Of a DNA stretch of 64,000 bases, positions 1 to 64,000 are shown piece after piece. This DNA is from Anaerolineae bacterium (GTDB lineage: Bacteria > Chloroflexota > Anaerolineae > Promineifilales > Promineifilaceae): contig JAMLHW010000012.1 in the NCBI GenBank assembly GCA_023954475.1, forward strand, positions 62,001 through 126,000. The letters are read 5' to 3'. Positions within the stretch are counted from its first letter, which is position 1. Each line of letters starts with the position of its first letter. The position numbers and the translations under genes are program-made. Below the pieces are notes generated by a model that had not been told where the DNA came from, did not search any database, and saw only the letters and a program-made list of their open reading frames with translations.

Positions 1-689
1 CGTTCGTAAACGGGCGGTAGAAGCCAGGCTCGCGTTATTTCGGCCGAAAGCACATCCTCCAGCGGCGGCCAGCGTGCCTCAGCAATATCCGCGTTCACTC
101 CGCTGACTATGGCACAGGCTCCATCTCCGCGCCATTCGGAGACAATCAGCAGATCGGCGAGCGTGGTCGCCGTGGTCGCATCGAGCACGACCTCACCGCG
201 TTCAACCCACGCTTCAGTTGCCGCCAAACGCTCCAATGTCACTCCGGCGATCACATCGACGATGCCATGGTCGGGATCGCCGACGCAAAAGCGCCGCACC
301 GAGCCGGCGACGAGAGCCGCTTTCATGCCCAGCGCGATGACAGTACCGGAACGCGTTTGCACAGCAGCGAACTGCATCATGGCCGATTGCATCGCCAGTG
401 CACAGGCTGTGGCTCGTCGGCCGTCATCTTGTTCGAGCCAGCACGTAATCGCGTCGCCACTGAACCCGATCACACTACCCCCAAAGCGATGTAGTGTCGC
501 AATCAGGGCATCATAAACGCGGTTGAGGTGCATCGTCAATTCTTCAGCACCGCGTTTGTGGCCTAGTTCGCGCGCCAACGTCTCAGTCAATGGTGTGAAG
601 CCTGAGATGTCGGCAAACAATGCCGCACCATGCATGCGTTCAGGCAGAGGTTCGCCGGCTGCCACGGCATGCCGTCGATCAATTGGCAT
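1..689 (-). CDS. Class III adenylate/guanylate cyclase, N-terminal part (runs off window)
   Basis: The frame is open on the minus strand from an ATG at 689 to the window edge (about 229 codons), so only the amino-terminal part is visible. It begins with a class III cyclase domain. The first metal-binding aspartate lies in FADISGFTPLTE (about residues 25-36) and the second in GFSGDAITCW (about residues 72-81), separated by a region carrying LNRVYDALI. In known families this start is typical of cyclase domains fused to a downstream AAA/NACHT-like ATPase and TPR regulator, but the fusion cannot be verified because the rest is outside. The domain converts ATP or GTP to a cyclic nucleotide. A cNMP-binding phosphatase is encoded 10 kb away, but no direct link is shown. 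One TCGGCCGA palindrome (position 40) lies in the coding sequence. Confidence 0.85.
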   Translation of the reverse strand, partial: MPIDRRHAVAAGEPLPERMHGAALFADISGFTPLTETLARELGHKRGAEELTMHLNRVYDALIATLHRFGGSVIGFSGDAITCWLEQDDGRRATACALAMQSAMMQFAAVQTRSGTVIALGMKAALVAGSVRRFCVGDPDHGIVDVIAGVTLERLAATEAWVERGEVVLDATTATTLADLLIVSEWRGDGACAIVSGVNADIAEARWPPLEDVLSAEITRAWLLPPVYE

Positions 690-794
690 ATAGGCGCTGA
701 ATCTATCTATCACAATCGTCTCTGAGCAGATTGTCAATTGACGTGATGGCAATCAGCATAGCTGACTTGATACGTAGGCGACATCTGCGAATGG

Positions 795-3700
795 TTACGG
801 GCCGGACAACGTGCCGTCGATCATCAAAGCTGAGATGATCGGAAGCGCGCGGGCATCGGTGATTTGCACACCATCCTCCACCTTGAGTGCGTGAGCGAAA
901 ATGGCGCCGTCGAGCTGCGTGTTCTTCTTCAGCGTCGCATCGGCCGAAAGCACGAGATAAGTTCCGATCAATAAATTGTCTTTATCGACCTGGAGCTTGT
1001 CACCCGTACTGCGGAACAAAAGTTGATCCGCACCGCCGCCGACAACGGACATCACCACGTGCTTGTCGAATTCGATTTTGCCGACCACATCGACGATGAT
1101 CGGGCCATTGGTCACATCAAAGACAATGGTCACATCTTTATCGACTTGCCATTCGTCGAACTGGTAATGTCCGCTGCTCAAATTGAGCGTGCTGTCTTTG
1201 TGTACGTGCAATTTGCCGAAACTGCCGGGAGCCAAACTCTCGACCTCGTTCTTCTTGACATCGACTTGGGGACCACCCGCACTGAGCGCCAGGTTCAACG
1301 AACTTGTCACAGGCAAGATCGGCTGGGCGGCATACTCTGTCACTGTACCGTCGACGGTTGCACCGTTCTTGACTTCGACTGCGCCGCTCGCAGTTATGTC
1401 GCCGGCCACGTAGGCACCTTCCTTGATTTCAACATCGTCGCCGGCGATGATGTTGCCGTTTACAATCGCGTCTTTTTCAACTGTGACCTTGCCGGCGGTG
1501 ATAATGTCACCTAGAATTTCGGCCGAATCTTCGACCTTCACATCATCACCCAAAGCATAGACCGAACCGGCTACAAAAGTATCTTTCTTGATAGTCGCCT
1601 TGCCTTCCGACCAAAGCAAACAGGAAATGCTGCTGTCCTTGTCAATAGTCAACCCCGCACCACTGTCGGCGACATAGGCACATGCCTGCATGAACCCGTA
1701 CAAGACGACGATCTGTTGTGTATCTGTTGCCGATGAGCCGTTGATCACGCTCGTCACGGTCAATGTAACATCATACACACCGGGCATATTGTACAGGTGT
1801 TCCGGTTGCAAAGAGCCGAATGCCGTATTTCCATCGCCGAAATCCCAGGAGATGATGAACGGTGACGGATTGCCGTTGGTCAAGAAATCGGCATCGAATG
1901 CAACTATTTGACCTTCAAAAACGGTGGCAGACGGTATGATGGTGACACTCGGTGGGTCAGTGGCGACAACTTCAATAGTCGAACTGTCACCTGTAGTCGC
2001 ATCACCGTCGTCGACAAGGACATTGATCGTCGCGCTGCCTGCCGTTGTAATCGTACACGCCGCTTCGTTGTCAGGCGTGGGGCCAATTTCATAACTCAGA
2101 TCACCATCACAATCGTAGCTGTAACTCAGCATATCGACCGGATCAGTAGCCTGTACTGTGACGGTAAACGGTTCGCCTGCATTGACCGCTGCGTCATGGA
2201 CAATTGCTTCGATGGTCGGTGCCACATTTTGCACGTCGATGGTCGCCGTTGCGACATCGCAATCGCCGGTCGGATCACACACTTCAACTGCTACCGTCTT
2301 CAGGATGGGGCCGTCATCCAGCGTTGCAAAATAGGTTACGGTAATGCCCGTCGATTCAAAGCTACCGCTGTTATTCAAATCCCATGCGAAGTTCAAATCT
2401 TGACCGATATTGACATCTGAGCTGGCACCGGCATCGAGAATGACCGAGCCGCCTTCGAACACAGCGTATGATCCACCCGCATCGGCCGATGGTGGTGTGT
2501 TGGTGATAAACGCAATGGGCGGATCGCCCACATCCGGTGTCGCAGTCGGCTCGAAACGCGGCAAACGCATGTCGATTGTGCCGATTCCCGGCAAAGTCAC
2601 GACACTGGCGAAGTACGCCTCAACCGTGTAGTTGCCTGCCGTTAACGGCGTCGTCAGCAAGTTGGCATTGCCAAACAGATCGGTTTGCACGGATTCAGCA
2701 AACGCGACATCACCGAAACCATCACGAACGACGACGAGTACCCAGCGCCACGGCTGAGGCCGACCGGTGTTGTCGCTCAACGCAATGGACAAATCAGCGC
2801 CGCCACCGGCACTAAATGTGGGTTGGGTCGTTAACAGCGTTAGTTGTGTTGCAATCGCTTCGATCGTAAAGGGAGATTCGGCCGAAGCTGCCGCATAACC
2901 CGGCGTGCCCGCATACGTCGCACGGACAATGTCGTTAACCGGTTCGCCGATCACCGTGAGCGCAACAGTCGCGACACCGTTGGCATCGGTCACGGCTCTT
3001 TGGCGCTGCGAAGTTAAGCCAAATTCGATTGTCTGGCCTGACAGCGGCGTGCCAGAGCTGGTCAAACGCACAGAGAAGGTGGCACTTGTGCCGTACACAC
3101 CACTTGTCGGCGGCGTACCCGTGAATTCCAGCACGACCGGAGCGGGCGAACTGGTTGTGCCGGGCGGCGTACCCGGATTAGCCGGATCGACATCGGGTGC
3201 ATGATACGCGCCGCGATTAGTGTCGATGGAGACGAGGCCGACGCCGTTTGCCGCCTGGACGAGATAGCGCAAATTTTCGGCCGAACTGCCCTGCAAATCG
3301 AGCGTGCCCCGCCAGATGCGCGAATCATTGCTATCCTGAGTCAAATCCAGCGACGCCCATTCGCCGGCCAAAGGTGCATCCGTACTCGTATAAGTCACCC
3401 AAACCGTTTGCATACCGGCCGAGGGATCGCCAGTCACTGTCACTTCGAAGTCGACGCTGCCGTTATCGGATGTCGCCAGTACAAGCGCAATCGTCGGTGC
3501 GCCGGCCAATGCCGGGATGTTTGTCACACCTTCAGTTGCATTGGTGTAGGCACCCGTCTCGTCACTGAAGAAAAGGCGGAAATTGAGATCGTCATAAACG
3601 CGCATTGTGCCGTCCAGAGAGTCGGCTGCATTCGAACGATACTGGACGCGTATCACGCCGAGGTTGACCGTGCCGGTTGCCACAGAACCGGACAGCACAT

Positions 3701-6700
3701 CGAAGTAGTTCACATCCCACGGCAGCACCGGATAGAAGACATTGCTGATAAACGGCGCGTGGATGCCGCGCAATTCTGTCGTCGCTGCACCGGTAAACGG
3801 AATCTGGTCGAGGACATCGGTGTAGCTGCCGCCACGGAAACCGATGCCGCGCAACATCGTGTCGTTTGCCTGTAAGCGCAGCAGATCGAGCGGCAAAATC
3901 GGTTCGCCTGGGTTGATGATCAGCCTGTTTGGTTCAGCCGACGGATAGTAGTAGACGGTATCGACCAATGTTTCATCGACAACGTTTTCCAGTGTCTCGA
4001 TTTGCTGGCTGATCATCGAGGTGATGGTCAGGTCGAATGTTTCAAGATTGAGTTGCACGCCTGGATTGGTCGTCACAGGAGTCGGCGCAACGATGAGCGT
4101 GTCATCGGCCGGATTGTAGCGCTCACCGGGCATGTCAATTTTCGTCATTGGCAAGCCGAACAGGGTCGCGATCAGCAGCGTCTTTTCATGAATCGGCCGC
4201 ATTTCGGCCGTTTCTGACAGATAGATTTGCTTAGCCCGCACGAGCGCATCGCCAACGGAGACGGGGCCTGATCCGCGACGCAACTCGCGAGTGAATTCAA
4301 AGTACAGCCGTTCGCCGTATTCGACAAATTCAGTATCGCCGTATTGATAGCCGGTTCCGGCAATCAAGATCGCGCCTTTGCCTGCAAAGACCTGTGCCCA
4401 GTCTGGCTCGACGGTCACGCCCGGAACGGCGTGGTCACTGACGAGGTTGTAACCGGAGTGGCAACCGTTGCTAAACACAATCGCATTGGTAAAGTCAACG
4501 GCGGGATTCAACAATTCTGATGCCAGCACCCGCGATTGATTGTCAGCGGCGAGCGTGCTGAACGAGCTGAAGTGTCCGGCGAGGTAGACGAGATCGTAAT
4601 CGGCCGATTCATCCAGCAACACCGTCCGCAAATCCTCTGCATTCCAGCCATTGACCGGCGCAACAGTTTCTTGATCGACCAATGTCGTGACAGAACCGTT
4701 TGGTCCCAGTCCGGATAACAGATCGGCCTCAATTGCATTGGCGGCATCGGCGAGGAAGTCGTAGCCGGTCACCAAAGCTTCATCCGGTGCCGGAATCGTG
4801 CCGTTTGTGGCCAGGAATGCGTCAATCGCCGCATTGATTTCACCGGCCGTCTCGACTAATCGGCCGACAGCAAGTTCTGGCACCGGAATGCTCGTGTTGC
4901 GCCGATCGACTTCGACCGATACGCCATAGGTATCCTGTCCGAGTACATAGCCATTTTGCAACTGCGCTTGCGAAGCCGTCGTGTCGAGTACCGGCGGTAC
5001 ATAACCCGATTCGTTGGCCAAAAGCGCCTGGTCAGGGTAGCGGAAGAATGGAATGATGTCGTCGTTGCCGACAGCAACGATGTATTTCAAGTCCGGATTA
5101 TTGGCGCGGTACGCGTCGACAATATCTTTGATGCCATAGGCCACCACGTTTTTAGCGTAAACGCATTGATAGAGCGTATCGGCCTGTCCATTCGCGTCGA
5201 CAATTGCTGGATACGTGCTGACGTCGACAATTGCGCCGTTGACAGCAGGATGGTTGGCCAGTTGGCTCAATTTGGCAGAGGTCGCAGCGTAATCAACCAT
5301 GCGGTTCGAATCGACCAGAATGAGCGTATCGAATGCGTTTGATCCTATGCCACTGATGTCCGGTTCGGCATCAAAGATCGTGAGGCCGTTGCATTCTGCA
5401 CCGAGCACGGTTACGTCGAGGTCAAACGAATCGGTCAAATCAAACGCGCCATTGCGCCCGGTGACGCTGACGTAGAATTCACCACCTTCGCTCCAGGAAT
5501 TGGCAATCGCAGTTTCAGAGGCCGAACCATCAAATGCGCTGACTGCGACCGCACTCTGGGCGAGCGCACTTGCGTAGTAGCGCTGATCGGGTGTAAACAT
5601 ATCCGGCGTAAACATGTCGGGCGTGAACATATCCGGTGTAAACATGTCGGGCGTGAACATGTCGGGCGTGAACATGTCCGGGGTGAACATATCTGGGGTA
5701 AACATATCCGGGGTGAACATGTCGGGCGTGAACATGTCGGGTGTGAACATATCTGGCGTAAACATATCCGGGGTAAACATGTCTGGCGTAAACATATCCG
5801 GGGTAAACATGTCTGGCGTAAACATTTCAGGCGTAAACATTTCGGGTGTAAACATGTCCGGCGTGAACATGTCTGGCGCAAATTCGGCCGAAAGCTGTGC
5901 CAAATCTTCAAGCGACTGCGGCTGGTTCAATTCGTTGTACGTCTGCGCAATGTCACGGAACAGCGTCAAGTCGTAATTGGCTGGTAGGCTGCTCAAGTCG
6001 ACAATGACGGTGCTATCGGGCGCGACGGGGAAGCGGAACCAGCGCGTTTGTCCCGGTGCCGTCAGATATTGTTCGGCCGAACCGCTCATCGCATCCAGCC
6101 CGCTCGGCGTCAGCGCAATGGGAAACGCATTGGGCCACGTATCGTTGTTGGGACCGACAATGATGCAGCGGCTGAACTCGGAAGTCGTGAATCCGAGCTC
6201 GCCGTCGCCGGTGGAGGCTAACGCCGTAATCGCCGTGCCATTCGGTACGACCGCGTTGAATTCGGTCTGGAAGGTCGCGTAGCCGCTGCTGTTAGTAAAT
6301 ATGTCGACGTTCTCTAGCAACGTCTCGCCTTCACCGTAGTTGCTGCTGTCACAGGCCGCAGTGCTGTACAAAGCAATTTCGACATCGGTATTCGGGGTCG
6401 TGTTGATGAATCCCTGGAAAAGAGTCACGGTGCCAGACAACACCGCCCGCTGCATCACAGGCGCATTTTGCAATCCGTTCGGGCCACTGTCCGCGTCAAA
6501 GAAATCGTTGGGACTGACACCGTCGTCACCCAGATCGATGCCAATGCACCATTGTCGTAAATCGCATTGTCCTGAATCGCTATTCTGTTTGCCATCGGAT
6601 CGCTGACGACAACGCCCGTGACCGTATTGTCGCGGATGACGTTGTTGCGAATAGAGACCCCCTGAGCATCTTCAACGACGATGCCGTTAACGTGACCGGC

Positions 6701-9700
6701 GATCAGGTTGCTATCGGCGGCACCGAACCCACCAATGTCGATGTTGCTAGCGCCACCGCGCACAACGATGCCACTGCTACCGGTCAGAGCGGGAAACAGG
6801 TTGCCGTTGACATCCGTTCCGATTTGGTTGTTTCTGATATCGTTACTGAAAGCGGTGCTAAGGTCAATCTCGATCCCAGCGCTGCCGCCCACGATCAGGT
6901 TACCCTCGCCAGGATTTGATCCGCCAATGATGTTATTGTCTGAGGTCATGCGGATGCCAATCGTGTTGCGCAGCGCCGCCGTTCCCGTCGCGTCGGTGCC
7001 GATGTAATTGTTTTGAATCTCATTGCTGCTGCCAAAAATGACAGTCATCCCCCAAGAGTAATCGGCGATGACGTTGCGGTCGGCCGGGGCTGGGCCGCCG
7101 ACGGTGTTGTTGTCTCCCGCTAGCGTAATGGCGTCTGAAGAGCCGCCGCGCGCGGTCGTGCCGGTCGGATCGACGCCGATGAAGTTGCCGGCGATAGTAT
7201 TGTCGGCTGCGCCCGTTTGCAGCTGTGACAGCACCACCCGACCAATCGGTGAAGACCAGGCCGCGAATGGTTGAACCGTCGGCGTCGTTGACGAGCGCAA
7301 TTGCGCCGGGACCAAACGCTGAACCGTTCAACTCGACGAGCAGGGCAGCGTCGCTGCCTATAGACAGCGTGTTAGGTGATGCGCCGGGCTGGGTGGTGCC
7401 GTCGATGATGACCGCGTCGGTGATGACCGGCAGGATACTTGTCGGCTGGATGGTCTGCACGCCACTGCCCGGAATGTCGAAGTGGATTTCGTCCGGCGTG
7501 GCTCCGTTAGGTGTACTGTCAGCCGCTTGGATCGCTTCGCGCAAGGAACAGTCGGCTACGGTACATTGCCCATCATCGATGTCGCTCACGTTGTTCACAG
7601 TGAAAATGGGACCGGTCTGAACGGCGGTTACGGGATCGAACTCGAATGCGCCGGCGTCACAATGAGTGCCTATCGGCCGAATCGTACCCACTATGTCGGT
7701 CGGTACGGTTGGACAGGTTGCGGTGCCGGCGTCAATTGCCGCACTGCCGGCAGCAAGCGCGTGATTGAGTACGGTGCCGCCGTTTAATGCCAGCGGCTGC
7801 AACAGCGGATCGGCATACGTGGCACCGCTTAGGCAACCATCGTTGGGAAATTCAATATTGTTGCCCAGATCACTCATCGAGTTACCACCACAACTCGAAC
7901 CGCTAACCGGGTTGGAAACGATGCTGTTGGAGAGATTGATATCAGCCGTAAAGGTAAAGAGGTTTTGAGCGGTTCCGTTTGTCGCTTCGTTGTAGGCAAT
8001 AGTCGAGAAATCGATGTTGAGTAGGCCACCGCTGACTAAAATGCCGCCGAAATCGGCCGAATTGTTATCCGAAACGGTCGAATTGATCATCGTCATCGGT
8101 GCCCCAAAATTCTCAAGCCAAATTGCACCGGCTTCAAGCAACGCCGTGTTACCCGTAAAACTACTGGCCTCTATGGACAGGTTGCCGGTGTAGTTGCCGT
8201 AGATGCCGGCACCATTTTTTGCCAGATTGTTGCGGATGCTGCTACCCGTGATCGCCAGATCACTGTTGCCGGCAACATGGATACCACCGCCTTCTTGCGT
8301 GCCGCCGCCTGAACTGTTGCCGCGTATGTCGCTGTAATCGATAATCAAAGTACTGTCGTTGCTGTAAATTGCACCGCCACCTGTGGCAGAGATGTTGTTA
8401 GACAGTTCGGCCGAATGGAGCACGAGGCGGGCGCTGTCGATGTCAATCGCGCCCCCGTTGTCGGGAGACACGCCATCGGCGATTTGGACGCCAATAATAG
8501 TGGCATTGACACCGGGGAAAATGTCGAACAGACGATCGGCACCGTCGCCCAGAACGCGAGTCGTTGCCAGACCCGCACCGATGATGGTCACATCTCCCGT
8601 TATGTCCAGGTCACCAGTTACGTTGGCATCGTCGCCTGCGGTTGCGTTGGACATGGTGTAGTCGCCGGCAGGTATGACAATTGTCTGATGATCTGCGAGC
8701 GCATTGGCTTCGCTCACTGCAGCGCGTAGCGTGCAATCGCCGCCACTATCAGCGCAGATGCCATCGCCGGGATTGGCGTCAGCGCCTTCGCCTTCACTGG
8801 CGATGACATTGAATGTCGTGGCAACCAGTTCAAATGCACCGACGTCAATGATGCCACCTTCGACACGGTTAAATCCGCTGCCACGTTGGTCGTACGCGCC
8901 AAACGAGCCGTTGAGGTTACCGGCATTGATAGCTGGACTGTCGATACCAAGAACATGAGTTAGGGTGGAGCCACCATTGTCTGTCAGATCGCCGAGCAGC
9001 GGATCGGTGTCGGGCTGATCGTGATTTTTGTCGAGTCCGCAACTATCATCAGTTGCTATGTTGTAATCAAGCGATTCAATTGACCCGGCTGAAACTGAAC
9101 ACGCCGGAGATGCGCCTGTTGACAGAATGGTGTGGGTTACCTGCATGGACGAGGAAGCCGTTGTGTGATCAACAGTGATCAGTTCAGCAGGTTCTGCAAT
9201 GTCGCTGGCAATAGTGCTGTTCGCAATTTGTACGGTCGCGGCTGAAATGCTGTTATCGGCCGAATTAAGCGCCTCGCCCGTACCGGCTGCATTGTTGCTG
9301 ATGGTGCTATTGGCGAGAATCAAGGTTGAATTCAGGCTGTTGATGCCGCCACCTGTGCCAAGACCCGCGCTGTTGTTGTGGATTGTGCTGCTGTTGACCC
9401 AGATTGTGCTCCCAGCTGTTGCATCAATACCGCCACCACCTGCGCCGCTGGTGGTATTGTTGCTCACTGTGGAATTGTTAAGCGTTACATCAGCAATTGA
9501 AGCATAGATGCCACCGCCGCCTGAACCGCTTGCATTAGACGCCACGTTGCTCGTGATCTCCACGCGATTGAAGATGATCTCACTTCCGGCCCGCGCGTAA
9601 ACACCTGCGCCAAAAGCAGCCGTGCCGCCTTTGATCGTCAGGTCCTCAAAAAGCCCATCGGTTGAGCCAAACAGATCGAAGACACGATCGATGCCGCCGC

Positions 9701-10073
9701 CATCGATAATCGTATTGCCCACGCCCGCACCCTGGATGGTGACTGGCCCGGTGACATCGAGATCGCCTGCAAAGCTGAGATCATCGATGCCGGGCAAAGT
9801 GAACAGATATACACCGGGCGGCACAGTGATCACATCGGCCGAGCCGGTAAAGTTGGCTTCCTGAATAGCTGCTCGCAATGAGCATTCACCGGTAGCGGTC
9901 GCACAGACACCATTACCGATTGCCACATCGACGCCGTCTGCTGTCGTTGTGACGGCAAAGGTAGCTGAATAGGCCGGCTGACTTTGTAACATGAGCAGCA
10001 GAATCAATGTGGCAGCAAGAAGTATCAAGCTGCGACGTGTTGCAGAAACAGGAAATGATTTACTTGCTCGCAT
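795..10073 (-). CDS. Giant secreted CSLREA / C25 protease-like / PKD / bactofilin-like surface protein (two frameshifts)
   Basis: Three consecutive minus-strand frames form one protein of about 3,092 residues. Residues 1-36 are a signal peptide (Arg/Lys start, LILLAATLILLLMLQ core, cut near YSA-TF). CSLREA-type motifs are seen as CSLRAAIQEAN, CTLRAAVSEAN and CSLREAIQAAD, each followed by right-handed beta-helix repeats. From about residue 1200 comes the usual CSLREA-family tail, then 19 MFTPD pentapeptides (about 1398-1496). A gingipain-like C25 caspase fold follows with LAGHFSS (His about 1834) and SNGCHSG (Cys about 1871), then PKD-type domains (FAWDLNNSG, WDFGDGN) and a C-terminal bactofilin-like beta-solenoid with repeated KD/KN turns. 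The frame changes near 7230 and returns near 6542 (GIDLGDDGVSPND is restored by one extra G). Expected role: cell-surface adhesion or proteolysis. Whether the protease is active is unknown. Confidence 0.8.
5586..5880 (-). repeat. 19-copy 15-bp tandem repeat encoding MFTP(D/E)
   Basis: The plus-strand string AACAT recurs exactly every 15 bp from 5596 to 5866, giving 19 units of the pattern GTAAACATATCCGGC with silent variation (ATATCC, GTCGGG, TTCAGG and similar). On the coding minus strand each unit reads Met-Phe-Thr-Pro-Asp, with Glu in two units. Synonymous changes are frequent while the peptide is nearly invariant, which argues for selection on the peptide. It sits between the beta-sandwich that follows the CSLREA blocks and the C25 domain of the giant surface protein and probably forms an extended linker or stalk. 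The copy number is liable to change by slippage. Confidence 0.95.
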
Positions 10074-10456
10074 ATCTGGGGGTCCTTATGTTCGTTATGT
10101 ACTCGATATGGGGAAGAACGTCGCTTTTGTATCGGCCGAAATCAATGCACAATCGCGTGTTGCCCATAGCGGAGCTAATTATGGTAGACAATTGTTTCCA
10201 CACAATCTGTTTTCAAGCGCCCGTTCAGCGATCACAAACGAATTGGAATCGCGAAGCTCATAGCCTCTTCAATTGGCGTAAAATGGTGAAGACAGTTGAA
10301 CCACACTGTCACGGAGGAATGATAGCATTGCCCATTAGCTGCGCCTACGCATGGCAGGCCAAAATTCATGGGAAAATACAACTCTTTTTATTCTGTGGGG
10401 AAGTGTTTACAAGACGTTAACGAAATTGACGCGGAGCAGCGTTTCGGCCGAATACT
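10074..10456. other. 383-bp spacer upstream of the giant surface gene
   Basis: There is no convincing gene on either strand here. The spacer holds the upstream region of the giant minus-strand gene (AAGGACCCCC lies 4-13 bases before its ATG and may be a weak ribosome-binding site) and the downstream side of the PP2C gene. It contains two TCGGCCGA palindromes (near 10131 and 10443). I saw no clear promoter hexamers or terminator. Confidence 0.5.
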
Positions 10457-11698
10457 TTATGTCATGCGCAATGCCAGCACCGTCATGTCATCCGATTGCG
10501 GAGCCTCTCCCTGATGCCGTTCTACAGCCGCAACAACATGGTCGCACAGTGCCTGAGCTGACAAATCATTGCGCCCGATCACTTCGTTCAAGAGCCGCTC
10601 TCGGCCGAATTGTTCTCCTGCCTGATTCATCGCTTCCGTTACGCCGTCTGAAAATAGCAACACATAGCTGCCGCGCGTAAGATGGGCAGAACTAGACTGC
10701 AAAAGCGTTTCGTGCAGCAATCCCAGCGGACGGCTGCGGGCAGTTTTCTCGGTTGCGCTTCCATCAGTTCCATGCCATATGTACGGGCGATCGTGGCCCC
10801 CCAGCACATAGGTGAACTCACCGGAATGAATATTCAACACACCGTAGATCAGTGTGACAAACATGCTATCCATATCACGGTCACATAGATGCTCATTGAC
10901 AACGCGCAGGACATCTGTCGGCATCGTTGTTGTGGAAGCAGTGGCCCGCAGCAAACTACAGACCAACGCCATGTACAGAGAAGCCGGAATGCCTTTGCCC
11001 GCTACATCGCCGACCACGACTGCCAGGCGCTCATCGTCTAGTTGTATGACATCATATAGGTCACCGCCGACCATGCGTGCCGGAATCATTCTTGCGCCGA
11101 TGTCAACGTGGGCAAATTTGGGTAAAACCGTCGGTAGCATCTGCTGTTGGATTCGCTGCGCGTGCCGCAGTTCCTGCTCCAACACTTCCTGCTGAATCAA
11201 GCGCTCTTGTGCCGCCTGCAAATCAGCATACGCTTGATTTAGTTCCTGATTTTTGACGACGAGATCGCGAATCTTGACACTCGCTGTCGCATAGAGCCGT
11301 TCACTCATAATGCGCAAAAAGTCAATTGCAACGCGCGGGAAGCGCGGCAACAGCTGCTCAATCGCCTCCCGGGTCACGACCAACAGGGTCACATTGTCCC
11401 GCGAACGGGCACTGGCTGATCGGGGTTGCAATGGATTGAGCAGGCTCATTTCGCCCACCAGCTCACCTTCCTGATAGATAGCGAGCAGGCTCTCCTCCTG
11501 TGTACCCAGCGCTTTGATAATGTCCACCGAACCGTGAGCAATGACGTACATCGAATCGCCCAATTCATCCTCATGCAGAAAAATGACATTTGGCTCCAGA
11601 TCAATTATCTGACAGCGTTCAGCTAAATAGGCGATCTCAACTGGCTCGAGTGAGCTAAAAAGGGGGACTTCGCGTAACAGCGCCTCTATTGTTTGCAT
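10457..11698 (-). CDS. PP2C/SpoIIE-type phosphatase with N-terminal cyclic-nucleotide-binding domain (RsbU-like)
   Basis: I start at ATG 11698 (MQTIEALLREVPLF), where the cNMP-binding domain begins; an upstream ATG at 11761 would add 21 residues that do not resemble the family. Residues about 1-125 form a cNMP-binding beta-barrel (LFSSLEPVEIAYLAERC, GELVGEMSLLNP). A helical/coiled-coil linker follows to about 190. The C-terminal PP2C/SpoIIE domain carries ARMVGGDLYDV, VVGDVAGKGIPASLYMA, LLFSDGVTEAMN and QSDDMTVLALR, which supply the metal-binding aspartates. In partner-switching systems such phosphatases dephosphorylate a STAS antagonist. The two genes upstream encode exactly that antagonist and its kinase. 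The cNMP domain suggests control by a cyclic nucleotide, and cyclase genes occur at both 0.7 and 20-21.6 kb; that link is inference. Confidence 0.9.
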   Translation of the reverse strand: MQTIEALLREVPLFSSLEPVEIAYLAERCQIIDLEPNVIFLHEDELGDSMYVIAHGSVDIIKALGTQEESLLAIYQEGELVGEMSLLNPLQPRSASARSRDNVTLLVVTREAIEQLLPRFPRVAIDFLRIMSERLYATASVKIRDLVVKNQELNQAYADLQAAQERLIQQEVLEQELRHAQRIQQQMLPTVLPKFAHVDIGARMIPARMVGGDLYDVIQLDDERLAVVVGDVAGKGIPASLYMALVCSLLRATASTTTMPTDVLRVVNEHLCDRDMDSMFVTLIYGVLNIHSGEFTYVLGGHDRPYIWHGTDGSATEKTARSRPLGLLHETLLQSSSAHLTRGSYVLLFSDGVTEAMNQAGEQFGRERLLNEVIGRNDLSAQALCDHVVAAVERHQGEAPQSDDMTVLALRMT

Positions 11699-11897
11699 TA
11701 AGTTGTCGTGAATGTCGTGAAATGGCCTTCCACAAAAACATACCGTAACTCGTCGCATCAACTACGACATATGCTGAATGACCGTCCACAGAACAAAGGT
11801 GCACACATGTGCTGCGGAATTGTGCGGGCGGTTTCGAGCGAGCAATCTTGAAACGATATGCTATATTGTCAACGGCTTGCTCAGTATCACTATGCGA

Positions 11898-12311
11898 TTA
11901 CCGCAGGATACGCATCGTCAGTTGATTATCGTGATCATTGCGCTGATAACTGCATTCGTCAACAAAGTGGCGGATGAGGCTGATTCCCGCACCACCGATT
12001 GCTGCTTCTTCCAGACTGCGTGGGCGTTCGGGTATACTGTGTGTCAGAGGATTGAATGGTTGGCCCTTGTCGATAACGGTGGCTTCGATTTCAGCATCGG
12101 AGCAACTGACAGAAACTGTGATTTGTCCTGGGCTTTCGGCCGAAAATGCGTGATCGATTACGTTTGTAACCGACTCAGTCAGCACCATTTCAAGCCGGAA
12201 CCGCTCTGAACGGGTCAGGTCTTGTCTCATCGCGACTGTATCAATCCATTGGGCAAGCGCAGTCATTTCCTCCAATGCATCACAACCATCGAGCGTCAGC
12301 GTGTCGGTCAT
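11898..12311 (-). CDS. Anti-sigma-factor serine kinase, HATPase (RsbW/SpoIIAB-like)
   Basis: This 137-residue protein is a stand-alone GHKL ATPase. It shows an N-box (ESVTNVIDHAF), a G1 box (VIDKGQPFNP) and a G2 box (GGAGISLIRHF), in the order and spacing of RsbW/SpoIIAB kinases. Such proteins bind and phosphorylate a STAS antagonist and sequester a sigma factor or another output partner. It lies between the STAS gene (32 bp upstream) and the PP2C gene (about 200 bp downstream), all on the minus strand, so the three form one regulatory unit. No sigma factor is encoded in the window, so the output partner is unknown. One TCGGCCGA copy lies in the gene and reads as Ser-Ala-Glu. Confidence 0.9.
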   Translation of the reverse strand: MTDTLTLDGCDALEEMTALAQWIDTVAMRQDLTRSERFRLEMVLTESVTNVIDHAFSAESPGQITVSVSCSDAEIEATVIDKGQPFNPLTHSIPERPRSLEEAAIGGAGISLIRHFVDECSYQRNDHDNQLTMRILR

Positions 12312-12343
12312 GACCTATCTCTAGTTCTAACCACCACGGAATA

Positions 12344-12685
12344 CTAGCTCAACAATTCGGCCGAAGCTGAATCAACATCCGCATAAATGGGAACGATCGT
12401 GTCGATTGCGGCTGTTTCCAGAGCTTCCTTCACAAGGGGTTGTGGATTGAGTAAACCCATTTTGTAACCGCGATGCCCAATAGCTTTGGCATTCTTGACC
12501 AGCATCCTCATACCGATCGACGCAATGAAATCGATGCCAGACAAATCGACCAGTACGTGATTATTCCTGGTTGCAACCTGGAAAGTAAACGGGTTTTCAA
12601 TTTCCATCGTTCCAGCCAAATCGAGTCGCCCAGTCAGATCAACCTTGAGAATGCCATTATCCAGGGAATTTGCCTGTATGTTCAT
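12344..12685 (-). CDS. STAS-domain anti-anti-sigma factor (RsbV/SpoIIAA-like)
   Basis: This is a 113-residue single STAS domain. The core VLVDLSGIDFIASIGMRML contains the segment where a serine is phosphorylated in the family; the usual DSSG is here ASIG, with Ser as the likely phospho-acceptor. It is the first gene of the STAS-kinase-phosphatase set. When dephosphorylated by the PP2C protein it should bind the HATPase and release the kinase's partner. Position and size match RsbV-type antagonists well. Confidence 0.9.
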   Translation of the reverse strand: MNIQANSLDNGILKVDLTGRLDLAGTMEIENPFTFQVATRNNHVLVDLSGIDFIASIGMRMLVKNAKAIGHRGYKMGLLNPQPLVKEALETAAIDTIVPIYADVDSASAELLS

Positions 12686-12849
12686 CAGCTAGCTATCACT
12701 CCATTGCTGTGAGCTTTTTTGTTATGTTGTCAACCTATTCCGGCAGACAATGCTACATGGCCTTCAATTATAGACTATTGCAGACACTGCAATGTTAAGA
12801 TTGTGTAATGAAGGCTCTGGGCAGACCAGACCGAAACGCTACTGCGCTG

Positions 12850-13225
12850 ATCCCATCTGCCAACGTCCAACGCGTGAGATTGTTCAGATGCCACCCAACG
12901 ATTGGGCCGAACCAATCCGGCCAATCGGTACGAAAGCTCCGCCGCCGCAATTGCCGTCGGCGGTTTCATCCAACTCGCCAAATTGACCGTCGATCCGACG
13001 CGCAGCCTCACACATCGCAGCACCACACACCATATCCTCGACACACTCACCACGCCCGAATTCCTTGTTGGTGACGACGAACAATGGGAAGGTATTCTCA
13101 AGCACAGCAGCTACCACGAGAAAAAGGGGCCAAGCGTTGACAAAAGTGTCGCCTGGGGCGATCATTTCTTTCTCGAAGCAGCCGGCAAGGTGCAATCGGC
13201 CGAATTGGAAAACCTGCTAATCTGA
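12850..13225 (+). pseudogene. C-terminal remnant of a GH88 unsaturated glucuronyl hydrolase
   Basis: The translation contains RYESSAAAIAVGGFIQLAKL and WEGILKHSSYHEKKGPSVDK, then WGDHFFLEA. These align closely with the last 100 residues of the intact GH88 protein at 60563-61660 (PYESSAAAIAASGLWNLSKL, WEGILKHGMYHQRKDLGVDE, WGEYFFLEA). Upstream the match continues in another frame (MPPNDWAEP, compare RNDWDEP), so there is also a frameshift near 12917. Nothing of the N-terminal two thirds is present. It ends one base before the start of the kinase gene. A matching N-terminal remnant lies at 19842-20095. Confidence 0.85.
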
Positions 13226-13226
13226 C

Positions 13227-14795
13227 ATGACATACATCCTCGCTATCGACCTCGGCACATCCGGCCCCAAAGTCGCCATCATGAACACGAACGGTGACAT
13301 CATCGCCCAAACCCGGCGCGAAACAAGCATGAAGTTGCTCTCCGGCGGCGGTGCAGAACAAGACCCGGCCGAATGGTGGCAAGCAATCGACGCCGCCGCG
13401 CGCGAACTGTTGCGCCACGACCACGTCCCAACCAGCGCCATCGAAGCCATCAGCGTGACCAGCCAATGGTCGGGAACGGTTGCCGTTGATGCGAACGGTC
13501 AGCCGTTGATGCCCGCGATCAACTGGATGGATTCACGTGGAGCGCAGTACGTCAGAGAAGTCACGCGCAGTGCGATCAATATCTCCGGATACGGGCCGGA
13601 CAAGCTGGTAACCTGGCTGCGACTAACTGCCGGAATACCGACCTCGAGCGGCAAAGATTCCATTGCCCACATCCTGTTCATCAAGCACGAGCGTCCTGAC
13701 ATCTACGCCAAAACGTTCAAGTTTCTGGAGCCAAAAGATTACCTCAACCTGCGCCTGACCGGAAAGTTTGCCGCGACGTATGACTCGATCACCCTGCACT
13801 GGGTGACCGATAACCGCGATTTGACTGCTGTCGATTACAGTGACAAATTGCTCAAGTTAGTCGGTGTCGAACGCGAAAAACTGCCCGACTTGATGCGGGC
13901 GACTGATATTTTGGGTGTAATTTCGGCCGAAATCGCACACGCCTGGGGGCTTGACCCGTCCGTACAGGTGATCGGCGGCACACCCGACATGCACTCAGCC
14001 GCCATCGGTTCCGGTGCAGTCGCCGACTTTGAACCGCATCTTTATCTGGGCACGTCATCGTGGCTGATTTGCCACGTGCCATTTAAGAAAACCGATTTGT
14101 TTCATAACATGGCATCGCTGCCATCGGCGATTCCGGAACGCTATTTGTTGATCAACGAACAGGACAGCGCGGGCGCATGTGTCGAATACTTGATCGACCA
14201 GATTTTGTATCCCGACGATGCACTGGGCACGGTCGAACGGCCAAATGATGTGTACGAGCGACTCAATGCGGCGGCGGCGGCCATTCCGGCCGGCAGCGAC
14301 CGTTTGATTTTTACGCCGTGGCTCTACGGCGAACGGACACCGGTCGATGACCACGTCATTCGCGGCGGTTTTTTCAACCAATCGCTGCGCACAACACGGA
14401 CGCACATGGCCCGCGCCGTCTTTGAAGGCGTCGCCTACAACACAAAGTGGCTGCTGACCCACGTCGAAAAATTTGTCAAACGGCGCTTGCCCGACATTCG
14501 CGTGACCGGCGGTGGCGCGTTGTCTGATCTGTGGTGTCAGATTATGGCCGATGTACTGGATCGCAATATTCATCAGATCGACAATCCGCTGCAGGTCAAC
14601 ACGCGCGGTGCCGGCTTGTTGGCGTCGATGGCACTGGGACATCTCAATCTGGCAGATATTGGTAACAAAGTGTCAATTACGAAAACGTTTGTGCCGAATG
14701 GGGCGAATCGGCCGATTTACGACGATCTCTACCGCGAGTTTCTCAACATCTACAAAGCCCACAGCCGTATGCACGCGCGGTTGAACAAGAAATAA
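13227..14795 (+). CDS. FGGY-family carbohydrate kinase (xylulokinase-like)
   Basis: The 522-residue product has the actin-like FGGY fold. It has the N-terminal phosphate loop AIDLGTSGPKVAIM (residues 5-18), the substrate region ISVTSQWSGTVAVD and INWMDSRGAQ, and the C-terminal ATP-binding motif VTGGGALSDLWCQIMADVL. The family phosphorylates ketoses or polyols with ATP; xylulokinase is the nearest general type, but the true substrate is not deducible. The gene starts directly behind a GH88 remnant and is followed 13 bp later by a PLP-enzyme gene, which suggests one operon for a sugar or sugar acid whose phosphate is then split or decarboxylated. It appears intact although its neighbours are damaged. 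Confidence 0.85.
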   Translation: MTYILAIDLGTSGPKVAIMNTNGDIIAQTRRETSMKLLSGGGAEQDPAEWWQAIDAAARELLRHDHVPTSAIEAISVTSQWSGTVAVDANGQPLMPAINWMDSRGAQYVREVTRSAINISGYGPDKLVTWLRLTAGIPTSSGKDSIAHILFIKHERPDIYAKTFKFLEPKDYLNLRLTGKFAATYDSITLHWVTDNRDLTAVDYSDKLLKLVGVEREKLPDLMRATDILGVISAEIAHAWGLDPSVQVIGGTPDMHSAAIGSGAVADFEPHLYLGTSSWLICHVPFKKTDLFHNMASLPSAIPERYLLINEQDSAGACVEYLIDQILYPDDALGTVERPNDVYERLNAAAAAIPAGSDRLIFTPWLYGERTPVDDHVIRGGFFNQSLRTTRTHMARAVFEGVAYNTKWLLTHVEKFVKRRLPDIRVTGGGALSDLWCQIMADVLDRNIHQIDNPLQVNTRGAGLLASMALGHLNLADIGNKVSITKTFVPNGANRPIYDDLYREFLNIYKAHSRMHARLNKK

Positions 14796-14808
14796 CGGGA
14801 CAACGGTT

Positions 14809-16334
14809 ATGGACATTACCGAACTCAGCGAAACCGTGCTCACAAAAATCAACTCTCCACGCGTCACGACCGTGTTTGAAAAAGTCGCACAGCGCATTCC
14901 CGCCGTCAGACGCCAAATCGAATCGTCCTATGACGATATCATGGGCGATTTGGAAGCGGATCTCAAGCCGTACCGCGAAGAATTCCCCGAGTTCGGCCGA
15001 ATTCCCGCCGACGGCGTTGCACACGACGACATTTTGAGCTGGATGAACGCATTCAACCAGCGCGAAGAAGCGCGTTGGCAGGACGGTTTTGTCTCTGGCG
15101 CAGTCTACAACGGCGATCAGGCGCACATCGATTTTCTCAACGAAATCTACGCTCTCAATTCACAAAGCAACCCGCTCCACGCCGACGTCTGGCCCAGCGG
15201 CACCAAGTTTGAAGCTGAAATCGTGGCGATGACGGCCAACATGCTCGGCGCACAAGCGGTCACGAGCGACAGACCAGAAGACCAGATTTGCGGCACAGTG
15301 TCGTCTGGCGGGACGGAAAGCATTATGCTGGCGATGCGCACCTACCGCGATTGGGCACGCCACACGCGCGGCATCAAAAACCAGAGATGATCGCGCCGGT
15401 GACTGCGCATGTTGCCTTTGACAAAGCCGCTGACTATTTCGGCATTCGCATGAAGAAGATTCCAGTCGATGCCAGCTATCGCGCCGACATCAAGGCAGTG
15501 AAGAAGGCGATCACACGCAACACAATTGCCCTGGTCGGATCCGCCCCCGCATTTCCACACGGCACGATCGACCCAATTGTGGAACTATCTGAATTGGCGC
15601 GTGAACAGGGCATCGGTTTTCACACCGATGCTTGTTTGGGTGGTTTTGTATTGCCGTGGGCAGAGAAACTGGGCTATCCGGTGCCGCCATACGATTTTCG
15701 CTTGCCGGGTGTGACGTCGATGTCGGCCGATACGCATAAATACGGTTACGCCGCCAAAGGCACATCGGTCGTCTTGTATCGCGGACTGGAACTGCGCCGC
15801 TACCAATATTTCACGGCCACCGATTGGCCGGGCGGCCTCTATTTTTCGCCGACGTTTGCAGGGAGTCGTCCGGGAGCGTTGAGCGCGGCATGTTGGGCAT
15901 CGTTGGTTAGCATGGGTGAGGCGGGTTATTTGGATGCGACGAGGAAGATATTGGAATCGGCCGATAAAATCCGCGAAGGCATCGAATGCATCCCCGAACT
16001 GACTGTACTCGGCGATCCGTTGTGGGTAATCGCTTTTGCATCGCCGTCGCTCGACATCTACCGCGTCCTTGACGAAATGAGTACACGTGGCTGGAGCTTG
16101 AACGGCCTGCACAAACCAATTGCCGTCCACATCGCCGTCACCCTGCGCCATACGCAGCCGGGCGTGCCCGAACGTTTTCTGGCAGATTTGCAAGCCTCGG
16201 TCGAAGCGGTCAAAGCAAACCCAGAGGCGGGTGGGGGGATGGCGCCAGTCTACAGCATGGCCGCGACGCTGCCGATGCGCGGCATGGTCAGCGAATTGCT
16301 GCGCCGCTATATTGATGTGTTGTACAAGGTGTGA
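14809..16334 (+). pseudogene. PLP-dependent group II decarboxylase / sphingosine-1-phosphate-lyase-like enzyme, single frameshift
   Basis: Two overlapping frames join into one protein of about 508 residues. The first frame has [11 protein letters not shown], the usual PLP phosphate-binding segment, and stops shortly after RGIKNQR. The second resumes with [18 protein letters not shown] and carries HTDACLGGF (aspartate pairing with the PLP nitrogen) and [16 protein letters not shown], where the lysine after HTH-type HK binds PLP. These are hallmarks of the S1P-lyase/group II decarboxylase family. The break lies in an A5 tract at 15376-15380; one more A restores the frame. It may be a sequencing error or a recent lesion. 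It follows the FGGY kinase and precedes a gene with an in-frame stop. The substrate is probably a phosphorylated product of the kinase (inference). Confidence 0.8.
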
Positions 16335-16337
16335 TCA

Positions 16338-18329
16338 ATGGCAACCGTACACAATTCGGCCGAATATCAAATCGCAACTGACGATTCAGCCCCTGTCAAC
16401 TATCCGACCAAATCGGTGCCGGACAGCTATTCGGTTGTTCCAGAAGGAAATTTTGAGTCCAGAAGATTGGATTTATTGGCGCATATCGGCCAAAATCCGG
16501 CACCCAGCAACACCAAACCCGCCTACTTCGAGTTGGCGTGACTGGCCCATGGCGGCATACCCCATCTCGGTATTTTACGCGCCGCACTCGCCTACATCGA
16601 CGGTCGCAACGACTGCGCCGACTTCGTCATCCACGCGTTTCTGCGCCTGCTCTACCAATTCAAAGGCCAAACCGCGCTTGACGACGAAGTACGCGACACC
16701 ATCCTCAACTTCAAGTACTGGCCTGACGAACCCGGTGTCGATTCACTCTGCACATGGACAGAAAACCACACCATTCTGTATGCTTCGGCCGCTTACCTCG
16801 CCGGACAACGCTTTCCCGATGCCGTTTTTACCAATTCAGGCCAGACAGGGCGCGAGAAAATGGCGCTCAACCGTCCCCGCATCTTGCGTTGGCTTGATTT
16901 GCGCTTTCACACCGGGTTCAGCGAGTGGCTGTCACATGTCTATTACGATGAAGATTTCACCGCATTATTGTCGCTGATCGATTTTTGCGCAGACAACGAG
17001 ATTCAGCAGCGAGCGACAATGGTGCTTGACTTGCTGCTGCTCGATATGGCACTCAACAGCTTTCACGGCGTTTTTGGCAGCACACATGGCCGCGCTTACG
17101 AAAACACAAAGAAGTGGGCATCAAACGAAGGCACAACCGATACGGCAAAGCTTCTGTTTGGTATGGGTCAATACAGCGGTTTCGACAATATGAGTGCCGT
17201 CGCATTTGCATTGAGCAGCTACCGCGTGCCGCCGATTATCATCGCCATTGCACAGGATTTGGCCCGCCCGGCAATGGAAAACCGACAGCGTATGGGCATT
17301 CGAGTGGACGACGGAGCGCGTTGGGGGCTGGACTATGACAACTTCGAAGACGGTATGATGTGGCTGACGCTTGAAGCATACATGCACCCACGCACGGCTG
17401 CACTGACGCTGCGCATGTTTGATGCTTTCAACTGGTGGGACAACCACTTTTTCGCCGCCTTCAAACCGTATCGTTCGCTCCTAAACATCCTTCGCAAGAC
17501 GCATTTGGTAAAACCACTCGCACGTGCTCTAGTGTGGGATTTGTGTCGCAACACACGCGAGCAAGTCAACATCACCACTTATCGCACGCCCGATTACATG
17601 CTCAGTTGTGCACAGGATTATCGACCCGGTTATGGTGGTGACCAGCAGCATATCTGGCAGGCGACATTGGGGCCAGACGCTGTTTGCTTCACGACGCATC
17701 CGGCAAAACTCGAAGGTGTCTCGCCCAATTACTGGGAAGGATCGGGACAGTTGCCGCGTGCTGCACAGGTCAAGAATGTCGTATTTGTCGTCTACAATTT
17801 GCATCGCAAACCGGCGTTATACGTGCCTACGCGCCATTTCTTCACCCATGCGTGGTTGCCGTGCGAGCAATTTGACGTGGTGATTGAATGTGACGGCTGG
17901 ATTTTTGCACGTAAGGGCGACGGCTATCTGGCGTTGTATTCGCAACAGCCTTACCGGTGGCATACAGACGCTGCAAGTGAAAAGACGCACAATGAGATTA
18001 TTGCTGATGGCAAGCACAACATCTGGATTTGTGAGCTGGGTCGGCGGGCTGACGATGGCGATTTTGAGACGTTTATGACACGTATCACAGGTGCGCGGCT
18101 CGAATTCAGCGGGTCAAATGTGATTTATGAGTCGCCGACGCAGGGTAAGCTGAAATTTGGTTGGCAAGGAACTTTGCGGCAGAATGGGCGTGAGGTGCGT
18201 TTGGCTGGGTATGGACGTTATGAAAACCCGTATGTGCGGGCCGATTTTTCGGCCGAAACCATCACGATCCGGCACGATAATCACACCTTGACACTCGATT
18301 GGCAAAATGGACACCGTGAAATCGACTAA
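16338..18329 (+). pseudogene. Large uncharacterised, probably carbohydrate-active protein with an in-frame TGA
   Basis: The frame from ATG 16338 runs to 18329 (663 codons) with one interruption, a TGA at 16539-16541 inside KPAYFELA-stop-LAHGGIPHLG. A C-to-T change of CGA (Arg) would explain it; an indel would not. The downstream part is a normal-looking protein with WTENHTILYASAAYLAG, NSFHGVFGSTHGRAY and a beta-rich C-terminal third, suggesting a helical barrel plus beta-sandwich as in many polysaccharide-active enzymes. I do not recognise a named family. It starts 3 bp after the PLP gene's stop and is followed by KDPG aldolase. Translation could restart at ATG 16860, giving a 489-residue product. 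Confidence 0.65.
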
Positions 18330-18330
18330 T

Positions 18331-18454
18331 CGCAACTGGGACGCAAATTTACCAGACCTTTATGGATGGATGGCTCTATCAAGAAATCATTGAGGCCGTC
18401 CGTCACAAAAGTGGCTGGACTGAGATCTCGCAAATCAAGCAGGAGAATTTGTAA
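18331..18454 (+). other. Short spacer with a possible C-terminal gene remnant
   Basis: One frame reads TQIYQTFMDGWLYQEIIEAV followed by RHKSGWTEISQIKQENL and a TAA that abuts the ATG of the aldolase gene. The text looks protein-like but has no start of its own, so it may be the tail of a lost gene that once preceded the aldolase. I do not recognise its family. Confidence 0.3.
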
Positions 18455-19099
18455 ATGATTGACGTAGTTGAACAAATCGGCCGAATCGGGATCATTCCCG
18501 TCGTCACCATTGAAGATGCAAAAGACGCGGTCCCTTTGGGTCGCGCCTTGCTTGCCGGCAATCTACCCTGTGCTGAAATCACATTCCGCACCGCAGCTGC
18601 CACTGCTGCCATTCGCAATATGAGCGAAGCATTGCCCGACATGCTCGTCGGCGCAGGCACAGTGCTGACCGTCGAGCAAGCAAAACAAGCCCAGGTGGCA
18701 GGAGCCAAATTCATCGTCACGCCCGGCTTCGATGCCGCTGTCGTTGGCTGGTGCCTGGCAAACGACATGCCGATTACGCCAGGCGTGATGACCCCGACCG
18801 ACATTAATCAGGCATTGGCAAAAGGATTGACACTGCTCAAGTTCTTCCCGGCCGAGGCTGCCGGCGGCGTCAAAGCGCTGCAAGTAATTGGCGGACCATA
18901 TGTCGGCGTGAAATTCATTCCGACCGGCGGCATCAGCGCCGTTAATCTGGCTGACTATCTGCGTTTGCCGATGGTACATGCTTGCGGCGGCAGCTTCATG
19001 GTCAACAAGAAAACCATCGCCGATGGCGACTTTGCCACCATCGCTCAACTGGCGCAGACAGCCGTTGACATTGTCAAGTCAGTGCGTTCAGAAAGCTAA
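18455..19099 (+). CDS. eda: KDPG/KHG aldolase (paralogue 1)
   Basis: This 214-residue TIM-barrel class I aldolase splits 2-keto-3-deoxy-6-phosphogluconate into pyruvate and glyceraldehyde-3-phosphate. It shows the catalytic Glu region AEITFRT, the substrate loop VGAGTVL, and LKFFPAE with the Schiff-base lysine, then FIPTGGI and CGGSFMV. It is nearly collinear with the second aldolase at 56613-57251 (same motifs, mostly conservative differences). It is one of the few genes in this cluster with no visible damage. It begins directly after a short remnant and is followed by a LarA fragment and a defective gluconokinase. Confidence 0.93.
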   Translation: MIDVVEQIGRIGIIPVVTIEDAKDAVPLGRALLAGNLPCAEITFRTAAATAAIRNMSEALPDMLVGAGTVLTVEQAKQAQVAGAKFIVTPGFDAAVVGWCLANDMPITPGVMTPTDINQALAKGLTLLKFFPAEAAGGVKALQVIGGPYVGVKFIPTGGISAVNLADYLRLPMVHACGGSFMVNKKTIADGDFATIAQLAQTAVDIVKSVRSES

Positions 19100-19132
19100 C
19101 AGCTAGTAGTTATCAGCTGACAGCTGAATCAC

Positions 19133-19375
19133 GTGGATGTGTTGGCACACAGCACGCATGTGCGAGGTGGTGGTCGCTACATCGACGGTGTGGAATATGT
19201 CAATGCGACGGTGAATCTGGCAACGGCAATCGGCCGAAAACAAACCGCCCGACTCGCCCTCGGCTACAGCGATCCCGGTACGATCAATCCCCAAAAGTGG
19301 GTTGACCATGGAGACGAAGGCATTTTGTATGTGCCGAAAGCAGGCGAAATGCTCTATCGGGTGAAAAAGCAATGA
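19133..19375 (+). pseudogene. C-terminal fragment of a LarA-family (DUF2088) epimerase
   Basis: The 80-residue translation (VLAHSTHVRGGGRYIDGVEY, then EGILYVPKAGEMLYR) matches the last fifth of the intact LarA homologue at 51866-53125 (VLAHSTHVRGDGDFIDGIEL, EGILYVPKAGEMLYR). The first 330 or so residues, including all nickel-pincer cofactor and active-site motifs, are absent. Upstream lies unrelated sequence with the short repeat CAGCTGACAGCTGA. Its stop overlaps the start of the gluconokinase-like gene (ATGA), suggesting that a LarA-gluconokinase pair existed here before truncation. Confidence 0.85.
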
Positions 19376-19860
19376 CAACCGTTTACGTCATCATGGGCGT
19401 GTCCGGCTGCGACAAAAAGACGGTTGGCAAGGCTTTGGCGGCGGCTTTGAGCTGCCCGTTTTACGATGGGGATGACTTCCATTCGGCCGAAAACGTGGCC
19501 AAGATGGCCGGCGGTACACCGCTCAACGACGACGACCGCGCTCCTTGGTTGGCGACCCTCGCCGAACTGTTGGCATCCCATTTGGCCCGCAACGAAGCGG
19601 CTGTGCTGGCCTGTTCCGCCCTCAAACGCGCCTATCGGGATGTGCTACGCGTCGATCCGGAGCATGTACAGTTCGTCTACTTGCAGGGTGATTTCGACAC
19701 CATTTGGCAGCGTATACGTGTGCGGCCCGGTCATTACATGAAGGCCAAGATGCTCCTGAGTCAGTTTGATGCGCTGGAACCGCCTGAAACTGATGAAGCA
19801 CTCGCTGTGCCCATTGCGCAGCCAATCGATGCCATTGTGGGATGGATATTGTCCAATTGA
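19372..19860 (+). CDS. Gluconokinase-like protein with a degenerate Walker A motif
   Basis: This 162-residue protein is a close paralogue of the intact gluconokinase at 50397-50894 (shared DGDDFH, ENVAKMAGGTPLNDDDRAPW, VLACSALKRAYRDVLR, HYMKAKMLLSQF). Its P-loop, however, reads GVSGCDKKTVGK where the intact copy has GVSGSGKSTVGK. The invariant Gly before Lys is Asp and the Ser after Lys is Lys, so ATP binding should be lost or badly weakened. The frame is otherwise open and complete. It overlaps the LarA fragment by 4 bp and is followed by the N-terminal GH88 remnant. Most likely a non-functional, decaying duplicate. Confidence 0.85.
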   Translation: MTTVYVIMGVSGCDKKTVGKALAAALSCPFYDGDDFHSAENVAKMAGGTPLNDDDRAPWLATLAELLASHLARNEAAVLACSALKRAYRDVLRVDPEHVQFVYLQGDFDTIWQRIRVRPGHYMKAKMLLSQFDALEPPETDEALAVPIAQPIDAIVGWILSN

Positions 19861-20095
19861 GAGCAGCCAAAAGTTATCTCAACACGGCGATCACGCATGT
19901 CCGGCGCAATGTGAGGCTGTTCGGCGAACGCCCAATTACGGTGAGGGCCGCCAGTACGTCCTTAAAGAAAACAACAACTGGGTCGCCGGATTCTGGCCGG
20001 GTATGGTGTGGCTGGCCTACCGTCGCACAGGTGATCCTGATCTCAGCGCGTATGCGGCCTCTTTGCTGCCCCACCTTTGAGCGGACCTATGCATT
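19842..20095 (+). pseudogene. N-terminal remnant of a GH88 unsaturated glucuronyl hydrolase
   Basis: Two frames together give a GH88 start: LNTAITHVRRNVRLFGER in one frame, then PNYGEGRQYVLKENNNWVAG and FWPGMVWLAYRRTGDPDLSA in the next. A further shift at a CCCC run gives PTFER. The sequence then leaves the family. About the first 80 residues of a protein of about 360 are present. A C-terminal GH88 remnant lies 6.6 kb upstream at the other end of the same cluster, so the two pieces bracket it. Confidence 0.8.
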
Positions 20096-20262
20096 GGCTC
20101 TGCGAGCAACAGACGTTTTTAGCGTTGGAAATTTCACCATTTCTACTGTTACCCAGTGAAGCGCAATTGTTCAAGAAAGCCAAGAAAGCAGTCGATCTAA
20201 TCCGTTTATTGACAGCGCTCTCACACAACCTGAATACACTCTCAGCAAGATACGCCACAAAC

Positions 20263-21612
20263 TCAATAGTTGCCAGAAAACAGCAAGCCGGTCTCTGCAT
20301 TTACCACGCAGTCATGAACCTCATATGCTGCGCTTGTGAGTTGTTGCGCCTTACCTAATTGCGAGAAAGGAAATCGCGAAGCTTCCAGTTGAACATCCAT
20401 CTCCGTAATCACCTTGTACAATGCGTTGTCTATCAAAATAACGTCGCGGTCTCTGGTGGCAGCGCTGCACAAAAAGCTTGACAAGTGAACAGCTCTGCCC
20501 AAGACTGTCACATATTGGTAAACGGGATGCCCAATTTTGGCTTCTTGTACAGGCCCATAGCTCAAGCCAATCCGGACATGAATATCTTCAGGCAAGTTGC
20601 CAAGGATTTTCCAGCCTTTGATCATGTCCCGAAACGCGCTGCGAATTTCCAATGCAGCCAGGATTGCTTCGAGAGGATGATTTCTGACACGGCGCGGAAT
20701 ATTGAATCTCAACATGACCCCGTCGCCAATATATTTATCAACCGTCGCTCCATGCCTAAACGCGACTTCACAAATCGTTTCGAGGTATTGGTTGATGTAT
20801 TGAATAGCAGAGGAAGAATTGAGTTCACGGAACAGCACTGAGGAGTGCGTCATATCGCAGAACATAATCGTCGCATATTCATCTGCCCGATCTGGTGTTA
20901 TACCTAACAACTCAACGCCTTTGGGATAGACTATGAACTCAGCCACCTGCTTAGCCAAGGTGCGAGCATATGTCTCGACTACTGCAAAATCATTCTCTTC
21001 AAATTGTAGTGGTGCAACACGATTCAGGAGCTGCAAGACGCCAACAATCTCGCGATTCTTACCATAGTGCAAAGGGAAGTTCAAAATTTGCTGTGTCTGA
21101 TAACCTGAAAACTGATCTGCCTGTTCATAATGTCCCACAGCTAAGTCAGTTTTTGTATATATGAATGGGCGACCTTGTGTGAAGCATTTTCCTGCACTAC
21201 TCTCGATAGGTACGATCACTTTTTGCAACTTCTGTGTTTGTTCGTTCGTCGGCTTAATGGAAAGAAAAACCATGCCGGGGGGTGTTGCCGTTTGTTCACT
21301 TGGGATCTGAATCAGAACTGATCCGGAGCGCGCCTGTAAGTTGCGCATGATGGTCTCCAATTCGCCGTCAATATCACGCTTGAGTGTGAGAACTTCTTGT
21401 CCTAAGCTACGCGACCGATTGTACTCATCCAATACCTGATCATATTGTATGCGCAACATTTTTAGTTCTTGATCGAGTCGCTGGTTTTCCGCTTCCAATC
21501 CCTTTTGCTGCAACTCTCCTTGCAAACGAACGACATATCGCGTCACGGCAATAACCGCGCCGAGGATCGTGATAGTAAGTCCAATCAGTGCAATAATCGC
21601 TTCAATACTCAT
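20263..21612 (-). CDS. Membrane-anchored GAF-domain class III nucleotide cyclase
   Basis: The 449-residue protein starts with a transmembrane segment (about residues 4-24, IIALIGLTITILGAVIAV) followed by a coiled coil (about 30-95). A GAF domain follows (about 95-240; SAGKCFTQGRPFIY, PLHYGKNREIVGVLQLLNR). The C-terminal class III cyclase domain (about 255-410) has MFCDMTHSSVLFREL with the first metal aspartate and VDKYIGDGVMLRF with the second. It should make a cyclic nucleotide in response to a GAF ligand. It is the first gene of an accessory-looking block with no TCGGCCGA copies. About 170 bp downstream of its stop is featureless. Confidence 0.88.
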   Translation of the reverse strand: MSIEAIIALIGLTITILGAVIAVTRYVVRLQGELQQKGLEAENQRLDQELKMLRIQYDQVLDEYNRSRSLGQEVLTLKRDIDGELETIMRNLQARSGSVLIQIPSEQTATPPGMVFLSIKPTNEQTQKLQKVIVPIESSAGKCFTQGRPFIYTKTDLAVGHYEQADQFSGYQTQQILNFPLHYGKNREIVGVLQLLNRVAPLQFEENDFAVVETYARTLAKQVAEFIVYPKGVELLGITPDRADEYATIMFCDMTHSSVLFRELNSSSAIQYINQYLETICEVAFRHGATVDKYIGDGVMLRFNIPRRVRNHPLEAILAALEIRSAFRDMIKGWKILGNLPEDIHVRIGLSYGPVQEAKIGHPVYQYVTVLGRAVHLSSFLCSAATRDRDVILIDNALYKVITEMDVQLEASRFPFSQLGKAQQLTSAAYEVHDCVVNAETGLLFSGNY

Positions 21613-21709
21613 TGTCGGCCCCGCATCTCGTAATTCGCTGTCTGTAGCTTAGTCATGAAATACAGGCATGACCTCGCGTCTTGCTACAAGGAGATTTTAC
21701 CATCATTGG

Positions 21710-22927
21710 CTAAACGCTGGCGTCTATGTTTCTTGCACCCCGCGCGAGTGGATCAAAGCCTGCCGGCCACTTTGTCAAGTGATCAAAATACGATTCAAAG
21801 AGCTGAGTTCCAGTCAACACAGAGTTCTGTAGGTTCGCAGCACGCAAGTTGGCATGAGATAGATCGGCATCACGAAATGATGCGCCTGAACAATCAGAGG
21901 CGTACAAATTCAAATGTCTCAGATTAGCGCGTTGCAAATTAACATGGTGGAGATTGGCCTCACTTAAATCAGCTCCAGCCAGGCTGATGCCATCCATCTG
22001 TTGATTAACGACCTGCCAGACAAGTCGCCAGCGTGCTGCAAGCGATGACTCATGCCGATCTAGCATACAGTTTCTCAGCCAGGCCCACCGCAAATCAATA
22101 CCGGTGAATATTGCTTCAAGCATCGTGGCTTCGCGCAGATCGACCCACAACATTGAGGTGTCACTCAAGTCGGCACGATACAAATCGCTTCTGACAAGAC
22201 GCGCTCTGTCAAGCGTGGTTCCGCGCAAGGAAGCACTATCCAAGATAGTTTCCGTCAAGTCCGCTTCACTTAGATCTGCATTATCCAATTTCGCTCCAGC
22301 CAGAACAGCTTTCCGTAATACTGTCGCTCCTGTAAGATCGGCTGAACTCAAATCGGCCTCGTGGAGTCGAGCTCCAACAAGCTGCACACTATTTATGCGT
22401 GCTCCGGCCAGCGTTGCACCGACAAGATCGGCGTGATTCATCGATGAACCGAACAGATTCGCACCAGATAAATTAGCATCGCGCAAATCTGCTCCATCTA
22501 GTACCAACTCCGATAAGTTGCGTCGCGATAAATCAAAATTGCGCATCTTATCCTGCCCATTCCAGTTCAATACAATCTGATATTGCTCGTCGCGATTGTC
22601 TTGACTAATGAAAACATCTAGCTGGTCTGTATGTACACGCCGACTGCCCATGACATGACCAGCATCCTCGAATGTAACAGGTAATGCTTGTATTTGTTTG
22701 TTTGTCGGCACCCATGCCTTTGCACTCGTGGCTAGTGACTCAACCATATCATTGGATTCAGCCCAGGCCAACGTCTGGAAAACTGTTTCTCTGTAACCAC
22801 GTTCAGCAGCGATGTCCCCTAACCGCACGCCAAGCTTAACCCTGAGCATGACCGCAAGTGTGTCGTGCGTAAATGCATCAAGTAGTGCTTCGAATAGCTG
22901 TTCGTAATCAGATTCTGACAGTTTCAT
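21710..22927 (-). CDS. EAD1-like domain plus pentapeptide-repeat protein
   Basis: The 405-residue protein has an N-terminal helical domain of about 85 residues (YEQLFEALLDAFTHDTLAVM, VKLGVRLGDIA) that resembles effector-associated domain 1, an adaptor of bacterial conflict and signalling systems. From about residue 130 to 395 it is a pentapeptide-repeat solenoid of A(D/N)LXX units (LDGADLRDANLSGANLFGSS and similar), broken by a non-repeat insert around residues 285-310. EADs recruit partners carrying the same domain; the pentapeptide helix may be the effector or a scaffold. No partner EAD was seen in the window. The gene is 97 bp upstream of the GAF cyclase on the same strand. Confidence 0.8.
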   Translation of the reverse strand: MKLSESDYEQLFEALLDAFTHDTLAVMLRVKLGVRLGDIAAERGYRETVFQTLAWAESNDMVESLATSAKAWVPTNKQIQALPVTFEDAGHVMGSRRVHTDQLDVFISQDNRDEQYQIVLNWNGQDKMRNFDLSRRNLSELVLDGADLRDANLSGANLFGSSMNHADLVGATLAGARINSVQLVGARLHEADLSSADLTGATVLRKAVLAGAKLDNADLSEADLTETILDSASLRGTTLDRARLVRSDLYRADLSDTSMLWVDLREATMLEAIFTGIDLRWAWLRNCMLDRHESSLAARWRLVWQVVNQQMDGISLAGADLSEANLHHVNLQRANLRHLNLYASDCSGASFRDADLSHANLRAANLQNSVLTGTQLFESYFDHLTKWPAGFDPLARGARNIDASV

Positions 22928-22951
22928 ATGATCCTTGATTTTGCCAGGACA

Positions 22952-23110
22952 TCAGAACGACACAATTTCATCATCTGTCAAATGAGCAATATGTATTCGC
23001 GCGTAGAATTGTGCAACCATGTCGGTATCAGTCACAAGTATTGGCTCAATGCTCAACTGCGAACTTGATTCAAGAATAGTGTCCGACATTTCTAGAAGAA
23101 TCGTCCACAT
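22952..23110 (-). CDS. Small uncharacterised ORF between recombinase remnant and EAD gene
   Basis: An open frame of 76 codons (22952-23179) contains an ATG at 23110 giving 52 residues (MWTILLEMSDTILESSSQLS start, LTDDEIVSF end). The composition is protein-like and acidic, but no family is recognisable and no clear ribosome-binding site precedes it. It ends 25 bp before the EAD1-pentapeptide gene and could be a small partner or the tail of a degraded gene. Confidence 0.3.
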   Translation of the reverse strand: MWTILLEMSDTILESSSQLSIEPILVTDTDMVAQFYARIHIAHLTDDEIVSF

Positions 23111-23164
23111 CCTGCTTGGTTCGGTGCATTTACAATTCAGTCGATCAAGAAATTCATAAATATC

Positions 23165-23510
23165 TGCAGACAGTGGCTTTCAAAAAGAGCATACTCCTTC
23201 ATCAAGTCCATAATCAATACGCCTTTGCGCCGTTCCTACTGTAGTTCTTCTATTTGCTCAGATTTGAGTTTCTGTTTTCGGCCGAATCGCAATCCCCTCA
23301 CTTTCTATATCCCATCAATCTGCCACCAAGGAAGTTTAATAACAAGCGGCCTGTTGTATCGTTGGTGTCTCTATTCTGCCCAGCATGCTCCAGTACCTTT
23401 CTCTTCCAATTCTGCCGCAATCTGAAACAAATGCAAGGTGGGACGAGCCGGACGATTCAACCGCTTTACAACCTGCGTGTCTCACTCACGCACTTCTGTC
23501 AGACACAGCA
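23165..23510 (-). pseudogene. Degraded serine recombinase (resolvase/invertase family)
   Basis: Pieces of one protein appear in several minus-strand frames in the right order: LTEVRE-stop-DTQVVKRLNRPARPTLHL, FQIAAELEEKGTG, then NRDTNDTTGRLLLNFLGG, then FGRKQKLKSEQIEELQ-stop, and RRKGVLIMDLMKEYALF. These match the middle of Pin/Hin-type serine recombinases, their long E-helix region, and the C-terminal helix-turn-helix (GRKxKLxxEQIxEL, GVLIKDLMxEY). At least two in-frame stops and several frameshifts are present, and the catalytic N-terminus is missing. It is clear evidence of past mobile-element activity in this block. One TCGGCCGA copy (near 23278) lies in it. Confidence 0.8.
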
Positions 23511-23589
23511 GGCATAAGATAGTCGAAGCGCACCGTCCGATCGACAATGGTCCCTACGACTAAGAGTAGAACCGTATAGTTTCGAAAGT

Positions 23590-24297
23590 CTAGGGATGAA
23601 TCCAAACGCTGGGAACAGTCGCACCTTCCAAGTAAGCTGTCGAGGCTAGCTGCTGTTCAGTAACTAAAGCACCTTCCAGATCGGCGTGGCGTAAATCAGC
23701 ATCACGCAAGTTGGCTGTCAAAAGGTCTGCGCCGCGCAAATCTGCACCGCGCAGAATTGCCCGACTGAGGTTTGCGCCATACAAGATGGCTCCGTTCAAA
23801 TCAGCTTCGCTCAAATCGACGCCAGACAGGTTTGCTTTGAACAGATTAGCATTGTGCAGAATTGCACCACGCAAATTTCGGCCCCGCAAGTCGCGCAAAG
23901 GCATTTCTACTGCGCCGTCTCCTGCAATGCCGCTCAATTTAGCACTGATGAGTTGTGAGTCGAATTGTCCATCATAAATCTGGCCGTCTGGCAAAATTGC
24001 ACCATGTAATGATTTCGCCTGCCGTAATTGTACAACTGTAACCACGGCATCTGCTAAATGTGCTCTAGAGAGATCTGCGTTGTTCAGTTTCGCTCCACTC
24101 AAGTCAGTGCGAATCAGATTCGCCCCTTGCAGATTTGCACCGCCCAAATTGGCCCCGCGTAAGTCGAGAAAACTCAGATCTGCCTTTGCCAGGTTTGCCT
24201 TGCGCCGATTTAGATACAGGCTCAGGAAGAACCGCTGGCGCAAATCCATGTAAACCTTCACCAGGCGCAGAAATAAGCGATACGAGATGCGTTTCAT
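23590..24297 (-). CDS. Pentapeptide-repeat protein
   Basis: I take ATG 24297 (MKRISYRLFLRLVKVYMDLR) as the start; an ATG at 24354 would overlap the divergent promoter region. After a basic, helical N-terminus of about 40 residues the protein is a regular A(D/N)LXX solenoid (KADLSFLDLRGANLGGANL and further units) broken once by a non-repeat stretch (LRQAKSLHGAILPDGQIYDG). Such right-handed quadrilateral helices act as scaffolds or, in some cases, DNA mimics; no specific role can be assigned. It is divergent from the MutS-like gene. Confidence 0.82.
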   Translation of the reverse strand: MKRISYRLFLRLVKVYMDLRQRFFLSLYLNRRKANLAKADLSFLDLRGANLGGANLQGANLIRTDLSGAKLNNADLSRAHLADAVVTVVQLRQAKSLHGAILPDGQIYDGQFDSQLISAKLSGIAGDGAVEMPLRDLRGRNLRGAILHNANLFKANLSGVDLSEADLNGAILYGANLSRAILRGADLRGADLLTANLRDADLRHADLEGALVTEQQLASTAYLEGATVPSVWIHP

Positions 24298-24310
24298 ATA
24301 GCATTGATTA

Positions 24311-24340
24311 TAGCGAATCTGGACTTGTTGTAGCGAATCT
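24311..24340. promoter_or_regulatory. Direct repeat TAGCGAATCT x2 in a divergent promoter region
   Basis: TAGCGAATCT occurs at 24311-24320 and 24331-24340, exactly 20 bp apart (about two helical turns). The pair lies between the divergent pentapeptide and MutS-like genes and overlaps the putative -35 of the latter. This arrangement fits an operator for a dimeric regulator, though it has only two copies and no known matching regulator. Confidence 0.4.
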
Positions 24341-24355
24341 ATGCCGCGGTACAAT
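24328..24355 (+). promoter_or_regulatory. Putative sigma70-type promoter of the MutS-like gene
   Basis: TTGTAG (24328-24333) and TACAAT (24350-24355) are separated by 16 bp and lie just upstream of the ATG at 24379, which is preceded by AAAGGGTAAAG. The match is moderate. Confidence 0.35.
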
Positions 24356-24378
24356 GAAACAAAAAGGGTAAAGATGCC

Positions 24379-25113
24379 ATGACCGAAATTAGTTTATTGT
24401 GGCCAGACGGCCAACGCACTAAAACCTGGCGTATTGCAGAAGAAACGATTCGTGATTTGGAATTACAGGCGATTGTAAAAGCGCTGTGTACCGACAGTCG
24501 CTTCCAAAAAGCGGTCAGCGACACACTATTTTACCTGTGCCTCGAAGAAGATACCATACGCTACCGCCAGATCGTGTTAACTGATTTACATCAGCATACA
24601 GCTCTGGCGGAAAAACTGGAGGAGCTGCTGCCGCTACTGGATGAGCTGACGCAATTCTCCTACCGACACATTGGCAGAGGCAGTTCATTGCAGGAAGTGG
24701 TGGCCCGTACTCGGGAATTGGAACTACTTGTGGCAGTTGCAAACGACTTATATCAAGCGTTTGCCGCCATTTCTTCACCTTTGCATTCGCGTGGCCTAAT
24801 AGCGCTGCAAGACAAGATTACGTCCCTGGTGAGCGATCGGCATTTTCAACAGATGGTTGAGGAACTCCCGGAGTTGCTCGACGCTTTACGCAACAATCAG
24901 AGCATCACTGTCGGAATCAATCTGGATCATGATTTACGACCAAATGCGGCCGTATTGCTTTCTGTCAATCAGGAGCCTTTCACCAACAGCTCATTCCTCG
25001 ACCGTTTGCTTGGCAAAGGTGTCAAGCAAAATAGGGGGATTGCTCCCTTACACCGCCCACCTGTGATTAGCACGGGCGACGGACCGACAGCAGGGGGCAT
25101 CCGCAGAGATTGA
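24379..25113 (+). CDS. MutS-related protein, N-terminal (core/lever) part
   Basis: This 244-residue product corresponds to the helical domain that precedes the ATPase in small MutS-family proteins of about 550 residues (DTLFYLCLEEDTIRYRQIVL, LEELLPLLDELTQFSYR, SVGINLDHDLRPN-like strand). It lacks the mismatch-recognition domain. Its stop overlaps the next frame, which encodes the ATPase. One extra G in the G5 tract at 25093-25097 would fuse the two into GPTAGGHPQRLSPMMVPLFK and give one protein of about 560 residues. I think a single gene with an indel is more likely than two coupled genes. There are no TCGGCCGA copies. Confidence 0.75.
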   Translation: MTEISLLWPDGQRTKTWRIAEETIRDLELQAIVKALCTDSRFQKAVSDTLFYLCLEEDTIRYRQIVLTDLHQHTALAEKLEELLPLLDELTQFSYRHIGRGSSLQEVVARTRELELLVAVANDLYQAFAAISSPLHSRGLIALQDKITSLVSDRHFQQMVEELPELLDALRNNQSITVGINLDHDLRPNAAVLLSVNQEPFTNSSFLDRLLGKGVKQNRGIAPLHRPPVISTGDGPTAGGIRRD

Positions 25114-26060
25114 GTCCAATGATGGTTCCCTTATTCAAGGATTTGTCGAAGGTCCTTGAAAAAATCGCGGAGCCAATAGCCCATGAGTTGAAAAAGTATA
25201 TCCAGATGAACAGCCGTTTTCTGGCTGACCTGTATCCGGAGCTTATCTTCTACGTGCAAGCGCTAGACTTGATCAATAGAGTGGAAGCCGCCGGTATGCA
25301 CTTGACCTATCCTGAAATCGCCCCAGCTGACGAGCGGATGTGTCGTGTCGAGTCAGCCTACAATCTGCAACTGGCCCTGCGTGAGATGGGTGCCCATTCC
25401 TCTGAAGCCACAGACCTACATGTTGTGACGAACGACATTGCGTTTGGTGGAGACGGTCGCATTGCCATATTGACGGGACCCAACCAGGGAGGAAAAACGA
25501 CCTATTTGCAAAGCATTGGCCTTGTGCAAGTGCTGACTCAGGTTGGCATGCCTGTACCAGGCGTGAAGGCTAGATTAAGTCCTGTCGACGCAATCCATAC
25601 CCATTACCCGACAGAAGAGCAGCTGGAATTGGGAACCGGCAGGTTCGGTGATGAAGCTCAACGCCTGCGAACCATCTTTGAGAAGGTTACCGGCAATAGT
25701 TTAGTACTCTTGAATGAATCGTTGTCGACTACCAGTGTAAAAGAAGCGCTTTATCTGGCTGAAGTTATCGTAAAAGCGCTGAGAGGAATTGGTTTGCGAG
25801 CTGTGTTTACCACCCACCTGCACGAATTAGCAGCCGCTGCTCAGGAAATCAATGCTCACGTGCCGGGAGACAGTATTGTATTCAGCCTTGTCGCCTCTAA
25901 GCCTGAAGGAACGCCGCGTGACGAACAGGTCTACAGTTATCGCGTCCAACCCGGCCCGCCCCTCGGCCGCAGCTATGCCGGTCACATTGCCACGCGCTAT
26001 GGAATTGACGACAATCAGCTTCAATCCCTTCTCAAGGAACGCAATTTGCTGCCCCGTTGA
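25110..26060 (+). CDS. MutS-related protein, C-terminal ATPase part
   Basis: The ABC-type ATPase of MutS family proteins is evident. It has Walker A TGPNQGGKTTYLQSIG, a signature region with LGTGRFGDEAQRLRTIF, Walker B-like VLLNESLSTTSVKEAL (Asn where most MutS have Asp) and a late His in TTHLHELA. As annotated it would start at TTG 25110 (or ATG 25119/25122), overlapping the upstream stop, but it is probably the second half of the preceding gene split by a missing G near 25095. Small MutS-like proteins lacking the recognition domain act in recombination or remain uncharacterised; the role here is unknown. A 22-bp perfect palindrome follows its stop. Confidence 0.8.
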   Translation: MSPMMVPLFKDLSKVLEKIAEPIAHELKKYIQMNSRFLADLYPELIFYVQALDLINRVEAAGMHLTYPEIAPADERMCRVESAYNLQLALREMGAHSSEATDLHVVTNDIAFGGDGRIAILTGPNQGGKTTYLQSIGLVQVLTQVGMPVPGVKARLSPVDAIHTHYPTEEQLELGTGRFGDEAQRLRTIFEKVTGNSLVLLNESLSTTSVKEALYLAEVIVKALRGIGLRAVFTTHLHELAAAAQEINAHVPGDSIVFSLVASKPEGTPRDEQVYSYRVQPGPPLGRSYAGHIATRYGIDDNQLQSLLKERNLLPR

Positions 26061-26065
26061 CTGAC

Positions 26066-26087
26066 TCAACTTCTCATGAGAAGTTGA
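26066..26087. repeat. Perfect 22-bp palindrome downstream of the MutS-like gene
   Basis: The two 11-base halves TCAACTTCTCA and TGAGAAGTTGA are exact reverse complements with no spacer. The palindrome starts 5 bp after the stop. There is no T-run after it on the plus strand, so a standard intrinsic terminator is unlikely. The following 190 bp (to 26277) contain no gene. Confidence 0.7.
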
Positions 26088-26277
26088 AAAGGGTCATGCT
26101 TGTCTTTCTCCGGCAATTCGCCAAGTTAGTGAGGCTATTCGAAGCACACATGTCTATCCAAGAAGGTAACAACATACGTGAAGTTATGTATCCGGTCTTT
26201 ACTTTATGATGATAGTGCAACCCAGACAATGCGAAATGGCACTAAAATAGTATCATAAATAATAAGAGAGACGTTCC

Positions 26278-26558
26278 ATGAAATTGAATTTTTCAGCCGC
26301 AGGATCAAACGAACTAGCAAACTCTGTCAACGAAAAAGGTGAAATCGCCGGTTTCTGGCGGGGATTGTGGCATGGTTTCATTGCACCATTTGCTTTTTTG
26401 ACATCGCTTTTCAAAGAGGATGTTGGTGTGTATGAAACCCATAACAATGGAAAGTGGACAACTTTGGCTTCATCCTCGGCTTGCTGATTGTCTTTGGGGG
26501 CAACAATAGTGACGACAGACAGATTCGGAAACGAAAGGAAGATGCACAGAATGGATGA
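26278..26558 (+). pseudogene. Small membrane protein of an ECF-type operon, one frameshift
   Basis: The first frame (from ATG 26278, with GAGAGACG upstream) reads WRGLWHGFIAPFAFLTSLF then VYETHNNGKW. It then slips at about 26455-26462. The next frame continues as NFGFILGLLIVFGGNN and ends in a basic tail (RQIRKRKEDAQNG, stop at 26556-26558). Together they make about 94 residues with two hydrophobic segments, a form I associate with small uncharacterised membrane proteins having a W(Y)xFGF motif. One added base restores the frame. As written, the product is truncated before its second membrane segment. Confidence 0.6.
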
Positions 26559-26652
26559 TAAAGAGAGTCGATTGTCCAGTATCCAAAATGTTCTGGTCAA
26601 CGAAGACCCCCAATCTAGCAACCTGTTGGACATTCGTGTGCCAAGCACATAG
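26551..26652 (+). CDS. Possible 33-residue peptide
   Basis: ATG 26551 overlaps the stop of the restored membrane-protein frame (ATGGATGA) and opens a 33-residue frame beginning MDDKESRLSSIQ and ending in TAG at 26650. The overlap suggests translational coupling, but the length is short, the composition uninformative and no family is recognised. Confidence 0.25.
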   Translation: MDDKESRLSSIQNVLVNEDPQSSNLLDIRVPST

Positions 26653-26679
26653 CATCTAACTTGGCTCATGGTCTGAAAA

Positions 26680-26707
26680 TTGCCCTGCCAATAGAAAACA
26701 TTATAAT
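26680..26707 (+). promoter_or_regulatory. Putative promoter of the ECF transporter operon
   Basis: TTGCCC (26680-26685) and a perfect TATAAT (26702-26707) are 16 bp apart, 66 bp before the S-component ATG at 26774. A second TTGACA lies at 26731 in the leader, with TATAAG 19 bp on. AGAGGGTAAG just before the ATG is a good ribosome-binding site. The short leader does not resemble a known vitamin riboswitch. Confidence 0.4.
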
Positions 26708-26773
26708 GAAAGCGGGTGGACAGCGGACATTTGACATGTTTTGTCTTGACAAGGCTATAAGAGGGTAAGCGAC

Positions 26774-27355
26774 ATGGAAAACATTCGGAAAGATTTCACG
26801 ACAATTACATGGGTAATGATTCCTGTGGCCATTGCTGTCAATGTCGTCATCGGTCAACTTGTCGTCCTCTTAAAATTACCTGTATATCTGGATTCAATTG
26901 GAACAGTTTTGGTTGGTCTTTTAGCAGGACCCTGGGCCGGTGCTCTTACGGGAATTCTCTCCAACCTGGTCTGGTCAATTACTGGTCTATTCCCCCAGGC
27001 CTGGGCGTGGATACCTGTGGCAGCCGTGATTGGCATCATGGCCGGTCTCTTTGGCCGGCGCTTCAAACAACTTGGCTGGTGGCTGATTGGTGGTTTGTTG
27101 ACGGGCATTATAGCTGCCCTTCTGTCAGCGCCCATATCGGCTGCGGTATTTGGTGGTGTAACCGGAACTGGACAAGATTTCCTGGTCGGCTTTTTCCGGG
27201 CTACAGGGGCCAGTATTCTTGAAGCAACATTTGGTCAGGGTATTGTCTCCGATCCCCTTGATAAGACCATTACATTCCTGATCGTTTATCTGGTGGTTCG
27301 GGCGTTACCAGCCCGGTTCCTAGATCGTTTTCCCCGTAGCGAAAATGTAGTTTAG
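26774..27355 (+). CDS. ECF transporter substrate-binding S component
   Basis: The 193-residue protein is almost entirely membrane-embedded, with about six hydrophobic segments (WVMIPVAIAVNVVIGQLVVL, YLDSIGTVLVGLLAGPWAGA, LIGGLLTGIIAALLSA and others). The short-helix and loop pattern LPVYLDSIGTVLVG is typical of S components that bind a vitamin-like ligand and dock on the EcfT/EcfA energising module. EcfT and two ATPases follow immediately, so this is a dedicated (group I) system. The ligand cannot be read from sequence; the PfkB kinase at the operon end suggests a sugar-, nucleoside- or vitamin-like alcohol that is phosphorylated after entry (inference). Confidence 0.85.
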   Translation: MENIRKDFTTITWVMIPVAIAVNVVIGQLVVLLKLPVYLDSIGTVLVGLLAGPWAGALTGILSNLVWSITGLFPQAWAWIPVAAVIGIMAGLFGRRFKQLGWWLIGGLLTGIIAALLSAPISAAVFGGVTGTGQDFLVGFFRATGASILEATFGQGIVSDPLDKTITFLIVYLVVRALPARFLDRFPRSENVV

Positions 27356-27434
27356 ATTTAAATCTCTACAAATTGATCCTACTCGGAAGGCATCAGAACA
27401 TCAGTGATCCGCCTTTCGTGAATGACTTCACCTC

Positions 27435-28211
27435 ATGTCAGCCGCTTTCTCCCTCTACCAATCTCGTGATAGCGGCCTACATCGACTGAACCCGCTGACT
27501 AAAATGACAATCGCCCTGAGCGGAGTAGCCACTAGCCTCATTGTGTCTGGGGTCTGGGGCAATTACCTGCTGTTTTTGCTCATTCTCGTACCTTTATCGG
27601 CCTGGGGACAAATCACCTACTCTTTTTTACGGGCTGTTTTTCGGGTGGTTTGGCCTTTTGCGATTTCTATCTTTCTCATCCAGGGGCTTTTCTGGACCGA
27701 TGGTACACCGGTGATCGATTTGGGCCCTTTGTCATTTAAAGCGGAGGGTCTGCTGTTTGCTGTAATCTCGGTCGGCCGGATTTTACTTCTGGTCGGTAGC
27801 TTCACACTGATGACGATGAGCACCAGGCCAGACGCCCTGATGATTGCCCTAAACCAGCGGGGTCTCCCCCACACACTCTCATATGTGGTGCTGTCAGCGA
27901 TTCAAATCGTTCCCATGTTTCAAGCCAAGGCCAACAAGATCGTGGAAGCGCAGCAATCCCGAGGTTTGGAAACTTCGGGCAACTTACTCAAACGAGTCCG
28001 GGCTTTGTTACCTTTGGTGGAACCTTTGCTCTTGGGCAGTATATTGGACATTGAAGAGCGGGCGATCGCTCTGGAAGCACGGGGCTTTGGCAGGCGAGTC
28101 AAGCCTACTAGTTTACTTATCCTCAAAGATCCGGTCTGGGAAAAGATATTGCGCTGGGCCATAGTAGCACTTGTCCTAGCCCTGTTGGCTGTTCGTATCT
28201 GGTTGTGGTGA
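27435..28211 (+). CDS. ecfT: ECF transporter transmembrane component EcfT
   Basis: The 258-residue protein has N-terminal HRLNPLTKM, membrane helices (VATSLIVSGVWGNYLLFLLI, LFAVISVGRILLLVGSFTLM) and, in the cytoplasmic helices, the two Ala-Arg-Gly coupling motifs of the CbiQ/EcfT family (AQQSRGLE near residue 178 and ALEARGFGRR near 215). These contact the two ATPase subunits. It lies 79 bp after the S component and 4 bp before the first ATPase gene. Confidence 0.9.
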   Translation: MSAAFSLYQSRDSGLHRLNPLTKMTIALSGVATSLIVSGVWGNYLLFLLILVPLSAWGQITYSFLRAVFRVVWPFAISIFLIQGLFWTDGTPVIDLGPLSFKAEGLLFAVISVGRILLLVGSFTLMTMSTRPDALMIALNQRGLPHTLSYVVLSAIQIVPMFQAKANKIVEAQQSRGLETSGNLLKRVRALLPLVEPLLLGSILDIEERAIALEARGFGRRVKPTSLLILKDPVWEKILRWAIVALVLALLAVRIWLW

Positions 28212-28215
28212 AAGC

Positions 28216-29052
28216 ATGGTTTACTTGAAAAACCTGACATATCGTTATCCGAGAGGGGAGAGTGACGTTCTTCACGACATTAATTTAACCATCCAAGAGG
28301 GACAGTTTTTTGCCTTGATCGGGCCAAATGGAGCCGGCAAATCGACTCTGTGCTATGTGCTGACTGGATTTGTACCCCACTTCTATAAAGGTAAGTTATC
28401 TGGAACTGTTACCATAAACGGTCGCGATGTATTCGATACGCCTTTACCCGAACTCGCCGGTGTAACCGGTCTGGTTTTCGCCACCCCTTTCAACCAAATC
28501 TCGGGTGCGCGTTTTACCGTACGGGAGGAAATTGCATTTGGACTCGAAAACTTTGCTTTGCCACGAGAGGAAATCATAGACCGGACAGAGAAGGTCATGA
28601 AATTATTCAACCTCACGGATTTAGCAGAGCGTCCCCCGACTGCCTTGTCAGGAGGGCAGCAACAGCGCTTAGCTCTGGCCTCGATTATTGTCATGCGACC
28701 GCGTCTGCTGGTTTTAGACGAGCCCACTTCACAATTGGATCCGGTGAGCACGCACGAGGTGTTTTCCGCATTGGATTCTCTGATAAACCAGGAGCATCTT
28801 ACTGTTGTGTTGGTATCTCACAAGCTGGAATGGGTAGCCGCTTTTGCCGATCGGGTCGCTATTCTCGACCAGGGCCAAATCGCAGCGGACGGTCCGCCGG
28901 AAGAAATTTTGACTTCGGCCGAATTAACTATCCATGGGCTGACCCCTACTCAGTTCACAGCTGTTTCTCTTATGGCCCAAAGGACAGGTTTGATCGACTC
29001 AAAGAAAGCGCTACCTGTCACGCTGGATCAAGCTGTACAGTTTTTCAAATGA
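28216..29052 (+). CDS. ecfA1: ECF transporter ATPase 1 (canonical motifs)
   Basis: This 278-residue ABC ATPase has Walker A GPNGAGKSTLC, Q-loop NQIS (TPFNQISGARFTV), signature LSGGQQQRLALA, Walker B RLLVLDEPTSQLDP and H-loop VSHKLEW. Residues about 230-278 form the ECF-specific C-terminal extension. It starts 4 bp after ecfT (AGCATGG) and its end overlaps the next ATPase gene by 4 bp (ATGA), so translation is coupled. All residues for ATP hydrolysis are present, in contrast to its partner. Confidence 0.93.
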   Translation: MVYLKNLTYRYPRGESDVLHDINLTIQEGQFFALIGPNGAGKSTLCYVLTGFVPHFYKGKLSGTVTINGRDVFDTPLPELAGVTGLVFATPFNQISGARFTVREEIAFGLENFALPREEIIDRTEKVMKLFNLTDLAERPPTALSGGQQQRLALASIIVMRPRLLVLDEPTSQLDPVSTHEVFSALDSLINQEHLTVVLVSHKLEWVAAFADRVAILDQGQIAADGPPEEILTSAELTIHGLTPTQFTAVSLMAQRTGLIDSKKALPVTLDQAVQFFK

Positions 29053-29852
29053 AAATTCAACTTGAATCAGTCTCTTTTACTTATCCCGGTGGAGTCGAGG
29101 CCTTACGGGATATCGACTTGTTCATTAAGAGTGGGGATGCCGTGGCCTTTATCGGCGAGAATGGCGCCGGAAAGTCAACCTTAGCCAAACAGTTAAATGG
29201 TCTGTTGAAACCCAGCTACGGACGTGTATTCGTTGGTGATTGGCAGACAAGTAATCGATCGGTAGCCCAAATGGCAGGCCGCGTTGGTTTTGTATTTCAA
29301 AATCCTGACGAACAACTTTTCGCCCGCTCTGTACGGGAAGAAGTTGCCTTTGGCCCGCGCAATTTGGGCCGGGAAGAGTACACAATATCCGAAGATGTAG
29401 AAATGGCATTGAAACAGGTTGGTTTAGATAGGGCCATCAACCGTCATCCATATGATCTACCAACTCCTGAACGCAAACTGCTGACTATCGCTGCGATCCT
29501 GGCGATGCGCACTCCGGTCGTCATTCTGGATGAGCCAACCATGGGCCAGGACGCTCAAGGTATCGCGCGTATCGGCCGAATCGTGTCCGATCTCAAAGCA
29601 GAAGGGCGAACAGTAATAACCATAAGCCATGATATTGACTTTTGTGCCGAGCATTTTCCCCGAGTGATTGTCTTGTCCAGCGGTCGGATTGTGGCAGATG
29701 GAGTACCTAGCGAAGTGTATTATCAAGAATCCATGCTGGAAAACGCTGGCGTCATACCGCCTCAGATTGCCCGCTTGTCAATCAACCTTGGACTACCTTC
29801 AGGCGCCCTAACCGATCAAGAATTCATACAAATCTATAAGGAGCATAGATGA
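29049..29852 (+). CDS. ecfA2: ECF transporter ATPase 2 (degenerate signature motif)
   Basis: I start at ATG 29049 (MKIQLESVSFTYPGG), which overlaps the previous stop. The 267-residue protein has Walker A GENGAGKSTLAKQL, Q-loop VFQNPDEQLF, Walker B PVVILDEPTMGQDA and H-loop ISHDIDF. Where the LSGGQ signature is expected it reads YDLPTPERKLLTIAAIL, so this subunit's C-loop is non-canonical. The EcfA1/EcfA2 heterodimer would have one normal and one altered ATP site, as in several asymmetric ABC transporters. The gene's stop overlaps the kinase start (ATGA). Confidence 0.9.
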   Translation: MKIQLESVSFTYPGGVEALRDIDLFIKSGDAVAFIGENGAGKSTLAKQLNGLLKPSYGRVFVGDWQTSNRSVAQMAGRVGFVFQNPDEQLFARSVREEVAFGPRNLGREEYTISEDVEMALKQVGLDRAINRHPYDLPTPERKLLTIAAILAMRTPVVILDEPTMGQDAQGIARIGRIVSDLKAEGRTVITISHDIDFCAEHFPRVIVLSSGRIVADGVPSEVYYQESMLENAGVIPPQIARLSINLGLPSGALTDQEFIQIYKEHR

Positions 29853-30787
29853 TCATTGTCCTTGGCGATCTATTGGCTGACTATAGTCTCCGCGTACCAG
29901 CCCTTGAAACTAAACCGAAGGATTTAGTCACAGTGAGACATCTCGAATTGGGATCTGGCGGAGCTACCAATGTGGCTATTACATTAGCCCGCTTCGGGAT
30001 TGAAACCGCCTGTATGGGCGAGGTAGGCAATGATCTTTTCGGCCGTGTTGTCTGCCAAAGCCTTGCTGAGGAAGGGATTCATACCTCTCATATTGCTGTA
30101 ACCCCTGGTGCAAGAACGCCAGTGGCCAATGTACTTGTGGACGAGCGCGGTGAACCAGCCTACCTGGGTTATCCAGGTAACCTAAAACTCAAAAGCCTTC
30201 TTAAAAATTGGTTTGACCCAATTCGATCAGCTGACGCCTTGTTCAGCGATGGCTGGGTTGAACATGACGACGCACCGTCAATGATCCTCGAAGCCTTTCA
30301 CCTGGCTCGCGAAGCCGGCGTGCCTGTTTTCTTCGATCCAGGTCCAGGGAACCCAAGAATAGATAATACGTGGCACCAGGAAGCGGCATTCCTGGCTACC
30401 ATTGTCGTTGGTACCGAGGAGGAGGTTCGCCGACTCAGTGACAAGGATGATCCTCTGACATCGACCAGGTCTCTTCTTGGTGAAAACACCAGGCTGGTTG
30501 CCGTCAAGCGGGGAGGGGCCGGCTCTATGCTGGTGACGGAGCAGGAATGTGAGATCACGGCCGGCTTTCCAGTAATCTTTCGTGATGCAACAGGGGCCGG
30601 CGACAGCTTCGACGGGGCTATCATCTATGGTTATTTGAAGGGCTTGCCGCTTTCTAATTTGGGTGTTCTGGCCAACGCTACCGGTGCAGCCAAGGTGCAG
30701 AAATTGGGAACCGGTCACAATATGCCAACGGTAGATGAAATAAAGTTGGTTTTGGATCGATTTGGTTACAATGACCTAACAACCTGA
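29849..30787 (+). CDS. PfkB-family sugar/nucleoside kinase
   Basis: The 312-residue protein shows ribokinase-fold motifs: LGSGGATNVAITLARFG near residue 33 (PfkB signature 1) and RDATGAGDSFDGAIIYGYL near 245 (signature 2, with the catalytic Asp in GAGD). Family members phosphorylate a hydroxymethyl group of sugars, nucleosides or vitamins. It overlaps ecfA2 by 4 bp and closes the ECF operon, so its substrate is probably the ECF-imported compound; trapping by phosphorylation is the expected role. The exact substrate is unknown. Confidence 0.88.
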   Translation: MIIVLGDLLADYSLRVPALETKPKDLVTVRHLELGSGGATNVAITLARFGIETACMGEVGNDLFGRVVCQSLAEEGIHTSHIAVTPGARTPVANVLVDERGEPAYLGYPGNLKLKSLLKNWFDPIRSADALFSDGWVEHDDAPSMILEAFHLAREAGVPVFFDPGPGNPRIDNTWHQEAAFLATIVVGTEEEVRRLSDKDDPLTSTRSLLGENTRLVAVKRGGAGSMLVTEQECEITAGFPVIFRDATGAGDSFDGAIIYGYLKGLPLSNLGVLANATGAAKVQKLGTGHNMPTVDEIKLVLDRFGYNDLTT

Positions 30788-30953
30788 GTAAGGTGGTGGT
30801 TTTCCCAATCGTTTCATCTTACATCCATTTGGAGGAGTAGCTAACCCGGCTTGTTTCATCGGACTCATCGAACACAGTCGACAAATCGCCGGTTATCGCG
30901 CACGGTTACAACAGGTTGCTGACCATTGCTGCGAATGAACTCAATGTCTGCAT

Positions 30954-31325
30954 TCAGGTCTGCATTCCCGATGCCAGCTCATCGAGACGGAACTGCACCA
31001 TTCGGCCGATCAACGCATACGGTATCGGTTTGTTGAGCGGGAACTGAACCGAGCCTTTGGCACGCTTATACGCCTGCAACTCGTCCTCAAAATGCGCCAT
31101 TGTGGTCGGGTGTGGGTAAAATCCGATGTGCTTCTCGTGTGCGGCAAACATGATCTGGGTATCCCGCTTGCCACCCTTGACCAAGCTGATGGCTGGAATG
31201 CCGTAGTTGATCTTTTCATCTGCATCCGGTGCGACACTTTTGATCACATCACGTATCTTCTGCAGGATCAACTGAATAGGCTCAGGTTGCACTTCGATGT
31301 ACTGATCAATAGTTTCATATGACAT
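30954..31325 (-). CDS. DUF1801 / YdhG-family iron-chaperone-like protein
   Basis: The 123-residue protein has the family's features: an N-terminal helix pair (YIEVQPEPIQLILQKIRDVI), APDADEKINYGIPAI, an aromatic segment (HIGFYPHPTTM) and a C-terminal KGSVQFPLNKPIPYALI. DUF1801 proteins resemble frataxin-fold iron chaperones, but their biochemical role is poorly settled. It is a stand-alone minus-strand gene. The 166 bp between it and the PfkB gene contain no convincing gene. Confidence 0.85.
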   Translation of the reverse strand: MSYETIDQYIEVQPEPIQLILQKIRDVIKSVAPDADEKINYGIPAISLVKGGKRDTQIMFAAHEKHIGFYPHPTTMAHFEDELQAYKRAKGSVQFPLNKPIPYALIGRMVQFRLDELASGMQT

Positions 31326-31383
31326 GGTTTTCTCGATAGATCGTGCTGTTTAGAATCGTGTGAGTTCGCAACGCCATGGCTAC

Positions 31384-31914
31384 TCAATTGTCTGCCAACT
31401 TCACCAATTTGGCTCTAAATTGTTCAGGGTATGCCTCTTGATAGCCCCAAATATCCAGTTCAGGTGATGACACACCCTGGCTGCTGAGGAACGAAGTGAT
31501 GTCGGTGCGATGCGCAATGCCGTGGTAAATCAGCGACATAAAGATCAATCGTGCCTGATAATCAAACGACCACACCTCGTTTTCTTCATGGACATTTTCG
31601 GTGGGTGCAATGTGCTGAACTGTTTCGAGAAAAACGTCGCCAAGCTGCGCCGCATAGGCGGCCATTTGCGCTACATCAGGATTTTCATTCCACTCGAAAT
31701 CTGGTTTGGGATGCGTGCCGTGAATCCGTTGCAAGAAACCGGCTTCGGCACACAGGATGTGGCCGAATGTCTGGCGTATCGACCCAACCGTACCCTCAAT
31801 GTTGGCGGTTAGCAACGCCTCATCGAGGTTCATGCAGATGGAGAGTGCCTGTTGATTGGCCCACTTGTTGTAACGCGCAAATACGATCAGTGTTGGTTCG
31901 GGTTGTATTTCCAT
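31384..31914 (-). CDS. DinB-family protein
   Basis: I start at ATG 31914 (MEIQPEPTLIVFARYNKWAN); an ATG at 31956 would add a TCGGCCGA-encoded segment atypical of the family. The four-helix DinB/YfiT fold is supported by FARYNKWANQQ at the start, IRQTFGHILCAEAGFLQRIH in the middle (His of the metal site) and LIYHGIAHRTDI near the C-terminus (HG-HR, further metal ligands). Family members are metal-dependent thiol transferases or of unknown function. Confidence 0.83.
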   Translation of the reverse strand: MEIQPEPTLIVFARYNKWANQQALSICMNLDEALLTANIEGTVGSIRQTFGHILCAEAGFLQRIHGTHPKPDFEWNENPDVAQMAAYAAQLGDVFLETVQHIAPTENVHEENEVWSFDYQARLIFMSLIYHGIAHRTDITSFLSSQGVSSPELDIWGYQEAYPEQFRAKLVKLADN

Positions 31915-32041
31915 GTCTGCTATGTAATTTTCGGCCGAAAACCACCTGCTGCACACTACTACGAGACGATCTCGTATTCAGCTTACAGCAAACGATTCAT
32001 CAGCGCAGCGCAAGCTCCATTGCGGTGACGTACACGCCAGA

Positions 32042-32446
32042 TCAAGGTCTGCTCGAGATTTGTTGCACAGTCCACTCGTTGCCGTCCGGGTCGCTGAAGT
32101 AGATGAAGCCAATGAAGTCAAGCTCATCGCCTTCAAAATCAGGTCGATTTTCGCCCATGCGGATGATTTCGCTAACGTCAACTCCGTTCGCTGTGAGCTG
32201 AGCGTGCGCCTTACGGATGTCATTGACAACGAGCTGCAACCCTTTGATCGCCCCGTCTGTCATCGGAATCCCGGTGCCAATGACTATCGAACAACCTGAC
32301 CCCGGTGGCGTCAGTTGAACAATTCTCATCGCTTCGTTTACTCTCGTATCATGATCGACATTAAAGCCGAGCTGCTTCTCATAGAAAGCTCTAGCTCGAT
32401 CGACATCTGATACCGGTACTATGATTACCTCAAGTGTCCAATTCAT
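32042..32446 (-). CDS. VOC-family glyoxalase/bleomycin-resistance-like protein
   Basis: This 134-residue protein has the paired beta-alpha-beta-beta-beta modules of the vicinal-oxygen-chelate superfamily: VIIVPVSDVDRARAFYEKQL near the N-terminus, LQLVVNDIRKAHAQLTANGV in the middle and YFSDPDGNEWTVQQI near the end (the Glu is a usual metal ligand). It may be a lyase, dioxygenase or drug-binding protein; the substrate is unknown. Confidence 0.88.
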   Translation of the reverse strand: MNWTLEVIIVPVSDVDRARAFYEKQLGFNVDHDTRVNEAMRIVQLTPPGSGCSIVIGTGIPMTDGAIKGLQLVVNDIRKAHAQLTANGVDVSEIIRMGENRPDFEGDELDFIGFIYFSDPDGNEWTVQQISSRP

Positions 32447-32570
32447 CGCCTATCTCCAATCAATTGCGCCAGGAATGTACCATTTATTTAGCTCGCCAGC
32501 ACATATTTCAGCAGAACAATAATGAACCCTTGCGCCAATATACGGCCAAACACAATCAGGTCGACTGACT

Positions 32571-33125
32571 TTGCCAGTTGATCGGCATACTGAGCGCGTG
32601 CCGTTTGTATGGTGGCAACACACGCAAATAGCGTCGCTTATTCTACTTTATGTAATGGCGATGCTCATGCAGTGGCACACCCAAACAGTGGGTGGCTGGA
32701 TACGCGCATTGCCATCCGAATGGATTGCACAAAGTCCCAAAACCAATCTGGCATTCGCGTGGATGCACATCTATTTGGCACAGGGCAGGGTGGATTCGGC
32801 CGAAGCCACAGCACAGCAATCACGGCTCATTGCTGCAGGCGAAGCAATTCTCGCTGGGAGCATGTGGAACAGTAGCCGTGGCTTTGTTGCAGGCATCTTC
32901 ATGCAAGGTGGTTTTATGTTCGTCTCTGATGTGATGCTGCGCACGACAATGTTCAGCAAGTGGACGGCGTGGGCCGGAATGCTGTCGAATGGATTCGATC
33001 TGCTGCACGTGTTTGTCACTTTAGTTGCACCAACGCTGGGATTTACCTTGCTGACGATTGGCGGTGTATTCTATGTCTTGTGGTTCCCATTGCTGAGCCA
33101 CGACTTGATTAAAGCCGGACGATAA
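32571..33125 (+). CDS. Integral membrane protein, DUF4386-like
   Basis: Four hydrophobic segments are visible (IASLILLYVMAMLM, FVAGIFMQGGFMFVSDVML, WAGMLSNGFDLLHVFV, LGFTLLTIGGVFYVLWFPLL). The second half resembles DUF4386 proteins (a G-E-A-x-L start, a VML-R-FSKWTAWAGML turn and a WF-LL end). The frame opens with TTG 32571; GTG 32598 or ATG 32655 are alternative starts and none has a clear ribosome-binding site. One TCGGCCGA copy encodes Ser-Ala-Glu in a cytoplasmic-looking loop. The function is unknown. The 232 bp after it are AT-rich and hold no gene I can support. Confidence 0.55.
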   Translation: MPVDRHTERVPFVWWQHTQIASLILLYVMAMLMQWHTQTVGGWIRALPSEWIAQSPKTNLAFAWMHIYLAQGRVDSAEATAQQSRLIAAGEAILAGSMWNSSRGFVAGIFMQGGFMFVSDVMLRTTMFSKWTAWAGMLSNGFDLLHVFVTLVAPTLGFTLLTIGGVFYVLWFPLLSHDLIKAGR

Positions 33126-33358
33126 CTTTGCTGTCAATTGGTTCATTATGAGCTCTTACGTGGCCGAAAAGAGTGGCGCGCTATGGGCACAAAGCGAGAA
33201 TACTGTTTCCCACACCTGAAAAACAAGCTCAGTAGGCGATATTGAGCCATTTTTCTCTTAATAGTAATATTAAGCGATATTAGCTTAATATTAACCTGCT
33301 CGAGAGAAATGGCCGATTTCCGCCCTGCTGAAGCCGATCTTACCCGGCACCACAATGC

Positions 33359-33493
33359 TTACGAGCGTGCATAAGTTCTGGCATATTCGTCTAATAGACG
33401 CCGTATCATACGCTGATAAGGCACGTTGTTTTTCTCAGCCTCTGCCTTGAAAAACTCAACGCTGGCGCGACTCAATGCAATCGTCACTTTCAC
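33359..33493 (-). CDS. CopG/ribbon-helix-helix antitoxin-like fragment
   Basis: From a GTG at 33493 the frame gives 44 residues: KVTIALSRASVEFFKAEAEK, then NNVPYQRMIRRLLDEYA. This is the ribbon-helix-helix core (beta-strand VTIALS, helix VEFFKAEAEK, helix YQRMIRRLLDEY) of CopG-like antitoxins. Upstream, another frame continues plausibly (FTRYQRGKATNTLKTHYG) and joins near 33497, so the gene is probably longer with a frameshift. No toxin gene is seen next to it; it lies directly downstream of the restriction-modification methylase. It may be a remnant of a toxin-antitoxin module. Confidence 0.5.
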   Translation of the reverse strand: MKVTIALSRASVEFFKAEAEKNNVPYQRMIRRLLDEYARTYARS

Positions 33494-33648
33494 CGTAGTG
33501 TGTTTTCAGGGTATTGGTGGCTTTGCCGCGTTGATAGCGGGTGAAGGCGTTGGCTTGTGCTGATTGGGTAGCGCCCCGCCCCAGTGCCGCCAATACGGTT
33601 TGTGAGGTTACTTCAGTTGGATCATTTTCTGCATTCAGTATGGCTATG

Positions 33649-36600
33649 TTAGCTTGCGCTGATCAACTTGAGGACGCGCTCGGCTTCCGCTTTGGCGATG
33701 GCGCTGTCGGTGTGGGCGAGGAAGGCGCGCAGGGTGGCAACGACTTCCGGGGACCCGAAGCGGCGCAGGTGAGCGGCGGCCAGATAGCGGATGGGGGCCT
33801 GGTCGTCGGCGAGGGCGACGCACAGCCGCGCCACGTTGGCAGGCGACGCCAGCTTGCCCCACGCGTTGACCTGCTTCATGCGCTCGCTAAAGCTGCCGCT
33901 GAGTGGTTGGTCGGGAAAGGCTGGTGGCGGGAGTGAAACAGCGGCGGTAACGGGCGGCGTGTTGGTTATTCTAGCTGTTGTTGTAGTCGTGGCATTTGCT
34001 ACAGTAGCTACTGAACGTCGAGCAGAGCGGGGTCGACCTTCTACAATAGCGATTTCGCTTGAATTTAGGCTGTATACCTCATAAATAAATTTGTCAATCT
34101 CCAGCTCTAGCTTGGATGTATCTTGACTGGGTGCACTGGCTTTGAGGTTGATAATCCGTTCGACCAACGAAACAACTCTGTCTTGCGTATCTTGTTTGGG
34201 GATACGAATAGGGATTTTCAGCAAAGGGGCCTTGTCCACTTGAAAGTTGTGGCCTTGCATTTTTCCTCTATGCCTGAGCCAGAATTCAACCAGCCTTGAG
34301 TTAAGCAATCCTACTAGGAACTTCATGCTTGCTCTGTCGGTCTTGATCACCATGTATGCTTGGGAAACGTAACAGTCAAACGCTGTGTAGGTAAATGTCG
34401 GCTGTTTGCACTTCCTCAACGACACGACTTTTGTCCCGACAAAGAAATGCTGCCTTCGACTTCTATGGAGTCCATATGGTCGGTTGTCAGACGTAATTAC
34501 TGACTTGAAGCGATCAAGATGGCGCTTTATATTAGGATATGGTCGGATTGCGCTGGGGTTTTTGAACTGGGAATCAGTGTATATCACCCATTGAGAATTA
34601 CTCGAGTTGCCGTAGTATCTATCCAGTTCAGCTGATGTATAGTATGGGCAAACCAGTTTCTCTTCCAGACGACTCAAGTTCAAAGCCGCTTTTTCGCGAT
34701 CTGATATCACAAATATCCCATCACCGATCTTCACCTGGCCACCAAGAATTTGTGCTGACTTCTTGTTCACGAAATCTTGATGCACATCTATTCCTGTAGC
34801 TATTTCCCCCTGCGTGAATTCGAAATTTGCCATAGTTGTCAGTTTCCGCAGAACCTCTTCAATCTCTCCGTCTGCAAATACAAATACGCCTTTCGATAAT
34901 CGGCGTCTGTCGAACACCGGCATAAGGTACTCACAATACGGATTCGCATTTCCCGCCAGCAATTGAAGAACATCGGTGAAGTCCGAATCCTTTGACGTCA
35001 ACCTTCGATAATCGAATTGGTATTTCTCGGGACTATTGATGCGCTTGGCAATCAGCACCATAGTCTGGATTCCAGCGCTTTCAAATATCTTGTAGTCACC
35101 AAAATCTAGGAACTGCACTAACCTAGCTGACTTGGCTATCTGCCTACGCAGAATCGACGCTCCATGATTAGTAACCCAGTTGTTTGTAGCAATGAAAGTT
35201 AAGACTCCAGTATCCCGTTTAACTATGTCAAGGCACGCACAAGCGAAAAAGTACCAAATGTCCATCTTGCCTTGATAGTAAGGTGAATCTCGAAGGCCGT
35301 TAAATGCTTCACGGTAAGTGTATTCCTTGATGTACGGTGGATTGCCAATCGCAATATCAAAGCCATTATCAATGCCAAACATCCACTCTGGGTCAAAAAA
35401 GTCGGCGTGGGCATTCTGGTCATACGGATCCCAGTTGGCAAGCTGGCGCGTCGTCGTGTTGGGAAAGCCGTCCTTGCGCAACAGGTCGCCAATCTCCTGC
35501 CGCAGTTGAGCGTCCTGCTCGCGGTATTTCAGCTTTGTCCTGGGTGTGCGCGCCACAAAGTGCCGCCGCCGCACCTCTGCCAGCTCGCGTTCCTTTGCGG
35601 TAATGGCGGGGTTGCGCAGGCTCATCTGCGCCGGCTTGTCAAGCCCGAGCAGCGTATTGGCCGCCACAAATTTCGTCTCCAGGTTGGGCAGTGGCAAAAT
35701 GCCGCGATTGTCCGCCGCGTCGTCAATGCGCTGATCGACGACGAGCGAGATAAAGAAGCGCAGCTTGGCGATCTGCACCGCAATCGGTTGAATATCGACC
35801 CCGTAAATGCAATTTTCAATCAGATAGAGCTTGCGCCCATAGTCGAGTTCGTTGCGCGCAAACGCCGCTTCCGTCTCCTCAATTTTCTGCTCCAACTCCT
35901 CCGTCACCTGCCGCCGCAGCTTGCTGTCGGGTATGTTGGCCGTGTCGGCAATCGCTTGGCGAATGGGCGCGATTTGGCGCTCCTTCCAACGCTCGTTGCG
36001 CGGGTCGAGCTTGCCCAGGATAAAGACGAGCTTGTGCAAAATCCCCATCGGGAACGCCCCCGACCCACACGCCGGGTCGAGAATTTTGACGTTGTCGATG
36101 GCGACAACCAGCTTGCTGACTTCAGCCGCGCTGAACTGGTGCGGCTCCTCGTTATAGGCAAACAGGTGGCGCAGCCGCGCTTCGGCATCGGCCGCCCCCG
36201 CCAACTGCGTCTCCAAATACGCCAACAGCGACTCATCGACCATGTAGTTGACGATTTCGCGCGGCGTGTAGAACGATCCCGTCTGCTTGCGGGCAGTCGT
36301 CCCCGTCTCCGGATTGTACGCCGCCAGCAGGTTTTCAAACACCTTGCCCAGCAGCTCCGGGTCCAGGGCGATCTCTTCCTCGATGGGCGTGTTCTCGTTG
36401 ATGGTGAATTTGTAGCGGTTGAGCGTGTGGATCAGGCCGCGCACCTGGTAGCGCTTGCCGCTGGTGCCGTACGTGTCGTTGAGGTCGATGGTGTGCTCGT
36501 CGCCAAAAACAGCGCGTCCGGCACACGCAGCGGATTGTCGTCACGGTCAGAAAAGCCGTCGACGCGCAGCACGCGCGTGCTGTCGTCTTTATCGCGCTTG

Positions 36601-37724
36601 TCGAGACATTCAAACAGGCCACCGTTGAGAAACGGAATAGTCGCCAGCCGTTCAAGCACGGCATCGGCATCGCGGAAGAGCCGCTCGTAGCGGTAGAGGT
36701 TGGTGATGTTGTAATGTTGCCGCCCCTGCCCGCGAAATTTGCGCCGGTCGGGTTTGTCGGCGTTGTTCATCTCCTGATTGAGCGTGGCAAAGAACAGGTT
36801 TTGCAAAATCGCCTTGTAGTAGGTGCTGTCGTCGTCCCACGTCAACCAGCTATCGAGCTTGCTTTTGCGAAACAGGTCGTCGGCAACCAGCCCCTTCTCC
36901 TTGAGAAACCAGACGAAGATGAGGCGCGTAATCAGCCGAATGACACTGGTGGCGTTGCGCGTCTCCACATCGTCACCCGCCCCTTCCGGAAACACCACCT
37001 CCTGCAACGCCCAAAAATACCAGTTGGCGATCTCTTTGAAGAAGCGTTTGTTGAGTTCGGAGCTGTCGAGCGTCTGCTGCCAGGCGCGGTGCAGCTCGAC
37101 AAAGTTGGTGAAGCCGTGGACGCGCTCCAGTTCCGCCAGCGAGAGGTCAAACAAAATCTCGATGTGCGCCCGATGCGGATCCGCCACGACGATGTCTTTG
37201 ATCAGCGTCACCTTCTCCAGCACGTCCTTGCTGCGGTCGCGCTTGTGCAGGCGGCGGTTGATAATCGACAGCGTCAGCGTGTCACTGTGCTGAAAGAGCA
37301 GCAGGACGGGCATGGGAAACAGCTTGTTGATTTCGCGGGTCGCCTGTGCAAGCTGGGTGCGCGTGTAGCGCTCACCCGTCAACCCAACCGCCAGCACCAG
37401 ATACGACTCCATTCTAGCGTTGTCAATCACCTTACCTGTACCATCGAAAAGCGATAGCTGGGCCGCCTGGCGAATGTCGTCACCAGTAAGCTGGAAAAGC
37501 AGGTGGGCTTGCTGCCAGTCGCTGGCCAGCAGCTTGTCGCGGTTGCAGCGTTGCTCTGCGTCAAACTGGTCGAGAAAGCTGGCGGCGCTAAACGGCGCGT
37601 CGATGGTGCGCTCGCTTTCATACCCCAACACCTGCCACAGCCGCAGGGCGCTGTCGCGCAGCGTGCCGTGCTGGAAGTTGCGCAGTGCCTGTTTGATGTC
37701 CTGTTTGATCACTTCTTTACTCAT
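33649..37724 (-). CDS. Eco57I-like N6-adenine DNA methyltransferase with target-recognition domain and HEAT tail (one frameshift)
   Basis: Two minus-strand frames (37724-36432 and 36444-33649) join into one protein of about 1,358 residues. The break is an A5 tract at 36505-36509 (plus strand); one more A gives ALFFGDEHTIDLNDTYGTSG, linking the halves. The N-terminal third is the helical region usual in Eco57I/PglX-like enzymes. The methylase core has motif I ILDPACGSGAFPMGIL and motif IV IAIGNPPYI (NPPY, adenine-N6). A TaqI-like recognition region follows (LLNSRLVEFWLRHRGKMQGH). The last 60 residues are a HEAT-like repeat (AAHLRRFGSPEVVATLRAFL), an unusual addition. The PLD-helicase gene is immediately upstream, so the pair is a restriction-modification system. 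Confidence 0.82.
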
Positions 37725-37735
37725 GAGATACTGCT

Positions 37736-37768
37736 AGAAACCGAGTTTCTCGTAGAAACTCGGTTTCT
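37736..37768. repeat. Intercistronic perfect hairpin in the restriction-modification operon
   Basis: AGAAACCGAGTTTC (37736-37749) and its exact reverse complement GAAACTCGGTTTCT (37755-37768) are separated by 5 bases. The hairpin fills most of the 53-bp gap between the helicase and methylase genes. There is no U-tract beyond it on the transcribed strand. Elements of the AGAAACCGRGTTTCT type are, to my knowledge, common dispersed repeats in some bacterial genomes, so this may be a mobile palindrome or an RNA-stabilising stem. Confidence 0.8.
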
Positions 37769-37777
37769 CTTGGTTGG

Positions 37778-40700
37778 CTACTTGATGACCAGCCAGGTGA
37801 TCAGCTCAAATTCTGTTTCGCTGGTCGCCTGTTCGGCGCGAGTCGGCAGCAACGCACCGCGCCCCGTCTGTAGCGTCGCCAACGCCCGTTTACGGAAGGT
37901 GTTTTCGATGGAACGCACCGCCTGCGACAGCAGCGCATCGTAATGGGACATGTCGCTTCCATTGTCGGTCTGCCGGTCAAACAGGTGGCACAACTGCTGG
38001 TGCGGTGCGGCGCTTTCGGCACACAGCAGACGGTACATCTCCAAAATCTGCTTCGGCTGGGCAAAAGTGTAGCGCACGATGCGGTCATCGCGCACGTAGA
38101 CAAGAAAGTAGGGTTGTAGCGGGTTGAAGGTACTGCTCTCGGCGGCGATGTCGGGCTGACGCAAACAGTAGATGACGCCGGGGGTAATGGTTGGATAGGC
38201 GGGGTCGGTCGACACGACGGCGTACAGGCCGAACGGCGCTTCTTCGAGCAGCTTGCGGTTGGCCTCGATGTACTTGCTCAACTCGATGCGGAAGTCGTCG
38301 AGCGTGAATTCGTTGAGCGCGACGCTTTCGTTGAAATCTTCGAGATCGAGGATTTCATCTTTCAGGCGCAACAACTGCTTGTCGCGGTAGCGCAGGTCGT
38401 CTTCGATCAGGTCGCGCACGTCCTGCAGCAGGTTGTCCTCCTGCGTGGCGGCGATGTCGACCAGTGCCATGCGCGCTTCGACGCGGTTCTTGAGCTTGAT
38501 GTATTTGTTGAGGTCGGGCGTCGGCCAGAAGTTGACGAGCTGGACCGTTTCGTTGGGGGAGCCGATGCGGTCGATTCGGCCGAAGCGCTGGATGATGCGC
38601 ACGGGGTTCCAGTGAATGTCATAGTTGACTAAATAGTCGCAATCCTGCAAATTCTGCCCTTCCGAAATACAGTCGGTGGCGATCAGCAGGTCGATTTCAC
38701 CGCCCTGCGGCATCGACGGGATTTGCGCACGCCGCTTAGCGTAAGGGGCGAAGTTGGTCAGAATTTGGTTAAAGCGGCCGTCGCCAAACGTCGTCTTGTC
38801 CTTGCCTGAACCGCCCGTCACCAGGGCAACGTGAATACCCAACTCGTTGCGTACCCAGTCGCGCAAATGATCGTAGAGATAGATGGCCGTATCGGCAAAC
38901 GCGGTGAAGACGAGCACCTTGCGGTTGGGGTTACCGTGCTTGTTGGTGGTCGGCTGCTCCACTTTGGCGCGGATCAACTGCTTTAATTCGGCCAGCTTGG
39001 CATCGTGTTCGGGGCGCACCGAATCAGCCAATACAGCGAGCAGATGGAGCTGCTGTTTGTCGGCCCGCAAATCTTGGAGCCAAGTGTCAACATCGAGATG
39101 GACCATCTTGAAGGTCAGCTTCTTGCCCACTTGCAACGCGGCCTGCAGTTCTTCATCGTCGACATCCTCGACCTCCAGCTCGTCAAAGTCAATCTCAGGA
39201 TTGTCGCTGCGGTACTGCTTGAAGCGCTCGATGCGCTGCTCCAGCTCCTCGATTTTGGCAACGGTGCGCTGCATGGTGATGGCAAAGGCATGGACGGAGC
39301 TTTCCAGCCGCTTCAAGAAGTTGACCTTCATCATGCCGATCAGGTAATGCTCGCGCTGCTGCTGGGTAAAGTTTTCGATTTGGTCGACTTCATATTGTTC
39401 AGCATGTTGTGGCAGCACGTAGGCCGACGGGTTGAAGAGTGAAAGGCGGTAGTTGGAGATTTCGTCGTTGAGCTTATCATACGATAGAAAGCGTTCTTTC
39501 AGATCAATCTTTGGATAGTTTGAAACGGGCTTGAGCCGTTCGGGAAAGCCTCCCAGAGTGCTGATCGTCTCCGGGTAAAAGCGTTGGATATGGCGGCGCG
39601 AGCGGGCGATGGTCAACTCATCCAGCAATTTGAAGAATGCGGAGCTGAGGTCTTCCAACAGGTCATTGACCTTGCGCTCGTTCTTTTTTGCCCAGTTGGT
39701 AAAGCTGCGTTGGGCAGTAGCCAGTGTGTCGTTCAGGCTGCGCACGCCAATCGTTTCGCTAAATACATTGTCTTTGCCCTCGGTCAAAAAGTAGATTTGG
39801 TTGCGCAGGTCACGCAGATTATTGTTGACGGGGGTGGCGGAAAGCAGCAGGACGCGCGTCTTGATGCCGCTCTGAATGACGTCCTCCATCAACCGTTCGT
39901 AGCGGCTTTTGCGGATGCGGTTGCCGTCTTCATCGCGCTTGCCTTTGGTATTGTTGCGGAAGTTGTGCGACTCGTCGATGACAATCAGGTCGTAGTTGCC
40001 CCAATTGAGCGTTTCGAGATTGATGTCGCCGGCAAAGCCGCGCTCGCGGTTGAGATCGGTGTGCGACAGGACGGTATACGCGAAGCGGTCGGCGACAAAG
40101 GGGTTGAGTTGGCTGTTGTTTTGTGCCTGATAGACAGTCCAATTTTCGCGGAGCTTCTTGGGACACAGCACGAGCACCCGATAGTTGAGCAGCTCAAAAT
40201 ATTTGATGATCGCCAGCGCTTCGTATGTTTTCCCCAGTCCGACGCTGTCAGCGATGATGCAGCCGTTGTGGCGCAGGATTTTGTTGATGGCTCCCTTGAC
40301 GCCGTCTTTTTGGAACTCGAAGAGCTGGTTCCAGATCGCGCTATCAGTGAGGTGTACATTTTCATCGAGCAGGCCGCCTCGCTCCTGGTCGAGAAGGTAG
40401 CGCTCAAAGATATGGAATAGGGTTTTGTAGTATATGAACTGAGGCGCATTGTCACGATAGAGCTTCGCCAGGTAGGTGAGTACGTCGTCGGTAACGTCTT
40501 TAACCAGGTCGTCATTATCCCACAGTTCGTTGAACCAACGCTTGAGGTCTTCGCGGTCGCGGCGGCTGTCGACTTCGAGGTTGAGTTCAATGTTGTTGCC
40601 GTTTTGGCTGAGGCCCAAGCCACGCACGGTGAAATTGGAGCTGCCAAGAATGACATCGGCAACACCATTATTGTCGATGTGATAGAGCTTGCCATGAAGC

Positions 40701-41071
40701 AGATTGGACTGGCGCATCGAGCGGATCTGTACTTTGGATTTGATCCATGCGGCGCACTGTTTGGCAACGAGTTTTTGCTGTAATTTGTTGGTTAGCTTAA
40801 GGCCATCGTCGGTGATTTCGAATGCTTTGGAGTCAGTTCGGTTGGGATCGAGGGATTTGATGAAGCGCGGCTCGCCAAACAGGAAGCGGAGTTCTTCGAT
40901 CGAGTCGAGTTCATTTTGAAGGGCAGCATAGGCATAGATGGTGAAATAGGCAGAGACGAAAGAGAGTTGAGAACCGGATGTTATTTTTTGCCTAAGAAAA
41001 TCACCAACCGTACCACGATCCATGTTATCCCGAATGCCTGAATTGTGTTGCGATAAGGGCGAGTCTGTCAT
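37778..41071 (-). CDS. PLD-nuclease plus SNF2-type helicase, restriction subunit
   Basis: The 1,097-residue protein begins with a phospholipase-D-like nuclease domain: HGKLYHI (His126, Lys128) and GSSNFTVRG (about 143-151) form one HKD half-site. A superfamily 2 helicase follows, with Walker A IIADSVGLGKTYEAL, Walker B VIDESHNFRN, motif III LLLSATPVNN, and a C-terminal helicase domain with TDCISEGQNLQ and IIQRFGRIDRIGS. A helical insert lies between the lobes. PLD-helicase fusions act as ATP-dependent DNA-cleaving subunits (as in SauUSI). Here it precedes an adenine methylase, implying a protected-self, cut-foreign system close to type I/ISP logic but with a PLD nuclease. The gene contains only one TCGGCCGA copy (near 38575). 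Confidence 0.88.
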   Translation of the reverse strand: MTDSPLSQHNSGIRDNMDRGTVGDFLRQKITSGSQLSFVSAYFTIYAYAALQNELDSIEELRFLFGEPRFIKSLDPNRTDSKAFEITDDGLKLTNKLQQKLVAKQCAAWIKSKVQIRSMRQSNLLHGKLYHIDNNGVADVILGSSNFTVRGLGLSQNGNNIELNLEVDSRRDREDLKRWFNELWDNDDLVKDVTDDVLTYLAKLYRDNAPQFIYYKTLFHIFERYLLDQERGGLLDENVHLTDSAIWNQLFEFQKDGVKGAINKILRHNGCIIADSVGLGKTYEALAIIKYFELLNYRVLVLCPKKLRENWTVYQAQNNSQLNPFVADRFAYTVLSHTDLNRERGFAGDINLETLNWGNYDLIVIDESHNFRNNTKGKRDEDGNRIRKSRYERLMEDVIQSGIKTRVLLLSATPVNNNLRDLRNQIYFLTEGKDNVFSETIGVRSLNDTLATAQRSFTNWAKKNERKVNDLLEDLSSAFFKLLDELTIARSRRHIQRFYPETISTLGGFPERLKPVSNYPKIDLKERFLSYDKLNDEISNYRLSLFNPSAYVLPQHAEQYEVDQIENFTQQQREHYLIGMMKVNFLKRLESSVHAFAITMQRTVAKIEELEQRIERFKQYRSDNPEIDFDELEVEDVDDEELQAALQVGKKLTFKMVHLDVDTWLQDLRADKQQLHLLAVLADSVRPEHDAKLAELKQLIRAKVEQPTTNKHGNPNRKVLVFTAFADTAIYLYDHLRDWVRNELGIHVALVTGGSGKDKTTFGDGRFNQILTNFAPYAKRRAQIPSMPQGGEIDLLIATDCISEGQNLQDCDYLVNYDIHWNPVRIIQRFGRIDRIGSPNETVQLVNFWPTPDLNKYIKLKNRVEARMALVDIAATQEDNLLQDVRDLIEDDLRYRDKQLLRLKDEILDLEDFNESVALNEFTLDDFRIELSKYIEANRKLLEEAPFGLYAVVSTDPAYPTITPGVIYCLRQPDIAAESSTFNPLQPYFLVYVRDDRIVRYTFAQPKQILEMYRLLCAESAAPHQQLCHLFDRQTDNGSDMSHYDALLSQAVRSIENTFRKRALATLQTGRGALLPTRAEQATSETEFELITWLVIK

Positions 41072-41844
41072 CTAGCATTCCCTATGAATTGAGAAAAGGC
41101 TATTGGAGAATACAGAGAGAATAGAAAAGAGGGTATATTGCAGTCTAAAATTGAAACGGCATAGCGTGTCGTGCCGTGAGGAAACTCCTTAGAAGCAGCA
41201 TGCAAAAAACCAACGGCGACGTCAAATGTCAACAAATCGACATTGTTTGTGAAATCAGCACGGCATAAGCTCAATGATAACACCCCAATTCACTGTTGAA
41301 ACACTCTAAGTACTCTGTAACAAAAGAAGCCTAGCTTTTTCGTCTGGTTCAAACTCTACTCATAGCAAAAGCTAGGCTTCTAAAAACTTCCGTTACAGTG
41401 TACTAAGTTCGGGATGGTTATATCATCAATGAATGAGACGTGCACGTTTGGGGTTTACACAGTAGTTTTCTACTGCCTCTGAGGTAGCGTAGTATACCGA
41501 TCAGAGGATTTTCATGATATGTACGGAATGGGCTATATAGCATGCGCCCGCTTTATCTCAGGCTGCTCTTATATGGTTGAGCCTCACCTGGTGATTGGCT
41601 CGATTCTTGGAACGGCAAAGACCAGGCTACGCCCAGCCAATAGCGACATCACAGCCGATTTTGGGGCGCATGGATTGAGGATATTCCACGATGCAATAAA
41701 TAGGCGCACACAATGTGGCTCCTGCATATGTTTCACCAAACGTGAAACCGTCACGTGTCTGGAAATTTCTTGACATACAAGCCTAAAATTTGAGATGATA
41801 CTGAGTAGTCATATCAATGGGGATTGCGACACAAGGAGCCTGAC
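41072..41844. other. 773-bp spacer with inverted repeats and a putative promoter
   Basis: No gene is supported on either strand. The spacer contains a long imperfect inverted repeat (41306-41407, listed separately), an ACGTG-N6-CACGT dyad near 41740-41756, and a TTGACA at 41770-41775 with AGATGA 17 bp on, about 50 bp before the start of the secreted-protein gene at 41845. The absence of TCGGCCGA fits recently acquired or non-core DNA. Confidence 0.5.
41306..41407. repeat. Long inverted repeat, MITE-like
   Basis: AGAAGCCTAGCTTTT (41325-41339) is repeated exactly, inverted, as AAAAGCTAGGCTTCT (41367-41381), with a 27-base loop. Flanking it, CTAAGTACTCTGTAAC (41306-41321) pairs with GTTACAGTGTACTAAG (41392-41407) with a few mismatches. 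The whole 102-bp unit is a near-symmetric foldback. It could be a miniature inverted-repeat element, or a bidirectional terminator with an A/T tract at the inner stem ends. Confidence 0.7.
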
Positions 41845-43737
41845 ATGTTACCGCGTCCTATCGTTTCTCGTCTTGGCTGGTTTATCTTCTGCTTCGCTTT
41901 GATCACGACGGCCGTGATCATCATTTCGCGTCCGACGGCAACTGCATCTGTTACTACTACTGAGTTTGACCTGAGCCATATCGACATTGTCGCTCATCTG
42001 AATGTCTCCGGAACAACGGAACTCGAACGTTTACTGGCGACCAACCCGGCGAATCTCGGGTTCTTTGCCGCCAACATGCCTGGAACCCAGGCATACGATG
42101 GCGGCTGGGCTATTATTGACCTGAATCAGCTCGACGCCGGAGTCGAGACTGCTCTCATCACTTTCCAGCCCTCCCCTATCTATTACGAAGCCGGTGGTGT
42201 CGCAAGTGACGGTCATTTCGCCGCATTGCGCGAGGATGCGCGAATTTGGGCGGAAAACAATCGCAATGATGTCGTTGTCTACGATGTTTCCAATCCGGCT
42301 GAGCCAATGCTTTATGGTGAATTTCGTCTGGAAAAACCGCCCGAGGTGTGGAGAAATATCATCTACGACATGGTCATTTACGGTGATCGCGCTTATTTGA
42401 AGGCTGTTGTGCTGGGCACTGTTCCCGACTTCGACTTCCGCGGCATCATTGTCGTCGATTTGAGTAGCCCCGATCCCGATACCCAGCAACTACCGGAGTT
42501 GGCTCGTTATGCCTATCCCGTTACGAGTCCGCTGCTGAGTCTGGACGACACGCTCTATGCTGCGTCGGAAGACGGCACGATTTATGTCTTTAAATTTACC
42601 CCTGACTTCCATCTGGTAGGCACCTATGCAGCGGGAAGCAATTTGATGATGGATTTGGCTTATGAAGGTGGTGTAATCGGCCGAATCGACGACCAACCCA
42701 CTCTAATCGATTTCGCTGCCGGGGGTGTCGATACCCCAGTTGTAAAACCGATCTTTGGCGGAACCTTCGCCGCTGAAACCACGACTGGTGACTTATTGTG
42801 GGGGCAAGGACGTGGTCACGACACAGTCGCCATTTGGCTAGAGGACGCGAGTGAGTTCTTGTACGGCTTCACGGTGGGTTCGGTGGATGCGTCGGTTCGG
42901 CGCGCCGCTGTCGCTACGACTGCGCCTATGACAGAGGGTGATTACCTTTTGGTCGACTGGACCGATCTATACCGGTTGCGTCAGGACGGCTGGCGACCCC
43001 GCGCTGAAATTCTAGCTGTTGAACCGGGCCTTGAGGTCAACGGCCTACCACTCTCCCCAGGCGAGCGCGTAACTATTGAAACGGGCTGCGAACTGGTTTG
43101 CCAATTAGCAGCACAAACCCACGCGGGTAACGATACTGTATCATCTAATGCACCGTCTGCGGTCGACGGCGCTTGCGAATCTGCTGTAGCCGCTGTTTGT
43201 GCCGACGGGAGCGAAGCTCAATCTCTTTTTGGAATGGCAGCAGTCCTACAAGCAAACACCTACTGCACCTATCTTGAGAATCATATTGACGAGTCTTATG
43301 AGGATTGTATTGAACCCGCAGTCTATCAGTACATGTGGCTCTACTGGTATGCACTGAGTCTGCTCTGTGGCGGTAGCCCGATTCAGTCGGCGAGTGGCAA
43401 TATGGCTGTGGCGGAAAGCGACGCGGTGCTCCGCTTCAATTTACCAGAGGGTGGTTACACTGTTGCAAGCGAGGTGGATGGGCTGGTCTTTGCGTTGGAC
43501 ACGCCGTATGCTTCGGCCACTGCCACCGGTCCGGGAAGCATAGAGGCGTTTGTTTATCTGCCGGCAGAGGCCAGTGTTTTTGTAGCCACTGACACGCCGC
43601 TGACCATCAAACCGGACAATCCGGCGCTGGCTACATTTACTTTGGAGCCGGGACAGATTGTCGGTGTAACGGCAGATGACATTCTACCGTTGGAGTCATC
43701 TGCTCACACTGTGTTCCTGCCCTTTGTCGATAGTTAA
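41845..43737 (+). CDS. Secreted protein of unknown function with propeller-like repeats
   Basis: I choose ATG 41845, which follows AAGGAG at the right distance; an upstream in-frame ATG at 41824 lacks one. The 630-residue product starts with a signal peptide (GWFIFCFALITTAVIIIS, then TATA-SV). Residues about 30-330 hold repeated beta segments (DVVVYDVSNPAEPMLYGEFR, GIIVVDLSSPDPDTQQLPEL, YAASEDGTIYVFKF) like LVIVD-type beta-propellers. A middle region (about 415-500) is rich in cysteines, probably disulphide-bonded. It ends HTVFLPFVDS. A role at the cell surface is likely, but no enzymatic motif is seen. It stands alone between two defence-like loci. Confidence 0.75.
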   Translation: MLPRPIVSRLGWFIFCFALITTAVIIISRPTATASVTTTEFDLSHIDIVAHLNVSGTTELERLLATNPANLGFFAANMPGTQAYDGGWAIIDLNQLDAGVETALITFQPSPIYYEAGGVASDGHFAALREDARIWAENNRNDVVVYDVSNPAEPMLYGEFRLEKPPEVWRNIIYDMVIYGDRAYLKAVVLGTVPDFDFRGIIVVDLSSPDPDTQQLPELARYAYPVTSPLLSLDDTLYAASEDGTIYVFKFTPDFHLVGTYAAGSNLMMDLAYEGGVIGRIDDQPTLIDFAAGGVDTPVVKPIFGGTFAAETTTGDLLWGQGRGHDTVAIWLEDASEFLYGFTVGSVDASVRRAAVATTAPMTEGDYLLVDWTDLYRLRQDGWRPRAEILAVEPGLEVNGLPLSPGERVTIETGCELVCQLAAQTHAGNDTVSSNAPSAVDGACESAVAAVCADGSEAQSLFGMAAVLQANTYCTYLENHIDESYEDCIEPAVYQYMWLYWYALSLLCGGSPIQSASGNMAVAESDAVLRFNLPEGGYTVASEVDGLVFALDTPYASATATGPGSIEAFVYLPAEASVFVATDTPLTIKPDNPALATFTLEPGQIVGVTADDILPLESSAHTVFLPFVDS

Positions 43738-43890
43738 ATCGCCTGTTTTCCAGCGGATGCCTAGCATCGGTTCGTGTCCGGGCGGTGTCAAATTGCACCT
43801 TCAACCGAGCTCATGCGTTAGTGCGTAGAAAGCCAATCGCGTCCCAATGAAAAAGGCTCTTGTCGGAACGATGGGTCAGTCGATTTCAAG

Positions 43891-45915
43891 TTAGCGCAAC
43901 AGTGCGTACAATTGATCGCTAAGGGGCACGCCGGTGATGAGTGACGCGGTGGTGTAAAATCGGCCGAAATCCTCCCACCCGATTTGCGCCAGCGCCGCCG
44001 TCACCGCCACGCCACGTGGCAACAGTGCATGAAAACGCCCCATTTGCAGCCGCTCAGCCAACAACCACGCTAGCTTGCGGGCTGCCTGCTCCGCCGCTAG
44101 TGCGTTCCAGGCGGGCAACAATGCCAACGGCTCATGCAAATAGAGACAAAACTCATTAGTGTACTCCGCCGCATGTGTCCCCAAAAGCGCTGCCAGCAAT
44201 TCTCCCCAAATCGTGCCGCAGAAATGAAACAGCCACATGCCGCTCTCCGTGCGCAACGTCGCCATTTGGCCCGGCTTAAACAGGAGTTCGCGGGCCACTG
44301 CCTGTGTCACGGCAAACGGTATGGCCGCATAAGTAGTTCGATAACGCAATACTTCCTGCGGTGCCTGCCCCTCAGCGGACGCCAGCCCAAATCGGTTTCC
44401 GTCATGCCAGACGACGCGCTGCGTTTTGCCGCCAAACAATACCAGTGTCCCAACGTCCGGTTTGCGATCCGTGTAGGCGATGGTGCGATTGGTGTACGCA
44501 TCGACCGCTGCCAGTGCCAGCACATCCGCGCCAATGTTACTGTAAATTTCGTGACGGTCGATCAGTTCTTGCAGCCGTGCAGCCGGCTTCCAGTCACCGA
44601 TGCGCCCGCTCTGCAAATAGTCGGTGAAAACCAGTTCAGCTAAGATGGTGCGAATGGCATCGCTGCTGACGGAGGTAGGTGCCAGGCGGCGCACGTCGGC
44701 GTAGCGCACGCTGCCGGTGGGGCTTTGCTTGATCAGACTAAAGATTTGCTGGACAAGAATGGACGGACGAAAGGCGTAAGACGCAGCGTCCGCAGAGTCA
44801 GACTGCGGCGGCGTGTTTGCCAGTGCCAACAGCCCACTGAAACGTGCCCATTCGGCCGATGATTTAGGCAAACACAAGACGCTGGTTTCGGCCGAACGGC
44901 GGCTGCCGCGCCCAATACGCTGCAAGAACGATGTGAGTGTGGGTGGTGCGCCTAGCAACACCACATCCTCGACGCTTCCAATGTCGATGCCCAGCTCCAG
45001 CGTCGATGTCGTCACACAAACAGCGACCGATGCGGCGGCAAATTCTGTCTCGACTTCATAGCGCAGCCTGGCGTCGAGATTGCCGTAATGAACGAATACC
45101 TGCGCTTCATGCTGCATATTTTGGCGTAGATAAGCCGCCGTTCGCTCCACTTCGTCACGGGTATTGCAAAACAGCAGTGTCTTGCGGGCAGCACGGTCGG
45201 CAAGCCGGTCAACCAATTCATCGAGGTCGTAAAGCGGCGCGATGTCGGCCACAATGGCTCGTTGGCCCGGCACCTCGATCACGACGCCGTTGTTCAGATA
45301 TCGCTGCGCCACACCCGCCGGGTCGGGAACGGTAGCAGAAAGCAGCACGCGTTGTAGGTTGACGCAGTCGGGGGTGGCGTAGTGGCGAATGCGCTCAATG
45401 CGCGGTAGCAGGCAGCGCAGATGGTCACCGCGCGGCGTGTTGTCGAACAGGTGAACCTCGTCGATGATGACAGCTTGCAGAGGAATGAAGAGGCGCGGGT
45501 TACGGGTGAGCAGGGAATCGGCCGATTCCGGAGTCGTGATCAGTACACACGGCGTTCCCTTGAGTGCTGCCACATCTCCTGTTTTCATCGCCAAAGCTAT
45601 GCCGCTATCCGTCAGATGGTCACGCAAGCGGTCGTATAAGTTGCGCACCAGGGCACGTGTCGGGCAGATGTAGAGCAAAGTCAACGTCGCTGTGGGTGCG
45701 GTCAATTGCACCCACAGTCTTTCCACGAGCGGTGCTACCACTGCTTCCGTTTTGCCCGCTGCTGTGGTTGCGACGACCAGTGCATCGCGGCCTGCCAGAA
45801 GCGGCGGAATCGTGCGCCGTTGCACCGTTGTCAAGTTGCCGTGGCGGCTGAAAAACAGGGGCCAAGTGTGGAATAATTGTGCCTTGACGGCTTGGGCAGC
45901 GCGGTGAGCAGACAT
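43891..45915 (-). CDS. Lhr/BrxH-like superfamily 2 helicase of a four-gene operon
   Basis: The 674-residue protein has both RecA lobes: Q-motif region TTVQRRTIPPLLAGRDAL, Walker A ATTAAGKTEAVV, Walker B VIIDEVHLFDN (DEVH box), motif III VLLSATVPDP, motif IV LLFCNTRDEVERT, motif V TSTLELGIDIGSVE and motif VI QRIGRGSRR. About 290 C-terminal residues follow (winged-helix and Lhr-like region). It most resembles Lhr-type helicases associated with BREX (BrxHI/BrxHII). It is the last gene of a tight operon, 12 bp after a P-loop ATPase gene. Four TCGGCCGA copies suggest it is long resident in this genome. Confidence 0.85.
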   Translation of the reverse strand: MSAHRAAQAVKAQLFHTWPLFFSRHGNLTTVQRRTIPPLLAGRDALVVATTAAGKTEAVVAPLVERLWVQLTAPTATLTLLYICPTRALVRNLYDRLRDHLTDSGIALAMKTGDVAALKGTPCVLITTPESADSLLTRNPRLFIPLQAVIIDEVHLFDNTPRGDHLRCLLPRIERIRHYATPDCVNLQRVLLSATVPDPAGVAQRYLNNGVVIEVPGQRAIVADIAPLYDLDELVDRLADRAARKTLLFCNTRDEVERTAAYLRQNMQHEAQVFVHYGNLDARLRYEVETEFAAASVAVCVTTSTLELGIDIGSVEDVVLLGAPPTLTSFLQRIGRGSRRSAETSVLCLPKSSAEWARFSGLLALANTPPQSDSADAASYAFRPSILVQQIFSLIKQSPTGSVRYADVRRLAPTSVSSDAIRTILAELVFTDYLQSGRIGDWKPAARLQELIDRHEIYSNIGADVLALAAVDAYTNRTIAYTDRKPDVGTLVLFGGKTQRVVWHDGNRFGLASAEGQAPQEVLRYRTTYAAIPFAVTQAVARELLFKPGQMATLRTESGMWLFHFCGTIWGELLAALLGTHAAEYTNEFCLYLHEPLALLPAWNALAAEQAARKLAWLLAERLQMGRFHALLPRGVAVTAALAQIGWEDFGRFYTTASLITGVPLSDQLYALLR

Positions 45916-45927
45916 CAGGCCGCAGGT

Positions 45928-47313
45928 TTAGCGTATGTGTGCACGCAATTCGTCAAGCAAATGGGCGACATCGTAATCGGGATACAGATAGAGCAAGTCG
46001 AACAACTCGATGGCCAGACGCACGGCTTGCCGCATCGACAGCCGCTCGTTGCGCAGCCCGTAAGCCAGCAATTCGGCCGACGCTCTGCGCACTTGTTTTT
46101 GCCGCTCTCCACTCTCATAGGCGTACGCCTGCGCATGATATACCAGTACCTGCAGCAGGAATTGACTGACTTCTTGCGGCGTGACCTGCGGATCGAGGTG
46201 GAAAATCTGCTCGTCCGTCAACCATTGCTGCAGCGGCATTCGGTTGTCGCTGCGCGTGACGGTAAACAAGAAGAACAGCCCCTGCCCCTGGTCATAGGCA
46301 ATGGGATAGTCGCGCCAGCGGTGTTGGGGGAAATTCTCGGCTTGCAGTAAATTTTGCTGCCCGCGCAAGGCGGCGTAAATCACCGCCTGAAAAAAGGTCG
46401 ACGCTTTGGGCCGCTGGTACGGGTAGAGCAGCGAATAGCTCTCAGCTTCGTCGACGAGCAAGCACAGCCCGCCATAGCCGTTGAGCCGCGCTAGTGTACT
46501 GACACCAGTCAGCAGATAAGCGATTTGGCGGGCGTTGTGGCCCACTTTATAGATCGAGGGGAATTTGACGCCGCGTGGCATCCCGCGCAGTGAGCGTGGT
46601 TTGCGCCCGCCTGCCAGCCAGTGCATCCACGTCTGGCGGCGGCGGGTGGCACTGATATTACTCAACATAGTGAGGCCAAGAACCAGCGGATCGATTTGAG
46701 CCGGTGACAGATCACGCAGTTGACCAGGGATGATGACGGAGTCGGCCGATTGTGTTAACAGGCGTGACAATCCCCGCTCGTCCGTATCGGGATAGCGCAG
46801 GTGGGTCATCGCTTCGCGGTAGACGGCAAAACCGCGATGCGGCGGCAACTCCTGCAGGTCAAGGCTGATCGCGGCTACGAGGAAGTTGCGTTGCAGCGCC
46901 TCATGGGCGGCCAGTTCGACAAGATGGCTCTTGCCAAAGCCGTATTCGCCTACAACTGCTCGCACTGCCCCGCCGTCCCGCTGGGTCTGTTCCAGCGCCT
47001 GCCGCAAACTAGCTTGTTCGGGAGCCAGTCCGATGGTCAGTTCGCTAACGTGTTGCGCCGGCGCGATGCCGACACGCAGGGCTTCGATCAGTTGCCGTGC
47101 CGCCAGTTGGTCGCGTGGCATCGGCGATGGTGGGATAAACGGGGTATGGTGGGGTTGGGGAATAGTAGGAAGCAATTCGGCCGAAAACTCCGCACTCGGT
47201 CGCCGAAAGCGCAGCCCGTTTTCGAACCGCACCAGCCACTCATAGCCGTTGCGGTAGGTTGCCAGCACCTGACCGCGACCAAATTGAGGGTGTTCAACCT
47301 GTTGACCAATCAT
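45928..47313 (-). CDS. BrxD-like P-loop ATPase with N-terminal DUF3553-like domain
   Basis: I start at ATG 47313 (MIGQQVEHPQFGRGQVLATY); the frame could also open with TTG 47328. Residues 1-45 look like a small SH3-like DUF3553 module (QFGRGQVLATYRNGYEWLVR). The rest is a DUF2791/BrxD-type ATPase: Walker A VVGEYGFGKSHLVELA, Walker B GLCLLVDEAESYSLL, and a sensor-like FLFTVTRSDNR. In BREX type 2-like systems BrxD pairs with the BrxHI helicase, and here the helicase gene is directly downstream (12 bp). The second ATPase gene is 23 bp upstream. These ATPases probably form a complex on DNA; the role is inferred. Confidence 0.8.
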   Translation of the reverse strand: MIGQQVEHPQFGRGQVLATYRNGYEWLVRFENGLRFRRPSAEFSAELLPTIPQPHHTPFIPPSPMPRDQLAARQLIEALRVGIAPAQHVSELTIGLAPEQASLRQALEQTQRDGGAVRAVVGEYGFGKSHLVELAAHEALQRNFLVAAISLDLQELPPHRGFAVYREAMTHLRYPDTDERGLSRLLTQSADSVIIPGQLRDLSPAQIDPLVLGLTMLSNISATRRRQTWMHWLAGGRKPRSLRGMPRGVKFPSIYKVGHNARQIAYLLTGVSTLARLNGYGGLCLLVDEAESYSLLYPYQRPKASTFFQAVIYAALRGQQNLLQAENFPQHRWRDYPIAYDQGQGLFFLFTVTRSDNRMPLQQWLTDEQIFHLDPQVTPQEVSQFLLQVLVYHAQAYAYESGERQKQVRRASAELLAYGLRNERLSMRQAVRLAIELFDLLYLYPDYDVAHLLDELRAHIR

Positions 47314-47335
47314 CTTTGGGAAACACAATCGGGGA

Positions 47336-48619
47336 TCAATACGGCGCCGTCTCGCCGCCGCTCAGCTCATCCACCTGTCCGCGCAAAAGTGCCTGTGCTT
47401 CCGCCTCGGTGATAAGATACTCATCGCCGTAATGCTGCCGCGATAGCTCGACGACAAACGATTTGACAAACAGACGACGGTGACTGACGTCGAGAAAAAC
47501 GTCGCGGGCGACGTTGGCCAGAATGTTGGCGTTTGCCGCCTGAATTGCGGGATCAAGCTGCGTCTCGAACGCCGCTTCGTAAATCGGTACCAGTTTCTCT
47601 CCGATCGCCAGCAGTAAATCGTCTTCATCGAGGTCGAGGTGTTCGAGGTTGATGAGTGGGCTGAAATGGTTGATGTGACTGAAGCGCCCGGGCGCACGCA
47701 CACGCTGTTGTAGCGCAGGATATTTGGGTACGATGTCGTTAATAAATTGCGGCGGCACGGCGTAAACGAACAGGGCACCGGGGAGATCTTCGCGCGTGCG
47801 GTCGATGACTTCGCGCAGCGTGTCGGTCGCCAGCTTTTCCGCTTTGGCACCAACGCTGGCCATGCGGTCCACTTCGTCAAATAGTAAGATGAGACCGGTG
47901 TATGATAGGGCGCGGATGATCTGGCACAGCGAGCGCAACATGCGGAATGCATTCGGCCGATTGATTTTTCCCGTCACCCCTATCTCGCGCAGAATTTGAG
48001 TGTCGTCGGGCGTCGTCGATTCGCCCATCAACCAGCGCGACAGCGATTCGACGCGTTCATCCTGTCCCCGCAATACGCTTTCGCAATAGCCGATGACGGC
48101 CGCCTTGTACGCCGGGCTGTCGATGGACGTGGCTTCGAGCGTATCGATCAAGCCACGGTAGAGTGGATTGGTCAGTGTTTCTGCGCCAAGAGGTTGACTG
48201 GTGATGCGTTCCAGCGTTCCTTCCAGGAAACGGGTCAGGCCGGATTCATCGGTAATCGATTCGACCGATTCATGCCATATGAGGTTGTTGGCCACTGCCT
48301 GGTACACGGCGCGCTGGTCGTTGTACGGTGTTTCAGTTGGGCTGAGGTCAACCTTGACTACGGCAAACCCACGTTCCCAGGCGATATCGCGCAGACAATA
48401 CAAGAAGTGCGATTTGCCGCTGCCATAGTCACCGATCACCATTTTGTATGCCGCGCCACCGTCTTGTAGATACGTCGAGAGGTAAAAGCGGTCGAGCGCA
48501 TCCAGAATTGACTGATTGCCGGCATTGAAATACTGGATGCCGCGTGAGGGCGGCGTGCCGAAGCTGCCGAGCGTTTCGATGATGTGTCGTGCAAGGGGTT
48601 GGGAAATGTCAAGGGCCAT
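47336..48619 (-). CDS. BrxD-like P-loop ATPase (DUF2791)
   Basis: The 427-residue protein is a second DUF2791-type ATPase. It has N-terminal HIIETLGSFGTPPSRGIQYF, Walker A VIGDYGSGKSHFLYCL, Walker B LILLFDEVDRMASVG, and a sensor segment GALFVYAVPPQFIND. It shares layout but little detailed sequence with the neighbouring 45928-47313 ATPase, so the two are diverged relatives rather than a recent duplication. It lies 17 bp after the operon's first gene. The set of two such ATPases plus an Lhr-like helicase, without methylase or PglZ, is not a standard BREX arrangement as far as I can recall. Confidence 0.82.
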   Translation of the reverse strand: MALDISQPLARHIIETLGSFGTPPSRGIQYFNAGNQSILDALDRFYLSTYLQDGGAAYKMVIGDYGSGKSHFLYCLRDIAWERGFAVVKVDLSPTETPYNDQRAVYQAVANNLIWHESVESITDESGLTRFLEGTLERITSQPLGAETLTNPLYRGLIDTLEATSIDSPAYKAAVIGYCESVLRGQDERVESLSRWLMGESTTPDDTQILREIGVTGKINRPNAFRMLRSLCQIIRALSYTGLILLFDEVDRMASVGAKAEKLATDTLREVIDRTREDLPGALFVYAVPPQFINDIVPKYPALQQRVRAPGRFSHINHFSPLINLEHLDLDEDDLLLAIGEKLVPIYEAAFETQLDPAIQAANANILANVARDVFLDVSHRRLFVKSFVVELSRQHYGDEYLITEAEAQALLRGQVDELSGGETAPY

Positions 48620-48636
48620 AGCCGGGTGCCGCTCGA

Positions 48637-49491
48637 TCAGTCGAAGGTGATGTCGCTATAGTATTGTCCGTCGGTTGCTGAATCGGGAATCCACATGCTC
48701 TTGCTGGACTGATCAGCCTGGCTCTTGGTGGCAACGCCCAATCTGAGCCGCAATTTCTCGTCGGCGACCGTTAACGTCAATGTTTCCGTTTCGCGTAAAA
48801 TTACCAAGTCACGAACAAACAGCACCCGGTCGTAATCTTTGAACGTGCTACGTGACGGCGCGTTCCAAAAACGGGCGCTCTGACGCCCCAACGTGACCTC
48901 GCTGTGTAGCTCGACGATGTTGATGCGCCCACCCTGCGGGCGCTGCTTGCGTTTGTCGATGCATTTTTGCCATGCGTCGTGTAACTCTTTCAGAAAGGCG
49001 GGCGCGTCGATGGTCCGGCTGACAATGCGCTTGACTTGCTGATCATATGCTTTGAGAATGCCGGTCAGCGACAGCGGAATCGGTCGTGTCAACATTTCCT
49101 TGCCGTATTGCCACTGTCCTTTGCGGGCGGCAATATTGATGGCAAAGGTGAGCATTCCCACGCTCAACACAGGCGGACGGCCTGTGACGGTCTCACCTCG
49201 TGCGGCGAACGTGCTGCGCAACTCTTTGGCAAAGTCAAACGCCAGATTGTCGAGCGCGGTTTGCGTCTCGCTGCCAAATGCAGTTAGTGCAATGTCCAGT
49301 TCCGGGCTGTCGATAGTGGTGGCGGCAGTTTCAAGCTTGGTCAGCGTTTTGTGCATGGGCAATGCATCGGCCGAATCGGCGGCAGTCAGCTTTTCGGCCG
49401 ATTTCAACGCACTGATTACGGTGCGCAAAGCTTTGTATTGTGGGTCGAGTGCCTGTAAGGCTAGTTGCAATTGGGCGCGTGTCTCTTTCAT
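48637..49491 (-). CDS. Uncharacterised first protein of the BrxD/helicase operon
   Basis: I start at ATG 49491 (MKETRAQLQLALQALDPQYK); earlier in-frame starts add a Pro-rich, unlikely leader. The 284-residue product has a helical, coiled-coil-like N-terminal part (about 1-100), a middle with VGMLTFAINIAARKGQWQYG and KELHDAWQKCIDKRKQRPQG, and a beta-rich C-terminus (RVLFVRDLVILRETETLTLT, ending GQYYSDITFD). I do not recognise the family. As first gene of a tight four-gene operon it may be the sensor or specificity factor. Two TCGGCCGA copies lie in its N-terminal region. Confidence 0.7.
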   Translation of the reverse strand: MKETRAQLQLALQALDPQYKALRTVISALKSAEKLTAADSADALPMHKTLTKLETAATTIDSPELDIALTAFGSETQTALDNLAFDFAKELRSTFAARGETVTGRPPVLSVGMLTFAINIAARKGQWQYGKEMLTRPIPLSLTGILKAYDQQVKRIVSRTIDAPAFLKELHDAWQKCIDKRKQRPQGGRINIVELHSEVTLGRQSARFWNAPSRSTFKDYDRVLFVRDLVILRETETLTLTVADEKLRLRLGVATKSQADQSSKSMWIPDSATDGQYYSDITFD

Positions 49492-49973
49492 AATTAATCT
49501 GTTCTTTATCGTTTGGTTTGTTGTGGGTGGTTTCTGCCCCGGCAGGAACATCAAACTGCTTTTAAATCACGTTTATGCCGTTGCTCTTGTTGAGTGTGCG
49601 CCAGTCATATCAAGCAAAATAGGCAAAGTATCACTAGCAGAGTATATCACCACGCTTACAAATTGGCAGGTATGTTGTGCGGTAGCTGGCAATTCGAAAC
49701 ACTTTTTTCTAGAGAATTACGCCGTAAAAACACGCTTTTGATGAGGGAAATTTGTCATTCTTCATCAGTCGAATGCTGAAATTGATGGCAAAAACCGGCA
49801 AATTTCTCGCTGAGATTCTTTGATGGTGCAAAATTTCTCATTGATACTCATGTCATTACCTCTGGAAGGAGTGTCTAATCATGCACACATATGAAAACCA
49901 TTGTACTTCGGGTAAGTTCGTTGATGCATCTGACGCTGATTCCGGGCATTGACAAACAGCTTGAAGGCACGTC
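49492..49973. other. Upstream region of the BrxD/helicase operon
   Basis: This stretch of about 480 bp probably contains the operon promoter; I see no strong hexamers. A 28-codon minus-strand frame at 49765-49851 (MSINEKFCTIKESQREICRF start) is preceded by AGAGGT and could be a leader peptide, but it is short. AAATTTCTC recurs twice near 49800 and 49832. No other gene is supported. Confidence 0.35.
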
Positions 49974-50300
49974 TCAGGACTTCAATATAGTGGGTGAAGC
50001 AGACCGGGTATAGACGACACGAAAGTCGAGAAAACAATGCGCTTCCCGGTCAACCAGAATCATGATGTAGGCTTTCTGTTTTTCTCCCAAACAAAGGTGA
50101 ACAATTCATCAAGCCCGGCAGTTGCGATCGGCCCCTCTCGAATGGGCGATTTGGTGGCGTACCTTCAGACGCCTCTGATGGTACGGAAGTATATGCCATC
50201 CACATACACATCTCAAGCGCCTCATGTTGCAGCGCATGGGGATAGCCGGCATTATGCGGTTCAGGTGTGAACCGATGTTGGCATAGCTCTCACAGCATCT
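49974..50300 (-). mobile_element. Degraded IS1-family transposase remnant
   Basis: Minus-strand frames contain, in order, YPHALQHEALEM, DGIYFRTIRGV, then ELFTFVWEK and, after a frame change, YIMILVDREAHCFLDFRVVY. The last two fuse to GLDELFTFVWEKKQKAYIMI if the T5 tract at 50079-50083 (A5 on this strand) gains one base. DELFTF(V) with KKQKAYIM-LVDR is characteristic of IS1-type (DDE) transposases. Further frame changes and missing ends show that it is dead. I could not identify its terminal inverted repeats. It lies between the defence-like operon and the uronate operon. Confidence 0.75.
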
Positions 50301-50396
50301 GTTGATTATCGGAACGATTGAACCCGGCTTTGATTTATTGTTCTGTGTTGTGATAATATGGATATGTTGACATGACACTATTATCCATTCATCCGC

Positions 50397-50894
50397 TCAC
50401 CTAGACACTCTCGCTGAAATTACTCTGTCGACGATTTGTTCAATCGACCGATCTATTGAAACAACAATTGCCTCATCGTCAGTCGGTGGCTCCAATGTCG
50501 CAAATTGGCTCTGCAACATATTTGCTTTCATATAATGGCTTTCGCGTTGTGTCATGCGCTCCCAAATTCGATCAAAGTTCCCTTGCAAATAGACAAACAG
50601 CACGTCCTCACTGACTCGCAACTGTTCGCGATACGCTTGTTTAAGAGCAGAACAAGCAACTACAGCTGATTCATCACGTTCCAAATGGTCAGCTGCTAAC
50701 GTCGCCAGCCGTGATAACCACGGTTCACGATCTGTATCAGTTAGCGGCACGCCTCGCGCCATTTTGTCAACGTTTTCCTGCGGATGAAAATCATCCCCAT
50801 CAAAAAACGTGCAATTGAGTCGGTTGGCTAGCGCTTTTCCCACTGTTGACTTACCCGAACCTGAAACACCCATTACGATAAAAATAGTAGCCAT
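50397..50894 (-). CDS. gntK: Gluconokinase
   Basis: The 165-residue protein is a typical GntK: P-loop GVSGSGKSTVGKALA, FFDGDDFHPQENVDKMARGV, PLTDTDREPWL, ACSALKQAYREQLR and the lid HYMKANMLQSQF. It phosphorylates D-gluconate to 6-phosphogluconate with ATP. It is the last gene of the uronate operon, 45 bp after the AEC transporter gene. A damaged paralogue (19372-19860) sits next to a LarA fragment, so the gluconokinase-LarA association is seen twice. Confidence 0.93.
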   Translation of the reverse strand: MATIFIVMGVSGSGKSTVGKALANRLNCTFFDGDDFHPQENVDKMARGVPLTDTDREPWLSRLATLAADHLERDESAVVACSALKQAYREQLRVSEDVLFVYLQGNFDRIWERMTQRESHYMKANMLQSQFATLEPPTDDEAIVVSIDRSIEQIVDRVISARVSR

Positions 50895-50939
50895 CTTTGC
50901 ATTCCATTTTGAGCGCGATCAATACAGTTACATGCCAAT

Positions 50940-51869
50940 TCAGACAAAAATTGCCAGCATAATTGACAGACTGAAGATTGCAAACAATGTTGTCAACAAA
51001 ACAGCGGTTGATAACGTTGCGACTCCCACTTCATACTTCTCCGCCATGATATACGCATTGACACCAATCGGCATTCCCGCCACCATCACTGCAACTGCTC
51101 CCCACAACGGGTCGAGTTGAAAAACACCAAACGCCAGAATGGCAACCAACAATGGCTGCACCACCATTTTTACCCCTACTAATGTCCACGCCTCACGCAG
51201 ATGACCCGTAATTCGGTAGCGTGTCAGTGACGCACCCAGCACAAACAACGCACAAGGTAATGACGCATCACCAAAGCTATCCAGCGTTGTGTTGAGCAAT
51301 GGCGGCAACGAAAAGGGCAATATATTAAACGCGACTCCGGCTACCAATCCGAGAATGATCGGGTTGCGCGTTAGCTTCTGCACTGTCAGTTTGGCAATTA
51401 GGCGACCGCGTTGCCCTACGCCGCTGCTCCGCTCTACTAACAGCGTAACAACAAAAAAGAGCAATGCACTGTGTATCGAAACGAGCATAAATAACGGCAA
51501 CAGTGCCTCATCTCCTAAACCAGTTGAGATAATTGGCAAGCCAATCAAAATCATGTTGGAGTAAGATGCACCCAATCCAAATATCCCCTGCTCTGCGGCC
51601 GATTGGGCAAACAAAAGCTTTCCAATCAACATCCCTAACCCATAAGTAAAAAGGATGACGCCATAGTAGCAAAGCAGAAATTGCCAGTTGATCTGGGCTG
51701 GCAGCGTGACATTTGCCAATGAGTGGAATAGTAAAACGGGAACGGCGATAGTGAAAACAAAACGGGAAATGCCGTCGATGTCGCGTTCGCTAAGAATACG
51801 CCAGCGGGCAACCCCATACCCCAACAAGGCGATGATGAAGATGGGAAAGACAACCGCCAAAACTGTCAT
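50940..51869 (-). CDS. AEC-family transporter
   Basis: The 309-residue protein has about ten transmembrane helices in two sets of five, as in the auxin efflux carrier family (VFPIFIIALLGYGVARW at the start, LGLVAGVAFNILPFSLPPLL in the middle, VMVAGMPIGVNAYIMAEKY in the second half with the conserved N-AY/F segment). Bacterial AEC proteins move organic acids such as malate or malonate. In a uronate operon a role in sugar-acid or organic-acid transport is plausible. Its start overlaps the LarA homologue's stop by 4 bp, so the two are translationally coupled. Confidence 0.88.
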   Translation of the reverse strand: MTVLAVVFPIFIIALLGYGVARWRILSERDIDGISRFVFTIAVPVLLFHSLANVTLPAQINWQFLLCYYGVILFTYGLGMLIGKLLFAQSAAEQGIFGLGASYSNMILIGLPIISTGLGDEALLPLFMLVSIHSALLFFVVTLLVERSSGVGQRGRLIAKLTVQKLTRNPIILGLVAGVAFNILPFSLPPLLNTTLDSFGDASLPCALFVLGASLTRYRITGHLREAWTLVGVKMVVQPLLVAILAFGVFQLDPLWGAVAVMVAGMPIGVNAYIMAEKYEVGVATLSTAVLLTTLFAIFSLSIMLAIFV

Positions 51870-53125
51870 GGCCTGGTGCGGTAGAGCATCTCACCTGCTT
51901 TAGGTACATATAGAATCCCCTCATCTTCTCGATCTTGCCACGCATGGATGTCGATTTCGGCCGGATTTTGATAGCCAAGTGCAAGTTGGGCACAATCTTC
52001 GGGCGGTAGCTTCGTCGCCAATGTCACGCGTGCCCTGGGCAATTCAATTCCATCAATAAAATCACCGTCGCCACGCACATGGGTGCTGTGCGCCAGTACG
52101 CCGAGTGGAATATGCTTGAATTGGTCCCATTGTTCGAGGAAGTAGGGCAGGACATGATAACCAATTTCATAGATGTGTTTGCCGTGTACGTGACTGACGA
52201 TATCGAGATGAGGCGCGTAAATGATCAATTCGCCCCCTTCGGCCAGAGCAGGTTCGAGCTTGTACATTGCCTTGCCGCCTGTCCACAATTCATCATACAT
52301 CGGCGGGGCTTGCGATAGCACGCGCTTAAACGGTTTGTCTACCCAGACAATGTGGCGTTGAGATGAGAGATCGGCCGCCGCGCTCCACGCACCCAGGTGA
52401 TCGCCAATAAATATGCCTGCCAAACCTTTGTCGACGACGACAAGCGCGATCAGCGTGATCGGCGTTAGAATATGGGCTGCTGCTGCATGGATCATGTCGC
52501 GGACAGGGGTTTCTTTTATGCCAATTGTGCCACGCACACCAGCCAATGCACCTAACCAGTGGGTGACATTGATCATGTCTGCGCCTGAAATGCCGGGAAA
52601 AAGGTATTTTGCACCGCCCGAAAAGCCGACGACCTCGTGTGGGAAGGTGGGGCCGAGAATCAGGATATGGTCGTAGTCGTGGATGGCGCGATTGATCAAA
52701 ATATCAACATCGCCGCCCAGTGTCGGATGCCAACGATCGCCCGCTATTTCCTGGATTTGGGATTGGGGTAATGTACCGATGCTTGTCAACGCCTCTGCCG
52801 TGACCCAATCGTGGTTTAGAACGCGCACGTGACGATAATATCTGCTGGTGCGATTTTCGGCCGAAATCCCCACCAATTTATCGAGCTGTGACTGCGCCAA
52901 CGGGGGATGCGTCCCCAACGCAACCATAAAATCGAGTTGTTGTGTATCATGCAGCAGAGTCACCAGTTCATGAAACAAAAACGGTAGTGGAATCGTGCGC
53001 GTGTGGTCGGGAATCAGCACCAACACCTTTTGCCCACTAAACTTCTTTTCCAAACCCGCATAGAGCGTTTGCCGTACCGTGTCATCAGATAACAACCCGT
53101 CCGTTTGAAATGCTTGTGCAATCAT
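51866..53125 (-). CDS. LarA-family nickel-dependent 2-hydroxyacid racemase/epimerase homologue
   Basis: The 419-residue protein carries LarA family motifs: IPDHTRTIPLPF (residues about 38-49), ALGTHPPLAQSQLDKLVGI, GPTFPHEVVGFSGGAKYLFP and GISGADMINVTHWLGA. These supply the His and Lys residues that in LarA bind and form the thioamide link to the nickel-pincer nucleotide. Family members racemise lactate or epimerise malate, hydroxyglutarate, gluconate and similar acids at C2. Its neighbours (SDR mannonate oxidoreductase, sugar-acid transporter, gluconokinase) point to an aldonate such as mannonate/gluconate. Cofactor genes larB, larC and larE are not in the window. Confidence 0.85.
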   Translation of the reverse strand: MIAQAFQTDGLLSDDTVRQTLYAGLEKKFSGQKVLVLIPDHTRTIPLPFLFHELVTLLHDTQQLDFMVALGTHPPLAQSQLDKLVGISAENRTSRYYRHVRVLNHDWVTAEALTSIGTLPQSQIQEIAGDRWHPTLGGDVDILINRAIHDYDHILILGPTFPHEVVGFSGGAKYLFPGISGADMINVTHWLGALAGVRGTIGIKETPVRDMIHAAAAHILTPITLIALVVVDKGLAGIFIGDHLGAWSAAADLSSQRHIVWVDKPFKRVLSQAPPMYDELWTGGKAMYKLEPALAEGGELIIYAPHLDIVSHVHGKHIYEIGYHVLPYFLEQWDQFKHIPLGVLAHSTHVRGDGDFIDGIELPRARVTLATKLPPEDCAQLALGYQNPAEIDIHAWQDREDEGILYVPKAGEMLYRTRP

Positions 53126-53147
53126 AATTCCCTCAAATCTTCACCTG

Positions 53148-53978
53148 TCACACGCCACTAAACGCTGAAAATCCTCCGTCAACCGGAACAATGATGCCGG
53201 TCACAAATTGGGAGGCGGGCGACAACAACCAGAGCATCGTGCCCAACAATTCGTCGGCATTACCGAAGCGGCCCATCGGTGTGTGGTCAACGATTTGTTG
53301 GCCGCGAGCCGTCAGACTGCCATCATCATTGAGCAACAACGCTTTGTTTTGCTTGCCGATGAAAAAGCCGGGGGCCAACGCATTGACTCGAATAGCAGGG
53401 CTGTATTCTTGGGCCATATGGACGGCCAACCATTGCGTAAAATTACTAACCCCGGCTTTGGCTGCCGAATAAGCGGGGATGCGCGTCAAAGGCCGAAAGG
53501 CATTCATCGACGAAATGTTGAGAATAACGCCTTCACCCTGTTCGGCCATGATTTTACCAATAACCTGACTGGGCAGAATTGTGCCGATGATGTTGAGATC
53601 AAAGACAAAGCCCAACGCTTCTTGCGACAGCTCAAAAAAGGGGTTATCAACATTGGTAGTGGCTTGCGGATGGTTACCCCCGGCAGCATTGATGAGAATG
53701 TCAATACGATTGTAGGCGGCAATTATTTTCGCTACGGCCGTTTCCAGCACATCACGCTTTAGTACATCCCCATTCACAACCATATAACTTCCAGGCCCGG
53801 CATCCATTGGGATTTGGTAAGCCTTCGGTATCTCCGTATTGCGGTCCAAAATGGCGACATTGGCTCCCATGCCGATCAAGGCACAAGCCATTTCGCCGCC
53901 TAATACACCTGTGCCCCCGGTTATGACGGCCGTTTTTCCTGAAAAATCATACCATTGTGTTAATTCTTGCAGATTCAT
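53148..53978 (-). CDS. uxuB: SDR-family D-mannonate oxidoreductase (fructuronate reductase)
   Basis: ATG 53978 (MNLQELTQWYDFSGK) is preserved over 53990 because GGAAG lies 5 bp before it. The 276-residue protein has the NAD-binding loop TGGTGVLGG, NAAGG, the catalytic Ser (LNISSMNAF) and YSAAKAG, and ends in VPVDGGFSAFSGV. It matches SDR enzymes annotated as D-mannonate oxidoreductase, which interconvert D-fructuronate and D-mannonate. This is distinct from the long-chain UxuB of E. coli. In the operon it follows UxaE, which makes fructuronate from tagaturonate, and precedes the LarA homologue. Confidence 0.82.
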   Translation of the reverse strand: MNLQELTQWYDFSGKTAVITGGTGVLGGEMACALIGMGANVAILDRNTEIPKAYQIPMDAGPGSYMVVNGDVLKRDVLETAVAKIIAAYNRIDILINAAGGNHPQATTNVDNPFFELSQEALGFVFDLNIIGTILPSQVIGKIMAEQGEGVILNISSMNAFRPLTRIPAYSAAKAGVSNFTQWLAVHMAQEYSPAIRVNALAPGFFIGKQNKALLLNDDGSLTARGQQIVDHTPMGRFGNADELLGTMLWLLSPASQFVTGIIVPVDGGFSAFSGV

Positions 53979-54049
53979 GATAGCTTCCAATCGTGATGGA
54001 ATGTGTCTGTTTTATCAAACCATTCAAAGGTATGTGCCCACGAAAGTGT

Positions 54050-55465
54050 TTACATGCAAAACGGCCCTAGATGCCGCCCAAAATGGGCAACAAGCGCTGC
54101 TTCGTAAGCTGCTTCATCGTCGACCAGGTCAGCTTTCAGTTCAACGCCATATTCGTCGAGCGCCGAGCCAAAGGTGACGTGCAACAGTTGGCGAGCATCG
54201 AAGTCATCCAGTAAGCCAGGTAAGTCAGCATCGTTGAGCTGATTGCTAGCGGGAACCTTCTCTGGCTGACAGTCGAGAAAGTATGTTTTGCGGTCTTTGG
54301 CAAACCGCCTGTGCCCCAAATCCAGAATTTTACGAAAAAGCAGGGTGTCGGTGCGGCTGATGACACGTAATGCTTCCAGATAGCTGGTACCGGCTGTTTT
54401 AACGTGCACTCGGCCGTTTGTATGCTGGTTAATAATGCTGTAAATGCTGAATTTGTCTGAACCAGTGTGGATGCTGAGCTTATAGTTGTTGAAATGATGC
54501 ATAATGGCTGCATGTTTCGCCAACTCTGTTTCAAATTCGGCCGAATCCCCCATGTAGTCTACCCCCTTTTGAAACTTGCCCACAAAGCGAGGTGCCAGAC
54601 TGACGACCGGTACGTCCCGCTTGAGTAACTCGTTGGCGATGAAATAGTGCTCTTCGGCCGAAGTAGGCGTATCAGTTTCGTCCACAGACATTTCCAGATC
54701 GAATGATTTGCCGCTTGACTGCTGCCGGATTTCGGCGGTGACAGCTAAGGTGTGGACGATGGAGCGGCCATATTTCACCAATGCTCGCAGCAGCACCTCT
54801 TCATCAAAACGGAGCGTCACACCATCCAGCGTAATCGGAGCCGTGCAGTAATCGGCAACCATAGTCTCCATCATGGTGTCTAACTGCTGCCAGGGGAGCG
54901 CTGCTGCTTTTTGTCGCAGTGTCGCCAAATCATCCGTTTGTGCGTCATTGTCTACGTGATCGCTGGGATCGATGGTGAAAAACGTGTAACCAGCCTGCAC
55001 AAACGGCGCGACATGTGCGATTTCTTTTACATGGTCGGCGTCTGCGCCCCAGTTGCCTCGCCATCCTTTTTGGAAAATGCCCCACATAGCATCATCAAGC
55101 ACCTGCTGCGGTGTGCGTCCGATGCGTGTATTTTCACGCACCGACTGCTGTGCAAAAATGGGAGCGATATCGCCCCCTGATTTTATCAGGGCGGCCACGT
55201 GCCCCGGCGTCGCCAAACCAATACGATCACCAAAACCAAACGAAGTGTGCGTCCCCAGTGGCTCCGGATTGAGCCAGGGTAACCGCACTCGCAGCGCGGC
55301 AGCGTTAGCAGGTGTCAATTCGCAGAAAAGCTTGCCGTTTTGGGATGCACCGGTGAATACGACCGCATCCCCGTCCACCAATAATTGCTTCTCTCCATTC
55401 GCCAGTCGTGCCAGCGAATAGGTCGTGCCTTCATGTTTGATAATTGACGTTTCGTAAATAATCAT
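54050..55465 (-). CDS. uxaE: Tagaturonate epimerase
   Basis: The 471-residue protein resembles the UxaE family known from Thermotoga: GTHTSFGFGDRIGLATPGHV, WGIFQKGWRGNWGADADHVK, FFTIDPSDHVDND, NYKLSIHTGSDKFSIY and HVTFGSALDEYG. UxaE epimerises D-tagaturonate to D-fructuronate, joining the galacturonate and glucuronate branches. It lies between KDG kinase and the SDR mannonate oxidoreductase genes, as expected in such pathways. Two TCGGCCGA copies lie in the gene. Confidence 0.88.
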   Translation of the reverse strand: MIIYETSIIKHEGTTYSLARLANGEKQLLVDGDAVVFTGASQNGKLFCELTPANAAALRVRLPWLNPEPLGTHTSFGFGDRIGLATPGHVAALIKSGGDIAPIFAQQSVRENTRIGRTPQQVLDDAMWGIFQKGWRGNWGADADHVKEIAHVAPFVQAGYTFFTIDPSDHVDNDAQTDDLATLRQKAAALPWQQLDTMMETMVADYCTAPITLDGVTLRFDEEVLLRALVKYGRSIVHTLAVTAEIRQQSSGKSFDLEMSVDETDTPTSAEEHYFIANELLKRDVPVVSLAPRFVGKFQKGVDYMGDSAEFETELAKHAAIMHHFNNYKLSIHTGSDKFSIYSIINQHTNGRVHVKTAGTSYLEALRVISRTDTLLFRKILDLGHRRFAKDRKTYFLDCQPEKVPASNQLNDADLPGLLDDFDARQLLHVTFGSALDEYGVELKADLVDDEAAYEAALVAHFGRHLGPFCM

Positions 55466-55546
55466 TGATCATTCCACCCTAACTTTGGATAGCAATAGAT
55501 ACTGGAAACAGTCAATCTCTCGTCTCCAGTACCCAATCTCTAATTC

Positions 55547-56593
55547 CTATCGTTGTACCCGGCCCGATGCATCACCGCCGGCCAGTCGCTGCACTTCGGT
55601 GACTGTCACCAGGTTCACATCGCCTAGAATACTGTGCTTGAGACACGATGCCGCCACTGCAAAATTGAGCGCATCTTCGTCAGCCATCCCGGTATGCAAG
55701 CCGTAGATCAAACCGGCTGCAAACGAATCACCGCCGCCCACTCGATCCACAATGTCAGTGATGTCGTAGCGTCGGCTGAGGAAGAAATCATGGCCGTTGT
55801 ATAAACACGCTGACCAGCCGTTATGACTGGCGCTGATACTTTCACGCAATGTAATCGCCTGGTATTTCAGATTAGGAAACGTGGCAAACATTTTTTGCGC
55901 TAACGCTTCATAGCGTGTTGTATCGAGATTACCTGATGTGACCGCATGATCAACATCGCCGTCTTCCAACACCACCCCCAGCGATTTTTGGCAATCTTCT
56001 TCGTTAGCAATACCCACATCGACGTATTTGACAAGTTCGCCCATCACTTCAGGAGCGGTTTTGCCATAGTTCCACAGTTTTTTGCGGAAGTTGTAATCAC
56101 AGGAAACGGTGACGCCGCGTGCTTGTGCTGCTTGAACGGCATGAAGTGACAGTTCCGCCGCCGTTGCGCTGATGGCGGGTGTAATGCCGGTAATGTGGAA
56201 CCAACCTGCCCCATCAAAGATAGTATCCCAGTCGAAATCGGCCGATTTTGCTGTACTGATTGACGAGTGTGCGCGATCATAGATCACATTAGAGGCGCGT
56301 TGATTGGCACCTGCTTCGAGGAAATAAATTCCAAGCCGTTCGCCCTGCCGAGCGATGAATGAAGTGTCCACGCCATAGCTGCGCAGAAAGCGAATACAAG
56401 CGTCAGCAAGTGAATTGACAGGCAGAGCAGTGATGAAGGCAGTATCCAGCCCGAAGTTAGCCAAAGACAAAGCCACATTGCCTTCGCCGCCGCCAAAAGC
56501 TGCTTCAAATGCAGGGGATTGAAAGAGGCGCTCGAAACCGGGTGATTTCAAACGCAGCATAATTTCACCTAAAGTCACCACACGTTTACCCAT
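55547..56593 (-). CDS. kdgK: 2-keto-3-deoxygluconate kinase, PfkB family
   Basis: This 348-residue ribokinase-fold kinase has N-terminal [20 protein letters not shown], the substrate loop [20 protein letters not shown] and the C-terminal ATP/anion-hole motif [18 protein letters not shown] (catalytic Asp in GGGD). KDG kinases phosphorylate 2-keto-3-deoxygluconate to KDPG. The aldolase gene that cleaves KDPG is 19 bp upstream in the same operon, which supports the assignment. Confidence 0.9.
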
Positions 56594-56612
56594 GATAATC
56601 CTCCGCGTAAAT

Positions 56613-57251
56613 TTATGATCGGGTTAATCGAACGATGTTGACGGCCATTTTTGCCAGATCCCGAATCTCATCAAACTTCCCAGCGGCAATCAGCTGCTTT
56701 TCTACCATAAAGCTGCCACCGCAGGCGTGAACCATCGGCAGGCTAAGGTAATCGGCCAGATTGCTGGCATTGATACCACCGGTGGGGATAAATTTAACGC
56801 CTACGTATGGCCCACCAATCGCTTTTAATGCCTTGACGCCGCCCGCTACCTCAGCCGGAAAAAATTTGAGAATGTTCAACCCTTTGGCCAAGGCTTGATT
56901 AATGTCGGTTGGCGTCATCACGCCGGGTGTGATGGGCATTTCATTTGCCAAACACCAATCCACAACCGCCGCGTCAAAGCCGGGCGTGACGATGAATTTG
57001 GCGCCAGCGGCCTTGGCTTGCTTAGCCTGCTCGATGGTCAACACTGTGCCTGCGCCAACCAAAATATTGGAATGGGCCGCGCTCATCTTTTGAATTGCGT
57101 CGGCGGCAGCAGCGGTGCGGAAGGTAATTTCAGCGCAGGGCAAACCGCCATCAAGCAGTGCCCGACCGAGTGGTTCGGCCGATGCCGCATCGTCAATCGC
57201 CACAACTGGAATAATGCCAATTTGCCCAAGCTGGTCTGTGATTTTATTCAT
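56613..57251 (-). CDS. eda: KDPG/KHG aldolase (paralogue 2)
   Basis: The 212-residue class I aldolase has AEITFRT (catalytic Glu), [32 protein letters not shown] (Schiff-base Lys) and [11 protein letters not shown]. It cleaves KDPG to pyruvate and glyceraldehyde-3-phosphate. It is very similar to the aldolase at 18455-19099, so the two clusters share an origin. It sits between uxaC (107-bp gap) and kdgK (19 bp). Confidence 0.94.
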
Positions 57252-57357
57252 TTCTGTTCTCCTGACCTGGTTGTCCAGGCATGCAACTTTTGGTCGTCGG
57301 CTTTCTGCAAATCACGCGAAGCCGGCAGGTTAAAAACAAGTCTACGCTACTGATCAG

Positions 57358-58770
57358 CTATAGTTTGTATGCCATTTTTGCCAAATCGTAAGCCAAGGCT
57401 TTCACCATCACCGATCCGTCGACCTCATCGACAATGTGACGCACAATCAGACCCGCGACCCAGTCGCAGGCAGCCCGTCGCCACACATCATGCCGTGCCG
57501 GAATGGAGGGGTAAGCGCGGGTGTCGTCGTTAAATCCGGCCGTGTTGTAGATGCCGGCTGTTTCTATGACCTGATCGAAGTAACGGCGCATTCCGTTGAG
57601 ACTGTCGTGAAACCACCAGGGCGGACCCAGCTTGACGGCCGGATAATGTCCGGCGAGCGGCGCCAATTCGCGGGCATAGGTTGTTTCGTCCAGATTGAAC
57701 AGGATGAGGGAGAAGTCAAGGTTGTTGCCAAATTGGTTGAGCAACGGCTGGAGTCCCTGCGTAAATTCTGAAGCGATGGGAATATCTGCCCCCATGTCGC
57801 GCCCAAATCGGTAGAAAATGTGCTTGTTATGGTTGCGATAGGAACCGACATGAAGCTGCATCACCAACCCATCGTCGACACTCATTCGCGCCAGTTCGAT
57901 GAGCATATGACCGGTGAATTGAGCAGCATCGATGTCAGTGGTTTCTCCGCGCAGCGCACGTTGGAAAATGATATCTGCTTGTTGGTCAGTAAGGTGGGTG
58001 GTAAATGCTGTGAGCGCCGCGTGATCAGTCGCTTTAGCACCCATTTCCTTGAAAAAGGCGCGTCGCTGTTCAATAGCCTGGATAAACGAGGCATAATCAA
58101 CTACATTAATGCCGGAAACGTGGCTGAGAGTGGTAATCTGGTTGCGCCAGTTTTCGGTGTGGAGATTGACAACGGCATCGGGACGAAAAGTGGGCAAAAT
58201 ACGGCCATGCCAACCCGAATCCCGTATCGCTTGATGATGTGTCAGCGTATCGGTAGCGGCATCTGTTGTACAGAGCACTTCAATATTAAAGCGATCATAA
58301 AGGTTGCGCGGCTGAAATTCGGCCGATTTTAGCTGTTCATCAATTTGATCGTAGATTGTCTGTGCATTTTCCGCGTTCAGTTTGTCAGTCACGCCAAAGA
58401 CGTCAACCAGTTCATCGGTCAGCCAGATACCGGTAGGGGTGCCTTGAAACAGATAAAAGTTATTGGCAAACAATTGCCATGCCCGACGATGGTCTGTTTC
58501 AACTGCACTGCCATCTTGGCGCGGTACGGCCAAATCCTCCATGCGGATGCCCTGAGAATACAACATGCGAAAAATGTAATGATCAGGGATGAGCAGCAAC
58601 TCGGCCGGAGAGCCAAATTGGTAGTCAGGATTGGCAAACAGACGCGGATCGACGTGCCCGTGCGGACAGATCAGTGGTAGGTCGGCAACCTGTTGATACA
58701 GTTGGTAGGCCATGTCGCGTTGGGCGGAATCGGCCGAAAAATAGCGAAGATAATGACGTGTACTTGACAT
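57358..58770 (-). CDS. uxaC: Glucuronate/galacturonate isomerase
   Basis: The 470-residue amidohydrolase-fold isomerase shows LICPHGHVDPRLFANPDY (His-x-His near the N-terminus), LFQGTPTGIWL, FRPDAVVNLHTENW, MQLHVGSYRNHNKHIFYRFG and GFNDDTRAYPSIPARHDVWR. It converts D-glucuronate to D-fructuronate and D-galacturonate to D-tagaturonate, the entry step for both branches. It starts 6 bp after the esterase gene's stop, so they are co-transcribed. Confidence 0.95.
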   Translation of the reverse strand: MSSTRHYLRYFSADSAQRDMAYQLYQQVADLPLICPHGHVDPRLFANPDYQFGSPAELLLIPDHYIFRMLYSQGIRMEDLAVPRQDGSAVETDHRRAWQLFANNFYLFQGTPTGIWLTDELVDVFGVTDKLNAENAQTIYDQIDEQLKSAEFQPRNLYDRFNIEVLCTTDAATDTLTHHQAIRDSGWHGRILPTFRPDAVVNLHTENWRNQITTLSHVSGINVVDYASFIQAIEQRRAFFKEMGAKATDHAALTAFTTHLTDQQADIIFQRALRGETTDIDAAQFTGHMLIELARMSVDDGLVMQLHVGSYRNHNKHIFYRFGRDMGADIPIASEFTQGLQPLLNQFGNNLDFSLILFNLDETTYARELAPLAGHYPAVKLGPPWWFHDSLNGMRRYFDQVIETAGIYNTAGFNDDTRAYPSIPARHDVWRRAACDWVAGLIVRHIVDEVDGSVMVKALAYDLAKMAYKL

Positions 58771-58776
58771 AATAGG

Positions 58777-59766
58777 TTATTGTTGAGGTGTCAACCAACG
58801 CTCAAACCAGTCGAGAGCTGTTGGCATATGATAAGCATGTTCTCCTGCGTGAAAAAACAACTGACATGCCTCTGCGTGACCGCATTTTTCATACGCATTT
58901 TCAACGATTGGGAACTGCGCGACAGCACCGTGTGCGGGAAAAATCGGGTCTTTGGCACCGTTGACCAGGCAAAGTGGGCGCGGCGCAATCAGGGCCGCGA
59001 TCTCGCCAATATCACCCAATGTCAATAGACCCGGCACATAGTTGCATTCACAATGGGGCATCCCCAAAATGGAGACATGGTAAGCACAGAAGTAGCCGGA
59101 AACGACACTGACCATGATGCGCGGGTCAAGTGCGGTTAAGAAGAGCGCCGTTGTACCGCCACCTGAATGCCCTGTGCAACCGAGAATATCCGGGCACACA
59201 TCGGCGCGTGTTTGCAAATAGTTGACAGCACAAATGCCATCCCAGCATCGGTCGCCCAAAAGTGTTCGCCCTTGCATCATGTAGCTAAAAGCCAGATGGC
59301 GACAGGAACGCGGTGCAGCTTCATTCGTTTGTGCTGTCAAGCGTTCCCCCATGCCGCGCTGCTCGACAGCACAAACCAGGTAACCTGCTTCGGCCAGTGC
59401 TTGGGCATAGTTGTTGTGGTGATTGCTGTAGTTGATTTTTGCCGTATCTTCATCAGGATAGTGTCCCAAAATATATTGCACACTGGGGTCATGCCCGTGA
59501 AACGCTAATATCGGCGTGTACGGCGGCTCTGTTTTGGGAACGAGTATGTACATCGGTGCTTCTACACCGTCGCCAACATCCAGACTGTATTTTTCTTCGA
59601 CATAGCTACCACAATCGGCCGATTGCAATTTTTCAGCTATCATTGGCGGTTTCGGCCGATTGGCAATGCCCAACAACTGCGCCAATCTAGCCGTGCGTGC
59701 TGCTACACTGCCTGTCGCAGCCTGTGGATGCCATTCACAGGTAGCCTGCAAATCAAAACGTGACAT
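58777..59766 (-). CDS. Alpha/beta hydrolase, probable acetyl esterase of pectin/xylan side chains
   Basis: The 329-residue protein has an alpha/beta hydrolase fold with nucleophile elbow CTGHSGGGTTALFL, an oxyanion-region LAFHGHDPSVQY and a C-terminal His (HAGEHAYHMP). No signal peptide is visible, so it acts in the cytoplasm. It resembles the acetyl xylan esterase/DLH-like hydrolases often found beside uronate genes, and probably deacetylates imported oligosaccharides. It lies between an SDR gene and uxaC. Confidence 0.8.
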   Translation of the reverse strand: MSRFDLQATCEWHPQAATGSVAARTARLAQLLGIANRPKPPMIAEKLQSADCGSYVEEKYSLDVGDGVEAPMYILVPKTEPPYTPILAFHGHDPSVQYILGHYPDEDTAKINYSNHHNNYAQALAEAGYLVCAVEQRGMGERLTAQTNEAAPRSCRHLAFSYMMQGRTLLGDRCWDGICAVNYLQTRADVCPDILGCTGHSGGGTTALFLTALDPRIMVSVVSGYFCAYHVSILGMPHCECNYVPGLLTLGDIGEIAALIAPRPLCLVNGAKDPIFPAHGAVAQFPIVENAYEKCGHAEACQLFFHAGEHAYHMPTALDWFERWLTPQQ

Positions 59767-59796
59767 GAAATAAAGCTCCCAGCAAATCCAGGAATC

Positions 59797-60570
59797 CTAT
59801 AATCGGCGGAAATGAAAGCCGCCATCGACGTTAATGATTTCTCCTGTGGAGAAAGGGAAACTGCCTTCCGCCAGCGCTATCACTGCCCGCGCAATATCAT
59901 CAGGTTGGCCCCAACGACGTATCGGTGTCAGACCATCGGCGATCAAGCGATCGTACTTCTCTTGGACAGCGCCTGTCATGTCTGTTTCGATGATGCCGGG
60001 TCGAATTTCGTACACGTTGATACCCTCGCCGGCGAGACGGTCGGCAAAAAGCGTGGTCATCATGCCCATACCCGCCTTCGAGATGCAGTATTCGCCCCGA
60101 TTGGGGCTGCTGGTATAGGCGCTGATGGAGCCAATGTTGATGATTTTTGGCTGCGCGATGGTTCCCGCTTGCTGCATGGCGATCATCTGGTTGGCGACCT
60201 GCTGGGTGAGGAAAAACGGCCCTTTCAGATTAACAGCCATCACTTCGTCATAACTGGCTTCGGCCGTTTCCAGAATATCAAGCCGCCGGCGAGGGGCCAT
60301 ACCGGCGTTGTTTACCAATAAGTCAATTCGGCCGAATTCCGCCAGCGTTTCAGCAACCAGGCGGTTGCGGCCGTTACTGTCGGCAATGTCAGCCTGAACA
60401 AGCAGACCCTGTCCGCCGGTCGCGTTGACCATGTCCAGCGTTTCGGCGGCAGCGGCGACGTTGCCGCGATAGTTGATGGTCACACACCAGCCGCGTTCGG
60501 CTAAGGCCAGGGCAATGCCTCGGCCGATGCCACGTCCGGCTCCGGTGATGATGGCTGTGTCTTTACGCAT
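59797..60570 (-). CDS. SDR-family NAD(P)-dependent oxidoreductase (KduD-like or keto-sugar reductase)
   Basis: The 257-residue classical SDR has cofactor loop TGAGRGIGRGIAL, NNAG, catalytic INIGSISAY and YCISKAG, and ends in NVDGGFHFRRL. Such proteins are often auto-named 3-ketoacyl reductase. Its position directly after GH88 (8-bp overlap) suggests it reduces a ketouronate or keto-sugar released by GH88, for example at the KduD step giving KDG. A KduI isomerase is not seen in the window, so this is inference. Confidence 0.8.
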   Translation of the reverse strand: MRKDTAIITGAGRGIGRGIALALAERGWCVTINYRGNVAAAAETLDMVNATGGQGLLVQADIADSNGRNRLVAETLAEFGRIDLLVNNAGMAPRRRLDILETAEASYDEVMAVNLKGPFFLTQQVANQMIAMQQAGTIAQPKIINIGSISAYTSSPNRGEYCISKAGMGMMTTLFADRLAGEGINVYEIRPGIIETDMTGAVQEKYDRLIADGLTPIRRWGQPDDIARAVIALAEGSFPFSTGEIINVDGGFHFRRL

Positions 60571-61660
60571 CGTTTAACACCTTGCTAACCGCTTCTAAAA
60601 AGAAATATTCGCCCCACATCACGCTTTCGTCAACACCCAGGTCTTTGCGCTGGTGATACATGCCATGTTTGAGAATACCTTCCCAGCCGGGCGTTTCGTT
60701 GGCGAGAAATTCTGGGCCAGTGAGCGTATCGACAATGCGTTGGGCATACGCCTTATAGCTGTAGGCCAGCGCCGGGCTGCCGACGAGTTTCGACAGGTTC
60801 CACAACCCGCTGGCTGCAATGGCTGCAGCGGAGCTTTCGTAGGGCAGTGCTGGGTCGGGTTCATCCCAATCGTTGCGGGGAACGCCGTGTTCAGGGGTGT
60901 GTTCGATGTAGAAATTAGCGCAGGCAACGGCCGTTTCCAAATAACGCACATCGTGCGTAAAGGCATAGGCCGTGCCAAAACCATACAGCGCCCAGGCCAG
61001 TCCTCGCGCCCAGGACGAGTCATCGCGCCAGCCTTGATGCGTACTTTGCCGCAAAAACTCGCCCGTGTTCACGTCAAAAATACCTTCATGAGACGTACTG
61101 CCATCACCGCGCACCAACACGCGACGGGTCGTCAGGCAATGCTGGTTGGCAACGCGCCATAGATTTTCATCACCGGTTTGCTGGGCGGCATAAAAGATAA
61201 TGCCCACATTCATCATAATGTCGATGAACAAGCTTTCATCGGCCACAAATGATCGTAAATACTGCCCTTTTTCCTTGAAGCGCAGGGCCAGCGTTTGTCC
61301 TGCCTCAACGACGACTTCGTTGATCGCCGGATCGCCGGTCAGGTCATACCAGCGCTTCCAGGTCGACCAGAACAGGAAGCCCAGATCGTGTACGTTGCGG
61401 TCGGTCTTGCGGTGTTCCACAAGACGAGAATAATGCTCGGCTTTTTCGCGCCACTCGGCATCCTGCGTGTGTTCGTAAAGGAGCCAAAGCTGGCCGCCTA
61501 AAAAGCCCTCGCACCAGTTTGTCCATGCCTCTCCCTCGTGTTTCCATTTGCCGTTGACGGTGTACATGGGGAAGTAGTCGGGGTAGGTGGTAATCAGCCG
61601 CTCAAGCTGAACGGCCGCAAAATCCATCGTTTGTTGACATTTATCCAATAGTTGACTCAT
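60563..61660 (-). CDS. GH88/GH105 unsaturated glucuronyl hydrolase
   Basis: The 365-residue (alpha/alpha)6-barrel enzyme has GKWKHEGEAWTNWCEGFLGG, HDLGFLFWSTWKRWYDLTGD (catalytic Asp region), WARGLAWALYGFGTAY, RNDWDEPDPALPYESSAAA and WEGILKHGMYHQRKDLGVDE. It removes 4,5-unsaturated uronic acid from oligosaccharides made by polysaccharide lyases. The product feeds the ketouronate route to KDG. It lacks a signal peptide, so the substrate is imported. Remnants of a paralogue occur at 12850 and 19842. Confidence 0.92.
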   Translation of the reverse strand: MSQLLDKCQQTMDFAAVQLERLITTYPDYFPMYTVNGKWKHEGEAWTNWCEGFLGGQLWLLYEHTQDAEWREKAEHYSRLVEHRKTDRNVHDLGFLFWSTWKRWYDLTGDPAINEVVVEAGQTLALRFKEKGQYLRSFVADESLFIDIMMNVGIIFYAAQQTGDENLWRVANQHCLTTRRVLVRGDGSTSHEGIFDVNTGEFLRQSTHQGWRDDSSWARGLAWALYGFGTAYAFTHDVRYLETAVACANFYIEHTPEHGVPRNDWDEPDPALPYESSAAAIAASGLWNLSKLVGSPALAYSYKAYAQRIVDTLTGPEFLANETPGWEGILKHGMYHQRKDLGVDESVMWGEYFFLEAVSKVLNDA

Positions 61661-61680
61661 TCGACCTCCTTAACCTTGTC

Positions 61681-61708
61681 TGTCATTCCTGCCTGCGCGG
61701 GAATGACA
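61681..61708. repeat. REP-like palindrome
   Basis: TGTCATTCC (61681-61689) and GGAATGACA (61700-61708) form a 9-bp perfect stem around a GC-rich loop, in the 91-bp gap between the SGNH esterase and GH88 genes. GTCATTCCTGC...GCGGGAATGAC is a widely seen repetitive extragenic palindrome type. It may modulate mRNA stability within the operon. Confidence 0.7.
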
Positions 61709-61751
61709 AACGGATCATTACTTCTTTGCGATGACCATAATGCCAAAACGT

Positions 61752-62423
61752 TCACCAGGTAAAACCAACGCCCTCCAGAAAAGCCCGGGCCAAAATCATG
61801 TGTCCCGTTAAATTAGGGTGAACCCGATCCCAGGCCAGCGACATGGGATGCACGTCAGCCAGGACGCGGTCAAAAGCGGCCTGTGTGTCTACAAAAACGG
61901 CATCATTGGCGAAAGCGATTTCTCGTACCACTTGCCCATAACTGTCCATCATCGCCCGCATGGGATCGTTTGGGTTGGGTTCAATGAAGTAGGGCGTCAT
62001 CAAAACGAGTCCCTGCAAGTGGGGGCGCGTGGTGGCGACGAGGTGGGTGAGGGAACGGCCGTATTCCTCCAACGACACTTGCCGCTCACGCTGCAATGGT
62101 GAATCAAACTGTCGCCATACATCATTAATGCCAATCATGATCGAGAGCCAATCCGGTTGCAGGTCGAGAACGTCTGTTTGCCAACGCGCCTGCAAATCGC
62201 GCACGGTGTTGCCGCTGATGCCCATATTGATGATGCGGATGTTGGCGGTGGGAACGGACACTTTGGCAGGCTCAGTGCAGGCTGTTTTCAACAGCGCATC
62301 CACCAAACTCACATAACCCGTCCCCAGGGCATCATCTCGCCCCTCTCCTATTGGTCGGGCACGGTCACAATCGGTAATCGAATCGCCAATCATCACCAGC
62401 TTGCTGTTCGCTGCGATTTTCAT
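61752..62423 (-). CDS. SGNH/GDSL hydrolase, rhamnogalacturonan/xylan acetylesterase-like
   Basis: I start at ATG 62423 (MKIAANSKLVMIGDSITDCD), with AGGAG 6 bases ahead and the preceding gene's stop 1 bp upstream. The 223-residue protein has all four SGNH blocks: GDSITDC (Ser), GISGNTVRD (Gly), GINDVWR (Asn) and WDRVHPNLTGHM (Asp, His). Such cytoplasmic deacetylases remove O-acetyl groups from pectic or xylan fragments. Its place between GH78 and GH88 points to rhamnogalacturonan oligosaccharides. Confidence 0.88.
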   Translation of the reverse strand: MKIAANSKLVMIGDSITDCDRARPIGEGRDDALGTGYVSLVDALLKTACTEPAKVSVPTANIRIINMGISGNTVRDLQARWQTDVLDLQPDWLSIMIGINDVWRQFDSPLQRERQVSLEEYGRSLTHLVATTRPHLQGLVLMTPYFIEPNPNDPMRAMMDSYGQVVREIAFANDAVFVDTQAAFDRVLADVHPMSLAWDRVHPNLTGHMILARAFLEGVGFTW

Positions 62424-62424
62424 C

Positions 62425-64000
62425 TCAATCTCCTGTAAATTGATGCATGCCGGACCCGACTTCACCCATAAAAGTGTGGCTTGTAGCAGTTGGTAAGTAA
62501 ACGGCCGCTTTCATGTTGGGTGGCAAGGCGAGGGTGAGGATGTAACGGCCGTTGGCCCGCTCCCACGCTACCTCAATCTCTCCTCGCTCAGTTGGCACCT
62601 TGCCGCTGGCGTGTGTGAGGCGCTTCCCAAAGTTGAGCGGCTTGATTTGCACGCGTGCAAACTGTGGCGCACGTGCCTGGACGCCCAGCACATATTCCTG
62701 CAATCCAAGCAGCCCAATCGCCCCCCACGGATGGGACAAACTTTGCGCGGCTATGATGTCAGAATCCCACCCTTCCCAGGTACAGGTTGCGCCCTTGGCC
62801 AAGTTGTTCGCCCAGCCATCCCAATCGCTGCGCGTATAGAGATCGAGCAGATGATCGCCGTCTCCCATTTCGCCAATGGCGCGAATGAGGTAGTAAACCG
62901 TTGGCATGCCGCTGCTCATTTTTAGCGATTTGATATGGTGGTAAACGGTCGCCTGGTGTGTAACGGGAACGATGCCCAACGCGAGCGGAAAACTATTCGC
63001 CTGTTGGGAAGCGTGGTTGCTTGGTGTGCCGTTGGCGCGTAAGCCATCGCAATAGACGCCGTCAGACGTCAACAAATTATGATTGATCGCAGCTTGAAGA
63101 TCGTGCGCCCGCCGGCGGTAGGTTTGGCAATCCTCTTCACGACCGATGACCTGCGCGATCCTGGCGATGATGTCAAAATCAGCGTAGGCATAGGCATTGA
63201 TGACGGTGCGGGCGGAGGTGTCCATGTCATAGCCGTAGCGCATCGTTGGTGGCCAGTCAATGATGCCGTGCTTGTATGCCCCACCGGCATCGCCGCCCGT
63301 CAGGTCGTGAATCAGGCCGGTCATTGCATTGTGATGACGATAGACATAGGCGGCAACCGCTTTTAGCTGGTCGTAGTTTTCGCGCAAAAATGCCACGTCG
63401 CCTGTTTGCATATAGTAGTGCCAGACCCAAACGAGGTAGGCTTGCGTAAAATCGGGGATGTCGCGTGCGCCGTCGCCGTTGGGATAAACAGCATTGAGAC
63501 GGCCGTCGGGCCAGTATTGGGTTTGCGAATCGAGAAACTCATGCAGCGTGCGGCGTGTCAATTTGCGTTCACCATAGGCCGCCATTGCTACCAGACTTTC
63601 GTTGAGGCTATCGACCAAAAACCCCCCTTTCTCACGGGTGGGTGTATCGAGAAATTGTTCCTGCGCCCCTACGAGAATAGAGCGTTTGAGAAAGTGCCAC
63701 ACCTGGTTGAGTGTTGCGTTGGATGAGTCGAAGCACGAACGGCTTGCGTCTAATTCGGTATGGCGGACAAGAAAGGTGATTTTTTCGGCCGAAATCTCCT
63801 CTTCGCACACAATCTCCAGATAGCGCAGCCCCAACATTTCCTGCGGCAAAAATACAAATTCATCCCCCACTCCATATGCAAAATAACGCATATCCGTTCC
63901 CTGATTGTGGAACAGGTTGATCGTGTCATCCGCGTTGAGTGTGTAGCCTGCCAGTAAAGATGCTTTGCCAGCCCCGTTAAAGATGATTTTCGGCCGACCC
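62425..64000 (-). CDS. GH78 alpha-L-rhamnosidase, C-terminal part (N-terminus outside window)
   Basis: The frame is open from 64000 to the stop at 62425 (525 residues seen). The visible part includes the (alpha/alpha)6 catalytic barrel of GH78: FLDTPTREKGGFLVDSLNES (catalytic acid region), DGARDIPDFTQAYLVWVWHY, MRYGYDMDTSARTVINAYAY, AKGATCTWEGWDSD and SHPWGAIGLLGLQEYVLGV, then a beta-sandwich C-terminal domain. The family removes alpha-L-rhamnose from rhamnogalacturonan or other glycans. It is the most upstream visible gene of the operon, and its start lies beyond the window end. Two TCGGCCGA copies lie in it (near 63786 and 63992). Confidence 0.9.
   Translation of the reverse strand, partial: GRPKIIFNGAGKASLLAGYTLNADDTINLFHNQGTDMRYFAYGVGDEFVFLPQEMLGLRYLEIVCEEEISAEKITFLVRHTELDASRSCFDSSNATLNQVWHFLKRSILVGAQEQFLDTPTREKGGFLVDSLNESLVAMAAYGERKLTRRTLHEFLDSQTQYWPDGRLNAVYPNGDGARDIPDFTQAYLVWVWHYYMQTGDVAFLRENYDQLKAVAAYVYRHHNAMTGLIHDLTGGDAGGAYKHGIIDWPPTMRYGYDMDTSARTVINAYAYADFDIIARIAQVIGREEDCQTYRRRAHDLQAAINHNLLTSDGVYCDGLRANGTPSNHASQQANSFPLALGIVPVTHQATVYHHIKSLKMSSGMPTVYYLIRAIGEMGDGDHLLDLYTRSDWDGWANNLAKGATCTWEGWDSDIIAAQSLSHPWGAIGLLGLQEYVLGVQARAPQFARVQIKPLNFGKRLTHASGKVPTERGEIEVAWERANGRYILTLALPPNMKAAVYLPTATSHTFMGEVGSGMHQFTGD

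Follow-up and report, generated by a model that had tools for sequence, protein, structure and literature searches.

We describe a four-gene operon, found in a 64,000-nucleotide stretch of Anaerolineae DNA (the window), that is probably a defence module against invaders, most likely phage. Its leading protein (g1) would bind DNA, two BrxD-like ATPases (g2 and g3) would load a helicase (g4), and genes inserted in the operons of relatives would provide back-up; this mechanism is inferred, without any experiment. The defence role is well supported by context and remains untested. The component families are known; what is new, relative to the literature searched and the family databases, is the way they are combined, together with the leading protein and the pairing of two ATPases. 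We found the four-gene set undescribed beside the papers on BREX-2, Shango and ARMADA, with subscription papers and preprints mostly not covered, and a description elsewhere is not excluded. A first-pass annotation had suggested an undescribed defence or DNA-processing module, and conservation, inserted defence genes and patchy presence all support that suggestion.

Operon organization in the window

The operon consists of four co-directional genes on the minus strand in the order g1-g2-g3-g4, with gaps of 17, 22 and 12 bp. The leading gene, g1 (48637..49491), encodes 284 aa; g2 (47336..48619) encodes a 427-aa BrxD/SngB-like AAA+ ATPase of ORC/Cdc6 type; g3 (45928..47313) encodes a second, distinct BrxD-like ATPase of 461 aa from its ATG, with a TTG at 47328 as another possible start; and g4 (43891..45915) encodes a 674-aa SF2 helicase resembling BrxHI, SngC and Lhr. 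The ORF coordinates and a motif check bore out the first-pass description of the operon, its gaps, P-loops and helicase motifs. The Walker B motifs that it called "DEAD-like" are present, but they actually read LLFDEVDR and LLVDEAES. All junctions of the window's own copy are empty, with no inserted genes. A weak promoter-like site (49641..49669, minus strand) lies about 150 bp upstream of g1, with 9 of 12 consensus matches and a TG before the second hexamer; its function is not evidenced. Rfam and tRNA scans of the window returned nothing.

Beside the operon, also on the minus strand, a cluster at 33649-41071 is a candidate restriction-type system. It encodes an Eco57I-type methylase (931 aa), a 430-aa protein with a weak DUF4391 match, and a 1097-aa HKD/PLD and SNF2 helicase protein (PADLOC C3a139 "HKD+Snf2," 399 bits). 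The methylase makes the modification gene of the previously noted neighbouring restriction-modification system real.

The ATPase pair and the helicase

Both g2 and g3 satisfy the criterion for PF10923 (Pfam BrxC_BrxD, formerly DUF2791), scoring 162.6 and 98 bits, above the curated cut-off of 22.2, with intact Walker motifs. Neither satisfies the NCBIfam BREX_BrxD equivalog (134 and 74 bits versus a cut-off of 350). In PADLOC, g2 scores 130 bits as BrxD and 100 bits as Shango SngB. It is the most conserved subunit, with 68-81% identity across the close family, and its Walker A (GDYGSGKSH) and Walker B (LLFDEVDR) motifs are both kept in the wide family. The Walker A and B motifs of both ATPases and the SF2 motifs of the helicase are kept in every family member that covers those regions. 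The g3 proteins form a single clade (support 97/98.7), and g2 and g3 stem from one ancient split. Local duplication of the pair in the window's lineage was rejected (p-AU 0.0001).

The g3 model has an ORC/Cdc6-like fold that aligns to archaeal ORC2 and Cdc6/Orc1 structures with Z of 13-15 (14.7 to A. pernix ORC2). Helicase loading by these initiators is our working analogy for the module, although the module ATPases are not replication initiators and their partner is an Lhr-type SF2 helicase, not MCM. The N terminus of g3 (residues 1-45; 47179..47313, minus strand) is a small beta domain, possibly Tudor/SH3-like, with strands predicted at 5-8, 12-19, 25-30 and 35-39; it is missing from the g3 of two plasmid-borne copies described below, those of Desulfomonile and Aulosira. 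An earlier DUF3553 label found no support here, since this region gives merely a sub-threshold match to PcrA_UvrD_tudor (12.8 bits), though small beta structure is indeed predicted.

The helicase g4 has the Pfam domains DEAD and Helicase_C and scores 243 bits as BrxHI and 219 bits as Shango SngC in PADLOC. It shares an SF2 core with Lhr and the ligase-associated DEXH helicases (TIGR04121 and Lhr structures); residues 21-362 match TIGR04121 at 167 bits, far under the family cut-off of 850. Unlike those helicases, g4 has no ligase partner and always occurs in this operon.

The leading protein

Searches of Pfam, NCBIfam and PADLOC gave g1 no family match, yet it is conserved across loci, in keeping with its first-pass designation as a new leading protein. 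Its structural model is confident (pLDDT 92) and predicts a bundle of three long helices at the N terminus, then a beta layer and, at the C terminus, a winged-helix-like domain. The C-terminal part aligns weakly to the winged-helix domains of ORC1 and MukF (Z 5.6-6.5), a range in which chance matches are possible. Going by the model, g1 is a probable DNA-binding or scaffold subunit; the weakness of these alignments counts against the DNA-binding role. No conserved catalytic set is apparent in an alignment of 25 g1 sequences, in which D228 is the sole fully conserved acidic residue. A PDB sequence search with g1 and g2 gave nothing relevant, and Foldseek of g1 against the PDB and viral models gave no match at E 0.001 or better. 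Neither plasmids, searched with the window's g1, nor viral contigs, searched with g1, yielded a match. Profile comparison of g1 with a plasmid SngA carrying TerB_N, TerB and TerB_C found no homology.

Distribution and co-inheritance

Among 97 relatives, 19 carry g1 (53-66% identity), 18 of them in the same family, plus one decayed remnant. Species genomes, scanned by a pattern-based method, yielded 32 loci, every one of them in Chloroflexota and some from the same genomes as the relatives. Wherever the sequence is long enough, at about 30 Chloroflexota loci, the order is g1-g2-g3-g4 on one strand; the g1-g2 junction is visible in 30 loci, g2-g3 in 26 and g3-g4 in 16. The genes on either side of the operon are mostly different at each locus, and presence is patchy inside genera. 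In G044, a decayed remnant (L040, 8318-9065) consists of adjoining g1 and g4 fragments, the ATPases being gone.

Profiles of g3, and then of g1, reach other Chloroflexota families, with all four genes in G120, G309, G264 and G220, and g1-g2-g3 without an adjacent g4 in G259 and G229. ATPase pairs of the g2-g3 type without adjacent g4 occur at L091, L087 and L090 (Chloroflexota genomes G259, G229 and G160), the first two with g1. No close g4 was found elsewhere in G229 or G160, and G259 has only a weaker helicase match. These loci perhaps represent a helicase-less form.

Beyond Chloroflexota, phyla were sampled only through plasmid records and the one species-genome scan. When plasmids were searched with the divergent ATPases, Desulfomonile tiedjei pDESTI.01 and plasmid 3 of the cyanobacterium Aulosira laxa emerged. 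Both keep the gene order, with a leader of 279 aa, then two ATPases of BREX type, then a DEAD helicase. The two leaders share 38% identity, and the g1 profile recognises both, with HMM E values of 1e-7 and 7e-12 (the set searched was small) and hhalign probabilities of 80 and 92%. These copies show that the system also occurs outside Chloroflexota. A search for the neighbourhood in other genomes had been the proposed check of the first-pass reading, and the four genes do recur across phyla, with the g1 family always leading.

The trees of g1, g2, g3 and g4 are congruent, each recovering the groups (G264, G220), (Desulfomonile, Aulosira), (G309, with G259 where present) and (G120, the window, Caldilineaceae). 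Trees of the same shape imply that the genes travel together.

Genes inserted in the operon junctions

Gaps longer than 250 bp are found at 2 of 30 g1/g2 junctions, 10 of 26 g2/g3 junctions and 10 of 16 g3/g4 junctions. The inserts include a C5-cytosine methylase with an unknown 457-aa protein (L053), GmrSD with a PIN protein (L063), RusA with an AHJR-like REase (L055), an OLD-like AAA with DUF4276, twice, together with HEPN and nucleotidyltransferase (L057), a CARF-PDDEXK nuclease (L058), an OLD-like AAA with PIN (L069) and a RelE-like toxin (L046). Type II cassettes sit in the g3/g4 junction at L046 (13190-15234), L048 (12637-14498) and L055 (13646-15230); those of L046 and L048, and the same families in L055, pair a REase with an N6/N4 methylase whose strand is opposite to the operon. 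One g3/g4 insert (L041, 4717-5430) resembles 2-phosphosulfolactate phosphatase and is not defence-like. The identified inserts are mostly of defence type. Auxiliary or back-up effectors reported from BREX loci likewise include GmrSD, OLD-TOPRIM, OLD-PIN, HEPN-MNT and REases (PMC12839542). Linkage with known defence genes is thus repeated across genomes, as the first-pass annotation had proposed to check, with restriction-modification, GmrSD, OLD-like, HEPN-MNT, CARF-nuclease, PIN and toxin-antitoxin genes inside the operons of relatives; enrichment over the genome background was not computed.

Relation to Shango and type 2 BREX

Type 2 BREX (Pgl) resembles the module in its BrxD-BrxHI pair, in which an SF2 Ski2/Lhr-like helicase comes directly after a PF10923 ATPase. 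In contrast, the module operon is without PglZ, PglX, PglW and BrxC, and it has a new leader, two ATPases and a separate helicase clade. Shango (SngA-SngB-SngC) is as close a comparator as BREX-2. It too has a leader, then a BrxD-like ATPase, then a BrxHI-like helicase in one operon in a defence context, but the module has g1 in place of the TerB_N/TerB/TerB_C protein SngA and always has the second distinct ATPase, g3.

Could the module be a form of Shango in which SngA has diverged and SngB has been duplicated? The roles do come in the same order, and the PADLOC matches of g2 to SngB and of g4 to SngC would fit. However, TerB_N, TerB and TerB_C are lacking, g1 is unlike a SngA, and none of the module-positive genomes scanned, that of the window included, has TerB_C. 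The helicase tree speaks against this idea as well, since the g4 proteins form one group, split with 100/100 support from the group that holds BREX BrxHI and Shango SngC, whose members are nearer to each other than either is to the g4 clade. We therefore regard a Shango variant as unlikely. The same split sets the module apart as a third lineage next to BREX-2 and Shango; since no root was inferred for the trees, the order of origin among the three is left unresolved. The module had been called "BREX-derived"; with the helicases outside both BREX-2 and Shango, "kin of BREX-2 and Shango" is the better description.

Proposed function

Several lines of context lead us to read the module as defence. 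Its kin, the BREX-2 BrxD-BrxHI pair and Shango, are defence systems, and Shango lowers phage plating in experiments (PMC10250203). The constant gene order and congruent trees, the defence genes inserted in the operon, and the patchy presence, unconserved flanks, plasmid copies and decayed remnant all point in the same direction. The core has no recognisable nuclease, methylase or PglZ. How might it act? A loader role has been proposed for BrxD-BrxHI (PMC12839542), and this proposal, with the ORC/Cdc6-like fold of g3, underlies our loader reading. We infer that g1 would bind DNA through its winged-helix-like C-terminal domain and nucleate assembly. On the g1-bound DNA, g2 and g3 would form a mixed ORC/Cdc6-like ATPase assembly that loads or activates g4. 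The helicase would then translocate on and unwind the invading DNA, keeping it from being replicated or expressed. Extra or back-up effectors, acting by cleavage or abortive responses, would come from the inserted restriction, OLD-like, HEPN and toxin-antitoxin genes.

Some points weigh against a defence module. Self/non-self discrimination is unexplained, as the core is without a methylase or recognised sensor; moreover, the phosphatase-like insert is not defence-like, and at some divergent loci g1-g2-g3 have no g4 beside them. A broader hypothesis, to which we give even odds, is that the module represents a third, unnamed branch of immunity built on ORC/Cdc6-type ATPases and Lhr-type helicases, in which a new DNA-binding leader is joined by a dedicated ORC-like pair to load the helicase on invader DNA, and in which the junctions dock interchangeable effector cassettes. 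The mechanism of BrxD-BrxHI and SngB-SngC is unsettled. A stripped-down relative without PglX, PglZ or TerB and with two distinct ORC-like ATPases would isolate the machinery that they have in common, so that the helicase-loading idea could be put to a direct test. With members in several Chloroflexota families, one cyanobacterium and Desulfomonile, the family is broad, and more candidate effectors can readily be drawn from the genes in its junctions.

The main targets of the module may instead be plasmids or other mobile DNA, not phage, or it may serve the mobile element that carries it. Both copies found outside Chloroflexota are on plasmids, and plasmid clearance would fit a DNA helicase mechanism. 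However, sampling outside Chloroflexota drew on a plasmid collection and is biased for that reason, and the inserts are the genes that phage-defence loci carry, so we give this possibility little weight. There is only a slight chance that the operon is a DNA repair or replication-restart module: its ATPases are ORC/Cdc6-like and its Lhr-type helicase is akin to repair helicases, but it is patchy within genera, resides on plasmids, decays and carries inserted defence genes.

Independence from BREX loci

The proposed defence module had been called self-contained, and conservation of the four genes together across phyla, their congruent trees and the lack of a detectable PglZ in the window's genome sustain that description. 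PglZ (PF08665) has no match in this genome, which is 97.9% complete, and is missing from 12 of the 13 module-positive genomes in the scanned set; the lone PglZ, in G015, is on another contig. At the locus itself, the four operon genes include no match to the PglX methylase, BrxC/PglY or PglW. Because the window's genome is without detectable PglZ or TerB_C, the module is neither canonical BREX nor Shango.

On the conjugative plasmid 3 of Aulosira laxa (L097, 372-12266), the module lies directly downstream of PglZ-like (alkaline-phosphatase-domain), BrxD-like and BrxHI-like genes. In the trees, this BREX BrxD and BrxHI fall outside the module's groups. Constant co-location with a full BREX set would have refuted the first-pass reading, but BREX adjacency was seen only this once. 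That the module is an accessory or detached part of BREX, cooperating with a BREX set elsewhere in the genome, is very improbable: the BrxD-BrxHI kinship and the Aulosira neighbourhood would suit it, but not the missing PglZ or the separate clades of Aulosira's own BREX genes.

On a plasmid of Deinococcus psychrotolerans (L098, 5047-18669), an 851-aa LRV/HEAT-repeat protein and a protein of 451 aa precede a BrxD-BrxHI pair. Downstream, another leader is followed by a second ATPase and helicase pair that is nearly identical. This arrangement is possibly another variant.
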